64,000 nt of DNA, taken from positions 1 through 64,000 of the forward strand of contig NZ_LFME01000028.1 in the NCBI RefSeq assembly GCF_001043115.1. The letters are read 5' to 3'. The translations under genes were made by a program, and so were the position numbers. This stretch comes from Xanthomonas sp. NCPPB 1128 (GTDB taxonomy: Bacteria > Pseudomonadota > Gammaproteobacteria > Xanthomonadales > Xanthomonadaceae). This document shows positions 1-64,000 of the stretch, piece after piece (position 1 is the stretch's first letter; each line of letters opens with the position of its first letter). Under the pieces are notes generated by a model. That model searched no databases and was not told where the DNA came from. It saw only the letters and a list, made by a program, of their open reading frames with translations.

Positions 1-1431
<1,431 letters not shown>

Positions 1432-1441
1432 CGCAGTGCTC

Positions 1442-2479
1442 CTAATCGGTATCCGCTGCGCGCTGCGGCAGCAGCAGGGTGAACACGGTGTGGCCGGGGC
1501 GGGAGCGGTAGGTCAGCGAGCCGGCATGTTCGCGCGCCACCTGCTGGGCCAGCGCCAGGCCCAGGCCGCTGCCTTCGGCGCGGCCGCTGACCAGCGGCAG
1601 GAACAGGTGCTCGGCCAGTTCCTCGGGCACGCCGCGGCCGTCGTCGACGATCTCCAGGCGCAAGCCGCGCGCGTGCACGTGGTCGCGGATGCGCTGGCCG
1701 TGCTCGACGCGGGTGCGCAGGGTGACTTGTGCGGCGCCGGCCTGGATCGCGTTGCGCACCAGGTTCCATACCGCCTGGGTGAGGCGGTCGGCATCGCCGA
1801 GGAATTCGGGAATGCTGGGGTCGTAGTCGCGCTGCAGGCGCACCGACCAGCCGCCTTCGTTCTCGGCCAGGCGCAGCACCCGCTCCAGCACCGCGTGGAT
1901 GTTGAGCATGGCGTGCGGCCGCGCCGGCGCCGGCGACAGCAACTGGTCGAGCAGGCTGTTGAGGCGCTCGATCTCCGCGCCGATCAGCTCGATCAGTTCG
2001 CGTTCGTCCTCGTCGCGGTGCTGGGCGCGCCGCGCCAGCAGCTGCGCTGCGCCCTTGAGTCCGGCCAGCGGATTGCGCAGTTCGTGGGCCAGGCCCTTCA
2101 GCGCCGCGCTCAGCGCGTTCGGCAAGGCCTGCGCCGGGTCCGGCGTGGGGAATTCGTCGACCGGGTGCGCTTCCAGCAGCCAGCCGCCCTCGTCCAGCCG
2201 CGACAGCCAGCCCTCGGCGAAGCGCGGCGGCTCGCCGGGCACGGCCAGGGCCATGCGGTGCAGGCGCAGCACGTCGCGTTCGTCGTTGCGCAGGAAACGG
2301 GCCAGTGCATCGCCCTGCACTTCCAGCGAGGCCAGCGGCTGGTCGAGCAGGCGCCGCACGCTGACCCCGAGCCAGCGCGCGAAGGCAGGGTTGGCGCCGC
2401 GCAGGCGGCCGTCGCCATCGGCCCAGACCACCGGGGTGCCGAGCGCAGAAAGAGGAGGGGGCGTGGTGTTCATGGCCAT
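1442..2479 (-). CDS. ntrB: NtrB, nitrogen sensor histidine kinase
   Basis: NtrB (GlnL) is the cytosolic histidine kinase/phosphatase that controls NtrC and is itself controlled by PII. The 345-residue product has an N-terminal PAS-like region, the H-box GLAHELRNPLAG with His132, an N-box (WNLVRNAIQAG), and the ATP-lid motifs DDGRGVP and GSGLGLALAQQVA. No membrane segment is seen, as expected for NtrB. The start is uncertain between ATG 2479 (MAMNTT) and ATG 2473 (MNTT); both directly follow a 17-bp NtrC-like palindrome, and neither has a strong Shine-Dalgarno. It is the first gene of the ntrB-ntrC pair, and the box suggests autoregulation. Confidence 0.94.
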   Translation of the reverse strand: MAMNTTPPPLSALGTPVVWADGDGRLRGANPAFARWLGVSVRRLLDQPLASLEVQGDALARFLRNDERDVLRLHRMALAVPGEPPRFAEGWLSRLDEGGWLLEAHPVDEFPTPDPAQALPNALSAALKGLAHELRNPLAGLKGAAQLLARRAQHRDEDERELIELIGAEIERLNSLLDQLLSPAPARPHAMLNIHAVLERVLRLAENEGGWSVRLQRDYDPSIPEFLGDADRLTQAVWNLVRNAIQAGAAQVTLRTRVEHGQRIRDHVHARGLRLEIVDDGRGVPEELAEHLFLPLVSGRAEGSGLGLALAQQVAREHAGSLTYRSRPGHTVFTLLLPQRAADTD

Positions 2480-2496
2480 TGCACCAATGTAGTGCA
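2480..2496 (-). promoter_or_regulatory. NtrC-type binding box at the ntrB start
   Basis: The plus strand reads TGCACCAATGTAGTGCA, a 17-bp near-palindrome with the GCAC-N7-GTGC layout of NtrC boxes. It abuts the ntrB start codon, so bound NtrC would block transcription entering ntrB. In enteric bacteria NtrC represses glnL from a similar site; the same role here is inferred. Confidence 0.75.
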
Positions 2497-2801
2497 AAGC
2501 CCGGCAGGCGGCACGGGCGAGCGGCGCATGGCGCGGCCCCCGCCCTTGCGGACGGCCCGGCATGCGGCCGCCTGCGGACCGGTGGACGCTGCCGCCCGGC
2601 CTTGGACGCAGCCAGGAATCTTGCGGAAAGCCGGGGGTGTGGCGAGGCGAATGGCCACGCGGAATACCTCGATCTTTTGAGAATGGCCGGCGCTTCCCCC
2701 CAGGACGCGCCGGCGAAGGCCGCGGTCGCGTGGGCCGGCAACCAGCGTCGCCCACACGCACTGCGACAAGGCCCGCGACCGCCGTCGCGGGCCGGCGAAC
2801 C
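2497..2801. other. Intergenic ntrB-amtB, no gene seen
   Basis: About 300 bp separate amtB from ntrB on the same strand. The amtB terminator hairpin lies at its amtB end and the NtrC box abuts its ntrB end. Open frames crossing it lack a start with a ribosome-binding site and resemble no known protein. The ntrB promoter should lie here, but I see no convincing sigma-70 or sigma-54 element. Confidence 0.6.
2770..2793 (-). terminator. Hairpin terminator after amtB
   Basis: A perfect 10-bp GC stem (GGCCCGCGAC / GTCGCGGGCC) with loop CGCC begins 8 bp past the amtB stop. On the minus strand it is followed by TTGTCGC, so the U-tract is weak, but the position fits the end of the glnK-amtB transcript. 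Confidence 0.7.
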
Positions 2802-4241
2802 TCAGGACTCGTAGGCCGATTCGCCATGCGAGGTGATGTCCAGGCCCTCGCGCTCGGCGTCTTCCGGCACGCGCAGGCCGATCACCAGCTTGGCGATCAG
2901 GAAGCCGACCACCGAGACCACACCGATCCAGCCGACGGTGATCAGCACGCCTTCGGCCTGCACCAGCACCTGGTGGCCCATGGTCACGCCCTCGGCGTAG
3001 CCCATGCCGCCCAGCGCCTTGTCGGTGAACACGCCGGTGAGGATCGCACCGACGATGCCGCCGACACCGTGCACGCCGAACACGTCCAGGGTGTCGTCGG
3101 CATTGAGCAGCTTCTTCAGCCCGGTCACGCCCCACACGCAGATCACGCCGGCGGCCACGCCGATGGCGATCGCGCCGAACGGCCCCACGGTGCCGGCGGC
3201 CGGGGTGATGCCGACCAGGCCGGCGACCATGCCCGAGGCCACGCCCAGCGCCGAGGACTTGCCCTTGATCACCTTCTCTGTCAGCGACCACGCCAGCACT
3301 GCCGCAGCGGTGGCCAGCAGGGTATTGAGGAAAGCCAGCGCCGCGGTGGCGTTGGCTTCCAGCGCCGAGCCGGCGTTGAAGCCGAACCAGCCCACCCACA
3401 GCAGCGAGGCGCCGACGAAGGTCAGGGTCACGTTGTGCGGCTTCAGCGCGGTGTGGCCGAAGCCCAGGCGCTTGCCGACGAAGTAGGAACCGGCCAGGCC
3501 GGCCACGCCGGCGTTGATGTGGACCACCGTGCCGCCGGCGAAATCCAGCGCGCCCTTGCCGAACAGGAAGCCCGGGGCCGACCACACCATGTGCGCCAGC
3601 GGCAGGTAGCCGAAGGTGAACCAGATGACCACGAACAGCAGCACCGCGGCGAACTTCACCCGCTCGGCGAAGGCGCCGACGATCAGCGCACCGGTGATGC
3701 CGGCGAAGGTCAGCTGGAAGGCGACGAACACGTACTCCGGCAGCTTGAAGCCCTTGGAGAAGGTGTCGGCCAGCGTGGTGGTGTCGACACCGGCAAGCAG
3801 CGCCTTGTGCAGCGTGCCGATGAACGGACCGCCGTCGGCGAAGGCCAGGCTGTAGCCGTACACCACCCACAGCACGGCGATCAGCGAGAACACCACACCG
3901 ACCTGGATCAGCACCGACAGCACGTTCTTGGCGCGGACCATGCCGCCGTAGAACAGCGCCAGGCCCGGCACCACCATCAGCAACACCAGCAGCGTGGAGG
4001 TGAGCATCCAGGCGACGTCGCCCTTGTCCACCACCGGTGCGGGCGTGGCCGCGGCCGGCGCGGCGGCCGGCGCGGGCGGCGGCGTCAGTTGTTCGGTGAC
4101 CACGTCCGGCGTCGGCGCCGGGGTGACTTCGGCCTGGGCAAAGGCGTTGCCGGGCACGCCGACCGCCATCGCACTGACCAGCATCAGCATGCATACCGCG
4201 TAGAACCGGGCCTTCCACCCGGCGAACAGACCTGTCTTCAT
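2802..4241 (-). CDS. amtB: AmtB ammonium transporter
   Basis: AmtB is the trimeric inner-membrane ammonium channel that feeds glutamine synthetase at low ammonium. The 479-residue product begins with a cleavable signal peptide ending near AFAQA, as in other AmtB proteins. A low-complexity Pro/Ala stretch (about residues 30-60) follows, then the multi-spanning channel core. The two pore histidines are recognisable in VVHINAGVAG and FGVHGVGGIVG. ATG 4241 was chosen because it has a GGAG ribosome-binding site and opens the signal peptide. The gene starts 19 bp after the glnK stop, so the two are co-transcribed and GlnK probably plugs this channel when nitrogen is plentiful. Confidence 0.96.
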   Translation of the reverse strand: MKTGLFAGWKARFYAVCMLMLVSAMAVGVPGNAFAQAEVTPAPTPDVVTEQLTPPPAPAAAPAAATPAPVVDKGDVAWMLTSTLLVLLMVVPGLALFYGGMVRAKNVLSVLIQVGVVFSLIAVLWVVYGYSLAFADGGPFIGTLHKALLAGVDTTTLADTFSKGFKLPEYVFVAFQLTFAGITGALIVGAFAERVKFAAVLLFVVIWFTFGYLPLAHMVWSAPGFLFGKGALDFAGGTVVHINAGVAGLAGSYFVGKRLGFGHTALKPHNVTLTFVGASLLWVGWFGFNAGSALEANATAALAFLNTLLATAAAVLAWSLTEKVIKGKSSALGVASGMVAGLVGITPAAGTVGPFGAIAIGVAAGVICVWGVTGLKKLLNADDTLDVFGVHGVGGIVGAILTGVFTDKALGGMGYAEGVTMGHQVLVQAEGVLITVGWIGVVSVVGFLIAKLVIGLRVPEDAEREGLDITSHGESAYES

Positions 4242-4260
4242 GAAGGGCTCCAAGGTGGGG

Positions 4261-6334
<2,074 letters not shown>

Positions 6335-6375
6335 TCGATGCAACCTCGGGTTGTGAAGGGCGTGGGCGAGTATCA

Positions 6376-6391
6376 GCAATCGCCATGCCAA
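6376..6391 (-). promoter_or_regulatory. Sigma-54 promoter of glnA
   Basis: The minus strand reads TTGGCATGGCGATTGC, a near-consensus -24/-12 element: GG and GC are separated by exactly 10 bp. The predicted transcript starts near 6364, about 30 nt before the glnA ATG. Confidence 0.88.
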
Positions 6392-6453
6392 GCATGTGGC
6401 ACTCACAAGCCCTTGATTCTGCTGAAGCGTGCACGCGAAGGATGCAAACGCAC

Positions 6454-6470
6454 CGCACTTTAGTGGTGCA
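6454..6470. promoter_or_regulatory. NtrC box 1 upstream of glnA
   Basis: CGCACTTTAGTGGTGCA has the GCAC-N7-GTGC pattern. Its centre lies about 98 bp upstream of the inferred glnA start of transcription, a normal enhancer distance for NtrC. Confidence 0.85.
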
Positions 6471-6482
6471 TTCACACCTGAA

Positions 6483-6499
6483 CGCACCAAATTTGTGCG
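6483..6499. promoter_or_regulatory. NtrC box 2 upstream of glnA
   Basis: CGCACCAAATTTGTGCG is a second GCAC-N7-GTGC palindrome, 29 bp centre to centre from box 1, close to three helical turns. The pair would allow cooperative NtrC binding. It also lies 59 bp before uppP on the other strand, so an effect on uppP cannot be excluded. Confidence 0.82.
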
Positions 6500-6557
6500 C
6501 GAGGCGGATGCTCTATCCTTGCGCAGCGTCCCCTCCCCCAAAGCGACCCTCTCCTCC

Positions 6558-7349
6558 ATGAGCGATCTGTTGTCGGCCCTGCTGCTGGGCATCATCGAAG
6601 GCCTCACCGAATTCCTGCCCATTTCCAGCACCGGGCACCTGTTGATCGCCGAGCGCTGGCTCGGCCACCGTTCGGACTTCTTCAACATCGTGATCCAGGC
6701 CGGCGCGATCCTGGCCACCACCCTGGTGTTCCGGCAGCGCCTGTGGGACTTGGCCACCGGCCTGGGCGACCGCGCCAATCGCGACTACGCCTTCAAGCTG
6801 GGCGCCGCCTTCCTGGTCACTGCAGTGGTCGGCCTGGTGGTGCGCAAGGCCGGCTGGCAGTTGCCGGACAGCGTGGAGCCGGTGGCCTGGGCGCTGGTGA
6901 TCGGCGGCGTGTGGATGCTGGTGGCCGAGTACTTCGCTGCGCGCCTGCCGGAGCGCGAGACGGTGACCTGGACGGTGGCCATCGCGGTCGGCCTGGCGCA
7001 GGTGGTGGCCGGCGTGTTCCCTGGCACCTCGCGGTCGGCGGCGACGATCTTCCTGGCGATGCTGCTGGGCCTGAGCAAGCGCTCGGCCGCGGCCGAGTTC
7101 GCCTTCCTGGTCGGCATCCCGACCATGTTCGCGGCCAGCGCTTACTCGTTCCTGGAGCTGTACAAGGACGGCGGCCTGGGCAGCGAGAACTGGGGCGACG
7201 TGGCGCTGGCCTTCGTCGCCTCGATGGTCACCGGCTTCGTGGTGGTGAAGTGGTTGCTGGGCTACATCAAGTCGCACCGCTTCACCGCCTTCGCGGTGTA
7301 CCGCATCGTGCTGGGCACGGCGTTGCTGCTGTGGTTGCCGGCGGCGTGA
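6558..7349 (+). CDS. uppP: Undecaprenyl-diphosphatase UppP/BacA
   Basis: UppP dephosphorylates undecaprenyl pyrophosphate at the inner membrane to recycle the lipid carrier for peptidoglycan and O-antigen; extra copies give bacitracin resistance. The 263-residue product is strongly hydrophobic with about eight membrane segments. Both family signatures are present: [15 protein letters not shown] near the N-terminus and [10 protein letters not shown] in the second half. ATG 6558 is used because the family begins just before EGLTEF; the upstream in-frame extension crosses the NtrC boxes and is not credible. It is divergent from glnA and convergent with the PEBP gene across a large repeat array. 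Confidence 0.95.
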
Positions 7350-7356
7350 CGGCTTC

Positions 7357-8221
7357 TCCCTTCTCCCACCGGGAGAAGGTGCCCCGCAGGGGCGGATGAG
7401 GGTACGGGCGAAGCCTCGCAGCGATCGATCCATGCAGGCGCTACGCGCCCCGGACCCTCACCCCAACCCCTCTCCCGGGGGGAGAGGGGCTCGGCGTCTC
7501 CCTTCTCCCCTCGGGAGAAGGTGCCCCGCAGGGGCGGATGAGGGGACGGGCGAAGCCTCGCAGCAATGGATCCAGGCAGGCGCTTCGCGCACCGGACCCT
7601 CACCCCAACCCCTCTCCCGAGGGGAGAGGGGCTCTGGCCCTCCCTTCTCCCACCGGGAGAAGGTGCCCCGCAGGGGCGGATGAGGGGACGGGCGAAGCCT
7701 CGCAGCAATGGATCCAGGCAGGCGCTTCGCGCGCCGGACCCTCACCCCAACCCCTCTCCCGGGGGGAGAGGGGCTCTGGCCCTCCCTTCTCCCACCGGGA
7801 GAAGGTGCCCCGCAGGGGCGGATGAGGGTACGAGCGAAGCCTCGCAGCGATGGATCCATGCAGGCGCTTCGCGCGGCGCACCCTCACCCCAACCCCTCTC
7901 CCGGGGGGAGAGGGGCTCTGGCCCTTCCCTTCTCCCCTCGGGAGAAGGTGCCCCGCAGGGGCGGATGAGGGTGCGGGCGAAGCCTCGCAGCAATGGATCC
8001 ACGCAGGCGCTTCGCGCGCCGGACCCTCACCCCAACCCCTCTCCCGAGGGGAGAGGGGCTCTGGCCCTTCCCTTCTCCCACCGGGACCATGGCCCCCTTT
8101 TCGGGGGAAGGTGCCCCGCAGGGGCGGATGAGGGTACGAGCGAAGCCTCGCAGCAATGGATCCACGCAGGCGCTTCGCGCGCCGGACCCTCACCCCAACC
8201 CCTCTCCCGAGGGGAGTGGGG
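7357..8221. repeat. Six-copy tandem array of 142-bp palindromic repeats
   Basis: Six units follow one another between the uppP stop and the stop of the convergent PEBP gene. The marker GCCCCGCAGGGGC starts at 7381, 7523, 7665, 7807, 7950 and 8113, giving periods of 142, 142, 142, 143 and 163 bp. Each unit carries three hairpins (CTTCTCCC-GGGAGAAG, GCCCC-GCA-GGGGC, CCCCTCTCCC-GGGAGAGGGG). They are joined by a segment containing CGAAGCCTCGCAGC and GATCCA. The last unit has an insertion of about 20 bp containing CCATGGCCCCC. No gene is supported inside: all six frames are repetitive shadows. Single or double copies recur at 19336-19431, 53256-53573 and 62315-62371. Confidence 0.93.
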
Positions 8222-8230
8222 CTTTACGGT

Positions 8231-8842
8231 TTACTTCGCCGCTGGATTGAGGCTGTAGGTGCCGTGCAGGCTGGCTTCGGCCAGCACATGGCCCTGCATC
8301 GCGCGCAGTGCGTCTGCGGCGGTGAAACGTGCCGGCACGTCCAGCTGCGCCACGTCCAGGGCGAACAGGCGGAAGAAGTAGCGGTGCACGCGCAGGTCGT
8401 TGGCCGGCGGATAGGGACCGTCGTAGCCGTAGTAGTCTCCGCCCATCGCCGCGTCGCCGGCGAACCAGTCGGTGTAGCTGTTCAATCCCTGCCGCGCGCC
8501 CGCCAGGCCGGGCGGTTGCGGCTTGCCCTTGGCCACCACGCCGTCGCTGGCACTGCCTTCGGCGATCTCGCGCAGGTCGGCCGGCAGGTCCACCGCCACC
8601 CAATGCACGAATTCGGTCCGCGGCTGGTCTACCGGGATCTGCACGTCGTCGCGGCCGACCATCTCGGCCACGGTCGGCACGTCCGGATCGACGCACAGCA
8701 GCACGAAGGATCGGGTGCCGGCCGGCACCGCATCCCAGGCCAGGTGGGGATTGCGGTTGCCGCCGAAGCCGTCGGCCTGGCCCATCGCGTAGGCCGCGGC
8801 GATGGGCTGACCCGGCTGGATGCTGTCACTGCGAAGTTGCAT
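8231..8842 (-). CDS. YbhB/YbcL-type PEBP family protein
   Basis: This 203-residue protein belongs to the phosphatidylethanolamine-binding (Raf-kinase-inhibitor-like) family, whose bacterial members YbhB and YbcL have no firmly known ligand. Family signatures are LCVDPDVP, FVHWVAVDLP, YYGYDGPYPP and VHRYFFRLFALD, which build the anion-binding pocket. No signal peptide is visible, so it is probably cytosolic. ATG 8842 follows a strong GGAGG site. It lies 18 bp downstream of the TPR gene on the same strand, so the two may share a transcript. Confidence 0.88.
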   Translation of the reverse strand: MQLRSDSIQPGQPIAAAYAMGQADGFGGNRNPHLAWDAVPAGTRSFVLLCVDPDVPTVAEMVGRDDVQIPVDQPRTEFVHWVAVDLPADLREIAEGSASDGVVAKGKPQPPGLAGARQGLNSYTDWFAGDAAMGGDYYGYDGPYPPANDLRVHRYFFRLFALDVAQLDVPARFTAADALRAMQGHVLAEASLHGTYSLNPAAK

Positions 8843-8860
8843 GGGGGGCCTCCGTGGGGA

Positions 8861-10936
8861 TCAGGTTTCAGGGTAGCCAAGACGCACAGCCACCGGCGTC
8901 AGCAGCGCGAACGCGGCGGCCAGCGGCGCGGCGTAGGCACGCCAGTGGCCGGCGGCCAGGCGCGGCGGGCCGACCGTGGCGATGGTCGGGAACGCCACGC
9001 CGAACGCCTGCTCCAGCGCCGCCGCCACGCCGGCCGGATCGTGCTCGGTCCCGTCCAGGCGCACCAGATGGTGCGGATACAGATCCTGTTCGTGCAGGTC
9101 GGCAACCTGCGCCAGCACCGCCGCCAGCCACTGCGCGCCGGTCTCCGGCGAGGCCAGGCCCAGCGGCGCCGGGGCACCGTTGGCCAGCCAGTCCAGCAGC
9201 ATGTCACGCGGATCGCGCAGCACCACGAGCAGCCGCCCTTCCGGCAGGTGCGGGCGCAGCGCGCGCAGCAGCGCGTTGTCCCACCACAGCAGCCAGTCGA
9301 CGATGTTGCCGTCGCCGACGCCGCGCGCCGGCAGCTGCGCACGCCACTCGGCGACCAGCGCCGCACCGTCCAGCGCACCGCTGTCCAGTTCCTCGACGCT
9401 GCGGAAGCGCTGCAGGCCGTCGGTCGGCGGCTGCGGGCCGAAGCGGTCGCCGCGCAGCACCGGGCTGGCCGCGTCGATCACCGCGATCACCCGCTCCACG
9501 CCGCTGCCCGGCGGACCCCAGACGAACAGCGGGCGCGCCTGATTCTGCGGGTCGACCGCGCCCAGCGGCGGCCACTGCGCCGCGGCCTGGCCCAGCGGCG
9601 GCAGCGGCAGCCGGTGCGGCAACTGTTCCTGCTGGAAGGCCAGCCAGGTCGCCAGCGCCTCCTCCGGGCGCCCGGCGGCATCCTGCACCGCCGCCAGCCA
9701 CGGCCGCACCACGGTGCGGTCGCGCTCGGGCATGCGCTGCATCAGACCGCGCACGTGGTCGATGGCGGCGTCGTGCTCGCCGCGCTCCAGCAGCGCCTCG
9801 ACCAGGCGCTCCTCGCCGCTGAGCCGGCCCGGTTCCAGCGCCACGATGCGCTGCGCCACGGCCTCGCCCTGGTCGCGCTCGCCGGCCATGTCGTGCACGC
9901 GCAGCTGCGCTTCCAGCGCCGGCACGTGCGCCGGCATCGCCGCCTGCCAGCGCGCGATCAGCGCGCGCGCCTCGGGGCCGCCTACCGGCTCCAGCGCCAG
10001 CCGCGCCAGCCACAGGTCGTGGGCCTCGGTGGTGGTGGCCAGCGCCGCTTCCAGGGTGGCGCGGGCGTCGTCGATCGTACCCAGCCGCTGCCAGGCGATC
10101 AGCGCCGCATGCAGGGTGCGGCGATCGTCCGGCGCCACCGCCAGGGTACGGCGCAGGTGCTCCAGCGCCTCGGCCGGGCGGTCGGCCTGCAAGGCGTATT
10201 CGCCGGCCAGCCGGCGCATGTTGGCGGTGTCGCCGGCCGGATCGGCCAGCACCGTCTCCAGCGCGGTGATGGCGTCGTCCAGGCGGCCCTGGCGGTAGGC
10301 CAGCTGCGCGACCAGCGCCATCATCGCCGCGCTGGTGCCCGGGGTGAGCGCGGCGACGCGGCGGAACGCGGTCTCGGCGAAGGCGAAGTGCTGCTTGTCC
10401 AGATAGGCAAAGCCCAGCGCGTAGAGCAGGCGCGGATCCTCCGGCAGGGCATTGCTGGCGCGCGAGAGCAGCGCCAGCGCGCGGTCGGCGTCGCCGCGGC
10501 GCAGCGCCAGCATGCCGTCCACGCCGAGCAGTTGCGGATGCTCAGGCTGCAGGCGCGCAGCGGTGCGGCTCAGCCGCTCCACTTCGTCCAGGTCGCCACG
10601 GCCCAGGGCCAGGTGCGCGCGCATCACGTAGGCGAGGAATTCATTGGGATCCAGCGCCGCGGTCTGCGCCAGCGCGTCCTCGGCCTGGGCCAGGTCGTTG
10701 GCGCTGACCAGCATGCCGGCGTGCAGCAGGTGCAGGCTGGCGTCTTCCGGCGCCAGCGCGATCGCGCGGCCGATGCTGTCCAGGGCGGCGGCGGTCTCGC
10801 CGTGCTGCTGCTGCGCCAGCGCCAGCCAGCGAAAGGCCTGCGGGTCGTCGGCGGCCTCGGCGGCCCAGGTCTGGGCGAGACGCAGCGCGTCGGCGGTGTC
10901 CTGGCGGCGCAGGGCGTCGAGAATGGGCTGGTGCAT
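8861..10936 (-). CDS. TPR protein with C-terminal sulfotransferase-like domain
   Basis: The 691-residue product has two parts. Residues 1 to about 440 are tetratricopeptide-like helical repeats (recurrent W/Y-A-LG-P motifs). The C-terminal 200 or so residues resemble a PAPS-dependent sulfotransferase, with a glycine-rich loop (FVWGPPGSGVERV) followed by a strand-loop LLVVLRDPRDMLLDW like the 3'-phosphate site. The first loop departs from the usual KSGTT motif, so activity is uncertain. Such fusions are seen in proteobacteria and are generally uncharacterised. ATG 10936 was chosen because the protein repeats start right after it; the ribosome-binding site is weak. No signal peptide is seen. 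Confidence 0.72.
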   Translation of the reverse strand: MHQPILDALRRQDTADALRLAQTWAAEAADDPQAFRWLALAQQQHGETAAALDSIGRAIALAPEDASLHLLHAGMLVSANDLAQAEDALAQTAALDPNEFLAYVMRAHLALGRGDLDEVERLSRTAARLQPEHPQLLGVDGMLALRRGDADRALALLSRASNALPEDPRLLYALGFAYLDKQHFAFAETAFRRVAALTPGTSAAMMALVAQLAYRQGRLDDAITALETVLADPAGDTANMRRLAGEYALQADRPAEALEHLRRTLAVAPDDRRTLHAALIAWQRLGTIDDARATLEAALATTTEAHDLWLARLALEPVGGPEARALIARWQAAMPAHVPALEAQLRVHDMAGERDQGEAVAQRIVALEPGRLSGEERLVEALLERGEHDAAIDHVRGLMQRMPERDRTVVRPWLAAVQDAAGRPEEALATWLAFQQEQLPHRLPLPPLGQAAAQWPPLGAVDPQNQARPLFVWGPPGSGVERVIAVIDAASPVLRGDRFGPQPPTDGLQRFRSVEELDSGALDGAALVAEWRAQLPARGVGDGNIVDWLLWWDNALLRALRPHLPEGRLLVVLRDPRDMLLDWLANGAPAPLGLASPETGAQWLAAVLAQVADLHEQDLYPHHLVRLDGTEHDPAGVAAALEQAFGVAFPTIATVGPPRLAAGHWRAYAAPLAAAFALLTPVAVRLGYPET

Positions 10937-11285
10937 GTGGGTCCGGCGTTGGGGCAAACCCGCATTGTAGCGGGAGCGCACAGCGGCCCTGCGCTGGCGC
11001 CTGGCGGGGCAGCGGACGGGCGTCGGGTCCGTCGTAGTGCGAATGCTGCGCGGCGGCAGGCACCAGGAAACGCGACGCGTATTGCGAATGTCCTGCACGT
11101 TGCAAGATGTCCGGCAGCGGCCCTCGCGCCGCGCAAAGGCATGCACTGTGGATGCATGCGAGCGCGGGAGTCGCTTCGCAGCGGCGCATTGGAACGACGA
11201 CGCCCGCCTGGCAGCCCGAAACGCTTGCTCCCAGACCGACGCAGGCGGCAGACAGGTCGCTCTCCAGGCTGTCCCGTGGCGCGGG
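10937..11285. other. Intergenic region, no gene seen
   Basis: About 350 bp lie between the yheT stop and the TPR start. An open frame continues upstream of the TPR ATG to 11146, but its Arg-rich composition and lack of a ribosome-binding site argue against translation. No repeat of the dispersed families is present. Confidence 0.5.
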
Positions 11286-12278
11286 CTAGGCTTCCACCAG
11301 CCCCTCGGTCAGCCGCTCGGCCACCCAGCGTTCGGCGAAGCCGTCGCCGCGCGCGTTCTCGATGAAGCCGCAATGGCCGCCCCAGTGGGCGATCTCCAGC
11401 CGGGCGACCTCGGGCAGGCGCCAGTTGCGGAAGTCGTCCAGCGGGATCACCGGATCGTCCTCGGCCATCAGGATGTCGGCCGGCACGCGCAGGCCGAGCA
11501 GGCGCTCGCCGGCGATGCAGTAGCTGTCGAAGTAGGCGTCCAGGCTGGCGAAGCCGGCGTGGCGCTCCGCCAGCCAGGCCATCAGCCCGCGCATGTCCAG
11601 CGCCAGGGTGGCGTCGTCGTAGCCGTGGCGGTCGGGGAACAGTTCGCGCTTGCGCATCAGCGACTCGCGCCACTTGCGGCGGAAGTACCAGTCGTAGAAC
11701 TGCGGGCCGTTCTCGATCCGCTGCATGGTCGTGGCCGGGTCCAGCAGCGGGCACACGGCGGCCACGTGCTGCAGCGGCAGCCCCGCCGCCGGCGCGCGCA
11801 GCGCCAGGCGCAGGGCGAAGTTGCCGCCCAGCGAATAGCCGGCCGCGAGCAGGGTCGGCGCCGGGAAGCGCTGCCACAGGTCGCAGGCGGCATTGACCAC
11901 TTCGTCCAGGCGCTCGGAGTGGAACAGGTCCACGTTGAGGTGGTGGGTGCCGCCGTGGTCGCGGAAGTTGAGCCGGAACACCTGGTAGCCCAGCGCCAGC
12001 ATCTTCGCTGCGGTCAGGCGCATGTAGCTGGAGTCGGCGCTGCCTTCCCAGCCGTGCAACAGCAGCACGGTGCCGCGCGGCGCGTCGCCGGCCGGCACAC
12101 TCAGCCAGCCCTGCAGGCGCACGCCGTCGCCGCCGTCGAGGATGTGCGAGGTGGTGGTGGCGCCGCTGGCGGCGAGCAACTGCTCGCCACGGCGCACGCG
12201 CAGCAGGCTGGAACCCAGTACCGATTGGACGTGCGGGTTGCGCAGCCAGCGTGGGGGGGAGTAATCGGTTGCGTTCAT
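11286..12278 (-). CDS. YheT-family alpha/beta hydrolase
   Basis: This 330-residue protein is an alpha/beta hydrolase of the YheT/EMB8 group, likely acting on esters, with substrate unknown. The fold marks are clear: oxyanion strand VLLLHGWEGS, nucleophile elbow GYSLGGNFALR, acid in AEDDPVIPL and histidine in HWGGHCGF. The N-terminal WLRNPHVQSVLGS segment is typical of YheT. ATG 12278 gives that start. It lies 67 bp after plsC on the same strand, so the two may be co-transcribed and both touch lipid metabolism, but this is only suggestive. Confidence 0.87.
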   Translation of the reverse strand: MNATDYSPPRWLRNPHVQSVLGSSLLRVRRGEQLLAASGATTTSHILDGGDGVRLQGWLSVPAGDAPRGTVLLLHGWEGSADSSYMRLTAAKMLALGYQVFRLNFRDHGGTHHLNVDLFHSERLDEVVNAACDLWQRFPAPTLLAAGYSLGGNFALRLALRAPAAGLPLQHVAAVCPLLDPATTMQRIENGPQFYDWYFRRKWRESLMRKRELFPDRHGYDDATLALDMRGLMAWLAERHAGFASLDAYFDSYCIAGERLLGLRVPADILMAEDDPVIPLDDFRNWRLPEVARLEIAHWGGHCGFIENARGDGFAERWVAERLTEGLVEA

Positions 12279-12345
12279 GGGCAGCGAGCTTGCACCCACC
12301 GAATGGAGTAATCGGTCAAGCGGGCGATGGGTGGTGTCCCGGTGT

Positions 12346-13140
12346 TCAGGGTTGTGCCATCGCCGTGACGATGCGTGCGCGCGAGGTCTCGGCGATGCGC
12401 CGGCGTCCTTCCACGTCCTGCAGCCGGATCGGCTCCAGGAAATGCACCTCGGCCACGCGTCCCGGCTCGCCGAGCAGGCGCAGGAAGTTGGCGAAGAAGC
12501 TCTCGTGCGGTCCGAACGCGACGATCTGCTGCGCCGCGCCGCCGGCGCCGTAGCGCAAGGCCACCGGCTGCACCGCCACCTCGGCCTCGACCGCGGCCTG
12601 GAAGATGCGTGCGTGGAACGGCCCCACGTCCTGGCCGCCGCGGGTGCGCCCTTCCGGGAACACGCCGACCGAGCGCCCGGAGCGCAGCCGCTCCAGCATC
12701 GCCTGCAACACCCCGCCCAGCGACTCGGTGCTGCCACGCTGGTGGAAGATGGTCTGCCCGCGCGCGGCCAGCCAGCCGACCAGCGGCCAGCCGGCGATCT
12801 CGCGCTTGGCGACGAAGCCCATCATGCGCTGGCTGTGCAGCATCACGATGTCGATCCAGCTGACGTGGTTGGCGACGAACAGCACCGGATTGGGCAGCGG
12901 CGCGCCGATGCGGCGCACGCGCAGGCCGAAGATGCGCAGCAGCCAGGTCGACCACCAGCAGACCATGCGGTCGCCGAAGGACTCGGTGCCGGCGCGGCCG
13001 GGCGACAGCGCCATGCACACCAGCAGGAACGGCAGCGACAACAGCACGTGCAACGCCAGCAGCGGCACGCGGTAGCCGTAACGGACCCAGCGCAGCGCCC
13101 CACCGTATTGGCGCGTGGCGGGTGGGGAGAACTCGCTCAT
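12346..13140 (-). CDS. plsC: 1-acyl-glycerol-3-phosphate acyltransferase (PlsC-type)
   Basis: This enzyme acylates lysophosphatidic acid to phosphatidic acid at the inner membrane. The 264-residue protein has an N-terminal hydrophobic span (residues about 20-45), then the acyltransferase motif NHVSWID (the HX4D motif), the substrate-binding motif FPEGRTRGG, and VQPVALRYG. The length is usual for the family. ATG 13140 is the first credible start. It might instead be an ornithine-lipid or other lyso-lipid acyltransferase of the same family; the sequence alone does not separate these. Confidence 0.88.
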   Translation of the reverse strand: MSEFSPPATRQYGGALRWVRYGYRVPLLALHVLLSLPFLLVCMALSPGRAGTESFGDRMVCWWSTWLLRIFGLRVRRIGAPLPNPVLFVANHVSWIDIVMLHSQRMMGFVAKREIAGWPLVGWLAARGQTIFHQRGSTESLGGVLQAMLERLRSGRSVGVFPEGRTRGGQDVGPFHARIFQAAVEAEVAVQPVALRYGAGGAAQQIVAFGPHESFFANFLRLLGEPGRVAEVHFLEPIRLQDVEGRRRIAETSRARIVTAMAQP

Positions 13141-13253
13141 TCGGACAAGGGTACCGGAAGCAGGGGCCTAGCGGAGAATTGTGTCAGCCCGAAGACGCCG
13201 CTGCAGACGCGCCAGCCGCGCGTGCGAAGGCAGGGTTCAGCCCGGGCCTGGAC

Positions 13254-13673
13254 TCAGCCGCGGTCGACCACCGCCAGGGTCAGCCGCGACACGCACACCG
13301 GCTTGCCCGCCGCGTCCTCGATGTGGATCTCCCACACCTGGGTGGTCCGGCCTACGTGCAACGGCCGCGCAGTGCCGGTGACCACGCCGCTGCGCGCGCT
13401 GCGCAGGTGGTTGGCGTTGATCTCCAGGCCCACGCAGATCCGTCCCGGCTCCACGCACAGATTACCGGCGGTGCTGCCCAGGCTCTCGGCCAGCACCACC
13501 GACGCGCCGCCGTGCAGCAGCCCGTACGGCTGCCGCGTGCGCGCGTCCACCGGCATCGTCGCCCGCAGCCAATCCGGCCCGGCCTCGGTGAAGACGATGC
13601 CCAGCTGCGCGATCAGGGTGTCGCGGCAATCGGCGTTGAGGACGGCGAGATCGGCGGGTTCGCGAAAGGACAT
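13254..13673 (-). CDS. Hotdog-fold acyl-CoA thioesterase (YdiI/PaaI-like)
   Basis: The 139-residue product matches the hotdog thioesterases YdiI and EntH. The active-site segment YGLLHGGASVVLAESLGS carries the catalytic Glu, and LHVGRTTQVWEIHIED is the matching C-terminal strand. In enterics YdiI hydrolyses dihydroxynaphthoyl-CoA, but Xanthomonas uses ubiquinone rather than menaquinone, so a broader aryl- or acyl-CoA clean-up role is more likely here (inference). ATG 13673 gives the usual length. It is transcribed toward yheT/plsC and separated from the phospholipase D gene by a GGGATT-type repeat. Confidence 0.85.
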   Translation of the reverse strand: MSFREPADLAVLNADCRDTLIAQLGIVFTEAGPDWLRATMPVDARTRQPYGLLHGGASVVLAESLGSTAGNLCVEPGRICVGLEINANHLRSARSGVVTGTARPLHVGRTTQVWEIHIEDAAGKPVCVSRLTLAVVDRG

Positions 13674-13682
13674 TGGGGGGCC

Positions 13683-13819
13683 GGGATTGGGGATTAGGGA
13701 TTGGGGATTGGGGATTGGCAAGAGCGGCATCCCCGGCACGGACATTATCGCGCCAGGACGAGGCATCCGGTCGCAGGGAAGCGCTTTTACGAATCCCCAC
13801 TCCCGAATCCCCAATCCCC
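13683..13819. repeat. GGGATTGGGGATT inverted repeat cluster
   Basis: Tandem GGGATTGGGG-type units at 13683-13718 face complementary AATCCCCAATCCCC units at 13790-13819, forming a large imperfect stem-loop. It fills the gap between the phospholipase D and thioesterase genes. The same family recurs at 62193-62297 inside gltBD. No gene is seen in it. Confidence 0.8.
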
Positions 13820-13824
13820 GCCCC

Positions 13825-15837
13825 TCAAAGAATCGGCACCAGCCCAGAACCGAACGCCGTCAACATGCGCACCAGCAGCCACTTGGGGCCGACGTTGACC
13901 TCGGGGAAGTCGCCGACCGCGCTGTAGCAGCGGTGGAAGCCGGGGTCGCGCCGGGTCAGCGGTGCCGGGCAGTCGGGGCCCGGCTGGAATTCGTAGTCGG
14001 TGGCGTAGCGCCATGGCCAGAAGTCCAGCACCGGCAGCGCCTCGGAGACCTTGCCCATGCTGTAGTTCAGGCCCGACAGCACCGGCGGCTTGACCCGCGG
14101 CGCCACCACCCAGGAGTTCTCCGGCTCGATGTCGCGGCCGATGCTGGCTGCCAGCGCCTGCGCGAACGCCGGATCGTCGACGATCACCGCGCCCTCGGTG
14201 TTGTAGGTCTCGCTGCGCGGGTCGAAGTTGTGGGTGCCGATCACGCCGACGCGGCGGTCCACCACCAGCGACTTGGCGTGCAGGCCCATGCGCGCGCCCT
14301 CGCGGGTCACCGGCAACGGCCGGTTGGCGATGCGCCGGCTCAGGCAGGACGGGCGGGTCTCGGTGCGCAGCACGCGGCGCGCGACCTGGCTGCCGTCGGC
14401 GCGGTTGCCGGACGGCCCGCCACTGCCGCTGCCGAGCAGCGAACTGCGGCCGGCGGCGCTGCCGCCCAGCAGCGTGTTGCGGCCGCTGCCGGCATCGCTG
14501 CCGCTGCTCTCGCCGCTGGCCGGTGCGGACGGCAGCTCGCCCTGCAGCGGCGCCGGCAGCAGGTTGGCGTAGTCCACCGGCGCGTCCAGCGGGAACGGCT
14601 TGTACTCGTAGATGTCGAAACCCAGCTCGCGCAAATTGCGGCGCTTGTACTTGTAGGACAGCGCGTACACCACCGGGTTGTCGGTGGCGGCCAGGCTGTT
14701 GGTGGCCACCACCACGCGCGGCGGCGGGGTGCGTTTGCGCAGGTCGCGGAAGATCTCCTGCGCCGGGTCCGACAGCACCAGGTACGGCGTCTGCAGGAGG
14801 ATCTCCTCGCGCGCCTCGGCGATCAGCCGGTCGAGCTTGGGCGCGGTGGAGATGGCCTTGGGGCCGTGTTCGCGGCGGTGCTTCTGCGGCAGGTCGGCGA
14901 CGTAGTCCACATGCCGCACCGGCAACGCCGGCAGCACGAAGGCGTTCTCCACGAAGGCCGGATCGGACGCCTCCTCGCTGACCCGCTGCACCCGCTCCGG
15001 GCGCAGGAACTGCGCCGGCGGCATCGCCGGCACGCCCTCGCGCAGCAGCAGCTTGCCGACGTCGTTGAGCCGCGCCACCGGCACGCTGCGCCGCGCCGCC
15101 CAGTAGGCGTCGAAGTTGGCGGCCATCGAGCGCGCCACCGGGCCGGCGACCAGCACGTCGCGGTCGCGGAAGTTGTACTCGGCGTCCCAGTCGAAATAGT
15201 CGTCCTGGTAGTTGCGCCCGCCGACCACGCCGATCGCATCGTCGATCACCAGCAGCTTGTTGTGCATGCGCTGGTTGAAGCGACGGAAGCAGCACAGCAC
15301 GCTGGCGGCGTAGTGGAAATAGTTGGGCTTGGCCAGGCCGAAGGTGGGGTTGTAGATGCGCAGCGAGAAGTTCTCGTGCGCGCCGGCCAGCGCGCCGAGG
15401 ATCTGCAGGTCGGAGATCGCCGAGAGCTGGTCGATCAGCACCCGCACCTGCACGCCGCGTCGCGCCGCGGCCAGCAGTTCGTCCATCACCAGCCGCGCGC
15501 TGTCGTCCTTGTCGAAGATGTAGGTCTGCAGGTCGATGCTGCGGCTGGCGCTGCGGATCAGGTTGACCCGCGCCACCAACGCCTCCTCGCCGTGGTCGAG
15601 GATGGTGGCGTAGTGGCGCGGCGCGCCGGCGCCGGACTGGGCGAAGGCCTTGCCCGCCAGCCCGCGCAGCGGCGAGGCCAACGCGCAATGGTCGCTGCGC
15701 GTGCAATCGACCTGGCGGTCGCGCGCGGCCTCGGCGATCGCCACGGCACGGCCGTGCTGCGCCTGCGACAGGCTCGCGCAGCCGCTGCCGAGCAGCAGCG
15801 CCACCACCACCAGCACCCGCATCAGCCGCGATGTCAC
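13825..15837 (-). CDS. Phospholipase D family protein, envelope-anchored
   Basis: This 670-residue protein has both HKD motifs of the phospholipase D superfamily: HNKLLVIDDAIGVVGG in the first half and HAKSLVVDRRVGVIGTHNFDP near the C-terminus. Members include cardiolipin synthases and phosphatidyltransferases. The N-terminus (VTSRLMRVLVVVALLLGSGC) is a signal peptide with a lipobox-like LGSGC, suggesting a lipoprotein. A Gly/Ser-rich insertion (about residues 440-490) is unusual. The GTG start at 15837 overlaps the yceI stop as GTGA, giving translational coupling; ATG 15822 is the alternative. It is the last gene of the parA-sixA-yceI-pld run. Confidence 0.85.
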   Translation of the reverse strand: MTSRLMRVLVVVALLLGSGCASLSQAQHGRAVAIAEAARDRQVDCTRSDHCALASPLRGLAGKAFAQSGAGAPRHYATILDHGEEALVARVNLIRSASRSIDLQTYIFDKDDSARLVMDELLAAARRGVQVRVLIDQLSAISDLQILGALAGAHENFSLRIYNPTFGLAKPNYFHYAASVLCCFRRFNQRMHNKLLVIDDAIGVVGGRNYQDDYFDWDAEYNFRDRDVLVAGPVARSMAANFDAYWAARRSVPVARLNDVGKLLLREGVPAMPPAQFLRPERVQRVSEEASDPAFVENAFVLPALPVRHVDYVADLPQKHRREHGPKAISTAPKLDRLIAEAREEILLQTPYLVLSDPAQEIFRDLRKRTPPPRVVVATNSLAATDNPVVYALSYKYKRRNLRELGFDIYEYKPFPLDAPVDYANLLPAPLQGELPSAPASGESSGSDAGSGRNTLLGGSAAGRSSLLGSGSGGPSGNRADGSQVARRVLRTETRPSCLSRRIANRPLPVTREGARMGLHAKSLVVDRRVGVIGTHNFDPRSETYNTEGAVIVDDPAFAQALAASIGRDIEPENSWVVAPRVKPPVLSGLNYSMGKVSEALPVLDFWPWRYATDYEFQPGPDCPAPLTRRDPGFHRCYSAVGDFPEVNVGPKWLLVRMLTAFGSGLVPIL

Positions 15838-16457
15838 CGAGTGGCCGCCCCGGTCAGGCGTGCGCGCAGCACGAAGGTGACCCGGTCGCTCAAGGCCAGA
15901 TCCCACTTGTCCATTCCGTAACGTCCACGCAATACCGTACCGCGGCTGATGACATCGCAATCATAGCCTGGGCGGGTGCATGCGGCCGGCATGACGGTCA
16001 GCGTCTCGGCGTGGCTGACCCCGCGGATGCTCAAGGTGCCGGGGATCGGCCCGCCCTTGCCCAGCACCTGCGGCAAGAACGGCTGCGAGTCGAACGACAC
16101 GGTGGGGTAGCGCGGCGCGTCGAAGAAATCCTCGCCGCGCATCCAGCCGGTATAGCGCGGCTTGCCGGGGATCTCCACGTAGGCGGTGAACAGGCGCAGG
16201 TGCACCTGGTGGCGGCCGTCGGGCAGCACGTGCACGGTGCCCTCGTAGCGCGGGAAGAAACCTTCGATGCGCTGCCCGAAGCGGGTACGGATCTCGAACC
16301 CGAAGCGCGACTGCGCCGGGTCCAGGGCGTACTCGCCGGGCGCCAGCAAGGCCGGTGCCACCACCTGCGCATGGCCGACGGCGCACCACAGACACAACGG
16401 CAGCAGCGCGGCGCACAGCGCCGGCCGCAGGGACCTGCGCAGCGGTCTCAGGGCCAC
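15834..16457 (-). CDS. YceI-family periplasmic protein
   Basis: YceI proteins are secreted lipocalin-like beta barrels that bind isoprenoid-type lipids; the exact role is unknown. The 207-residue product has a signal peptide ending near AVGHAQ, then YALDPAQSRFGFEIRTRFG, the typical YceI entry motif, and FFDAPRYPTVSFDS later. No ATG is available at a sensible place. GTG 16457, inside the last codons of sixA, opens the signal peptide exactly, so I use it; the overlap with sixA is 10 bp. Overlaps on both sides make it part of a tightly coupled operon. Confidence 0.82.
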   Translation of the reverse strand: MALRPLRRSLRPALCAALLPLCLWCAVGHAQVVAPALLAPGEYALDPAQSRFGFEIRTRFGQRIEGFFPRYEGTVHVLPDGRHQVHLRLFTAYVEIPGKPRYTGWMRGEDFFDAPRYPTVSFDSQPFLPQVLGKGGPIPGTLSIRGVSHAETLTVMPAACTRPGYDCDVISRGTVLRGRYGMDKWDLALSDRVTFVLRARLTGAATR

Positions 16458-16936
16458 CAGAACGCGGTCAACCGCGCCACGCCCGGCTCGATCGCCGCGT
16501 CGTGCGGCACCCCGAGCACCGCGACGCTGGCGGTGGGCATGCCGCGATAGTCGCCGGACTGGCCGCTGTGCATCAGCGCCGCCAGGCGCTCCAGGCCCGG
16601 ATTGTGGCCGACCAGCAACAGCCGCTCGACGTCGCGGTGGCCGTCCAGCAGGTCGGCCAGGGTGCCCGAGGTGGCCTCGTAGATGCGCGGCTCCAGGCGC
16701 TGCTCGACGTAGCCGGTCAGCTCCAGCACCGCCTCCAGGGTCTCGCGCGCGCGCCGCGCCGGCGAACACAGCACCCGGTCCGGCACCAGCCGCTGTTCCA
16801 GCAGCCAGCGCCCGGCCGCCTCGGCCTCGGCCAGGCCGTGCGGCGACAGCGGCCGGTCGAAATCGGCCTGGCCGGTGTCGGCCGGTTCGGCGTGGGCATG
16901 GCGCAGCAGGATCACTTCTCGCAAAACGATGGTCAT
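16448..16936 (-). CDS. sixA: SixA-type phosphohistidine phosphatase
   Basis: SixA removes phosphate from histidine residues; in E. coli it acts on ArcB or on the nitrogen PTS protein NPr. The 162-residue protein has the histidine-phosphatase signature ILLRHAHAEP at the N-terminus and the second active-site segment LLLVGHNPGLERL. The length equals that of SixA. ATG 16936 is 3 bp after the parA stop. In this window the nitrogen context makes a nitrogen-PTS link attractive, but nothing in the sequence proves it. Confidence 0.88.
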   Translation of the reverse strand: MTIVLREVILLRHAHAEPADTGQADFDRPLSPHGLAEAEAAGRWLLEQRLVPDRVLCSPARRARETLEAVLELTGYVEQRLEPRIYEATSGTLADLLDGHRDVERLLLVGHNPGLERLAALMHSGQSGDYRGMPTASVAVLGVPHDAAIEPGVARLTAFWWP

Positions 16937-16939
16937 CGG

Positions 16940-17572
16940 TCAGGCCTTCTTGAGCCACTTGAGCAACGGTTCCCAGTCCTGCTGGTGGTCGCGGACCTGG
17001 ACGGAGTGGTAATCGAACAGACTGCGGCCCAGCCCCACCAGCACCACGTAGGCCTGGCTGTCGCGCAGTTGCGCCACGACCGGGTAGGGCCATTCGGCGA
17101 GCATCTGCAACGCCTGCTGGGTGGCATTGGTCCAGGGCTTGCTGCGGTTGAGCACCAGCCCGACCGGCAGCTTGCGCTGGTGCACCCGCGGCACCTTGGC
17201 CAGGGTGTTGAGGAAGCCGACGGTGGCCTCGATGTCCAGCGCCGACGGCATCACCGGCACCACCACCGCGTCGGCCTCGTCGAGGAAATGGGTCAGATCC
17301 TCGGCCATGGCGCCGGCGGCGGCGTCGACGATCACCCGCTGCGCGTCGTCGGGCAGCGCCGCGCGCCAGCTGCGCTTGCGGCTGGCGTCGATCGGCAGCA
17401 CCGCGCTGTCCAGGCCGGCGCGGCGTTCGGCCCAGCGGGTCGAGGAGCCCTGCGGATCGGCATCGGCCAGCACCGTGCGCTTGCCGGCCAGCGCGTAGGA
17501 CGCCGCCAGGTGCGTGGCGACCGTGGTCTTGCCCACGCCGCCCTTGGAGCCGGCCACCAGGATCGTCTTCAT
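16940..17572 (-). CDS. ParA/MinD-family ATPase, orphan
   Basis: The 210-residue protein is a deviant-Walker P-loop ATPase: [15 protein letters not shown] is the Walker [10 protein letters not shown] the switch region, and VIVDAAAG the Walker B. Proteins of this length with no ParB partner usually place chemoreceptor, carboxysome, flagellar or other cargo. No parB-like gene lies next to it; instead it leads a packed operon with sixA, yceI and a phospholipase D. ATG 17572 is chosen for the family start [12 protein letters not shown]. Its cargo cannot be told from sequence. Confidence 0.88.
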
Positions 17573-17714
17573 GCACGCCTCGCTTCCGGGGGAAGAAGCC
17601 GGAGCGTACACCGGCCCTACGTCAGCCGGTAGTCAACATGCAGCATGCCAGCCGGCAGCACGCCGACCGGCGCCGGGCTTGCTATCGTGGCGGCCCCCTT
17701 CGCCTTCCGATGCC

Positions 17715-19208
17715 ATGAGCGAGCTGCAGGACCTGGTCGCGCTGATCCGCGCCAACACGCCCCTGATCGTGATCGAGACGCAGGAGGAGGCGCGCATCGT
17801 CGATCTGTTCCGGCAGGCGCTGATCCAGGTCTGGCGCGCCCTGCACCGCTGGTCGATTACCGAGGGCCTGCGCCGCATCGACCTGGACCGCGAGGATCCG
17901 CCGAGCGGGCCGCCGGACGCCAGCGCGGTGCTGCAGGCGATCAAGCAGGCCGATCAGCGCGGCATCTACCTGCTGCTCGACGTCACCCCATACCTGGGCT
18001 ACGCCAGCCACCAGCGCCTGTTGCGCGACATCGTCGAACGCCGACACTGCCAGCCGCACGTGCTGGTGCTGATCGGCACGCGGATCGAACTGCCGGCCGA
18101 ACTCGAGGCGCTGGCGACCCGCTTCAATCCGCGCCTGCCCGACGCCAACGCGCTGCTGAAGATGGTGCAGGAGGAGGCGCAGGGCTACGCGCGCGAATTC
18201 GGCGGCCGCCGGGTCGAGGTCGACGGCGACGCGGTCAAGCAGATCCTGCGCAACCTGCGCGGGCTCAGCCTGATCGACGCGCGGCGCATCGCCCGGCAAC
18301 TGATCTACGCCGACGGCGCGCTCACCGCATCCGACCTGCCGCAACTGGCCAAGCTCAAGTTCGAACTGCTCAACCGCAGCGGCCACCTGCAGTACGACAA
18401 CGACGCCACGCGCTTCGAGGACGTGGCCGGCGCGCGCCGGCTCAAGCAGTGGATCGCGCAGCGCCGCGCGGTGTTCGCCGGCACCGCGCCGCCGGGGCTG
18501 GACCCGCCCAAGGGCGTGCTACTGCTCGGCGTGCAGGGTTGCGGCAAGTCGATGCTGGCCAAGGCTACCGCGGCCGGATTCGGCGTGCCGCTGCTGCGCC
18601 TGGACATGGGCGCGCTGTACGCCAAGTACCACGGCGAGACCGAGAAGAACCTGCGCGACGCGCTGGCCGCGGTCGAGCAACTGGCACCGTGCGTGCTGTG
18701 GATGGACGAGATCGAAAAGGGCCTGGCCAGCGGCGGCGAGGACGGCGGCGTGTCGCGGCGCGTGCTCGGCACGCTGCTGACCTGGATGGCCGAACGCGGC
18801 AGCGCCGACGGCGGCGCCGGGGTGTTCATCGTCGCCACCGCCAACCAGGTGCACGAGCTGCCGGCGGAACTGCTGCGCAAGGGCCGCTTCGACGAGATCT
18901 TCTTCGTCGACCTGCCCGATGCGCAGAGCCGGGTGGAACTGTTGCGCCTGCACCTGACCCGGCGGCAGCTGCACGCGGACGCATTCGCGTTGCCGCCGCT
19001 GGCCGCTGCGGCCGATGGCTTCTCCGGTGCCGAGATCGAGCAGGCGATCGTCTCCGGGCTGTACGCCGCGCACGCCGAACAGCGACCGCTGGACACCGAC
19101 CTGCTGATGCAGGAGATCCGCAATACCCGGCCGCTGTCGGTGCTGATGGCCGAACAGGTGCAGGCGCTGCGCAGCTGGGCCAGCGGGCGCACGGTGCCGG
19201 CGGATTAG
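17715..19208 (+). CDS. Ycf46-like AAA ATPase
   Basis: This 497-residue AAA protein resembles the Ycf46 group of uncertain function. Residues 1 to about 235 form a helical/P-loop-degenerate N-domain, and residues about 240-497 the AAA module with Walker [10 protein letters not shown], Walker [10 protein letters not shown], the second region of homology [21 protein letters not shown] and a helical lid. No protease domain is attached, unlike FtsH. ATG 17715 fits the conserved N-terminus [21 protein letters not shown]. It stands alone, divergent from parA and convergent with the AEC carrier. Confidence 0.87.
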
Positions 19209-19248
19209 TTGCGGGCGGTGCAGGTGCGGCGTCGGCTACTGCCGCTGC

Positions 19249-19431
19249 GTGGGAGCGGCTTCAGCCGCGATCAGATGCCATCGATTGAGTCCTGCCGCGG
19301 CAGCAACTGTGCTCCCGCTGTACGCGGCTGCGCCCGACCCTCACCCCAACCCCTCTCCCGGGGGGAGAGGGGCTTTAGCTTCTCCCTTCTCCCCTCGGGA
19401 GAAGGTGCCCCGAAGGGGCGGATGAGGGTGC
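19249..19431. repeat. Palindromic repeats between convergent genes
   Basis: 19249-19270 is one GTGGGAGCGGCTTCAGCCGC palindrome. 19336-19431 is one copy of the 142-bp-array family, with stems CCCCTCTCCC-GGGAGAGGGG and CTTCTCCC-GGGAGAAG and GCCCCGAAGGGGC. Both lie between the AAA gene and the AEC gene, where they could serve as a bidirectional terminator. Confidence 0.85.
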
Positions 19432-19485
19432 GACGCGCTCGCCATGCCACACCCCGCCGATCCAGGAGCCCCCTCCTGTGCAGGC

Positions 19486-20400
19486 TCAACGCAACGCCCC
19501 CAGCACCCACGCCCACGCCGGCAAGGTGACCAGCGACAACAGGATCCCGTAGCCGACCAACGCCGCGGCCAGGCGCGGCGCCAGGCGATGCGAGATCGCC
19601 AGCAGCGCGGCGGTGATCATGGTCGGCATCGCCGATTCCAGCACATTGGCCTGCAGCGCCTGCCCACGCAGGCCCAGCGTCCACGACAGCGGCCAGGCCA
19701 GGGCCGGCAGCACCAGCAACTTCAACAGCAGACCGGCGGCCAGCGGCGCCAGTTCCTCGCGCGGCAAGCGCAACTGGATCGAGAACCCCACCGCCAGCAT
19801 CACCAGCGGCAGCATCGCGTCGGCCAGGTGCTGCAGGCCGGAGGCGATCCACGCCGGCGGCTGCGCCGGCATCAGCGTCAGCGCGAACAGCAGCGCCCAC
19901 AGCGGCGGGAAGCGCGCCATGCGCAGCAGCGTCTGCCGCGGCGATGGCGGCGCCTCGCCGCTGTAGCGCGCCAGCACGTACAGGCCGAAGCTGGACAGCA
20001 GCACGAAGGTGCCGAACTGGTCGTAGACCACCGCATACGGCAAGGCCGCCTCGCCGAGCAGCGCGCGCACCATCGGGTAACCGATGAAACTGGAATTGCC
20101 CAGTGCCACGCACAGCAGCAGCACCGCCTGCTGGTCGCGGCGCAGCCGCAGCGGCCGGCGCAAGGCCAGCATCGCCAGCGCGCTCACGCCGGTCAGCAGC
20201 CACGGCGTCAGCATCAATCCGAGCAGTTCCAGATTGAACTGCAGGCGCGGTACGTAGATCAGCACCGAGGCCGGCAGGCACAGGTACAGCACCACCCCGT
20301 TGAGCACCTCGGTGGTGTTGGCCGGCAGCACGCGCAGACGGGCGAACAGCTTGCCGAGCGCCAGCATGACCAACATCAGGGCGAACGCATCGAAAGCCAT
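19486..20400 (-). CDS. AEC-family (auxin efflux carrier-like) transporter
   Basis: The 304-residue protein is a membrane carrier with about ten hydrophobic spans in two halves, as in the AEC/BART family. Recognisable marks are LNGVVLYLCLPASVL in the first half and NVLESAMPTMITAALLA in the second, the kinked helices around the substrate site. Bacterial AEC members carry malonate, malate or other acids; the substrate here is unknown. Start ATG 20400 is used; GTG 20406 two codons upstream is also possible. Confidence 0.85.
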   Translation of the reverse strand: MAFDAFALMLVMLALGKLFARLRVLPANTTEVLNGVVLYLCLPASVLIYVPRLQFNLELLGLMLTPWLLTGVSALAMLALRRPLRLRRDQQAVLLLCVALGNSSFIGYPMVRALLGEAALPYAVVYDQFGTFVLLSSFGLYVLARYSGEAPPSPRQTLLRMARFPPLWALLFALTLMPAQPPAWIASGLQHLADAMLPLVMLAVGFSIQLRLPREELAPLAAGLLLKLLVLPALAWPLSWTLGLRGQALQANVLESAMPTMITAALLAISHRLAPRLAAALVGYGILLSLVTLPAWAWVLGALR

Positions 20401-20798
20401 CGGCACAGCACGGAATCAGCGAATACGCGGCATCATCGCATGGCCTGCGCGCGTGGGCCGTCGTGGCGTCGCAGGGGGCGTCCCTGTCTTCGTCGCTGTG
20501 GCGATGCCGATGGCGCGGATGGCGCTGGCAAAGATGGCACGGCTTGCTGCTGCAGTGCCTGGCGCGCGGCTTGCTGCGAAAAGCCCGGCGGCTGGCCGCG
20601 CCAAACGCGGCACCGACCGGCGGCGACTGGCGTCGACATCCGCGGGAGCGACATCGGCCGCGACCGACGCCGCACCTGTCTTGCACCCAGCCGCAGGCGG
20701 GCTTTCCGTGCAGGCGCGACAACGTCGATCTGTGCGATCGACCACGACCAGCACCACGGATTGCGCCGGCCGCGTCGTGCTCCCTGGACGCGCGCGCC
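20401..20798. other. Intergenic region with no supported gene
   Basis: About 400 bp separate the AEC start from the stop of the TPR gene upstream of it on the same strand. Open frames exist in several phases because of the high GC, but they are Ala/Arg-rich, lack a ribosome-binding site and resemble nothing known. No dispersed palindrome is seen. Confidence 0.45.
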
Positions 20799-21440
20799 TC
20801 AGGGCCAGGCCGGCGGCGCTGCCTTCCAGGCGGCCTGCACTTCGGCCAGGGTGGCGCGCTCGTCGTCGCGCCAGGTGGGCAGCAATGCGGCGAAATCGGC
20901 CGTGGCGCCCCACTTGTCCGGCCAGGTGCGCGCCGCCGCGGCGTACCACTTCACCGCCTCGTCCTTGCGCTGCAGCCGCCACAACGCCAGCGCCAGGGTC
21001 GGCGGGACCCAATCCGGCGCTGCCGGGCGGCCGTTGACCAGTGCGCTCCACTCGCTCAATGCGCGTGCCGGGTCGCCGGCGCGCAGCAGGTCCCAACCGT
21101 AGTTCCACTGCACCTGGCGCCGCTGCATGCCGGCGGGCAGTCCATGCAGCGCCGCCTGGTACAGCTGTTCGCCCAGTTCCCGGCGGCCGCCGGCCATGGC
21201 GATGCCGGCCAGTTGCGCGCGCGCCTCGTTGGCGTCGGGATTGCGCTGCACGGTACTGGCCAGGCGATCCAGCAGGGCCTCGCCGCTGCCGGCGATGGCG
21301 GTCACCGGACGCGTGGTGCTGCGGTCCTCGTCGAAATAGAACTCTTTCGGTGCCGGCAATGCCTGCGCCCGCACGGTGGCCGCGGTGGCCAGACCGATGC
21401 AGGCCAGCATCGCGGCCACTGCGTATGTGTATGCCTTCAC
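20799..21440 (-). CDS. Secreted TPR-like protein
   Basis: The 213-residue protein starts with a signal peptide (MKAYTYAVAAMLACIG, cleavage near TVRAQA) and then has helical tetratricopeptide-like repeats, with W-x-YGWDLLRAGDPARALSEW and LALWRLQRKDEAVKWYAAAA being the clearest. It is likely periplasmic and involved in protein contacts; the partner is unknown. GTG 21440 is chosen because an AGGGGA site precedes it and it opens the signal peptide. It is divergent from the indolepyruvate oxidoreductase gene across 160 bp. Confidence 0.75.
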   Translation of the reverse strand: MKAYTYAVAAMLACIGLATAATVRAQALPAPKEFYFDEDRSTTRPVTAIAGSGEALLDRLASTVQRNPDANEARAQLAGIAMAGGRRELGEQLYQAALHGLPAGMQRRQVQWNYGWDLLRAGDPARALSEWSALVNGRPAAPDWVPPTLALALWRLQRKDEAVKWYAAAARTWPDKWGATADFAALLPTWRDDERATLAEVQAAWKAAPPAWP

Positions 21441-21534
21441 TGCTGCAATCCCCTGGAGTGATCCCCTCACCCGGGTCCCATCCTACCCCGCCCGCGCCGG
21501 CACGGACGAGAACGGGCGCAAAAATCGCCGCTGA

Positions 21535-21540
21535 TACAAT
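21535..21540 (+). promoter_or_regulatory. Possible -10 element for the oxidoreductase gene
   Basis: TACAAT in the context GCTGATACAATCGG is a good sigma-70 -10 hexamer about 60 bp before ATG 21601. No matching -35 is visible at normal spacing, so this is tentative. Confidence 0.35.
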
Positions 21541-21600
21541 CGGGGCGATCGCGCGCGGCAGGCGCTGCGCGCCCGCCAGCCTTCCATTTCCGGGCAAGCC

Positions 21601-24600
21601 ATGAACCGCATCGTCGATCCGCGTCCGTCGTCCTCCCTTGCCGCAGCGACCACCGACGGTGTGGATGCCGGCTACACCCTGGAAGACAAGTACACCCGCA
21701 CCGATGGCCGCATCTATCTGTCCGGGGTGCAGGCGCTGGTGCGGCTGCCGCTGATGCAGCAGTTGCGCGACCGCGCCGCAGGACTGAACACCGGCGGCTT
21801 CGTCAGCGGCTACCGCGGCAGCCCGCTGGGCGGCTTCGACCTGGAACTGTGGCGCGCGCGCAAGCATCTGGACGCGGCCAAGGTGGTGTTCAAGCCCGGA
21901 CTCAACGAGGACCTGGGCGCGACCATGGTCTGGGGCACGCAGCAGACCAATCTGTTCCCCGGCGCGCGCGTGGATGGCGTGTACGCCATGTGGTACGGCA
22001 AGGGCCCGGGCGTGGACCGCTGCGGCGACGTGTTCAAGCACGGCAACGCCGCCGGCACCTCGCGCCACGGCGGCGTGCTGGCGCTGGCCGCCGACGACCA
22101 CGCCTGCCGCAGCTCGACCTTGCCGCACGGCTCGGAGGACGAGTTCGTCAGCGCGATGATGCCGGTGCTCAACCCGGCCGGGGTGCAGGACATCCTCGAC
22201 ATGGGCCTGCTCGGCTGGGCGATGAGCCGCTACACCGGGCGCTGGATCGGCTTCAAGACCATCGCCGAGACGGTGGAATCCTCGGCCTCGGTGCAGGTGG
22301 ATCCGTTCGCGCGGCAAATCGTATTGCCCGAGGATTTCGACCTGCCGCCGGGCGGCCTCAACATCCGCTGGCCGGATCCGCCGCTGGACCAGGAAATGCG
22401 CCTGCATCGCTACGCGGTGCGCGCCGCGCAGGCTTTCGCCCGCGCCAACGGCATCGATCGCACGGTGATGGACGCGCCGCAGGCGCGGCTGGGCATCGTC
22501 ACCACCGGCAAGAGCTACCTGGACGTGCTGCAGGCGCTGGAATACCTGGGCCTGGATGCGGAGGCCTGCGCGCGCATCGGCATCCGCGTGTACAAGGTCG
22601 GCATGACCTGGCCGCTGGAGCCGCTGGGCATCGCCGCGTTCGCGCGCGGGCTGCAGGACATCGTGGTGGTGGAGGAGAAGAAGGCCTTCATCGAGCGGCA
22701 GATGAAGGAGCAGTTCTACAACTGGCCGGCCAGCGCCGGCCCACGCCCGAGCATCGTCGGCAAGTACGACGAGGCCGGCGAATGGATCCTGCCGTCCACC
22801 GGCGAGCTGACCCCGGCCACCATCGCCGGGGTGATCGGCCAGCGCATCCTGCGCCTGACGCAGTCCGAGGCGCTCGACACCGAATCGATCGAACAGCGGC
22901 TGCGCTGGATGGAGGCCAAGGAAGCGGAGATGGCGCTGCCGCGCGCCAACTTCCCGCGCGTGCCGCACTACTGCTCCGGCTGCCCGCACAACACCTCCAC
23001 GGTGGTGCCGGAGGGCTCGCGCGCGCTCGGCGGCATCGGCTGCCACTACATGGTGACGTGGATGGACCGCGCCACCGACACCTTCACCCACATGGGCGGC
23101 GAAGGCGTCACCTGGGCCGGGCAGGCACCGTTCACCGACACCCCGCACGTGTTCCAGAACCTGGGCGACGGCACCTATTTCCACAGCGGCTCGCTGGCGA
23201 TCCGCCAGTCGATCGCGGCCGGCGTCAACATCACCTACAAGATCCTCTACAACGACGCGGTGGCGATGACCGGCGGACAGCCGGTGGACGGCACCCTCAG
23301 CGTGCCCGACATCGCCCGGCAGATGCGTGCCGAAGGCGTGCACACCATCGCCCTGGTCAGCGACGACATCGGCAAGTGGACGCGGCGCCGCGAGCTGTTC
23401 CCCAGCGACGTGGAGTTCCACGACCGCGGCGAACTGGACGCGGTGCAGCGGCGCCTGCGCGAGGTCAAGGGCACCAGCGTGCTGATCTACGACCAGACCT
23501 GCGCCACCGAGAAGCGGCGCCGGCGCAAGCGCGGCAAGCTGCCCGATCCGCCCAAGCGCGTGCTGGTCAACTCGCTGGTCTGCGAAGGCTGCGGCGACTG
23601 CGGCGAGAAGAGCTTCTGTGTGTCGGTGCTGCCGAAGGAGACCGAGTACGGACGCAAGCGCCAGATCGACCAGTCCAGCTGCAACAAGGACTACTCCTGC
23701 GTGTCCGGGTTCTGCCCCAGCTTCGTCACCGTGCACGGCGGACAGCCGCGCAAGGGCCGCAAGGCCGACGCCGCGGCGCTGCTCGAGCAGCTGCCGGCAC
23801 CGACCTTCCGCAGCGACCTGAGCCAGCCCTGGAACATCCTCATCACCGGCGTCGGCGGCACCGGCGTGGTCACCATCGGCGCGCTGCTGGGCATGGCCGG
23901 ACACCTGGAGGGCAAGGGCGCCAGCGTGCTCGACCAGACCGGCCTGGCGCAGAAGGGCGGCGCGGTCACCACGCACATCCGCATTGCGCGGCAGCCCGAA
24001 GACCTGCACGCGGTGCGCATCGCCGCCGGCGAGGCCGACCTGGTGCTGGGTTGCGACATGGTGGTGGTCAACGACTACTGGGCGCTGTCGAAGGTGCGTG
24101 GCGATCGCTCGCAGGTGGTCCTGAACAGCTACGAGGCGATGCCCGGCACCTTCACCACGCACCCGGACATGCAGTTCCCGGCCGCCGAGATCATTGCCGG
24201 CGTGCGCCTGGCGCTGGGTGGCCGCGATCCACTGTTGCTCGACGCCACCCAGCTGGCCACGGCCCTGCTCGGCGACGCCATCGCCAGCAACCTGTTCATG
24301 CTCGGCTACGCCTGGCAGCAGGGCCTGGTGCCGCTGTCGCATGCGGCGCTGATGCGTGCGATCGAGCTCAATGGCGCAGCGGTGGCGATGAACCAGCAGG
24401 CCTTCGCCTGGGGACGCCTGGCGGCGCTGGACCTGCCGGCGGTGCGGCGCGCGGCCGGTCTCACCGATCCGGCCGCGGACGAGCGCGAACGCCAGGCCCT
24501 GGGCCTGCAGCAACTGCCGCCGGGCGAGTGGGAAGGCCACGAGGCCGGCGCCAGCGCCGCGCCGCGCAATCCGTCCAATCCGCGTCCGGCGCGCGAGCTG

Positions 24601-25323
24601 CCCGCCGCCGCCGAGAGCGGCGATGCCGGGCACGCGCCGCTGGACGACAGCCGCCTGTCGCGCTCGCTGCACGAGCTGATCGCGCGCCGCCATGCCTTCC
24701 TGGTCGATTACCAGGATGCCGCTTACGCCGCGCGCTACACCGCACTGGTGGAACGCGTGCGCGCCGCCGAGCAACGCGTCGCCCCCGCCTCGACCGCGCT
24801 GACCGAAGCGGTGGCGCGCTATGCGTTCAAGCTGATGGCCTACAAGGACGAGTACGAGGTGGCGCGGCTGTACACCAGCGGTGCGTTCGCCCAGCAGTTG
24901 CAGGCGCAGTTCGAAGGCGACTACCGCCTGCGCTTCCACCTGGCACCGCCGCTGCTGGCGAAGAAGGACGCGCAGGGCCGGCTGCTTAAGCGCGAATACG
25001 GCCCGTGGATGTTCACCGCGTTCAAGTGGCTGGCCAAGCTGCGACGCCTGCGTGGCAGTACCTTCGACGTGTTCGGCTACAGCGCCGAGCGCCGCGGCGA
25101 ACGGCAGTTGATCGCCGACTACGTCGCCACCGTGGACGAACTGCTGCAGCGGCTGCAGGCGGACAACCTGGCCCTGGCGGTGCAGATCGCCAGCATCCCG
25201 GAACACATCCGCGGCTACGGCCACGTCAAGGAAACGCACCTGCACGAGGCCAAGCAACGCGAAGCGCGGCTGCTGGCGACCTGGCGCAATCCGAAGGCGC
25301 TGCATATCGTGCAGGCGGCCTGA
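21601..25323 (+). CDS. Indolepyruvate ferredoxin oxidoreductase (fused)
   Basis: The 1240-residue protein is the fused alpha-beta-gamma type of 2-ketoacid:ferredoxin oxidoreductase, which decarboxylates aryl pyruvates from amino-acid breakdown to aryl-acetyl-CoA. The order is an N-terminal pyrimidine-binding region, a TPP-binding region (HYCSGCPHNTST, then GGIGCHYMVTWMD), a cysteine cluster (CEGCGDCG ... CNKDYSCVSGFC), and a C-terminal gamma domain (GVGGTGVVTIGALLGMAGHLEGKG). A proteobacterial C-terminal extension follows. Length and motifs are complete. ATG 21601 directly precedes the conserved block. It is monocistronic, divergent from a TPR gene. Confidence 0.93.
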   Translation: MNRIVDPRPSSSLAAATTDGVDAGYTLEDKYTRTDGRIYLSGVQALVRLPLMQQLRDRAAGLNTGGFVSGYRGSPLGGFDLELWRARKHLDAAKVVFKPGLNEDLGATMVWGTQQTNLFPGARVDGVYAMWYGKGPGVDRCGDVFKHGNAAGTSRHGGVLALAADDHACRSSTLPHGSEDEFVSAMMPVLNPAGVQDILDMGLLGWAMSRYTGRWIGFKTIAETVESSASVQVDPFARQIVLPEDFDLPPGGLNIRWPDPPLDQEMRLHRYAVRAAQAFARANGIDRTVMDAPQARLGIVTTGKSYLDVLQALEYLGLDAEACARIGIRVYKVGMTWPLEPLGIAAFARGLQDIVVVEEKKAFIERQMKEQFYNWPASAGPRPSIVGKYDEAGEWILPSTGELTPATIAGVIGQRILRLTQSEALDTESIEQRLRWMEAKEAEMALPRANFPRVPHYCSGCPHNTSTVVPEGSRALGGIGCHYMVTWMDRATDTFTHMGGEGVTWAGQAPFTDTPHVFQNLGDGTYFHSGSLAIRQSIAAGVNITYKILYNDAVAMTGGQPVDGTLSVPDIARQMRAEGVHTIALVSDDIGKWTRRRELFPSDVEFHDRGELDAVQRRLREVKGTSVLIYDQTCATEKRRRRKRGKLPDPPKRVLVNSLVCEGCGDCGEKSFCVSVLPKETEYGRKRQIDQSSCNKDYSCVSGFCPSFVTVHGGQPRKGRKADAAALLEQLPAPTFRSDLSQPWNILITGVGGTGVVTIGALLGMAGHLEGKGASVLDQTGLAQKGGAVTTHIRIARQPEDLHAVRIAAGEADLVLGCDMVVVNDYWALSKVRGDRSQVVLNSYEAMPGTFTTHPDMQFPAAEIIAGVRLALGGRDPLLLDATQLATALLGDAIASNLFMLGYAWQQGLVPLSHAALMRAIELNGAAVAMNQQAFAWGRLAALDLPAVRRAAGLTDPAADERERQALGLQQLPPGEWEGHEAGASAAPRNPSNPRPARELPAAAESGDAGHAPLDDSRLSRSLHELIARRHAFLVDYQDAAYAARYTALVERVRAAEQRVAPASTALTEAVARYAFKLMAYKDEYEVARLYTSGAFAQQLQAQFEGDYRLRFHLAPPLLAKKDAQGRLLKREYGPWMFTAFKWLAKLRRLRGSTFDVFGYSAERRGERQLIADYVATVDELLQRLQADNLALAVQIASIPEHIRGYGHVKETHLHEAKQREARLLATWRNPKALHIVQAA

Positions 25324-25451
25324 GCGGGAGGCGTAGCGCCGCCACCGCGAGGCGGCGGCGCAGTGGCGGCATTGAGGGCGTCCGACGGAACGCGGTGCGA
25401 CCGGCGCCGCGTTTGCGGCCCTCCTGCGTTCCGAGCGTCCGTGCAGCCGCT

Positions 25452-25475
25452 GTAGGAGCGGCTTCAGCCGCGACC
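25452..25475. repeat. GTAGGAGCGGCTTCAGCCGCG palindrome
   Basis: One copy of the short dispersed palindrome GTAGGAGCGGCTTCAGCCGC lies between the oxidoreductase gene and the small membrane protein gene. Other copies are at 19249, 26184, 26324, 44330, 44372, 44531, 44640, 56869 and 56925. Confidence 0.8.
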
Positions 25476-25581
25476 TGATTCCAACGGCAGCATCGCCCAA
25501 GGCGACTGGCCTTGGACACCATTCGCACGTTGCGTGGATCGCCATCGATCCACGGTCGCATCATCATCGAAGGAGCATCGC

Positions 25582-26145
25582 GTGAAGCGCTTGGTCAAAC
25601 TCGCATGCGTGGCGCTCGTGGGCGCCATCCTGCTGTTCTATCTGCTGGCAGAGCACGCCGGCCCCTGGATCATGCCGCGGTTCATCACGATCCGCGTCGT
25701 GGCAGGACCCGATCGGCCGCTCTCCGGCGCGAGGATTCGCGTCCTGCAGGACGTGTGGTCGATCCCGTGCCTGAGATACATGGGGATCTCCGGCGCGAGT
25801 TGCGCATCGGGCAAATGGACGGTCTTCCATGGCCACCTGGATCGCAACGGCGAAGCGCGGGTGTTGGTCTTTCAGGCAGCCGGGCTGCGGGCGGACTCGT
25901 ATATCGCCTGCATCAATGGGAACCAGTACGAGGGCTATTTCGCCTACACCGAGTGGCCGGAGCAACAGGAAGTGCAGCGTCTCACCTTGGACTACAAGCG
26001 CCTGGAGCAGCAACGAACAGGTTGCATGAATGGCTATGGAGAAGAACAGTTAGCGGCGCCGGCGTGGTGGGATGCCGCCTTGAAGGAAGACGCCGATGCC
26101 GCGGTGCAGGACGACGAACAACAGGCATCTGATCCAACCACCTAA
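25582..26145 (+). CDS. Membrane-anchored protein of unknown function
   Basis: I do not recognise this 187-residue protein. It has one N-terminal hydrophobic segment (residues about 5-24, LVKLACVALVGAILLFYLLA) after a short positive start, then a soluble extracytoplasmic part with four cysteines (near VWSIPCLRYM, GASCASG, IACING and TGCMNG) that could form disulfides. The C-terminus is acidic and low-complexity. GTG 25582 is selected because an ideal AAGGAG site sits 7 bp upstream. G+C is somewhat lower than its neighbours. It follows a palindromic repeat and converges on the glycine-zipper gene. Confidence 0.65.
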   Translation: MKRLVKLACVALVGAILLFYLLAEHAGPWIMPRFITIRVVAGPDRPLSGARIRVLQDVWSIPCLRYMGISGASCASGKWTVFHGHLDRNGEARVLVFQAAGLRADSYIACINGNQYEGYFAYTEWPEQQEVQRLTLDYKRLEQQRTGCMNGYGEEQLAAPAWWDAALKEDADAAVQDDEQQASDPTT

Positions 26146-26467
26146 AGCATTCCGCCAGCATCGCTAGATGCGTAGGTAGATCCGTAGGAGCGGACTTCAG
26201 CCGCGACCTGCGATGTCGACCGGCATGAAGATTCAGCATGCGAACGCGGTTTCGCGCGCGTCATCTGTGGAAACGGTTGGATCACGGTGATCGCGATGAT
26301 CCCGATGACCGAAGGATCTGTGCGTCGGGACTGAAGTCCCTCCCACATGTTGGTTCCTGCAATCCCGCAGACGACACAGCGGCCACGCGCACGCGGCCGC
26401 TGTGTCGAAGCGAGACGCGATTCGACCGGCTGCCGGGAGCGGCAACCCGACCGAAGGCGCGTCGAGG
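26146..26467. other. Convergent gap with two palindromic repeats
   Basis: Two copies of the short palindrome family (26184-26207 and, inverted and diverged, 26324-26347) lie between convergent genes. Nothing else in the 320 bp looks like a gene or an RNA. Confidence 0.6.
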
Positions 26468-27250
26468 TCAGACCCGCGGATCAGGCGGATTGCCGCGACC
26501 GGGACGATCATAGCGATCCGAATCGAAGGCTTCGCGCACGGCGGCCTTGGCCTGTGCCCAGCTCAGCCGCGAGCGATCCTTGACGCGTTCCCAGCCGCTT
26601 TCCAGATCCGATTCCAGGCGGTCGTCCCAGACGCGGTCGCGGTAGCGGCTGCGCGCCTGCACGCCGTAGCGGTAGGCCGGGCGGTAATCGTCGTAGCTGC
26701 TGTCGGTATCGCGGTAGTCCACGGTGTCGAAGCGCTCGGCGTAGTAGCGGTCGCTGTCTTCATACGTGCGATAGGTGGTATCGGCGCGCTCCCACGAATC
26801 GCGCGCGGCCAGCCGTGCCTCGTCCCACTCCAGGCGCGAATCGCCACGGCGCGTGCCCCAGTCGCGCGACAACTCGCGTTCGTGTTCGTCCCAGGTGCGC
26901 GAGGGATATTGTTCGCGCGCCTGCAGGCCCAGGCCGTAGGCGGCAGCATAGTCGCGGTCGTAGTTGTAGTCGGCCTTGGCGTAGTCGCGGTTGCGGTACT
27001 CCTCGCGCCAGTACGCGTCCTCGCCGGTGGGGTCGATGCGCTCGGCCACGCCCTTGCCCGCGGCCGCGCCGGCGACCACGCCGACCGCCGCGCCGATCAG
27101 GGTGCCGAGCGGGCCGAACACCGTGCCGGCCAACGCGCCTGCGGCCACACCGCCGGCGGTGCCGCCGATGCCGACCCCGACCGGATGCGAACCCGGGGTG
27201 CCGGAAATCGGGTCGCGATTGAGATCGCGGGATTCGTCGTTGCTATGCAT
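26468..27250 (-). CDS. Glycine-zipper protein with duplicated Tyr/Arg-rich repeat
   Basis: The 260-residue protein has a Gly/Ala-rich hydrophobic glycine-zipper segment (residues about 25-65, GIGGTAGGVAAGALAG), then two related blocks of about 70-75 residues. The blocks share the pattern Y-G-x-QAR-x-Y-x-x-R-x-WD ... W-x-R and are rich in Tyr, Arg, Asp and Trp. Similar proteins in Xanthomonas and relatives are annotated only as hypothetical and are often stress-linked. No signal peptide is seen. ATG 27250 precedes the conserved MHSNDESRDLN. The duplication is visible directly; the function is unknown. Confidence 0.72.
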   Translation of the reverse strand: MHSNDESRDLNRDPISGTPGSHPVGVGIGGTAGGVAAGALAGTVFGPLGTLIGAAVGVVAGAAAGKGVAERIDPTGEDAYWREEYRNRDYAKADYNYDRDYAAAYGLGLQAREQYPSRTWDEHERELSRDWGTRRGDSRLEWDEARLAARDSWERADTTYRTYEDSDRYYAERFDTVDYRDTDSSYDDYRPAYRYGVQARSRYRDRVWDDRLESDLESGWERVKDRSRLSWAQAKAAVREAFDSDRYDRPGRGNPPDPRV

Positions 27251-27750
27251 GGGAACGCTCCGTCGTGGAAGGGTATGCCGGCGATCTGCGCATATGCAGC
27301 AGCCGGTGTCGGCGCACAGTCGCAAGTCAGCGGTGAATCGGCCGTGGCATTGCGGTGAACCCGCGATGAGGGAGGCAGTGCGCTGCCGTCACCTGGACGC
27401 AACACGTGGCCGTCAGGTCGATGGCCAGGCATCGCCAGACTTGGCAGGTAAGCCCGCAAGGCATGCGATGCAGCGCACTGCACCGGCGTGCCGCGACAGC
27501 GTCGACGTCGCAATCACGTCACTGACGCCCTCAGCTTGGCCATTTCCGATACGTGGTTGCGCAGCGCGGCGTAGCGACGACCTCGGCACTACCGCAACTG
27601 GCACCACACACGTCGCAAGGCGGCGCACCAGGGAACGCGAACGGCGTAGGGACGCCACCATGGACAGGTGACGACATGCATGCGCGGCGCATGAGCGCGC
27701 CGAACAGCGTTCGCATGCGCCGACAGCCGCGCGGTCGCGGTCAGTCGTGC
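27251..27750. other. 500-bp region with no supported gene
   Basis: Lower G+C than the flanks and no good coding signal. Short frames on both strands lack ribosome-binding sites and family resemblance. No dispersed repeat or tRNA-like fold was seen. It contains the upstream region of the glycine-zipper gene. Confidence 0.5.
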
Positions 27751-28353
27751 CTAGACGCGGCGCCAGACCAGGCAGCGGTTGTTGGCCGGCATCGCCACGT
27801 CCTCATGCAACGCCAGGCCCTGCGCCAGCGCCAGCGCGTTCACTGCGTCGGCATCGCGGATGCCGCTGGCCGGGTCACGCGCCTTCAGCCACGCATCGAA
27901 GTCGCGGTTGCTGTCGCTGGTGAAGGCCCCGCCGTAATTGAACGGGCCATACACCGCCAGCATGCCGTCGGCGCTGGCGGCCAGCAGTTGGCCGACACCG
28001 GCGAAGAACGCCTGCACCGCGTCCCAGCCCATGATGTGCAAGGTGTTGGAAGTGAACACCGCATCGTAGCCGGTGTGCGGCCACGGCCCTTCGCGCACGT
28101 CCAGCGCTAGCGCCGGCGGCGTGTTGGGCAGGCCCGCCGCCTCCAGCCACTGCGCGATGCCGGGCAGATGCTCGGCGCGCTCGCTGCATTGCCAGGTCAG
28201 GTGTGGCAGCGCCGCTGCGAAGTACACCGCATGCTGGCCGGTGCCGCTGCCGATCTCCAGCACGCGGCGCCGATCGGCGAACTGCCGCTGCAGCACCTGC
28301 AGGATCGGGTCGCGGTTGCGGTCGCAGGACGGGGCGTAGGGTCGATCGCTCAT
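27751..28353 (-). CDS. DUF938 SAM-dependent methyltransferase
   Basis: The 200-residue protein is a class I methyltransferase of the DUF938 group, with the SAM loop VLEIGSGTGQHAVYFA, acidic DVREGPWP, and the post-motif FTSNTLHIMGWDAVQAFF. The start SDRPYAPSCDRNRDPIL is typical for the family. The substrate is unknown. ATG 28353 gives the full family length. It lies 73 bp downstream of the NYN gene on the same strand. Confidence 0.87.
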   Translation of the reverse strand: MSDRPYAPSCDRNRDPILQVLQRQFADRRRVLEIGSGTGQHAVYFAAALPHLTWQCSERAEHLPGIAQWLEAAGLPNTPPALALDVREGPWPHTGYDAVFTSNTLHIMGWDAVQAFFAGVGQLLAASADGMLAVYGPFNYGGAFTSDSNRDFDAWLKARDPASGIRDADAVNALALAQGLALHEDVAMPANNRCLVWRRV

Positions 28354-28426
28354 CGTGTCGTGCACCTGTCTGCGCTGGGCAGTGCCGCCGCGCCATGCAA
28401 CGGCGTAAGCGGCGACGGCAGCCGGC

Positions 28427-29254
28427 TCATCCGCGCGAGCGCACGAAGATGCGCTTGCCGCCACCCTCGTTGCCGCGCTCCTCCAGTTCGAAGTGCGCCG
28501 ACAACCGGCGCAGCAGGTCGCTGAGCTTCTTGTGCCCGTACAGGCGCGGATCGAAATCCGGACGCACCTTGTTCAGATAGCTGCCGACGCTGCCCAACCC
28601 TGCCCAGCCCTGGTCGTCGGAGGCTTCCTCGATGGCCTGCCGCAGCAGGGTCAGTGGCGCCGCCGCCTTGGTCTCGGTCGGCGCCGGCGCCAGCTCCGGT
28701 TTGGCCGGTGTCGCAGCCGGCTTCTTGCGGCCCTTGGCGGCCGGTTTGGCCGCGGCGGCGGCGGGCTTGATTGGCTCGGCTGCGCTGGCCTCGCTGCGCA
28801 GCACTTCGGTGTAGATGAACTTGTCGCAGGCCTGCACGAACGCATCCGGGGTCTTGCGCTCGCCGAAGCCGTACACCGTCGGCCCTTCCTCGCGCAGGCG
28901 CTGCGCCAGGCGAGTGAAGTCGCTGTCGCTGGAGACCAGGCAGAAGCCGTCGAAGCGGCCGGTGTAGAGCAGGTCCATCGCGTCGATGATCAGCGAGCTG
29001 TCGGTGGCGTTCTTGCCGCTGGTGTAGGCGAACTGCTGCACCGGGCTGATCGAGTGCTTCAGCAGCGCCTGCTTCCACTGGGTCATGCGCGTGCTGGTGA
29101 AATCGCCGTAGATGCGCTTGACGCTGGCCAGACCGTACTTGGCGACCTCGGCGAGCAGGCCTTCGATCACCGACGGCTGCGCGTTATCGGCGTCGATCAG
29201 CACTGCCAGCCGCGGCTGGTCGTCGTCGCTGTCGGAACGGTGGCGGGTTTTCAT
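28427..29254 (-). CDS. NYN-domain ribonuclease-like protein with OST-HTH/LOTUS domain
   Basis: The 275-residue protein has an N-terminal NYN (LabA/DUF88) PIN-like nuclease domain with acidic residues in VLIDADNAQ, IIDAMDLL and VSSDSDFTRLAQ. A Lys/Ala/Pro linker (about residues 155-205) and a C-terminal OST-HTH/LOTUS RNA-binding domain (GWAGLGSVGSYLNKVRPDFDPRLYGHKKLSDLL) follow. This architecture suggests RNA cleavage or RNA-quality control; the targets are unknown. ATG 29254 (MKTRHRS) is used; ATG upstream at MPQVHA is possible. Confidence 0.87.
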   Translation of the reverse strand: MKTRHRSDSDDDQPRLAVLIDADNAQPSVIEGLLAEVAKYGLASVKRIYGDFTSTRMTQWKQALLKHSISPVQQFAYTSGKNATDSSLIIDAMDLLYTGRFDGFCLVSSDSDFTRLAQRLREEGPTVYGFGERKTPDAFVQACDKFIYTEVLRSEASAAEPIKPAAAAAKPAAKGRKKPAATPAKPELAPAPTETKAAAPLTLLRQAIEEASDDQGWAGLGSVGSYLNKVRPDFDPRLYGHKKLSDLLRRLSAHFELEERGNEGGGKRIFVRSRG

Positions 29255-29338
29255 GGCGTGCACCTGCGGCATAGAAAGATCTGGAGAGGCATGGCGGCGG
29301 CCACCACTGTGCCAGCGCAACGCGGCGACCGCCATGGC

Positions 29339-30154
29339 TCAGCGCCCTGCCGGCAACGCCTCGTAGGCCTGGCGCACCGCCGCTTCGCCATAGCGGCGTT
29401 CCAGCCGGCGCACGATGAAGTGACCGCGCGCCATCGCCTGGAAGTGCGAGATGAACACCGTGTTGAGCAGCGCGCCACTGGCCGCGCCGACCAGCGGCAC
29501 CGCCTGCGCCGCCAGCTTCTCGCTGACCGTGACCGAGAACTTGGCGGCGATGCGCGACAGCAGCGACACCAGCACCGCCGCGCCCTTGCTGCCCAGGCCA
29601 TGCGCGGCGATGTACTGCGCGGCGGCGCTGAGTTGCTGCGCCATCGCCGCGCGCACCGCGAAGTAGCCCGATTCGCTGCCGTCGTCGCGGTGGCTGCGGC
29701 CGCCGTGCGCCAGCACCTCCAGGCAGGCCAGGGCGGTGGCCGGATCGTCCAGACGCTCGCCTTCGGCGCGGGCGATGTCGGCGATGGAGCGCAGCATGAG
29801 GGTGGTGGTCAGCGGCAATTCCACCACCAGCCCGGGCAGGCCGAAGAAGCCGCCGGCGGCACCGGTCGCCGCCACCGCGGCGCCGTGCAGGCGCGGCCGC
29901 GCACGCTCCGGCGCCTGCCCACGCAGGGTCAGCAGCGCCGAGCGCAACGCCACCCGCAGCGCGCGCTGGCTGACCGCATCGATGCGTGAGGACAGCATCT
30001 TCGGCATGCGCTTGCTGATCAGCGCCTCGATCGGCGCGCCCACCGCATTGGCGATCTTCGCCGCCAGGCCGGGGTGTTCCAGCAGCGCGCGCGCCTGGGC
30101 CAGGTCGCGGTGGTCGGCGGCATCCATCACGGGGACGGGCAATAGCGAGGTCAT
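29339..30154 (-). CDS. EcsC family protein
   Basis: The 271-residue product matches EcsC-family proteins, which accompany or resemble the Bacillus EcsC protein and whose biochemical role is unclear. Family marks are the central GAAGGFFGLPGLVVELPLTTTLMLRSIADIAR and the C-terminal VPLVGAASGALLNTVFISHFQ, both amphipathic or hydrophobic and likely membrane-interacting. ATG 30154 begins MTSLLPVPVMD. It lies between the MFS carrier and the NYN gene, all on the minus strand with gaps of 84 to 120 bp. Confidence 0.83.
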   Translation of the reverse strand: MTSLLPVPVMDAADHRDLAQARALLEHPGLAAKIANAVGAPIEALISKRMPKMLSSRIDAVSQRALRVALRSALLTLRGQAPERARPRLHGAAVAATGAAGGFFGLPGLVVELPLTTTLMLRSIADIARAEGERLDDPATALACLEVLAHGGRSHRDDGSESGYFAVRAAMAQQLSAAAQYIAAHGLGSKGAAVLVSLLSRIAAKFSVTVSEKLAAQAVPLVGAASGALLNTVFISHFQAMARGHFIVRRLERRYGEAAVRQAYEALPAGR

Positions 30155-30274
30155 GGCCGAAGCTCGTGGCGAGGGAGGCGACAGCATGCACCGGGCGGCC
30201 GCGGCATGGTGTCGAGGGCCGATGACCGGTGCGGGACGTTCAGCCATCGCGCGCCCGTGCGCCCAGGGCCAGCC

Positions 30275-31669
30275 CTAGATCCGCTCCAGCACGCGCTGGT
30301 GGGTGCGCGGCCCGAAGCGGCCCACCACCGCGGCGGCAATCAGCAGGCTGGCGGCGATGCAGCCGAGCACGCCGCGGTGGCCGGTGCGGTCCAGCAGCAT
30401 GCCGATCAGCAGGCTGCTGGCCGCGGTGGACAGGCGGCTGAAGGAGTAGCAGAAACCCACCGCGCGGGCGCGCAGCGCGGTGGGAAACAGCTCGGCCTGG
30501 TAGCCGTGGTAGGCGAAGCTCATCCAGGCATTGCAGAAGGTGACCGCCGCGCCGCAGGCGATCAGCAGCAGCGGCTGGCTCTGCCAGGCGAACAGCAGGC
30601 CGAACAGCACCGCGCCCAGGGCCGACACGACGACCTGCCACTTGTTCTCCCAGCGCTGCGCCACGCCGATCAGCAGCAGCGGCGCTAGTGGATAGGCCAG
30701 CGAGATGGCGAAGGCGTAGCCGAGGCCGTGCACGCTGTCGGCGCCCTGCCGCGCCAGCAGTGCCGGCAGCCAGTTGCCGAAGCCGAAGAAGCCGATCGCC
30801 TGGAAGATGTGGAAGCTCACCAGCATCGCCATGCGGCGCCGGTACGGGGCCCGCCACAGCGCGGACAATTGCGGCGTCGGCATGGCCGGCGCCGAGGCAG
30901 GCTCGGGCGCGGGCAACGGCCGCCCCAGGTCGGCGGCACAGCGCGCCTCCATTTGTTGCAGCACCGCGTCGGCTTCGGCATGCCGGCCCTGCGTGGCCAG
31001 CCAGCGTGGCGACTCCGGCAAACGGCTGCGCAGCCACCACACCGCCAGCGCGAAGCCGCCGCTGAGCAGCGCCACCCAGCGCCAGCCGCTCATGCCCAGC
31101 GACGCGTACGGCACCAGCGCCCAGGCGCTCAGCGCCACCGCCGGCACCGCCAGGAACTGCACGCAGAACGCCAGCGCGAACGCCGCGCCGCGCATCTGCC
31201 GCGGCACCATCTCCGACAGGTAGGTGTCGATGGTGACCAATTCGATGCCCAGGCCGATGCCGACCACCCCGCGCCACAGGATCACCCCCAGCGCGCTGTG
31301 CTGCAGGCCCATCGCCACGGTGGCCACGCTGTACCAGAGCAGCGCGAAGGAGAACACCGCGCGACGCCCGAAACGATCGACCAGCGGACTGAGCAGGCTC
31401 GCGCCGAGGAACAGGCCCAGGAACGTCGCCGAGGCGAACGCGGCCTGGTCAGCGATGCCGAACACGCCGGCGGCGCCCTCGGCGAAGATGCCGTCGCGCA
31501 GCAGGCCGGGGCTGAGGTAGGCGGTCTGGAACAGGTCGTACAGTTCGAAGAAACCACCCAGGGCCAGCAGCGCGACCAGCCGCCACAGGGTGCGGGTCGG
31601 CGGCAGGCGCTCCAGGCGCGCCGCCACCAGGGCGACGGGATCGGAAGCGGCAACGGCGGCATCGCACAT
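30275..31669 (-). CDS. MFS transporter, sugar-porter-like
   Basis: The 464-residue membrane protein has 12 predicted spans in two six-helix halves with a central cytosolic loop. The loop-2/3 motif DRFGRRAVF and the sixth-helix signature PESPRWLATQGRHAEA are those of the sugar-porter and aromatic-acid branches of the major facilitator superfamily. The substrate is not clear; sugar or organic acid is likely. ATG 31669 follows an AGGA site. A GH43-like secreted enzyme is encoded nearby (32.9 kb) and could supply sugars, but the genes are divergent and this link is weak. Confidence 0.85.
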   Translation of the reverse strand: MCDAAVAASDPVALVAARLERLPPTRTLWRLVALLALGGFFELYDLFQTAYLSPGLLRDGIFAEGAAGVFGIADQAAFASATFLGLFLGASLLSPLVDRFGRRAVFSFALLWYSVATVAMGLQHSALGVILWRGVVGIGLGIELVTIDTYLSEMVPRQMRGAAFALAFCVQFLAVPAVALSAWALVPYASLGMSGWRWVALLSGGFALAVWWLRSRLPESPRWLATQGRHAEADAVLQQMEARCAADLGRPLPAPEPASAPAMPTPQLSALWRAPYRRRMAMLVSFHIFQAIGFFGFGNWLPALLARQGADSVHGLGYAFAISLAYPLAPLLLIGVAQRWENKWQVVVSALGAVLFGLLFAWQSQPLLLIACGAAVTFCNAWMSFAYHGYQAELFPTALRARAVGFCYSFSRLSTAASSLLIGMLLDRTGHRGVLGCIAASLLIAAAVVGRFGPRTHQRVLERI

Positions 31670-31827
31670 GCGGGCAGGTCCTGGGGGAGGGATCGCGCCG
31701 CCGCATGCTGCCCGATCCGCCGCCGCGCGCGCCACCGCGTCGGACCAGAATTGCCGACCGCGCCGGATCGGCGTTCAGCCGGATGTCGGCTTCGGCGCGA
31801 CCGGCCAGGGCGGGCGCCGGCCGTCGA

Positions 31828-32742
31828 TCAGCGCAGGAACAGGATGTCCAGGTCGCGGTCGGGCACGAATTCGCGCTGGCGGAACTCGAAGGTCAGCGCA
31901 TCGGTGCGTTGCAGCTCGCCGTCGAAGCACAGACTGAGCAGGTCGCCGGGCGCGCGCTTCTTCAGGGTCAGGTGGAAGTCCTGGATCGGGCCTTTCCAGT
32001 TGGCGCCGGTGCGCAGCACGTAGCGCAGGTTGCTCCACTGCAGGCCGTTGGCGCCGGCACGGCGGCGCAGGCGCTGCTGCGTGGCGGCGTCCAGGCAGGT
32101 GGGCTTGGCGTACTCGCCGATCAGGTCGCTGGCCGGCATCGGCACGCCGGTGGCGACGCTGGGCACGTAGCTGTGGCGGATCGCCACCGTGCCGTTGGCC
32201 GGGAACCGCTGCTGCCAGACGAAGTACTCGCTGAGGGTAAAGCGCGGCTGCCCGTCCGCGTCGAACCAGCGCGCGGGCAGCGGCTTGCGGCCGGCCGGCA
32301 CGGTACCGCCCTCGACGTACTCGGCCAGGTCGTCCGGCGTCCAGCCGCTGGCGGCCCATGCGCGCGAGATGTCGCTGCCGTCCAGCTTCGCCACCAGCCG
32401 GCGCTCGGTACGCACCGGCTTGCCGTCCACCCACAGCTTGAAGTCGGTCAGCGCGCTGTGGTCGGCCATGCCGAAGTACATCGGCGGCATCGGGAAGGCG
32501 ATCGGCACCAGCAGCTCGCGCGCGCTGGTGTTGGTGAACACGTAATCCACCTGCACCCGCTCCTCGCTGATGAACAGGTCTTCCTTGCTCATGCGGATGT
32601 CCGGCTGGCGAATCAGCTCGATGGAGCCATTGGCGTCGCCGATGCTGCTGTCGTTGGCGAAGGCAGCAGCGGTCGCGAACAGCCAGGACGACAGCAACAG
32701 GGGCAACAGGCGGCGCGGCGAGACGTTGGCGGTCATGGGCAT
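31828..32742 (-). CDS. DUF4424-like secreted protein
   Basis: The 304-residue protein has a signal peptide (RRLLPLLLSSWLFATAAAFA) and a beta-rich mature part resembling DUF4424: NDSSIGDANGSIELIRQPDIRMSKEDLFIS is the characteristic entry. Such proteins are periplasmic and their function is unknown. Two nearby ATGs (32742 and 32736) are possible; neither has a clear ribosome-binding site. It is divergent from the GH43-like gene across about 150 bp. Confidence 0.75.
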   Translation of the reverse strand: MPMTANVSPRRLLPLLLSSWLFATAAAFANDSSIGDANGSIELIRQPDIRMSKEDLFISEERVQVDYVFTNTSARELLVPIAFPMPPMYFGMADHSALTDFKLWVDGKPVRTERRLVAKLDGSDISRAWAASGWTPDDLAEYVEGGTVPAGRKPLPARWFDADGQPRFTLSEYFVWQQRFPANGTVAIRHSYVPSVATGVPMPASDLIGEYAKPTCLDAATQQRLRRRAGANGLQWSNLRYVLRTGANWKGPIQDFHLTLKKRAPGDLLSLCFDGELQRTDALTFEFRQREFVPDRDLDILFLR

Positions 32743-32894
32743 CGGGGATCGGCGGGAGGAGACGCTGCAGCCGCGGCACGGCAGAGGCGGACGCGTGGCG
32801 TCATGGTAACCGCGGCGGCATGGCCAGCCGCATCGCGCCCCGCCACCCCATTTGCTACGGTAGCCGGCGCCGCCACGGGGGGAAGGGCATCGAC

Positions 32895-34718
32895 ATGTTC
32901 AGAGCATTCGCAACGCTGGCGCTGCTGGCGTCCGCCGGGCTGGCCGCGGCGCAAGCGCCGGGCGCGCGCAGCTACGCCAACCCGATCGACCTGGATTACC
33001 GCTACAACTTCGAACAGCTCAACGAGGGCATCTCCTATCGCACCGGCGCCGATCCGGTGTTCGTGCGCTTCGGCGATGCCTATTACCTGTTCCAGACCCT
33101 GGCCGACGGCTATTGGCGCTCCAGCAACCTGCTCGACTGGCAGTTCGTCACGCCCAGCCGCTGGCCGTTCGAGAGCATCGTCGCGCCGGCGGTGGTCGCC
33201 GACGGCGACCGCCTGGTGATCATGCAGTCGGCCTTCGAACCGCGCCCGCTGCTGCAGACCCGCGACCCGGCCAGCGGCACGCTCGACTTCCTGACCCGGC
33301 TGCTGCCCCCGCTGCCGCGCGCCCAGCCGATCGGCACCGAGATGAAGGGCCGCCCGCTCAGCGACGTGCCGCCCGGCCCCTGGGACCCGGACCTGTTCAT
33401 CGACGACGACGGCCAGTGGTACCTGTACTGGGGCTCCTCGGACCGCTACCCGCTGTACGGCATCGCCATGGATCGCAGCGCGCAGGGATTCGCCTTCCGC
33501 GACGTGCCGACGCCGCTGCTCGCGCTGGACCCGGCGCGGCACGGCTGGGAGCGCTTCGGCCCCGACCACCGCGGCGCCCGCTTCCCCGACGGCAGCCCGA
33601 TCGGCAGCTTCCTGGAAGGTGCGTGGATGACCAAGACCGGCGGCCGCTACTACCTGCAGTACGGCGCACCCGGCAGCGAGTACAACGCCTACGCCAACGG
33701 CGTGTACGTCGGCGAGCACCCGCTCGGTCCGTTCGTGTACGCGGCCTACAACCCGGTGGCGTACAAGCCCGGCGGCTTCATGCAGGGCGCCGGCCACGGT
33801 TCCACCTTCCAGGATGCGCACGGCAACTGGTGGAACAGCGGCACCGCCTGGATCGGCGCCAACTGGACCTTCGAACGGCGCATCGTGCTGTTCCCCGCCG
33901 CGTTCTTCGCCGACGGGCAGATGCGCGTGTCCACCCGCTTCGGCGATTTCCCGCACTGGATGCCGGAAGGCCCGGTGGCCGACCCGGAAACGCTGTTCAC
34001 CGGCTGGATGCTGCTGTCCTATCGCAAGCCGGTCACCGCTTCGTCCACCCTGGACGGCTTCGCCGCCGACCGCGCCACCGACGAGGACCCGCGCAGCTAC
34101 TGGGTGGCCGCGCGCAACGCGCCCGGCGAGACCCTTACCGTCGACCTGGGCGGGGAGCGCAGCGTACGCGCGGTGCAGGTCAACTTCGCCGACTACCGCG
34201 CCGGCCGCTACGGCGACGCGCCGGACATCTATACCGCGTTCCGGCTGCAGCACTCGCGCGACGGCCGCCACTGGCTGCCGCTGGCCGAGGTCGGCGACGA
34301 CCCCGACCGCCGCGACCGGCCCAACGCCTACCTGCAGTTGCCCGCGCCGGTGCGCACCCGCTACATCCGCTATGTGCACGGCCACGTCGGCGCCGCGCAC
34401 CTGGCGATCAGCGACCTGCGCGTGTTCGGCAACGCCGACGGCGCCCCGCCACCGGCGCCGACCGGCGTCGCCGCGCAGCGCGAGGCCGACCGTCGCAACG
34501 CCCGCGTGCGCTGGCAGGCGGTGCCCGGCGCCGTCGGCTACAACGTGCGCTGGGGCCTGCGCGCCGACCGCCTCACCCTCACCTACCAGGTATTCGCCGA
34601 CCGCGGCACCGACCTGGAACTCCGCGCGCTCAACGTCGACCAGGACTACGTGTTCGCCGTCGAAGCCTTCGACGAGCGCGGTGTCTCCCCGCCGAGCGCG
34701 CCCATCGCGGTGCCATGA
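32895..34718 (+). CDS. Secreted GH43-like glycosidase with CBM32-like and Fn3 domains
   Basis: The 607-residue protein has a signal peptide ending near LAAAQ, then a five-bladed beta-propeller like GH43 (arabinofuranosidase/xylosidase). Candidate catalytic residues are Asp53 (ADPVFVRF), Asp166 (WDPDLFID) and Glu241 (FLEGAWMTK). Residues about 395-515 look like an F5/8-type C (CBM32) carbohydrate-binding domain (VDLGGERSVRAVQVNFADYR). The last 90 or so resemble a fibronectin type III domain. It probably acts on plant or microbial polysaccharide in the periplasm or outside. ATG 32895 opens the signal peptide. Confidence 0.85.
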   Translation: MFRAFATLALLASAGLAAAQAPGARSYANPIDLDYRYNFEQLNEGISYRTGADPVFVRFGDAYYLFQTLADGYWRSSNLLDWQFVTPSRWPFESIVAPAVVADGDRLVIMQSAFEPRPLLQTRDPASGTLDFLTRLLPPLPRAQPIGTEMKGRPLSDVPPGPWDPDLFIDDDGQWYLYWGSSDRYPLYGIAMDRSAQGFAFRDVPTPLLALDPARHGWERFGPDHRGARFPDGSPIGSFLEGAWMTKTGGRYYLQYGAPGSEYNAYANGVYVGEHPLGPFVYAAYNPVAYKPGGFMQGAGHGSTFQDAHGNWWNSGTAWIGANWTFERRIVLFPAAFFADGQMRVSTRFGDFPHWMPEGPVADPETLFTGWMLLSYRKPVTASSTLDGFAADRATDEDPRSYWVAARNAPGETLTVDLGGERSVRAVQVNFADYRAGRYGDAPDIYTAFRLQHSRDGRHWLPLAEVGDDPDRRDRPNAYLQLPAPVRTRYIRYVHGHVGAAHLAISDLRVFGNADGAPPPAPTGVAAQREADRRNARVRWQAVPGAVGYNVRWGLRADRLTLTYQVFADRGTDLELRALNVDQDYVFAVEAFDERGVSPPSAPIAVP

Positions 34719-34816
34719 AGCCATCACCGCCCTTCCCGTATGCTTGGCGCCACCTCGACCGCGCACCGGCGATGCGGCGCGCGGCAGGATCGGCTGCCGA
34801 TCGAAGGAGACGGACG

Positions 34817-35380
34817 ATGCACCAGCACCAGGGAACCCAGGGCCAGCGCCGCCTGCGCGCATGGCTGATCGCCGCGATGGTCGCAGGCGTGTGCGGCAAC
34901 GCCGCCGCGCAGCAGGTCGACCCGCGCGATGCGCAACTACAGCAACAGCAGCGCCTGCTGCAGCAGCAGGCCCAGCAGATCCAGCAGATGCAACAGCAAC
35001 TGCAGCAGATGCCGCCGCCCGGCACGGGCGCCGAGGGCGGCACGCCGAGCGATGGCCTGTCCGCCACCTACCACGACTGCCGCAAGCAGGCCCAAGGCCT
35101 GGACGAGAGCCGCCGCTGCATCCAGCGCGAACAGCGCGTGCAGCAGGAGCGCCTGGACCGCGCCTACGACAAACTGCGCTACCGCCTCAGCGGCATGGAC
35201 CGTTCGCGGCTGATGGATGCGCAATACACCTGGCAGCAGTCCAACGAACAGGCCGCACACCTGGACCGGGCGCTCGGCGCCCGCGGCCAGGAAGCGGCCC
35301 TGCAAAGCGCCGAAGCCATCCTGCGCCGGATCAGCTCCCGCGCCGACGAACTGGAAGGCTATACGCGCGGCGGGCGTTGA
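34817..35380 (+). CDS. LprI/DUF1311-type secreted protein with Gln-rich coil
   Basis: The 187-residue protein has a signal peptide (LIAAMVAGVCGNAAAQ) and a glutamine-rich coiled coil (residues about 38-65, QQQQRLLQQQAQQIQQMQQQ). The C-terminal helical domain resembles the lysozyme-inhibitor LprI family: two cysteines (HDCRKQ and RRCIQRE), then LDRAYDKLRYRLSG and AQYTWQQSNEQ. It may guard against host lysozyme, but this is by family only. ATG 34817 has a GAAGGAG site. It is the last gene before the AT-rich island. Confidence 0.8.
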   Translation: MHQHQGTQGQRRLRAWLIAAMVAGVCGNAAAQQVDPRDAQLQQQQRLLQQQAQQIQQMQQQLQQMPPPGTGAEGGTPSDGLSATYHDCRKQAQGLDESRRCIQREQRVQQERLDRAYDKLRYRLSGMDRSRLMDAQYTWQQSNEQAAHLDRALGARGQEAALQSAEAILRRISSRADELEGYTRGGR

Positions 35381-35481
35381 GGGTGGCATGCCATGGCCGC
35401 ACCCATAATAATTTTTACCATTTAGTCACATAAAGCAACTGCACAAATAGTAATCACCTTAAATCAGGCAGCCAATCGATT

Positions 35482-35625
35482 TTAGTCAAGACCGAGTTGA
35501 CTAATAAAATAATTGAACGAAGAGCTATACTTTTTGGCCTCGGAGGCTCTTACGAGAGGAAATAATTCGGAAGAGTGTTTTATTTCATTATAATCATAGC
35601 CATGAAGAAATATCTTTTTTATTTC
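35482..35625 (-). CDS. -1-frame C-terminal extension of the TOPRIM-like gene
   Basis: Reading the minus strand one base back from the A AAA AAG heptamer gives 47 more sense codons ending in TAA at 35482-35484 (EIKKIFLHGYDYNEI ... SSSFNYFISQLGLD). The tail has an A-S-x-x-x-SFxxF pattern like the C-terminus of related TOPRIM-like families. Joined to the first 135 residues it would give a 182-residue protein, nearer the normal family size. It may be made by programmed frameshifting, or mark a disabled gene or a homopolymer read error. Confidence 0.6.
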   Translation of the reverse strand, partial: EIKKIFLHGYDYNEIKHSSELFPLVRASEAKKYSSSFNYFISQLGLD

Positions 35626-36029
35626 TTTTTTTCCATGAGTTGACTCATAAACTTTTTGTTTTTTATTTTTTTAAGATATTTCTTTTGCTCCGACAGATGC
35701 GCAATATCTGCCAGAAGCCAATTCTCAATCATCTGATCTGCTATTACAACAACGATTTCCTGCTGAAAAACTTGCAAGGCTTTTCTTTTGATACTTTCTG
35801 CAAAACTTTCTAAAGAGCAGTTTCTACCTTCAAAGTCTGTAATCAACGCTATTTTTGTACATCCCCATGCCGAGAGAATAGCCATCTGTTTGCGCGCGCT
35901 TTCTACTATTGCACATTCAGCAGCCGTGTGGCCTCTAGGACCATCAGATTTCAATATCTTGACACGTCCCTTGTACCTAGCATTTAAGGCCGCGTAGTCT
36001 CCTGCCCCATCTACTATTACTCCAAGCAT
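35619..36029 (-). CDS. Small TOPRIM-like protein partner of the ATPase
   Basis: In the zero frame this gene encodes 136 residues. The N-terminus has GVIVDGAGDYAAL (an acidic residue in the TOPRIM glutamate position, here Asp7) and the later strand ALITDFEGRN (Asp65-x-Glu67) like the DxD motif. This resembles small DUF4276-type TOPRIM proteins that sit beside ABC/OLD ATPases. The ATG overlaps the ATPase stop as TAATG, so translation is coupled. The frame ends after MEKKK in a poly-A run, leaving the family C-terminus missing unless the ribosome shifts -1 at 35625-35631. Nuclease or nucleotidyl chemistry is inferred by family. Confidence 0.72.
   Translation of the reverse strand: MLGVIVDGAGDYAALNARYKGRVKILKSDGPRGHTAAECAIVESARKQMAILSAWGCTKIALITDFEGRNCSLESFAESIKRKALQVFQQEIVVVIADQMIENWLLADIAHLSEQKKYLKKIKNKKFMSQLMEKKK
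35625..35631 (-). promoter_or_regulatory. Slippery heptamer A AAA AAG, candidate -1 frameshift site
   Basis: On the minus strand codons GAA AAA AAG place A AAA AAG exactly in the zero-frame phase of the E. coli dnaX -1 frameshift site. An 8-bp inverted repeat (AAGAAATA / TATTTCTT, 35605-35627) begins inside the heptamer, too close to be a textbook stimulator. The -1 frame then stays open for 47 codons. Confidence 0.5.
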
Positions 36030-37408
36030 TATCCCCCTCCTGCGACTGCACCAATCGCTCCACTAACCCACATATCTCCAAGCCCAAAGTTAGTTGCGTC
36101 AAGCAGCTTCTGCACTTCTTTTTCATCATCAACGTTTTGTACTTTTGTTGCGCCAGATTCATGCCTAACAAGAAGCAGTTCACGTACAACCAAAGAATTT
36201 AGAATGGTTGCGCTGTGAGTCGTCATAATTACTGCCGTATTTAATTTCTTACCCTGTTCTCTAAGAATGGATACAAATCTCTGCTGCATCCACGGATGCA
36301 TAAAATTCTCAGGCTCCTCTAGAAGAATCACCTTAGATTGAGGGACATAAATAGCCACAAGGAGGCAGAGCCACTTCATCGTTCCATCTGAAATTTCTTC
36401 AGGCCTGAATCTATGCGCACCTGATTTGAATACTACAAATCTTCGTCCAGTTGATGGATCAAGCTCAGTACAAAGACCATCTATAGAAGATACAGCAGCG
36501 CTTAAATGTTCTACTATTTTCTCAAGCGGATTGCTCTTCGCTAAACTATTTGCGCTGTAGTAGTTTTCCCACCCAAAACCAAAAGTATGCTTTTGACCAT
36601 AGTATCCGCCGACATAGGACGTATTTACCAGCCGATGGTACTGCTGGGATTCAAGTGCATTAATCACTTCACTTACAGCCCTGCCATCATTGCCCATCTT
36701 AGTTAGAGGCAATGGATCTACAGCAAGACGAGCAACATCCGGCTGAATATTGTACTCGTCAAAAGAGCCTATTTCTGTCAATAATCTTCGCACAGATGCA
36801 TGAAGCCATGCGAAAGAAGGAAGAAAAGAAGCATCTGAAGGGCGCTTTCTTATAGAAGAAAATGTTTCCGATATTAATTTGTTGGCATTTTTAAAAACCT
36901 CCTCTTTACTCATTGCCCGCTGCGCAGCAACCATTTTTTTTGTAAGTACGGCGTGGCTTATTTCGTCAGCCTTGTATTTAACCAAACCAGCCGGACTTCT
37001 AGTCAACTCCATATTAATAACGGGCTGATTATGCTTACTTGGCACAACAGAAAGGGTCTCTCTACTGATCTGAAGAAGGTTATCACTTTGCGTTAGCGAC
37101 AAAGACACGCTCCAACGCAACCAAAACTTAACCTGTCGCCCTTTGTAAAGACTAGTTTCGTACTCTGTAACTACGACGAACGAGATATCCGTCGTTCCTC
37201 TTTTAAAGTTTCTAGAAGGCCCCCCTGCTCTGCCTAATGCGACAGCGCCGCCGTCATGAAGCAACGACGATAAAAACCTCAAAGACTGCAAGACATTTGA
37301 CTTGCCGGCGCCATTAGGTCCAACAAGAACATTCAACCCGTTTCGAATTGAAAAAACGGACTCTTCGATTGATCTGAAATTTCTTACTAAAACAGTTGTC
37401 GGCTGCAT
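36029..37408 (-). CDS. ABC/OLD-type AAA ATPase
   Basis: The 459-residue ATPase is of the SMC/ABC-like group found in OLD and PARIS-type defence systems. It has Walker A GPNGAGKSN (residues 30-38), a Walker B strand VILLEEPENFMHPW near residue 355, an H-loop MTTHSATIL, and the end GLGDMWVSGAIGAVAGGG, which is typical of ATPases adjoining DUF4276-type proteins. It likely senses a phage or DNA signal and controls the small partner; this is inference. ATG 37408 follows a G-rich ribosome-binding site (AGAGGGG). Base composition is far more AT-rich than the neighbouring genes. Confidence 0.85.
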   Translation of the reverse strand: MQPTTVLVRNFRSIEESVFSIRNGLNVLVGPNGAGKSNVLQSLRFLSSLLHDGGAVALGRAGGPSRNFKRGTTDISFVVVTEYETSLYKGRQVKFWLRWSVSLSLTQSDNLLQISRETLSVVPSKHNQPVINMELTRSPAGLVKYKADEISHAVLTKKMVAAQRAMSKEEVFKNANKLISETFSSIRKRPSDASFLPSFAWLHASVRRLLTEIGSFDEYNIQPDVARLAVDPLPLTKMGNDGRAVSEVINALESQQYHRLVNTSYVGGYYGQKHTFGFGWENYYSANSLAKSNPLEKIVEHLSAAVSSIDGLCTELDPSTGRRFVVFKSGAHRFRPEEISDGTMKWLCLLVAIYVPQSKVILLEEPENFMHPWMQQRFVSILREQGKKLNTAVIMTTHSATILNSLVVRELLLVRHESGATKVQNVDDEKEVQKLLDATNFGLGDMWVSGAIGAVAGGG

Positions 37409-37623
37409 TACCCCCCCCTCTAACTTCGCATCCTAGACTCTAAAATTTTTATCTGTCGCCCCAACCACCATCCGTAGCCCATTCACCTTTACATATAAAA
37501 TTGAGCAACTCTATGGTCTTGTAAAATACATCACATTTGACTCGCCCGATATGCGCAGCCAAAATCGTCTACAATTGCTTATATAAAGCTTTCACCAACT
37601 CTAAGCGCAGCTAATCAAGCTCT

Positions 37624-38142
37624 TTAGGGCGCGCAGCCCCCGCCCTGTTCCGCGCACACCTTCATGGCACGTTGCAGCTCGGCCTCGCTCAGCTGCGGGG
37701 GCGGCCGCGCGACCGCGGCCTGGACCTGGTCGGGGCCGCCGGTTAGCGCATGCAGACCCTTGGCCGCCTTGCCGGCCAGGTAGTAGACGCCGAGCGCGAT
37801 GTATCCGCCGCTCTGGCTGACCTGCTCCACCGAGGGCGGCGGCCGCCAGTCCTTGTCGAAGCGGTTGGGCGGCGGCGACACCGGATTCTTGAAGCGGTAC
37901 AGGTCCAGCGGCTCGCCCTCGTCCGGGGGCAGCGCGCGCACTTCGCCCAGGGTCTGGATGTCGGGCTGCGCGGCGGCATCGGGCGCAGCCGATGCGGCGA
38001 CCGGAGGCGGCGGCGATGCAGATGCCTGCTCGGCAGGCGCAGCCTGTTGCGCCTGCGCCTGCGTGCACGCCACCAGCAATGCGACTGCCAGCAAGGCGCG
38101 CAGGCGCCGGCCGATCGGATCCGCTGTGTCCACGCTGTCCAT
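37624..38142 (-). CDS. Secreted Ala/Pro-rich protein of unknown function
   Basis: I do not recognise the 172-residue product. It has a signal peptide (residues about 13-32, LRALLAVALLVACTQAQAQ) and a Pro/Ala/Ser-rich stretch. A conserved-looking core follows (LYRFKNPVSPPPNRFDKDWRPPPSVEQVSQSGGYIALGVYYLAGKAA). Such short proteins with a PPxxF core occur in Xanthomonadaceae as hypothetical periplasmic proteins. ATG 38142 is chosen because it precedes the signal peptide. It directly borders the AT-rich island and has the normal high GC of the chromosome. Confidence 0.65.
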   Translation of the reverse strand: MDSVDTADPIGRRLRALLAVALLVACTQAQAQQAAPAEQASASPPPPVAASAAPDAAAQPDIQTLGEVRALPPDEGEPLDLYRFKNPVSPPPNRFDKDWRPPPSVEQVSQSGGYIALGVYYLAGKAAKGLHALTGGPDQVQAAVARPPPQLSEAELQRAMKVCAEQGGGCAP

Positions 38143-38197
38143 GGCGCCCGAGCTTACGGACGCGGCGCGGTCATCTCTAGCGCATCGGCGCCGCCGT

Positions 38198-38854
38198 TCA
38201 CGTCGGCGACAGCGGCCGCAGGCACAGCCAGATCGCGCACCAGTGCGCCAGCGCGCCGCCCAGCACGTGTGCATGCCAGATCGCGCGGTTGTAGAGCATC
38301 GACTTGCGCACGTAGAAGGCCACGCCCACCGTGTAGATCGCGCCGCCGGCGGCGATCAGCCACAGCACCGGCGTGTCCAGCCCGGCCACGATCGGCTTGA
38401 CCGCGGCCATCCCCGCCCAGCCCAGCAACAGGTAGATCGCCACCCAGAAGCCCTTGGCGATGCCGGGCAGGAACAGCTTGGCGAACACGCCGAACAAGGC
38501 CACGCCCCACACCGCCAGGGTCATCGACCAGACCCAGGCGCCGGACAGCGCCAGCACGAAGAACGGCGTGTAGGAGCCGGCGATCATCACGAAGATGCCG
38601 GCATGGTCGAGCTTGCGCAGCACCGGCTGGCGCTGCGGCGGGGCGAAGTTGTACGCCGCCGAGCAGGCGAACATGGTCAGCAGCCCCAGCGCGTAGATGC
38701 TGGTGGCGACGATCAGCGCGTCGTTGGCATGGGCGCGCCAGACCAGCAGCGCGCCGCCGACCACGGCCAGCAACAGGCCGGCGGCATGCACGAGCAGGTC
38801 GGCGCGGCGGGCGGCGGCGGTACGGTAATGGGGGGGAAGCGGGAGAGCGGACAC
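38198..38854 (-). CDS. Hemolysin III/YqfA (PAQR-like) membrane protein
   Basis: The 218-residue protein has seven hydrophobic spans and the family motifs FACSAAYNF, LRKLDHAGIFVMIAGSYTPF and WHAHVLGGALAHWCAIW, whose histidines bind a metal in PAQR proteins. The family includes hemolysin III; in most bacteria the role is membrane homeostasis rather than toxicity. No ATG is present at the N-terminus: GTG 38854 is used, TTG 38860 is possible. Confidence 0.85.
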   Translation of the reverse strand: MSALPLPPHYRTAAARRADLLVHAAGLLLAVVGGALLVWRAHANDALIVATSIYALGLLTMFACSAAYNFAPPQRQPVLRKLDHAGIFVMIAGSYTPFFVLALSGAWVWSMTLAVWGVALFGVFAKLFLPGIAKGFWVAIYLLLGWAGMAAVKPIVAGLDTPVLWLIAAGGAIYTVGVAFYVRKSMLYNRAIWHAHVLGGALAHWCAIWLCLRPLSPT

Positions 38855-38988
38855 GGGCAAGGGAAGTAGACGACAGGAGCCGCCGTTGCCGAGGGGGACG
38901 ACAGGATACCTGGCGATGGCCTCCGGACGCAGGGGTGTCGCCTATCACATGTCGAGGCGATGTCTGTCGGCGCGGCGGGCTGCCGACA

Positions 38989-39017
38989 GTGAAAGCGTTC
39001 ACTTCCTGCGATATAAA
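38989..39017 (+). promoter_or_regulatory. Promoter with overlapping palindrome before the effector pair
   Basis: TATAAA at 39012-39017 and GTGAAA at 38989-38994 are separated by exactly 17 bp and make a fair -10/-35 pair. The -35 is the left half of a perfect palindrome GTGAAAGCGTTCAC (38989-39002) with a central CG, similar in style to LacI-family operators. The next ribosome-binding site is GGAAGGAG at 39033-39040. Confidence 0.6.
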
Positions 39018-39048
39018 TTCCGTGGGACCAATGGAAGGAGCCACGCCG

Positions 39049-39456
39049 ATGACCGTGCCGCCACAACGGCTGCCGTCTTTCCTGCATTTTCTCCCGTTCG
39101 CCTTGCTTGCAGGATGCACCATGACCGATCCCCATATTTCCCAAGCCCAGTTCGCGCAGCGCGTGGAAACCCTGCTCGGCGGTCGCGACAACGTCGTCGT
39201 GGCTGCCAGCCAGTTGACCGATTTCCCGTGGGCTTCGTTGTGCTTCACGCGCGATGACAGCCTGCGCCTGACATTCAAGCAGGACACCGGCGAACAGACG
39301 CTTTCGCTCCCGTATGAGCAGTTCTTCGTCGACGAAGCGCACGTCCCACAATCGCTGGAGGACATGTGCGTGAAGCCGGGAGAACGCATCCTCATCCGCA
39401 AGAAGTATCCTGGCTACGCGGGGCCAGTGGAGTTCCTCAAGCCAGCGGAGGGCTGA
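39049..39456 (+). CDS. Lipoprotein, probable immunity protein (X-Tfi)
   Basis: The 135-residue protein has a lipoprotein signal ending LPFALLAGC and a small mature domain with two further cysteines (ASLCFTR and DMCVKPG). I recognise no family. Its position 2 bp before the XVIPCD effector gene is the usual arrangement of periplasmic lipoprotein immunity proteins for Xanthomonas T4SS toxins, so it most likely neutralises that toxin (inference from context). ATG 39049 has a strong GGAAGGAG site, and a good promoter lies upstream. Confidence 0.72.
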   Translation: MTVPPQRLPSFLHFLPFALLAGCTMTDPHISQAQFAQRVETLLGGRDNVVVAASQLTDFPWASLCFTRDDSLRLTFKQDTGEQTLSLPYEQFFVDEAHVPQSLEDMCVKPGERILIRKKYPGYAGPVEFLKPAEG

Positions 39457-39458
39457 AC

Positions 39459-40319
39459 ATGGTCGACATCACCGACCCCAAGGGCGCCAAGCGCGAGATC
39501 GAACAGGAAGCGTATCGGCACTACGAGCAACTCAGCGGCGTGCATCTGGCACGCCGCGCCGATGGCAGCATTCAGCCGCAAGGCCATAACGACGCGCTGG
39601 ATGCGTTCCGGCATGCCTACACCAGCGGGCGCGTCACCCAGATCGCCTTAGGGCAACAGTGGATTGCGCGCAGGTTCGGCAACGACGCCGAAATCGGCCC
39701 GGCCCACCCGAACGATCCCGCAGAGCACCGCATGGATCTGTGGAACAACGAGGCTGGGCGCCGTATCGGCGACAGGACCTCCGGCGCCGATCAACTCGCC
39801 CGGGAAACCTACGCCGCCCTGAAGAACGGCGAGCTCGTGACCGGCCTGAACGACGCGCGCCTGAAGCAGCTCTATCCCGAAGACCCGCGCCTGAAGTTGC
39901 CGGCAGGAGACCCGCAGCGCGAACTTGTCGACCATGATGCAGTCGACCGAATCAATCGCGATGTGACCAAGCTCCAGGACCAGGCCCAGGAACGCTTTCC
40001 CCAGAATCACCCCGACCGGGCGTATTTCGACGCGTTGCGCGATCGGCTGCCAGAGAGTGTGTCCGACGCCAAGGTGGCACAGGCACTGGTCGCCGCGAAG
40101 AGCGCCGGGATTGAACGTGTCGACCAGCTGGGAGCCGTGACGCTGCAGGATCAACAGATATTCATCGCGGGGCGAACGCCCGGATTCCGGACCCAGCTGG
40201 ATGCGCATGCTGCAGCACCGCCAATCCGCGAAAGCGCCTACCAGGCGGAGCAGCAACACGCCGTTCAAACATACGAGCAGGCGCAACAGCCAAGCCAGGG
40301 ACAAGCGCGCGCCTACTGA
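39459..40319 (+). CDS. T4SS killing effector: DUF6973-like toxin with XVIPCD
   Basis: The 286-residue protein has two parts. Residues about 40-105 (HNDALDAFRHAYTSGR ... AEHRMDLWNNEAGRRIGD) resemble DUF6973, a toxin-like domain with His, Asp and Asn residues. Residues about 178-286 match the XVIPCD secretion domain of Xanthomonadales antibacterial type IV effectors: NHPDRAYFDALRDRLPE, a GIERVDQLG core and a Gln-rich tail. It is probably injected into rival bacteria to attack the envelope. ATG 39459 is 2 bp after the lipoprotein stop; no signal peptide is present, as expected. No T4SS structural genes lie in the window. Confidence 0.82.
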   Translation: MVDITDPKGAKREIEQEAYRHYEQLSGVHLARRADGSIQPQGHNDALDAFRHAYTSGRVTQIALGQQWIARRFGNDAEIGPAHPNDPAEHRMDLWNNEAGRRIGDRTSGADQLARETYAALKNGELVTGLNDARLKQLYPEDPRLKLPAGDPQRELVDHDAVDRINRDVTKLQDQAQERFPQNHPDRAYFDALRDRLPESVSDAKVAQALVAAKSAGIERVDQLGAVTLQDQQIFIAGRTPGFRTQLDAHAAAPPIRESAYQAEQQHAVQTYEQAQQPSQGQARAY

Positions 40320-40525
40320 CGCGCCCTTCGCCGCATTCCAGAGGCGCGCCACGGTGCGCCATTCGTTATTCGCAGCGCAGCCGCTTGCACCTGTCGGTAG
40401 GCGGGCTGCCTCCACGCAAGCCCCCCGCCTGAATCCGCTCAGCCTGCCTTCCTCGCCTCGACGGGCGCCGTCTCATACCCTGAGACGCGATTTCGCTTCC
40501 CTGTTCCGCTTTGAGAGCCGTGCCG

Positions 40526-43042
40526 ATGCCCGCCCACGCCCTAGCCCCGCGCACCGAGGACGCCGAGCGCGCCCTGTCCACCACCGACGGGATGCCCTCG
40601 CGCGATGGCGCCCTGCTCAGCGCGCGGCTGGAGCGCCGTTACCACGACCGCATCACCGGCAGCTTCACCATCCCCGGCCAGGCCGGCCGCTACGCGCCGA
40701 TCCCGGACGACGTGCCGCCGGCGCTGGCCGCCGCATTGCGCGAACGCGGCATCGCGCAGCTGTACAGCCACCAGGCCGAGGCCTGGGACGCGGCGCAGCG
40801 CGGCGAGCACGTGGCCATCGTCACCCCCACCGCCTCGGGCAAGTCGCTGTGCTACACACTGCCGGTGGTGGCCGCGGCGATGACCGCGCAGGCCAAGGCG
40901 CTGTACCTGTTCCCGACCAAGGCGCTGGCGCAGGACCAGGTGGCCGAGCTGCTGGACCTCAACCGCGCAGGCGACCTCGGGGTGAAGGCCTTCACCTTCG
41001 ACGGCGACACCCCGGGCGATGCGCGCCAGGCGATCCGCCTGCACGGCGATATCGTGGTCAGCAACCCGGACATGCTGCACCAGGCGATCCTGCCGCATCA
41101 CACCAAGTGGGCGCAGTTCTTCGAGAACCTGCGCTACGTGGTGATCGACGAGATCCACACCTACCGCGGCGTGTTCGGCAGCCACGTCGCCAACGTGCTG
41201 CGCCGGCTCAAGCGCATCTGCGCCTTCTATGGAGTGAGCCCGCAGTTCATCCTGTGCTCGGCCACCATCGGCAACCCGCGCGCGCACGCCGAGGCGCTGA
41301 TCGAGCAGCGCGTGCACGCCATCACCGACTCCGGCGCGCCCAGCGGCGACAAGCACGTGCTGCTGTGGAACCCGCCGGTGGTCAACGCCGACCTGGGCCT
41401 GCGCGCCTCGGCACGCTCGCAGAGCAACCGCATCGCGCGCATCGCGATCAAGTCCGGGCTCAAGACCCTGGTGTTCGCGCAGACCCGGTTGATGGTGGAG
41501 GTGCTGACCAAGTACCTGAAGGACATCTTCGACCACGACCCACGCAAGCCGCCGCGCATCCGCGCCTACCGCGGGGGCTACCTGCCCAGCGAGCGCCGCG
41601 AGGCCGAGCGGGCGATGCGCGCCGGCAGCATCGACGGCATCGTCTCCACCTCGGCGCTGGAGCTGGGCGTGGACATCGGCGCGCTGGACGTGGTGGTGCT
41701 CAACGGCTACCCCGGCAGTGTCGCCGCCACCTGGCAGCGTTTCGGCCGCGCCGGGCGCCGCCAGCAGCCGGCGCTGGGCGTGCTGGTGGCCAGTTCGCAG
41801 CCGCTGGACCAGTACGTGGTGCGGCACCCGGACTTCTTCGCCGACGCCTCGCCCGAACACGCCCGCATCGCCCCGGACCAGCCGCTGATCCTGTTCGACC
41901 ACATCCGCTGCGCCGCGTTCGAACTGACCTTCGTCGCCGGCGAGGCGTTCGGGCCGGTGGACCCGGCGGTGTTCCTGGAAGCGCTGGCCGAGAGCGAGGT
42001 GGTGCACCAGGAAGGCGACCGCTGGGAGTGGATCGCCGACAGTTACCCGGCCAATGCGGTGAGCCTGCGCTCGGTGGCCGACGGCAATTTCGTGGTGGTG
42101 GACAAGACCGACGGCAAGCAGCAGATCATCGCCGAGGTGGACTACTCCGCCGCGGCGCTGACCCTGTACGAGGGCGCCATTCACATGGTGCAGAGCACGC
42201 CGTATCAGGTGGAGAAGCTGGACTGGGAAGGCCGCAAGGCCTACGTCACCCGCACCCACGTCGACTACTACACCGACAGCATCGACTTCACCAAGCTCAA
42301 GGTGCTGGACCGCTTCGACGGCGGCGCGGCCGGCCGCGGCGACGCGCACCACGGCGAAGTGCACGTGGTGCGGCGCGTGGCCGGCTACAAGAAGATCCGC
42401 TACTACACCCACGAGAACATCGGCTACGGCCCGGTCAACCTGCCCGACCAGGAGCTGCACACCACCGCGGTGTGGTGGCAGCTGCCGCAGGCCACCCTGC
42501 TCAAGGCGTTCGGCAGCAAGCAGGACGCGCTGGACGGCTTCCTCGGCGCGGCCTACGCCCTGCACGTGGTGGCCACGGTGGCGGTGATGGCCGATGCGCG
42601 CGACCTGCAGCAGGCGGTGGGCGACGGCGATGGCGCGTGGTTCGCGGTGGCCGACGCCAAGGGCCGCGGCCAGCTGCGCGGCGGCGACAGCGGCGAGCCG
42701 GCCAGCATCGAGCTGCAGCAGTTCGTGCCCACCGTGTACCTGTACGACAACTTCCCCGGTGGCGTCGGCCTGAGCGAGCCGTTGTGGCGACGCCAGGCCG
42801 AGCTGGTGCAGCGCGCGCGCGAACTGGTGCAGGGCTGCGACTGCGTGGCCGGCTGTCCGGCCTGCGTCGGTCCAGTGCTGGCCGCGCAGGAAGCCAGCGC
42901 GACCACGCCCAGGGCGCTGGCGCTGCGTGTGCTGCGCTTGTTGCTGCTCGACGGCGAGGACGACACGGCGCTGGACGCGCACGGCGCGACCACGATCGCT
43001 GCCGACGCCGATGCCGACGCGCTGCCGGAGTGGAGCGCATGA
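40526..43042 (+). CDS. mrfA: MrfA/YprA-type DNA-repair helicase
   Basis: The 838-residue superfamily 2 helicase matches MrfA (YprA), which with MrfB repairs mitomycin-C adducts in Bacillus. Helicase motifs are present: I TPTASGKSL, II DEIH, and SAT (CSATIGNPR) for III, with IV-VI around VFAQTRLMVEVL, STSALELGVDIG and QRFGRAGRR. A C-terminal DUF1998-type zinc cluster (GCDCVAGCPACVG) follows. ATG 40526 is used over weaker TTG/GTG starts just upstream. Its stop overlaps the mrfB start as ATGA, so the two are coupled. Confidence 0.9.
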   Translation: MPAHALAPRTEDAERALSTTDGMPSRDGALLSARLERRYHDRITGSFTIPGQAGRYAPIPDDVPPALAAALRERGIAQLYSHQAEAWDAAQRGEHVAIVTPTASGKSLCYTLPVVAAAMTAQAKALYLFPTKALAQDQVAELLDLNRAGDLGVKAFTFDGDTPGDARQAIRLHGDIVVSNPDMLHQAILPHHTKWAQFFENLRYVVIDEIHTYRGVFGSHVANVLRRLKRICAFYGVSPQFILCSATIGNPRAHAEALIEQRVHAITDSGAPSGDKHVLLWNPPVVNADLGLRASARSQSNRIARIAIKSGLKTLVFAQTRLMVEVLTKYLKDIFDHDPRKPPRIRAYRGGYLPSERREAERAMRAGSIDGIVSTSALELGVDIGALDVVVLNGYPGSVAATWQRFGRAGRRQQPALGVLVASSQPLDQYVVRHPDFFADASPEHARIAPDQPLILFDHIRCAAFELTFVAGEAFGPVDPAVFLEALAESEVVHQEGDRWEWIADSYPANAVSLRSVADGNFVVVDKTDGKQQIIAEVDYSAAALTLYEGAIHMVQSTPYQVEKLDWEGRKAYVTRTHVDYYTDSIDFTKLKVLDRFDGGAAGRGDAHHGEVHVVRRVAGYKKIRYYTHENIGYGPVNLPDQELHTTAVWWQLPQATLLKAFGSKQDALDGFLGAAYALHVVATVAVMADARDLQQAVGDGDGAWFAVADAKGRGQLRGGDSGEPASIELQQFVPTVYLYDNFPGGVGLSEPLWRRQAELVQRARELVQGCDCVAGCPACVGPVLAAQEASATTPRALALRVLRLLLLDGEDDTALDAHGATTIAADADADALPEWSA

Positions 43043-44148
43043 GCATCAGCCTGGAGCGCCTGCGCGCGCTGCGCCGACAGGCCGGCGACGCCAGCGCGGA
43101 GCGCACGCCGGCGTCTTCCGGCAGCCGCACCACGGCCGACGCGGCTCCCGCGTCACGCGCAACCGCTGCAACGGCGGCGCCCCCGCAGGCGACAACGCAG
43201 GTACCGGCGGCGATGCGCGACGCCGCATCGCGCGCAGCTGCGCCTCCGGCCGCACGCACGCCACCCGCTCCCGCACGCGGTGGCGGCACCGACACCGCGG
43301 TGGCGCCACCCATTGCCATCGCCCCGTTCGATCGCGGTGGCACCGATGTGTCCGCACTGCGGCGCCTGCTCGGCCTGCGCGAACGTGCCGTCGCGCCCGC
43401 CGCGGCTTCCTCCGCACGCAAAGCGGCTCCAGCGCCGGACCGGTACCTGCCCGGCGTGGAGATCGCGCCCGGCCTGCACCTGATCGAAGCGTTCCTGCCA
43501 CAGCCGATTCCCGCCACGTCGCTGTCGCTGGCCTTCGCCCGGCGCGAGGATGCGGTGGAACCCACCGACCTGCTGTTCTTCGACACCGAGACCACCGGCC
43601 TGGCCGGCGGCACCGGCACCCGCGCCTTCATGATCGGCGCGGCCGACTGGACCGTGCATCCGGCCGATGGCCCGGGCCTGCGCATCCGCCAGTTGCTGAT
43701 GGCCACGATGGGCGCGGAGAAGGCGATGCTGGAAGCGTTCCGCGCCTGGCTGCGGCCGGGCACGGTGCTGTCCAGCTACAACGGCCGCTGCTACGACGCG
43801 CCGCTGCTGAAGACCCGCTACCGGCTGGCGCGCTGCGCCGATCCGCTGTCGGCGCTGGACCACCTGGACCTGCTGCATCCCACCCGCCGCCGTTACCGCG
43901 GCACCTGGGAGAACTGCAAGCTCGCCACCATCGAGCGGCAGCTGCTGCGCGTGGTGCGCGAGGACGACCTGCCGGGGTCCGAAGCGCCGGCGGCGTGGCT
44001 GGGCTACCTGCGCGGCGGCAACGCGCGCAACCTGCGCCGCGTCGCCGCGCACAACCACCAGGATGTGGTCACGCTGGCGCTGCTGCTGCAGCGCCTGGTC
44101 GCCGCCGAGGCCGAAGAACGCGCGCTGGCGGCGGCTGCGTCGGTGTAG
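43039..44148 (+). CDS. mrfB: MrfB/YprB-type DEDDh exonuclease
   Basis: The 369-residue protein has a long Ala/Pro/Thr-rich N-terminal region (about residues 10-95), then a ribonuclease H-like exonuclease domain with the DEDDh residues in FFDTETTGLAGG, SYNGRCYDAPLL and HNHQDVVTL. This is the YprB/MrfB family, the nuclease partner of MrfA in excision of mitomycin-type damage. ATG 43039 overlaps the mrfA stop (ATGA). The low-complexity N-terminus is longer than expected for Bacillus MrfB, judged from memory. Confidence 0.87.
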   Translation: MSISLERLRALRRQAGDASAERTPASSGSRTTADAAPASRATAATAAPPQATTQVPAAMRDAASRAAAPPAARTPPAPARGGGTDTAVAPPIAIAPFDRGGTDVSALRRLLGLRERAVAPAAASSARKAAPAPDRYLPGVEIAPGLHLIEAFLPQPIPATSLSLAFARREDAVEPTDLLFFDTETTGLAGGTGTRAFMIGAADWTVHPADGPGLRIRQLLMATMGAEKAMLEAFRAWLRPGTVLSSYNGRCYDAPLLKTRYRLARCADPLSALDHLDLLHPTRRRYRGTWENCKLATIERQLLRVVREDDLPGSEAPAAWLGYLRGGNARNLRRVAAHNHQDVVTLALLLQRLVAAEAEERALAAAASV

Positions 44149-44761
44149 TCGCTGGGCACTCGGGTGGTGCCTTGCCGACCTGCTGATGCTGCCTCGCGCG
44201 AGCATTGCGCGCTGATGCAGACGCCATGCTGGGAACGCGTCATGGCGATTTGCAAGGGCGATGCATCCAGGGGCGCGACCGATGCGGAAATGACGTCAGA
44301 AGCGTCAAGTCATGTTGGCAAGCACGCGCGTAGGAGCGCTTTCAGCCGCGACGGGCGTTATCGGTAAAGCTGTCGCGGCTGAAGCCGCTCCTACGACAGC
44401 GGATCGCGCATGGTGCGTTCCGAAGATCCGCGGCCTCATCAGCGCGCCACGCACGGTACAGCGCTTTTTTCGATGGCGCGATGCGAAGGGTTTGGCATGG
44501 AGATGCCCTAAGCCGCGATCGGGAAAGCCCGTCGCGGCTGAAGCCGCTCCTACAAGGCAACGGTAGGTCTCGCCAGATCGTAACGGGAGGGCGTTGCTGC
44601 CGCGCCCTTCCATCGCGATGGGTTTTCCCGGAAACCCTCGTCGCGACTGAAGTCGCTCCCACAGTGCCTTGCCGTGTCACGGCGGCCTGCGCGTGGCTCG
44701 AGACGGCGCAACGTCAACGCAAGAACACGCCGCGCGCGCCAGGCACGCGGCGTGCACCGGA
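44149..44761. repeat. Convergent gap with four palindromic repeats
   Basis: Four copies of the GTAGGAGCGGCTTCAGCCGC family lie here: 44330-44354 in one orientation, and 44372-44394, 44531-44553 and 44640-44662 in the other. The first two form a head-to-head pair 17 bp apart. No gene is supported in the 613 bp between mrfB and the M56 gene. Confidence 0.8.
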
Positions 44762-46795
44762 TCACTCCAGCCGCTGCGCGGTGCCCGCGGCGATGGCGGC
44801 ATCGAACAGGCGGTCGACCTCGCGATCGGCCTGCGCGCTCAATTCGCCCTGGCGCGCGCCCAGTTCGCCCTGCTGCCGGCCCAGCGCGGCCTGCTGTTCG
44901 CCGAGCGCGCGCATCTTCGCCGCCAACGCGTCCTGGCGCTGCGCAACCGCCGCCTGGGCCTTCGCCTGCGCCTTGGCGGCGACGGCATCCATGTCGATGC
45001 GCTCCAGCGCCCGCGCCGCGGCCTCCTGCGCCAGCTTGCCTTGTTCCCGGCCCAGCTCGCCCTGCTCGCGGCCCAGTGCACCCTGGCGCTTGCCGAGTTC
45101 GCCCTGCTGCGCGCCCAGCTTGCCGATCGGCTCGAACAGCGCGTCGAAGCGGGCCAGCAGCGCAGGATCGTGCACCACATAGCGCTTGCCGCCGCGGCGG
45201 AACCACAGGCCATCGCCCTGGGTCTCGCGCTTCATGGTGGCGAGTTCGTCGCTGTTGCCGCTCATCGTCGAATGGTTGCCCTTGACCCGGACATACGACT
45301 GTTCGAGCTGGCCGTTGCGGATCTTCTGTACCGACCGCGTGCTGATCCGCGAACCGATGGCCGGAGCTGCAGCCGGGACCGCCGGTGCCGGCGGCGCAAG
45401 CGGCGCGGGTGGCGGCAGCGGGGCGACCGGCGGTGCCGCGCGACGCGACGGCGTCGCTGCAGTGGCGGAGGTGGCCGCACGCGGCGGCAGCGGCGTCCCG
45501 GGCACGTTGGCGGCACGGGCGGCAGCGCCGTCATCCATGGCCGTGTCGTTGTCCGTGTCGGCATCGGCGGCATCTGCCGCCTTCTCCGCTGCCTCGGCGG
45601 CCGCATCGGCAGCTGCCTCTGCGGCTTCGGCAGCCGCGTCGGCCGCCTCGGCTGCAGCATCGGCCTCGGCGGCGGTCCGGGCAGCGTCCGACTTGTTGGC
45701 AGGTGCGACGGCATGGCCGGGCTGGGCCACCAGGCGCAGCGGCATCACGCCGAGCACGGTCACCGCGGTCAGGATCAGGGCCGCGCCCAGGCGCGGAAAG
45801 GCGGACGTGGTCTGCAGCATCAGCAATCTCCGTTTCAGGCTCAGGAAGGTCGGCGAAGCGCTGGCCAAGCCGGCGCTGGGCCGCGGTGCCACGCCCAGCT
45901 GCACCAGCAGCCGCGCGTAGTCGTGACGGCAATGGCGGTGACCAGCGACCACGGCCGCATCGCAGGCCGCCTCGCGGGCCAGGGCGTACTCGCGGTTGGC
46001 CAGGTGCACCAACGGGTGGAAGAAGAACAGGTGCTGCGCCACGGCCGGCAGCAGGCCCCACCACAGATCGCGGCGCTGCAGGTGCACCAGTTCGTGGGTC
46101 AGCGCCATGTCCAGATCGTCGGCGCGCAGGCTGGCCATGCGCTGCGCCGGCAGCAACAGCACCGGCCGCCACGGCCCGATCAGCTGCGGCGAATCGGTGT
46201 GCGCACACAACCGCAGCTGCGGTGGCTCGCGCAGGCCGTGCGCCTCGGCCGCCAGGCGCAGCGCGCCGAGCAGGGCGGCGTCGGTGCACGGTGCCGCCTC
46301 GCGTGCACGCTGGCGGCTGCGGCGGTAGGCCAGGACGCTGTGCGCGGCGCAGACCAGCACGCCGGCCAGCCATAGCGCCGCCAGCGCCTGCGTCCAGGGC
46401 AAGGCAGCCACGGATGCCGTTGCCGGTGGGGCGGCGATCGCCGCGGTGGCGGTGGTGGCGTTGACGTTGATCTGCGCAGGCACCGCAGCGAACACGGACG
46501 GCGTCGCAGCGCGTACCGGCGTCACCGGCACCGTGGCGACGGCCGCCGGCACTGCCGCCAGCGGCGCCGGTGCGGCCGGCAGCACCGGCAATTGCACCGC
46601 ACCGGCCCACACCAGACCCAGCACGCTCTGCGCGGCAACCAGCCACCAGAGCCGGCAGCGCGTCGCCGCCGGCAGGGTCGGCAGCCAGCGGCACAGCGCC
46701 CAGATCAGCGCGACCAGTACCAGCGTCTGCACGCTGGTCGCCAGCAGCCGCGACAGCAGGCTCTCGAACACGTCCGTCCCCAACAGGCTGTGCAT
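44762..46795 (-). CDS. BlaR1-like M56 membrane metalloprotease with heptad-repeat tail
   Basis: The 677-residue protein has N-terminal hydrophobic spans, a zinc-protease core with HELVHLQRRD (HExxH) and AREAACDAAVVAG, and another span near LGAALILTAVTVLGVMPL. That is the M56/BlaR1 design in which the sensor protease inactivates its BlaI partner. In place of a penicillin-binding domain, the C-terminal half has an Ala/Pro-rich linker and two sets of 7-residue LGxxQGx repeats, probably a coiled coil outside the membrane. ATG 46795 lies 3 bp after the blaI stop. The signal sensed is unknown. Confidence 0.85.
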   Translation of the reverse strand: MHSLLGTDVFESLLSRLLATSVQTLVLVALIWALCRWLPTLPAATRCRLWWLVAAQSVLGLVWAGAVQLPVLPAAPAPLAAVPAAVATVPVTPVRAATPSVFAAVPAQINVNATTATAAIAAPPATASVAALPWTQALAALWLAGVLVCAAHSVLAYRRSRQRAREAAPCTDAALLGALRLAAEAHGLREPPQLRLCAHTDSPQLIGPWRPVLLLPAQRMASLRADDLDMALTHELVHLQRRDLWWGLLPAVAQHLFFFHPLVHLANREYALAREAACDAAVVAGHRHCRHDYARLLVQLGVAPRPSAGLASASPTFLSLKRRLLMLQTTSAFPRLGAALILTAVTVLGVMPLRLVAQPGHAVAPANKSDAARTAAEADAAAEAADAAAEAAEAAADAAAEAAEKAADAADADTDNDTAMDDGAAARAANVPGTPLPPRAATSATAATPSRRAAPPVAPLPPPAPLAPPAPAVPAAAPAIGSRISTRSVQKIRNGQLEQSYVRVKGNHSTMSGNSDELATMKRETQGDGLWFRRGGKRYVVHDPALLARFDALFEPIGKLGAQQGELGKRQGALGREQGELGREQGKLAQEAAARALERIDMDAVAAKAQAKAQAAVAQRQDALAAKMRALGEQQAALGRQQGELGARQGELSAQADREVDRLFDAAIAAGTAQRLE

Positions 46796-46798
46796 GGC

Positions 46799-47185
46799 TC
46801 AGTCCTCCCGCCGTTGCGATTGCAGTTTGGCCACCAGGGCCTCCAGTTCGGCCAGTTCCGTATCGCTGACCTCGGCACGCTGCGACATCCACGCCACGAA
46901 CGGCGACACCGAGCCCTGCAGGGTCTTCTCGACGAAGCTGCCGACCGCGCTGCGCACCACGTCGTCCTGGCCGCTGGTGGCGGCATAGCGATATACGCCC
47001 TGCACCTGGCGCCGGCGCAGATAGGCCTTGGCGCGCAGGCGTTCCATCATGGTCAGCACGGTCGAGCGCGCCAGCCCGCGCGCCTCGCCGAATCCGGCGG
47101 CGACCTCGCCGACGCTGGCATCGCCCTGTTCGGCGATGTACTGCAGCAGGGCCAGTTCCTGGTCCCCGATCGATTTGCGGCGCAT
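46799..47185 (-). CDS. blaI: BlaI/MecI-family repressor
   Basis: The 128-residue protein is a winged-helix repressor of the BlaI/MecI family (IGDQELALLQYIAEQG at the start, ARSTVLTMMERL as the recognition helix, then a C-terminal dimerisation helix). The family represses until the partner M56 protease triggers its loss. The partner lies 3 bp downstream. ATG 47185 (MRRKSIGD) is family-like; longer N-terminal extensions run through the operators and are rejected. Two operator-like palindromes lie 14 and 42 bp upstream, so it represses itself. Confidence 0.9.
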   Translation of the reverse strand: MRRKSIGDQELALLQYIAEQGDASVGEVAAGFGEARGLARSTVLTMMERLRAKAYLRRRQVQGVYRYAATSGQDDVVRSAVGSFVEKTLQGSVSPFVAWMSQRAEVSDTELAELEALVAKLQSQRRED

Positions 47186-47198
47186 CCGCCCACTCCGA

Positions 47199-47216
47199 TG
47201 ACTACACGTGTCGGCA
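47199..47216. promoter_or_regulatory. Second, imperfect BlaI-type operator
   Basis: TGACTACACGTGTCGGCA matches the downstream perfect site in most positions and shares the ACA-N2-TGT core. It is 28 bp centre to centre from that site and directly upstream of the blaI start codon. Confidence 0.6.
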
Positions 47217-47226
47217 AAGCTACCCA

Positions 47227-47244
47227 TGACGACAACTGTCGTCA
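47227..47244. promoter_or_regulatory. BlaI-type operator, perfect palindrome
   Basis: TGACGACAACTGTCGTCA is an 8-bp perfect inverted repeat with a 2-bp spacer and the ACA-N2-TGT core of BlaI/MecI operators. It lies 42 bp upstream of blaI and is likely bound by the product. Confidence 0.8.
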
Positions 47245-47808
47245 ATAGGTCGCAGGTCATGGGCTGGCGGTTGGCTGCAGGCTGGCGATGACGTCCGTCC
47301 GGGACGCGGCGGTAGCGCCTCATCCCATTCCGGCGGATGCCGCATCGGTCCTGGGCATTCGATCGTCCATGCCCCGCGCACACGTGCGGCGCGAGATCCG
47401 CATCCACCTCCACCATGCACGCACTCGCCATAGAAGTTTATGGCGATCCGGCCCTGTTCGCACAGCGACACCAACGCCCTATACCCAGGTATCGCATCGC
47501 ATACGCGCAGCAGGCACGGCTGTACCAACGCGCAATGGTGCAAGCGCACATGCGATGCAAGAATTCCCTGCATCGCTTCACACCGCTGTATTCACCGTGG
47601 GAAGTGCGCTGCCGCAGCTGCGCCGTTCGCCTCCATCGCGCCGGAGCGGGCCGCCGCACCTGCCGCGCGCCACCTCCCAGGGTCCGCGCCGCATCGCTGG
47701 CGCCCTTCCATCGCAAACGCACAGCCAGCCGGACGCCGCCGCGAAGAGGACGCCCTGCGCTGGGTGCGCGCCTGCGCCACCGCTTCCCACTCCACGCCGG
47801 ATCCGACC
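47245..47808. other. Divergent region between blaI and the TonB receptor
   Basis: About 560 bp without a convincing gene. Weak palindromes are GCCATAGAAGTTTATGGC (47427-47444, 6-bp arms) and ATACCCAGGTAT near 47485. The long frames crossing it belong to the upstream extension of the receptor frame and its antisense shadow. A regulator of the receptor might bind here; I cannot name it. Confidence 0.45.
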
Positions 47809-50199
47809 ATGCACGCGACTTCCTCCCGTCTCCGCGCCGCCGCCCTGCCGCCGTCCGCATCACATCGCCATATGCAGGCAGGCATGCCGTCGTTGCTGTC
47901 TGCGGCGCTGGCAACGTGCCTCGCCGCGTCCTCGGCGCATGCCGCCGACGCGGTCGCCAGCGCCGATGCCGACACCACGCCCACCACGCTGTCCGCGCTG
48001 GACGTGGTGGCCTCGCCGCATGCGGCGGCGGTGGCGCCCACCCAGGTGGTGGGCCCAAACCGCTATGTCATCAATGCCGGCGACATGGACGCGGACATCG
48101 CCGGCAGCAACGGCCTGGCGCGGCTGAAGACCGTGCCCGGCGCCAGCTACACCGCCACCGATGGCCTGGGCCTGGACGTGTCCGCCACCAGCCTGTTCGT
48201 GCGCGGGTTCCGCATGAACGAAATGGGCATCACCTTCGAAGGCGTGCCGTTGAACGACAGCGGTTTCCTGTCGTTGACCGGGACCAGCGTGGTCAACGTG
48301 GCCGTGCCGGATGCCATCGGCACCATCACGGTCAGCCCCGGCGCGGCACCGGTGAGCGTGTTCTCCAGCAGCGCCAACGGCGGCGCGCTGGAGTACCGCC
48401 TGGGCGAACCGAAGGACACGCCCGGCCTGCGCCTCAAGCAGGGCGTGGGCAGCGACGCGACCCGGGTCACCACGGTCTCCGCGCAGAGCGGGCAACTCGG
48501 CGACAACGGCCCGAAGCTGCAGGTCGACCTGCAGCGGCTGGGCGCGGACAAGTACCAGGGCGGCGGCACCCAGCACTTCCTGCGCGGCGATCTGAAGGCG
48601 ACGCAGGACGTGGCCTGGGGCACCTTCACCGTGTTCCTGTCCGCCAGCCATGCGGCGATGTGGGGCTACAACAACCTGTCCTTCGACATGCTCGGCAAGC
48701 TCGGCTGGCGCGCTGACAGCGTCTATCCCGATTACGCCAGGGCCTATGCCATCGCCCTGCCGCAGAACGCCGGCGCCTCCTGCGGTGCCTACACCTGCGG
48801 CGCGCTGGCCGGACTGCTGCCGTACGACACCGGCCAGGTCACCGACGACCGCATCGCCTCGCTCGCGCACGATTTCCGCATCTCCGACGCGCTCAGCGGA
48901 CGCGTGCAGGTCTACAGCGCGCGCAGCCGCACCCATGCCACGCTGAGCGACCCGACCACGCCCTCGCCCGACGGTGCGCCGTTCTCCGAGCAAGTACAGG
49001 CGCCGCACCTGCAGCGCACCGGCGGCCTGCTCAGCCTGACCTATGTGTACGGCCGGCACACCCTCAGCGCCGGCCTCTGGCAGGAGCACGCCAGTGCCGA
49101 CGCGGCGACCTTCTGGTACACTGAACCGCTGCTGGGGCAGGGCCGGCCGCTGCGCACCACCGGGCCGTGGGATGTGTACGGCCCGGCCTTCAAGACCGAC
49201 AACGTCTCGCAGTGGACCACCCGCGCGCGCCAGGCCTACGTGCACGACGACATCGCGCTGAGCGACACTCTGGTGCTGGGCGTGGGCGCCAAGGCAGTGG
49301 ATTTCCGTACCAGCGGTGGCGGCGTCGGCGATGCGCCGGACCGGCCCGCGGCCGGCACGCTGCGCGCCAAGCGTGCGTTCCTGCCGCACCTGTCGCTGTT
49401 CTGGAGCCCGACCGCGCAGACCGATGGCTTCATCGACCTGGGCAGCGCCATGAACGGCTTCCGCGTCGCCCAGCGCGGCAACATCGGCTACACCGCCTCG
49501 GCCTGGACCGTGCCCGACCAGGACGCCTTCGACCGCCTCACCCGCAGCCTGCGCCCGGAGCAGGACTGGAACCTCACCGTCGGCGGCACCCATCGCTTCG
49601 ACCGCGCCACAATCACTGCCGACGTGTTCTACGGCGACATCCGCAACCGCCTGCTGTCGGCCGCGGTCGGCACCCAGTTCGCGCAGGTCAACACCGTGCA
49701 GGTGATGCCGAAGATGCACACGTTCGGCGTCGACCTGGGCGTGACCGTGGACCTGACCCCGCACCTGCAGTTCTATCAAGGCGTGGCGCTGGCGCGCTCG
49801 GTCTACGACCGCGATGTCGTCGTCGACGGCACTGTCTACTCAATCCAGGGCAAGGCGCAGCCCGGCTATCCGCAACTGTCGCTGGTCAGCGACCTGTCGG
49901 CGCATGTGCGCCACTGGCGGCTCGGCGCCACCAGCACCGAATACCTGCATCAGCCCTTCACCTACGAGAACGACCTGCGCGTGCCGGCGTTCTGGCAGGT
50001 CAACGCGTACACGGCCTACACGCTGGGCGCGGACAGCCGGCTGCCCGGCCTGGAACTGCGCCTGGACGTGAGCAACCTGCTCGACCGCCACACTATCGGT
50101 ACCGCCAACATCGCCGGCTCGGCCTTTGCCGGCGACTACCAGACGCTGCAGCGCAGCGCGCCACGGCAATTGCTGTTCAGTACCTCGCTGGCGTTCTGA
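47809..50199 (+). CDS. TonB-dependent outer-membrane receptor
   Basis: The 796-residue protein has a signal peptide (about residues 25-47, cleavage near AHAAD), a plug domain (GLARLKTVPGASYTATDGLG ... LFVRGFRMNEMGITFEGVPLNDSGF) and a 22-strand-type barrel rich in alternating aromatics, ending LLFSTSLAF with the terminal Phe of outer-membrane proteins. The start MHATSSRLRAAAL is chosen at ATG 47809. The substrate is not clear: plug and barrel suggest a siderophore or other chelate. No neighbouring transport or chelate-synthesis genes help. Confidence 0.9.
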   Translation: MHATSSRLRAAALPPSASHRHMQAGMPSLLSAALATCLAASSAHAADAVASADADTTPTTLSALDVVASPHAAAVAPTQVVGPNRYVINAGDMDADIAGSNGLARLKTVPGASYTATDGLGLDVSATSLFVRGFRMNEMGITFEGVPLNDSGFLSLTGTSVVNVAVPDAIGTITVSPGAAPVSVFSSSANGGALEYRLGEPKDTPGLRLKQGVGSDATRVTTVSAQSGQLGDNGPKLQVDLQRLGADKYQGGGTQHFLRGDLKATQDVAWGTFTVFLSASHAAMWGYNNLSFDMLGKLGWRADSVYPDYARAYAIALPQNAGASCGAYTCGALAGLLPYDTGQVTDDRIASLAHDFRISDALSGRVQVYSARSRTHATLSDPTTPSPDGAPFSEQVQAPHLQRTGGLLSLTYVYGRHTLSAGLWQEHASADAATFWYTEPLLGQGRPLRTTGPWDVYGPAFKTDNVSQWTTRARQAYVHDDIALSDTLVLGVGAKAVDFRTSGGGVGDAPDRPAAGTLRAKRAFLPHLSLFWSPTAQTDGFIDLGSAMNGFRVAQRGNIGYTASAWTVPDQDAFDRLTRSLRPEQDWNLTVGGTHRFDRATITADVFYGDIRNRLLSAAVGTQFAQVNTVQVMPKMHTFGVDLGVTVDLTPHLQFYQGVALARSVYDRDVVVDGTVYSIQGKAQPGYPQLSLVSDLSAHVRHWRLGATSTEYLHQPFTYENDLRVPAFWQVNAYTAYTLGADSRLPGLELRLDVSNLLDRHTIGTANIAGSAFAGDYQTLQRSAPRQLLFSTSLAF

Positions 50200-50386
50200 G
50201 CAGCAGCATGCGCGCCCATGCCGGCGGGGGCGCATGCACGGGGCAGACACGGCGTTCACGGCGGTGCCACGCCGCCGCGACTAGAAGTTTCCGCACCGGT
50301 CCGCCGACGCATGCCGCGTCCGTCGGCCTCGCCGCCACGCGTGGCGCCCCACGACCGCAGCGGCTTCTGGACAGCAGGACATCGGC

Positions 50387-50563
50387 ATGAGCGACGACAC
50401 CCGCAACACCGGTTCGCCCGACCGCGACCGCATCAACCTCCACGAAGACTACGAAGTGCGCTACTGGACGCAAGCGCTGGGCGTCTCCGCAGATGAACTG
50501 CGCGCCGCCGTGCAGGCGGTGGGCAGCAGCGCCGCGGCAGTCCGCGCGCACCTGCGCAAGTGA
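50387..50563 (+). CDS. DUF3606 family small protein
   Basis: ATG 50387 opens a 58-residue protein (MSDDTRNTGSPDRDRINLHE, then a conserved tail with DYEVRYWTQALGVSADEL and AVGSSAAAVRAHLR). This matches DUF3606, a short helical family of unknown function often near stress or DNA-repair genes. A possible weak site (CAGGAC) lies upstream. It ends 18 bp before ligD, so the two may be co-transcribed. Confidence 0.82.
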   Translation: MSDDTRNTGSPDRDRINLHEDYEVRYWTQALGVSADELRAAVQAVGSSAAAVRAHLRK

Positions 50564-50581
50564 CGCGGGCCGGCCCGCGCC

Positions 50582-53251
50582 ATGAGCCTCGCCGACTACC
50601 GCCGCAAGCGCCGCTTCGACAAGACCCGCGAACCGGAGCCGGGCAAGCCGGTGCCGGCGGGGCAGCGGCCGATCTTCGTCGTGCAGCTGCACCACGCCAG
50701 CCGCCGCCATTACGATTTCCGCCTGCAGGTCGGCGATGCGCTGAAGAGCTGGGCGGTGCCAAAAGGGCCGAGCTACGACCCCAAGGTCAAGCGCATGGCG
50801 GTGGAAGTGGAAGACCACCCGCTCGACTACGCTACGTTCGAGGGCGAGATCCCGCAGGGCGAGTACGGCGGCGGCCATGTCGCCCAGTTCGATCATGGCG
50901 TGTGGAGCAGCGCGGACGATCCGGAGGCGCAGTTGGCCAAGGGCCATCTGCGCTTCGAACTGTTCGGCGACAAGCTCAAGGGCGGCTGGCACCTGGTGCG
51001 CTCTGGCAAACCGGCGCGGCAACCGCAGTGGCTGCTATTCAAGGACGACGACGCCTTCGCCAGCGACCTGGAGGCCGACGACCTGCTGGCCGATGTCACC
51101 GCGGCGCCGGCGCAGGACGTCAAGCGCGCCGGCGCCGGCAAACCGAACAAGCGCAAGGCCACGATCGTCGCCGCGCCGATGCGCAAGGGCCGCCGGACGA
51201 ACTGGGCCAAGCTCGCCCAGGCACTGCCGGGCGCGGTGCCGGCCGCGGCGCCGGACGGGCCGTTCACCGCACAACTGGCTCGGCTTGGCGATGCGCCGCC
51301 GCAGGGCACACACTGGATCCACGAGATCAAGTGGGACGGCTACCGGATCCTGGCCACCGTCGCCGATGGCGTGGTGCGGCTGTGGTCGCGCAACTCGATC
51401 GAGTGGACCGACAAGATCCCCGAGATTCGCGATGCCATCGCCGCACTGGGCCTGCATTCGGCGGCGCTGGACGGCGAACTGATCGCCGGCAAGGGCACCA
51501 AGGAGGACTTCAATCTGCTGCAGGCGGTGCTGTCCGGCGAGCGCCAGGGCAAGTTGGCGCTCGCCCTGTTCGACCTGTTGCACCTGGACGGCATCGACAT
51601 CGCCACCGCGCCGCTGTCCGAGCGCAAGGCGCTGCTGCAGCGGCTGCTGCAGGATGCCGATGCGCACCTGGCCTTCAGCTCGCACATCGACGGCGATGGC
51701 GAGGCCGCGTTCCAGCTCGCCGGCGCGCAGCACTTCGAAGGCATCGTCTCCAAGCGTGCCGACCGCGGCTACCACGGCGGCCGCAGCGACGACTGGCGCA
51801 AGACCAAGCAGCTGCGCTCGGACGAATTCGCGGTGGTCGGCTACACCGCGCCCAAGGGCAGCCGCAGCGGCTTCGGTTCGCTGCTGCTGGCACGGCCGGA
51901 TCCCGAGCACGGCTGGCTGTACGTGGGGCGGGTCGGCTCCGGTTTCTCCGACGCCTTGCTGCGCGAGCTGACCGCACTGATCGGCAAGGCCGGCAGCGCT
52001 ACGTCCAGCGTGCACGTGCCGACCACCGAGACCGACCTGCGCAGCGCGCGCTGGTTCGCGCCGCGCTTCGTGGTGGAAGTGTTCTACCGCGGCATCGGCG
52101 GGCAGCAGTTGCTGCGCCAGGCCTCGCTGAAGGCGGTGCGCCCGGACAAGGACATCGCCGACCTCGGCGATGGCGACGCTCCGGCACCGCGCGCAGCGAC
52201 GGCGCGTGCTGCGCCGGCCGCCAGGAAAGCCAAGATGGACAAAACGGCCAAAGCAGCTAAACCCGCTAAAGCAGCTAGAGCGACAGAAGCGACAACTGCG
52301 GCGAAGACGAAGGCGGTCGACGCGAAGGCCAACAGCGCCAAACGTGGCAAGCGCGGTGCAGCGAGCGCAGACAGCGCGCGCACGCCGCCCACGCTGTCCA
52401 GCCCGGGCCGCGTCGTCTTCCCCGACATCGGCGCCACCAAGCGCGAGGTCTGGGACTACTACAGCGCGGTGATGGATCACCTGCTGCCGGAGATCGCCGG
52501 CCGCCCGCTGTCGGTCATCCGCTGCCCGGCCGGCGCCGAGCGCGCGTGCTTCTTCCAGAAACACCACACCGCCGGGCTCGAACTGGTGTCGTCGGTGAAG
52601 CTGAAGGAGGAGAGCGGCACCCAGGCCGAGTATCTGGTGGTGGAGGATGCGGCCGGGCTGCTCGAACTGGTGCAGTTCAACGCCCTGGAATTCCATCCCT
52701 GGGGCGCCAAGGCGCAACGCCCGGACGTGGCCGACCGCGTGGTGTTCGACCTGGACCCGGGCCCGGACGTGCCCTTCGCCGAGGTCAAGCGCGCGGCCAC
52801 CGACATCCGCAAGCTGCTCGCACAACTGGAGCTGGAGTCGTTCCTGCGCGTGTCCGGCGGCAAGGGTCTGCACGTGGTGGTGCCGCTGGCCCCGGGCTGC
52901 GACTGGGACCTGACCAAGCGCTTCGCCCACGGCTTCGCCGACGCGTTGGCGCAGTCGCAACCGGACCGTTTTCTCGCCACCGCCAGCAAGCGCCTGCGCA
53001 ACCAACGCATCTTTGTCGACTATCTGCGCAACGGCCGCGGCGCCACTGCGGTGGCCTCGTATTCGCTACGCGCCCGCACCGGCGCGCCGGTGGCGATGCC
53101 GCTGGCCTGGAGCGACCTGCCCAAACTGCACCGCGCCGACGCCTTCAAGCTGCGCGACGTACCGGCCAAGCTGAAGCGCCGGCGCAAGGATCCCTGGGCT
53201 GGTATCGATGCGCTGAAGCAGAACCTGGCGCGCTGGGCCGAAGCGGAGTGA
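50582..53251 (+). CDS. ligD: LigD, ATP-dependent ligase of bacterial NHEJ
   Basis: The 889-residue protein combines three modules in the Pseudomonas order: 3'-phosphoesterase (residues about 30-165, HHASRRHYDFRLQVG), ATP-dependent ligase (about 225-530, adenylated Lys250 in HEIKWDGYR), and a primase/polymerase (about 600-885, DLDPGPDVP and SGGKGLHVVVPL). A Lys/Ala-rich linker (about 545-600) joins ligase and polymerase and is typical of GC-rich species. LigD with Ku repairs double-strand breaks; no ku gene is in this window. ATG 50582 matches the family. Confidence 0.95.
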   Translation: MSLADYRRKRRFDKTREPEPGKPVPAGQRPIFVVQLHHASRRHYDFRLQVGDALKSWAVPKGPSYDPKVKRMAVEVEDHPLDYATFEGEIPQGEYGGGHVAQFDHGVWSSADDPEAQLAKGHLRFELFGDKLKGGWHLVRSGKPARQPQWLLFKDDDAFASDLEADDLLADVTAAPAQDVKRAGAGKPNKRKATIVAAPMRKGRRTNWAKLAQALPGAVPAAAPDGPFTAQLARLGDAPPQGTHWIHEIKWDGYRILATVADGVVRLWSRNSIEWTDKIPEIRDAIAALGLHSAALDGELIAGKGTKEDFNLLQAVLSGERQGKLALALFDLLHLDGIDIATAPLSERKALLQRLLQDADAHLAFSSHIDGDGEAAFQLAGAQHFEGIVSKRADRGYHGGRSDDWRKTKQLRSDEFAVVGYTAPKGSRSGFGSLLLARPDPEHGWLYVGRVGSGFSDALLRELTALIGKAGSATSSVHVPTTETDLRSARWFAPRFVVEVFYRGIGGQQLLRQASLKAVRPDKDIADLGDGDAPAPRAATARAAPAARKAKMDKTAKAAKPAKAARATEATTAAKTKAVDAKANSAKRGKRGAASADSARTPPTLSSPGRVVFPDIGATKREVWDYYSAVMDHLLPEIAGRPLSVIRCPAGAERACFFQKHHTAGLELVSSVKLKEESGTQAEYLVVEDAAGLLELVQFNALEFHPWGAKAQRPDVADRVVFDLDPGPDVPFAEVKRAATDIRKLLAQLELESFLRVSGGKGLHVVVPLAPGCDWDLTKRFAHGFADALAQSQPDRFLATASKRLRNQRIFVDYLRNGRGATAVASYSLRARTGAPVAMPLAWSDLPKLHRADAFKLRDVPAKLKRRRKDPWAGIDALKQNLARWAEAE

Positions 53252-53604
53252 ACGAGGCCCCTCTCCCACCGGGAGAGGGGTTGGGGTGAGGGTACTGCGC
53301 GAAGCGACTCGCTGACGTTGAACGCGAGCAATCCGTACCCTCATCCGCCCCTGCGGGGTACCTTCTCCCGAGGGGAGAAGGGAGAAGCCAAAGCCCCTCT
53401 CCCTCCGGGAGAGGGGTTGCGGTGAGGGTCCGGCGCGAAGCGACTCGCCGAGATCGAACACGAGTGACCCGTACCCTCATCCGCCCCTGCGGGGCACCTT
53501 CTCCCGACGTGAGAAGGGAGAAGCCAAAGCACCTCTCCCACCGGGAGAGCGGTTGGGGTGAGGGTCCGACCGCCAGCCAACGCACCCCCCAACCCACTCA
53601 ACCA
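53252..53604. repeat. Inverted two-unit copy of the 142-bp repeat family
   Basis: Starting 5 bp after the ligD stop, this gap holds two full units and a partial third, in opposite orientation to the 7.4-kb array. The marker GCCCCTGCGGGG (one base varied) occurs near 53350 and 53489, about 140 bp apart. The hairpin CCCCTCTCCC-GGGAGAGGGG directly behind the stop can end both converging transcripts. Confidence 0.9.
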
Positions 53605-54639
53605 CTACCCCGTCGGCCCACCCATCACCGGCAGGATCGCGCCATTGATGTAGCTGGCGGTGATCGGCGAAGCCAGGAACACATACGCGGGCGACAGTTC
53701 CTCGGGCTGTGCCGGGCGCCCCATCGGGTTCTGCTTGCCGAACTCGGCCACGTCCTCCGCAGACTTGTCGGCGGGATTGAGCGGCGTCCATACCGGCCCC
53801 GGTGCGACCGCGTTGACGCGGATGCCGCGTGGTTGCAACTGGCTGGCCAGGGCCATGGTGAACGCATGGATCGCGCCCTTGGTCGCCGAATAATCCAGCA
53901 GCGATTTGCTGCCAAACAGCCCGGTCTCCGAACCGCTGTTGACGATCGCCGAGCCGCGCTTGAGATGCGGCAACGCTACGCGCGCCATGTGGAAGTAACC
54001 GGCGATGTTGGTCTGCAAGGTTTCCTGCAGATGTTCCTCGCTCAGGTCCTCCAACGCATCGCAATGCAACTGGAAGGCGGCGTTGTTCACCAGCACGTCG
54101 AGTCCGCCGAAGGCTTTCACCGTCTGCGCCACCGCATCCTCGCAGAACGCCGGATCCTTCACGTCACCGGCAATGGTGATGCAACGGCGGCCTTCGTTCT
54201 CCACGTGTTGGCGGGTGACCTGCGCATCCTCGTGTTCGTCCAGGTACAGCACCGCCACATCCGCGCCCTCACGCGCGAACAGCACCGCCACCGCACGACC
54301 GATGCCCGAGTCGGCGCCGGTCACGATCGCGCTCATGCCGCGCAGCTTGCCGCTGCCCACGTACTCCGGTGCCTCGAAACGCGGCTGCAGCGCCAGCTCG
54401 TGTTCGTTGCCCGGCTTGGCCAGATGCTGCTTGGGCATGCGCTGTGGCTGCTTGCGCGGTCCAGCCTGGCCGGCGTCGCCCGGCTTGGCGCGCTTCGGCT
54501 TGGGCTTGGCGTCGCCGGCATCGACCGCGCGCTGCAGCGCGCGTTGCTGTTGCGCCGTCTTGGCACTGGACGCTGCCTCAGCGCCGCTGCGCTTGGACGG
54601 GGCGGACGGGGTGGCGGCAGGACGCTTGCGGGAGGCCAT
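53605..54639 (-). CDS. YghA-type SDR oxidoreductase with Lys-rich N-terminus
   Basis: The 344-residue protein is a classical short-chain dehydrogenase: cofactor loop TGADSGIGRAVA, NNAAFQL, catalytic Ser in VNSGSETG and Tyr-x-x-x-Lys in YSATKGAI, followed by VAPGPVWTPLNP. It is most like the YghA/YhdF/glucose-dehydrogenase-like group; substrate unknown. The first 75 or so residues are a Lys/Ala/Pro-rich tail like a histone-type or linker region, unusual for the fold. ATG 54639 is chosen. Position beside ligD and a zinc protein suggests a stationary-phase set. Confidence 0.88.
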   Translation of the reverse strand: MASRKRPAATPSAPSKRSGAEAASSAKTAQQQRALQRAVDAGDAKPKPKRAKPGDAGQAGPRKQPQRMPKQHLAKPGNEHELALQPRFEAPEYVGSGKLRGMSAIVTGADSGIGRAVAVLFAREGADVAVLYLDEHEDAQVTRQHVENEGRRCITIAGDVKDPAFCEDAVAQTVKAFGGLDVLVNNAAFQLHCDALEDLSEEHLQETLQTNIAGYFHMARVALPHLKRGSAIVNSGSETGLFGSKSLLDYSATKGAIHAFTMALASQLQPRGIRVNAVAPGPVWTPLNPADKSAEDVAEFGKQNPMGRPAQPEELSPAYVFLASPITASYINGAILPVMGGPTG

Positions 54640-54710
54640 CGGCAATACTCCGGATGCGGGAGGAGGCCACGGTGGCGCAGCCCTCCTCGAGGGGAAGAAA
54701 CCAGCGTCGA

Positions 54711-54944
54711 TCAGGCGCGGTCGGCGAGACCGCTGACCCCGGCATGCTGGGCGCAGTGCGCGCAGCAGAACATGCGCTCGCCGGCCTGCACGCCGTGGCC
54801 GACGATGCGGCACTCGCAGTGGCTGCAGTGCGGGGCGAAGGCGTGGATCGCGCACTCGAACGAATCGAAGGTGCCGCTGCGCGTGCCCTGGGTCAGGGTG
54901 AAGGCCTGGTCGTAGTCGTTTCCGCAGACATCGCAGGTGGCCAT
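54711..54944 (-). CDS. Small cysteine-rich, zinc-binding protein
   Basis: The 77-residue protein begins MATCDVCGNDYDQAF and has three clusters: CDVC, CSHCECRIVGHG and FCCAHCAQHAG. This is a treble-clef or zinc-ribbon layout probably binding one or two zinc ions; it is also similar to small metal-binding proteins called metallothionein-like in some annotations. Cytosolic, function unknown. ATG 54944 opens the family-like start. It lies 71 bp upstream of the SDR gene and may share its transcript. Confidence 0.78.
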   Translation of the reverse strand: MATCDVCGNDYDQAFTLTQGTRSGTFDSFECAIHAFAPHCSHCECRIVGHGVQAGERMFCCAHCAQHAGVSGLADRA

Positions 54945-55083
54945 GATCGGCTCCGGTTGCTGGGGGAATCCCGAGTCTGGCCCCGCCGGCGGCCACGACC
55001 GGTGAAACCCCCGGCGCGATCTCTTCATGCGGCGCAAACATGCGCCGCGACAGGCTCGCGCCATCGATCGAAGGAGACGCCCC

Positions 55084-55440
55084 ATGATCCGCCACCCACT
55101 CGCCCGCCTCGCCCCGTTCGCCGCCGTGCTGCTGCTCGGCGCCTGCAGCACCACCCAGGTGGCGCAGGTGCAGCCGATCGACGGCGTCATCTCCGGCCAA
55201 TGCCATATCGACAAGGTGCGCGGCGCGGTCGGCCTGGCCGCCTCGCGCATGACCGTCGAGCGCGCCCGCGTCGACAGCGACAGCCTCAAGGTGCAGGTGG
55301 TCAGGAGCAGCGTCAGCGACAACGGCGCCACCTCCAGCGGCGTGGACAGCGCCAACCGCGGCGCGCGCGAGACCGGCGGCGATCGCCTGACCGTCGAGAT
55401 CGGCCCGACCAACAACATCACCACCGTGTATTGCGGTTGA
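55084..55440 (+). CDS. Small lipoprotein, possibly I78-like
   Basis: The 118-residue protein has a lipoprotein signal (AAVLLLGACS). The mature part opens with GQCHIDKVRGAVGLAAS and ends DRLTVEIGPTNNITTVYCG. The first cysteine, a basic stretch, and a final beta-strand plus CG resemble the I78 peptidase-inhibitor pattern seen clearly in the gene at 57127; the resemblance is partial. It may be a diverged inhibitor. ATG 55084 has a GAAGGAG site. It is divergent from the zinc-protein gene. Confidence 0.7.
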   Translation: MIRHPLARLAPFAAVLLLGACSTTQVAQVQPIDGVISGQCHIDKVRGAVGLAASRMTVERARVDSDSLKVQVVRSSVSDNGATSSGVDSANRGARETGGDRLTVEIGPTNNITTVYCG

Positions 55441-55464
55441 TCCGCGGCGCCGGGCCGTCCCGCC

Positions 55465-55496
55465 GCGCCTGAGCGCAGCGTCCCGCGCTCAGGCGC
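55465..55496. terminator. Bidirectional hairpin terminator
   Basis: A perfect 12-bp stem (GCGCCTGAGCGC / GCGCTCAGGCGC, loop AGCGTCCC) lies between the convergent small lipoprotein and topoisomerase IB genes. It overlaps the topoisomerase stop codon at 55489-55491. Confidence 0.78.
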
Positions 55497-56724
55497 GCTT
55501 GTGTGCGGCCGGCGCGGTCTTGCGCTTGGCGCGGGTGCTGCTGCCCTGCGTGCTCGCCGCAGCGCCCTTGCGCGGGGCACGCGCCACCTTGCGCAGTGGT
55601 GGCGCCTTGGCCGAGGTGCGGCCGGCGGACTTGGCCGCCTTGCGCGCTGCCGTGCGTGCCCGCCCCAGGTACTTCAGCGTGAGCAGATCCCATTGCCGCT
55701 CGCCGCGCACGCCCTCGCACAGGCCGTGCAGGCGCCCGCAGCGCCAACCGTCGAACACGCACGGGTCGATGTAGGCCTTGCGGCACACCGCCGGGGTATT
55801 GCCCAGCGCCTCGGCCACCTCGCGGATCACCGCGTTCTGCGCCTGCGCCAGCGCGCGTTCGCCGCCCGTATCGGGCAGCGGCAGCGCGGCCAGCCGTTGC
55901 AGCGCGGCGCGGGTACCGCCCCAGGTACGGAAGTCCTTGGCGGTGAAGCTCTCGCCCATCGCCTCGCGCAGGTAATCGTTGACCTCGCCCGAGTCCACCG
56001 GCTGCAGCTGGCCGTCGTCGTCGCGGTACTGGAACAGCGCCTGCCCTGGCAATTGCTGGCAGCCACGGATCAGCTTGACCAGATGCACGTCGTCGACCTC
56101 GATGTCGTGCTCCTGGCCGCCCTTGCCGCGGAACTGCAGCCGCGCGCGGCCGCCCTTCACGAACGCCAGGTGGCGGTTGCGCAGCGTGGTCAGGCCGTAG
56201 GAACGATTGCTGCGCGCGTATTCGGCGTTGCCCACGCGCACCAGGGTCTCGGCCATCAGCGCCACCACCATCGCCAGCACCTTGTCGCGCGGGTAGCCGG
56301 GCAGGGCCATGTCGCGGCGCAGGCGCCGACGCAGCCGCGGCAAGGCCTGGCCGAAGGCGACGATGCGCTCGAACTTGCCGTCGCCGCGCACCTGCGCCCA
56401 GTCGGCGTGGTAGCGGTACTGTTTGCGCCGGCGCGCGTCGCGGCCGGTGGCCTGCAGATGGCCGTTGTCGCGCGCGCAGATCCACACCTCGGTGTAGGCC
56501 GGCGGGATCGCCAACTGGCGGATGCGCTGCAGGGTGGCCGCATCGCGCACCGCGCTGCCGTCGGGCATGCGGTAGCCGAAGCCCTTGCCGGCACGGCGGC
56601 GGGCGATGCCCGGCTCCTGGTCGCTGACGTAGACCAGGCCCGCGCTGCTGGCGGCCTGGCGGGACTGACGGGCACGCGCCGCGTCGGCGGCTGTGGCGAC
56701 GTTGGAACGGGACGCGTTGGACAT
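55489..56724 (-). CDS. DNA topoisomerase IB
   Basis: The 411-residue protein is a bacterial type IB topoisomerase, which relaxes supercoils by a 3'-phosphotyrosine intermediate. Motifs include RVGNAEYARSNRSYGLTTLRNRHL, FRGKGGQEH, FRTWGGT and the nucleophile segment CRKAYIDP with catalytic Tyr. The C-terminus is Lys/Ala-rich. ATG 56724 (MSNASRSN) is used. It is a monocistron ending at a bidirectional terminator. Type IB enzymes are sporadic in bacteria but usual in Xanthomonas. Confidence 0.93.
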   Translation of the reverse strand: MSNASRSNVATAADAARARQSRQAASSAGLVYVSDQEPGIARRRAGKGFGYRMPDGSAVRDAATLQRIRQLAIPPAYTEVWICARDNGHLQATGRDARRRKQYRYHADWAQVRGDGKFERIVAFGQALPRLRRRLRRDMALPGYPRDKVLAMVVALMAETLVRVGNAEYARSNRSYGLTTLRNRHLAFVKGGRARLQFRGKGGQEHDIEVDDVHLVKLIRGCQQLPGQALFQYRDDDGQLQPVDSGEVNDYLREAMGESFTAKDFRTWGGTRAALQRLAALPLPDTGGERALAQAQNAVIREVAEALGNTPAVCRKAYIDPCVFDGWRCGRLHGLCEGVRGERQWDLLTLKYLGRARTAARKAAKSAGRTSAKAPPLRKVARAPRKGAAASTQGSSTRAKRKTAPAAHKRA

Positions 56725-57126
56725 CGGACCTCCGAAAGCCGGAACCGCGACCCGTGCCGCCGGTTCCACGAACATCGATTGTCGGCAGCGCCGCGGCTAG
56801 GCCGCGTGAGATTGCCGCACGGGCCTGTCTGGCCCCGCGCCGCGGGGCTGCGGAAGTGCTGGCGTCCGTGTGGGAGGGACTTCAGTCCCGACGCCTGAAG
56901 CAGCCAGTCGGCTTTGGGCTGACTCGCCGCGGCTGAAGCGGCTCGCATCAGGCATCTCAGCGCGCCGGTTAACGTCTGGCGAACGTGCGGTGTCCGATCC
57001 TGTCGCCACAGGAACCTGCGCTGCGTCGGCGCGTGCCGTCGGCCGGCCGGCGACGGGACGGCAACGCAAACCGCATCACACGTTCTATGCTGCACCCCAT
57101 CTTCCCTCCATCCATCAGGAGCCCCG
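56725..57126. other. Divergent gap with two palindromic repeats
   Basis: Two diverged copies of the short palindrome family (56869-56891 and 56925-56947) lie between topoisomerase IB and the I78 gene. Nothing else is recognised in the 400 bp, although promoters for both genes should be present. Confidence 0.6.
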
Positions 57127-57522
57127 ATGAGCACACCCCTTTCCTCCCGTGCGTCCACGCGTGCCGGCCTGCTCGGCACGGCCTGCCTGGCGCTGGCCTT
57201 GGCCGCCTGCGGCGCACCGCCGCCGGACGAGCAGGAACAGGTGAGCGCCAAGGCCCAGGCCGCCGCACAGCAGGCCGCCGCGCCGGACCCGGCCAATGCC
57301 CCGGACGCGCCGCCGGTGGGGACCTGCGATGCCTCGCAGGCGCAGGGCCTGGTCGGCCAGGCCGCCGAGCAGGCGCTGCTGGACCAGGCGCGCAGCGACA
57401 CCGGCGCCAAGAGCGTGCGCGTGCTCAAGCCGAACCAGGCAGTGACCATGGAATTCAACGGCGAACGGCTCAACATCGAGGTCGACGACAAGAACCAGAT
57501 CACCGGCGTGCGCTGCGGCTGA
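57127..57522 (+). CDS. I78-family peptidase inhibitor lipoprotein
   Basis: The 131-residue protein has a lipoprotein signal (LALALAACG), an Ala/Gln/Pro linker and a C-terminal inhibitor I78 domain: CDASQAQGLVGQAAEQAL, then VRVLKPNQAVTMEFNGERLNIEVDDKNQITGVRCG. I78 proteins inhibit serine proteases and may protect the cell from its own or foreign proteases. Two cysteines probably form a disulfide. ATG 57127 has a CAGGAG site. A hairpin follows the stop. The next gene downstream is gltB. Confidence 0.87.
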   Translation: MSTPLSSRASTRAGLLGTACLALALAACGAPPPDEQEQVSAKAQAAAQQAAAPDPANAPDAPPVGTCDASQAQGLVGQAAEQALLDQARSDTGAKSVRVLKPNQAVTMEFNGERLNIEVDDKNQITGVRCG

Positions 57523-57545
57523 GCGCCCGGCGGAGACCCCGGGAC

Positions 57546-64000: not shown

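Follow-up and report, generated by a model that had tools for sequence, protein, structure and literature searches.

What is the short AT-rich island in this GC-rich Xanthomonas contig, and is the second of its two genes read by a programmed frameshift? The window, by which we mean the whole 64,000-nucleotide stretch of Xanthomonas sp. NCPPB 1128 analyzed here (contig NZ_LFME01000028.1), had been the subject of a preliminary description proposing that the island is a compact defence module acquired by transfer, with a candidate programmed -1 frameshift. We consider it probable that the island carries a transferred HEC-01-type anti-phage pair whose effector frame has been broken by an indel in an A-run, so that the module is off or leaky; a frameshift that evolved as a programmed one is the less likely reading. 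This judgement weighs mainly the identity of the module and the break not being programmed; the odds given to this and the other readings overlap and need not add up to one.

An AT-rich insert in a small cargo slot

The insert and the host genes on either side of it are the following.
34817 to 35380, plus strand: left flanking host gene of the LprI lysozyme-inhibitor family (Pfam LprI, E = 6.3e-7)
35384 to 37629, no strand: AT-rich cargo insert, with conserved flanks on both sides (blastn and GC content)
37624 to 38274, minus strand: right flanking host gene, without a Pfam match at E <= 0.01

The insert is 2.2 kb long and has ~42% GC amid 70% GC DNA. Its boundary is abrupt (GC 0.417 across 35395-37620 vs 0.703 in the remaining window), and blastn alignments of the flanks with six close genomes stop at 35382-35383 and resume at 37630-37631. 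As the preliminary description had stated, the segment holds only an ABC ATPase gene and a small gene coupled to it by TAATG, both on the minus strand. Within the insert there is no further ORF of at least 80 aa, no integrase ORF and, in the ORF list, no helicase.

Both flanks of the slot are conserved in the six close genomes (left 92-97%, right 92-94% identity), and in all six the HEC-01-type pair is absent and other DNA is found there instead. The slot contains a 2971-bp AT-rich insert with a single 900-aa SIR2 gene in genome G009, 195 bp in genome G010 and GC-rich DNA of 1.0 to 4.1 kb in the other four, two of which carry X-Tfe (XVIPCD) genes in it. It measures 285 and 274 bp in two more distant genomes. 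The slot is a small cargo site for defence and competition genes.

The SIR2 gene of G009 (L026:3798-6500) matches the SIR2 of pAgo systems and PDC-S65. Slot cargo genes of two relatives (L028:2705-4396 and L031:3148-4365) combine PG_binding and X-Tfes_XVIPCD domains and thus resemble genes for antibacterial effectors of type IV secretion; the window genes by the slot that encode LprI (34817-35380) and DUF6973 (39456-40316) proteins may be of the same effector-like kind. Elsewhere in the window, at 7351-8060, blastn alignments repeat with shifts of ~142 bp, indicating a tandem array that differs from relative G009.

The gene pair and its relatives

The two genes of the insert are the following.
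36029 to 37408, minus strand: ABC ATPase of 459 aa, AAA_21 family, HEC-01A-like (Pfam AAA_21, 2.4e-29; PADLOC HEC-01A, PDLC04176, 1.8e-41)
35619 to 36029, minus strand: DUF4276/TOPRIM-like partner, 0-frame ORF of 136 aa, shorter than its orthologs (DUF4276, 25.9 bits; 40-48% identity to five orthologs)

The ATPase ORF is intact. Eight of its ten best PADLOC families are HEC-01A and the other two AriA and AbiLi; the weaker model matches that come after HEC-01A are to AriA, AbiLi, MADS and Gabija ATPases. The motifs GPNGAGKS, SDGT, LLEEPEN and TTHS, which presumably have the functional roles assigned to them in such ATPases, occur in the ATPase and are largely retained across the aligned orthologs. 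The ATPase stop codon and the partner start codon overlap in the common A of TAATG, and a GGAGG lies a short way upstream. Inside the ATPase gene, an A8 run (36934-36941) occurs without a frame change; all other A/T runs in the window are shorter. A G8 tract (minus strand, 37411-37418) lies in the ribosome-binding region immediately before the ATPase start, where a length change could alter expression.

The 0-frame partner alone scored 25.9 bits against DUF4276 (Pfam cut-off 30.2) and 2.7e-7 against HEC-01B. With the -1 tail added according to the preliminary description, the DUF4276 score of 36.2 bits was above the cut-off, the match reached position 191 of the 192 in the profile, and the HEC-01B match improved to 4.1e-9. 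An AlphaFold model of the partner of one ortholog (pLDDT 95) aligned best with OLD and PARIS TOPRIM entries, at modest Z. The predicted fold of this ortholog partner is thus TOPRIM-like, a reading that comes from VIA-align comparison using the ortholog model and agrees with the ABC/OLD-type ATPase and TOPRIM-type partner originally proposed. Foldseek searches of the PDB and of viral libraries produced no match at E <= 0.001, and a partner profile searched against the sequences of solved structures gave five chance-level matches, none of them TOPRIM. In the literature searched, DUF4276 was not found named, nor together with ATPase and defense.

Homologous pairs do exist elsewhere. When three aligned ATPases were used as the query, 23 loci were returned, five of which are orthologs over nearly the whole query and form a cross-phylum group: L036 (Zixibacteria), L037 (Nostoc), L038 (Planctomycetia), L039 (bacterium) and L040 (Calothrix). 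By alignment, their ATPases are 35-36% and their partners 40-48% identical to the proteins of the window, and the partner is unbroken in all five, at 184-190 aa. The five orthologs are the rows nearest the window in an ATPase tree of 18 rows, in which the forks joining them to the window are open; 11 other relatives, some of them Pseudomonadota, are grouped apart (93/90, below the tool's strong mark). The pair was presumably transferred from a distant pool.

Within the genus, four of 20 genomes, including the window's own, had an ATPase match at E <= 1e-10; the matches in the other three covered only ~155-160 C-terminal residues at 27-30% identity, and there is no ortholog of the ATPase in the 19 other genomes searched. 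These three genomes (L002, L003 and L004) have, at different locations, a distantly related pair that belongs to another group, with an ATPase of the 400-aa class and a partner of 195-210 aa. Besides the own genome, matches at E <= 1e-20 were found in one of 398 genomes of a phylum sample, none of 369 of a class sample and two of 398 of an order sample, where the samples overlap and mostly four candidates were scored per genome; all are distant, and in one of them the proteins are the same as those of Luteimonas marina. With the single ATPase sequence as query, no relatives were found in genome contigs or viral contigs. The same query gave partial matches to 96 plasmid records and one phage record, at less than 60% identity and none covering 80% of the query. 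The Calothrix ATPase likewise matched 103 plasmid records, none covering 80%, and the partner of an ortholog had no match among plasmids. Viral contigs searched with three alignments (A5, A6 and A7) contained nothing closer. With this locus, the cross-phylum ortholog group of HEC-01-type pairs gains a member.

The broken frame and competing explanations

The end of the partner gene contains the following features.
35482 to 35672, minus strand: C-terminal part of the partner gene in the -1 frame, stop at 35484-35482 (profile match of its own, E = 1.2e-11)
35666 to 35672, minus strand: A7 run at which the homology switches from the 0 to the -1 frame (junction 208.5 bits at 35669/35666)
35658 to 35664, minus strand: in-phase A AAA AAC heptamer at codon 121, a second possible slip site (junction 204.0 bits)
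35625 to 35631, minus strand: in-phase A AAA AAG heptamer at codon 132, probably the site meant in the preliminary description (junction 184.9-186.4 bits at 35630-35621)
35605 to 35684, minus strand: perfect 12-bp inverted repeat around the A-runs and the 0-frame stop (arms 35684-35673 and 35616-35605)

The frame change is genuine, and the -1 tail does code for protein. It was recovered separately at 35476-35685 (E = 1.2e-11) when the genome was searched with a profile of 16 rows that include the 0-frame product of the window and not its tail. Against the profile of the five orthologs the tail scored 53.6 bits, compared with 7.9 for the best of 1000 shuffled tails, and it is conserved nearly as well (35-47%) as the head (43-49%). 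The 0-frame product, which scored 143.7 bits against the profile of the five intact partners, is without both the conserved EGxHGK motif and the helices of the C terminus. The -1 frame is open to its stop at 35484-35482, and every junction from the 0 to the -1 frame from codon 120 onward gives 182 aa, in keeping with the 136-182 residues reported earlier.

In a junction scan, the score rose only from codon 120 on, just past a -1-frame stop at 35673. Before the A AAA AAG heptamer is reached, the -1 frame encodes ESTHGK, which corresponds to the conserved EGTHGK of the orthologs, and the frame switch therefore lies in the A-rich stretch 35658-35672; reading through this stretch aligns to the orthologs without a gap at that point. 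The A AAA AAG heptamer follows the A7 run at a distance of ~40 nt.

The three AT-rich ones among the close orthologs (L037, L039 and L040) keep a single frame, although codons 115-145 of their partner genes contain 7-8-nt A-runs as well as in-phase A AAA AAN heptamers. Such runs and heptamers are an ordinary product of a Lys-rich protein and AT-rich DNA, and the heptamer is therefore no evidence of programming. Partner frames were inspected at 22 of 36 fetched loci (all except L052-L058 and L065-L071, 14 loci): 18 are unbroken, two are broken elsewhere in the gene and two are cut by contig ends. The partner gene of a Hasllibacter MAG (L043:4456-5076) has a +1-type break between its IENW and EGxGGK motifs, at a site other than an A-run. 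In the window, an indel in the Lys-rich, A-rich stretch would have shifted the frame of the putative nuclease gene, so that the module would be off, or leaky through A-run slippage; the effector is probably absent or scarce in the sequenced strain.

Among the alternatives, we give most room to a sequencing or assembly error, with an unbroken gene in the living strain, although we think it unlikely. It shares our reading of the module. The break is at an A7 homopolymer in a draft assembly of 71 contigs, the -1 tail is not decayed and the ATPase gene is intact, but local frames look sound, as 32 of 37 comparator ORFs in the window are intact. Of the five flagged ORFs, two differ at their ends, two contain one stop (34727-35260, antisense to the LprI gene, and 29420-30142) and one (47369-50190) seems to be in two frames near its start.

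It is doubtful that slippage controls the effector, so that mostly the 136-aa form and a little of the 182-aa nuclease would be made by RNA polymerase or ribosomes slipping on A7 or A AAA AAC, and a dangerous nuclease would be kept low. This reading would account for the three A-runs (6-7 nt each) and the two in-phase heptamers that lie within the final 51 nt ahead of the 0-frame stop, for the undecayed tail, and for the junctions at both upstream sites retaining the conserved motif. The perfect inverted repeat that encloses the stretch was found post hoc (none of 200 dinucleotide shuffles reached 12 bp, the maximum being 10); it encloses the sites and does not follow them, and the fold of the whole stretch has a z of -1.93, with seven of 200 shuffles equally stable. 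Excerpts of one study report 10% frameshifting measured on an A_AAA_AAA cassette (PMC3711429). In a distant Zixibacteria locus (L045:5221-5820), the partner gene likewise switches to the -1 frame, at an A7 that immediately precedes its stop. Against such control, all five close orthologs are unbroken, like A-runs occur in the three intact AT-rich orthologs, and L045 looks decayed because its ATPase gene carries an in-frame TAA. We are no less doubtful of the wider proposal that A-run slippage in the Lys-rich stretch of DUF4276 is a recurrent off or leaky switch of HEC-01 systems, having arisen in the window gene and independently in L045. Should A-run slippage indeed tune the effector, a self-harming immune nuclease would be dosed in a new way.

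A phase-variable switch, in which the A7 would gain or lose units between cells and toggle the nuclease reversibly, is improbable. The A-run is correctly placed and the ATPase gene has its G8 tract, but seven A's are short for a contingency tract, and genome searches did not find a second strain with the insert.

Very little speaks for a housekeeping or unrelated ATPase operon, to which one might turn because the ORFs listed around L036 and L038 include no clear defence gene. At the Calothrix locus the pair has hsdR on one side and, on the other, genes for a type I methylase and an HNH protein, and at the Nostoc locus a C-terminal piece of hsdR and an N-6 methylase gene flank it, placing two of the five orthologs inside type I restriction-modification loci; the pair of L039 has a reverse-transcriptase piece upstream. 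We favor a defence-like module because of this context, the patchy occurrence of the pair (which is missing at this locus in six close genomes) and its kinship with HEC-01, OLD and PARIS. Homology and context thus suggest that it defends against phage, and the compact transferred module of the preliminary description is borne out to that extent.

Least credible of all is a dnaX-like case in which ribosomes would undergo a programmed -1 shift on the A AAA AAG close to where the 0 frame ends. In its favor, the heptamer is in phase within the frame overlap, and a shift there brings the DUF4276 score up to 36.2 bits. Against it, its junction is 22-24 bits below the upstream one because ESTHGK sits upstream of the heptamer, so that the conserved EGxHGK motif is replaced, the frame change is found in none of the five close orthologs, and like heptamers are common in the intact AT-rich ones. 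Criteria for programmed frameshifting, in the excerpts of PMC3711429, require a conserved site and treat isolated cases as likely errors or indels. An attractive but probably wrong interpretation of A-rich heptamers that are ordinary in a Lys-rich region is thereby corrected.

Comparison with known systems

The preliminary description found the pair unlike PARIS, Gabija and OLD-like systems in exact architecture, its partner being only 136-182 residues; taken to mean that no described architecture fits, this did not hold up, since the pair fits HEC-01A and HEC-01B of PADLOC, where partners of ~180-220 aa are normal. HEC-01 is a candidate system of PADLOC that comes from a defence context. The likeness lies in the same two families (AAA_21 HEC-01A and DUF4276 HEC-01B) in adjacent coupled genes. 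The window has an ATPase of the HEC-01A type and an adjacent DUF4276 partner but, unlike intact pairs, a broken partner frame, and its partner is distant from the PADLOC partner models (4.1e-9 at best, in the -1 reading). Its pair is closest to the cross-phylum ortholog group, apart from other relatives. Among the matches listed in a literature search, there was no paper on HEC-01 as a PADLOC defence system and the uses of HEC-01 were unrelated; HEC-05 is named in excerpts of a phage-defence paper (PMC11411939).

Three other known systems were compared. For MADS, there is a match of the ATPase to MAD3 (2.4e-24) and a weak one of the partner to MAD4 (0.025), but the scores of 86.3 and 14.7 compare with NCBIfam cut-offs of 420 and 160, and there are just two genes in the insert; we reject membership of MADS. 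The one-chain ATPase and TOPRIM architecture of class 1 OLD and Gabija GajA differs from the two separate ORFs of the window, and the insert has no GajB-type helicase. In PARIS (AriA and AriB), AriB is a DUF4435 protein, whereas Pfam finds DUF4276 and no DUF4435 in the window's partner, and hhalign with four DUF4435 proteins gave a probability of 0.7%; PARIS membership is therefore rejected as well. The same genome contains a second ATPase and TOPRIM-type pair (L107, contig C9, 89069-89704 and the preceding gene), which is PARIS-like (AriA 2.5e-29, AriB 1.8e-17).

A TOPRIM fold of the effector is nevertheless common to PARIS, OLD and, as predicted, the ortholog partner. According to excerpts on PARIS, a hexamer of AriA retains AriB until a phage trigger frees it, whereupon tRNA is cleaved (PMC12409363); OLD nucleases, again from an excerpt (PMC10568477), serve as a second analogy for the roles of ATPase and TOPRIM partner. 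By analogy with AriA, the ATPase may hold the small TOPRIM nuclease in check and release or activate it on sensing a phage product, and the freed partner would then cut nucleic acid and stop the infected cell. Sensor and effector roles, nuclease activity and trigger are all modeled here on these better-known systems. Given the group's type I restriction-modification context and its TOPRIM-like fold, it can be tested directly whether these little-known pairs work in a PARIS-like way.
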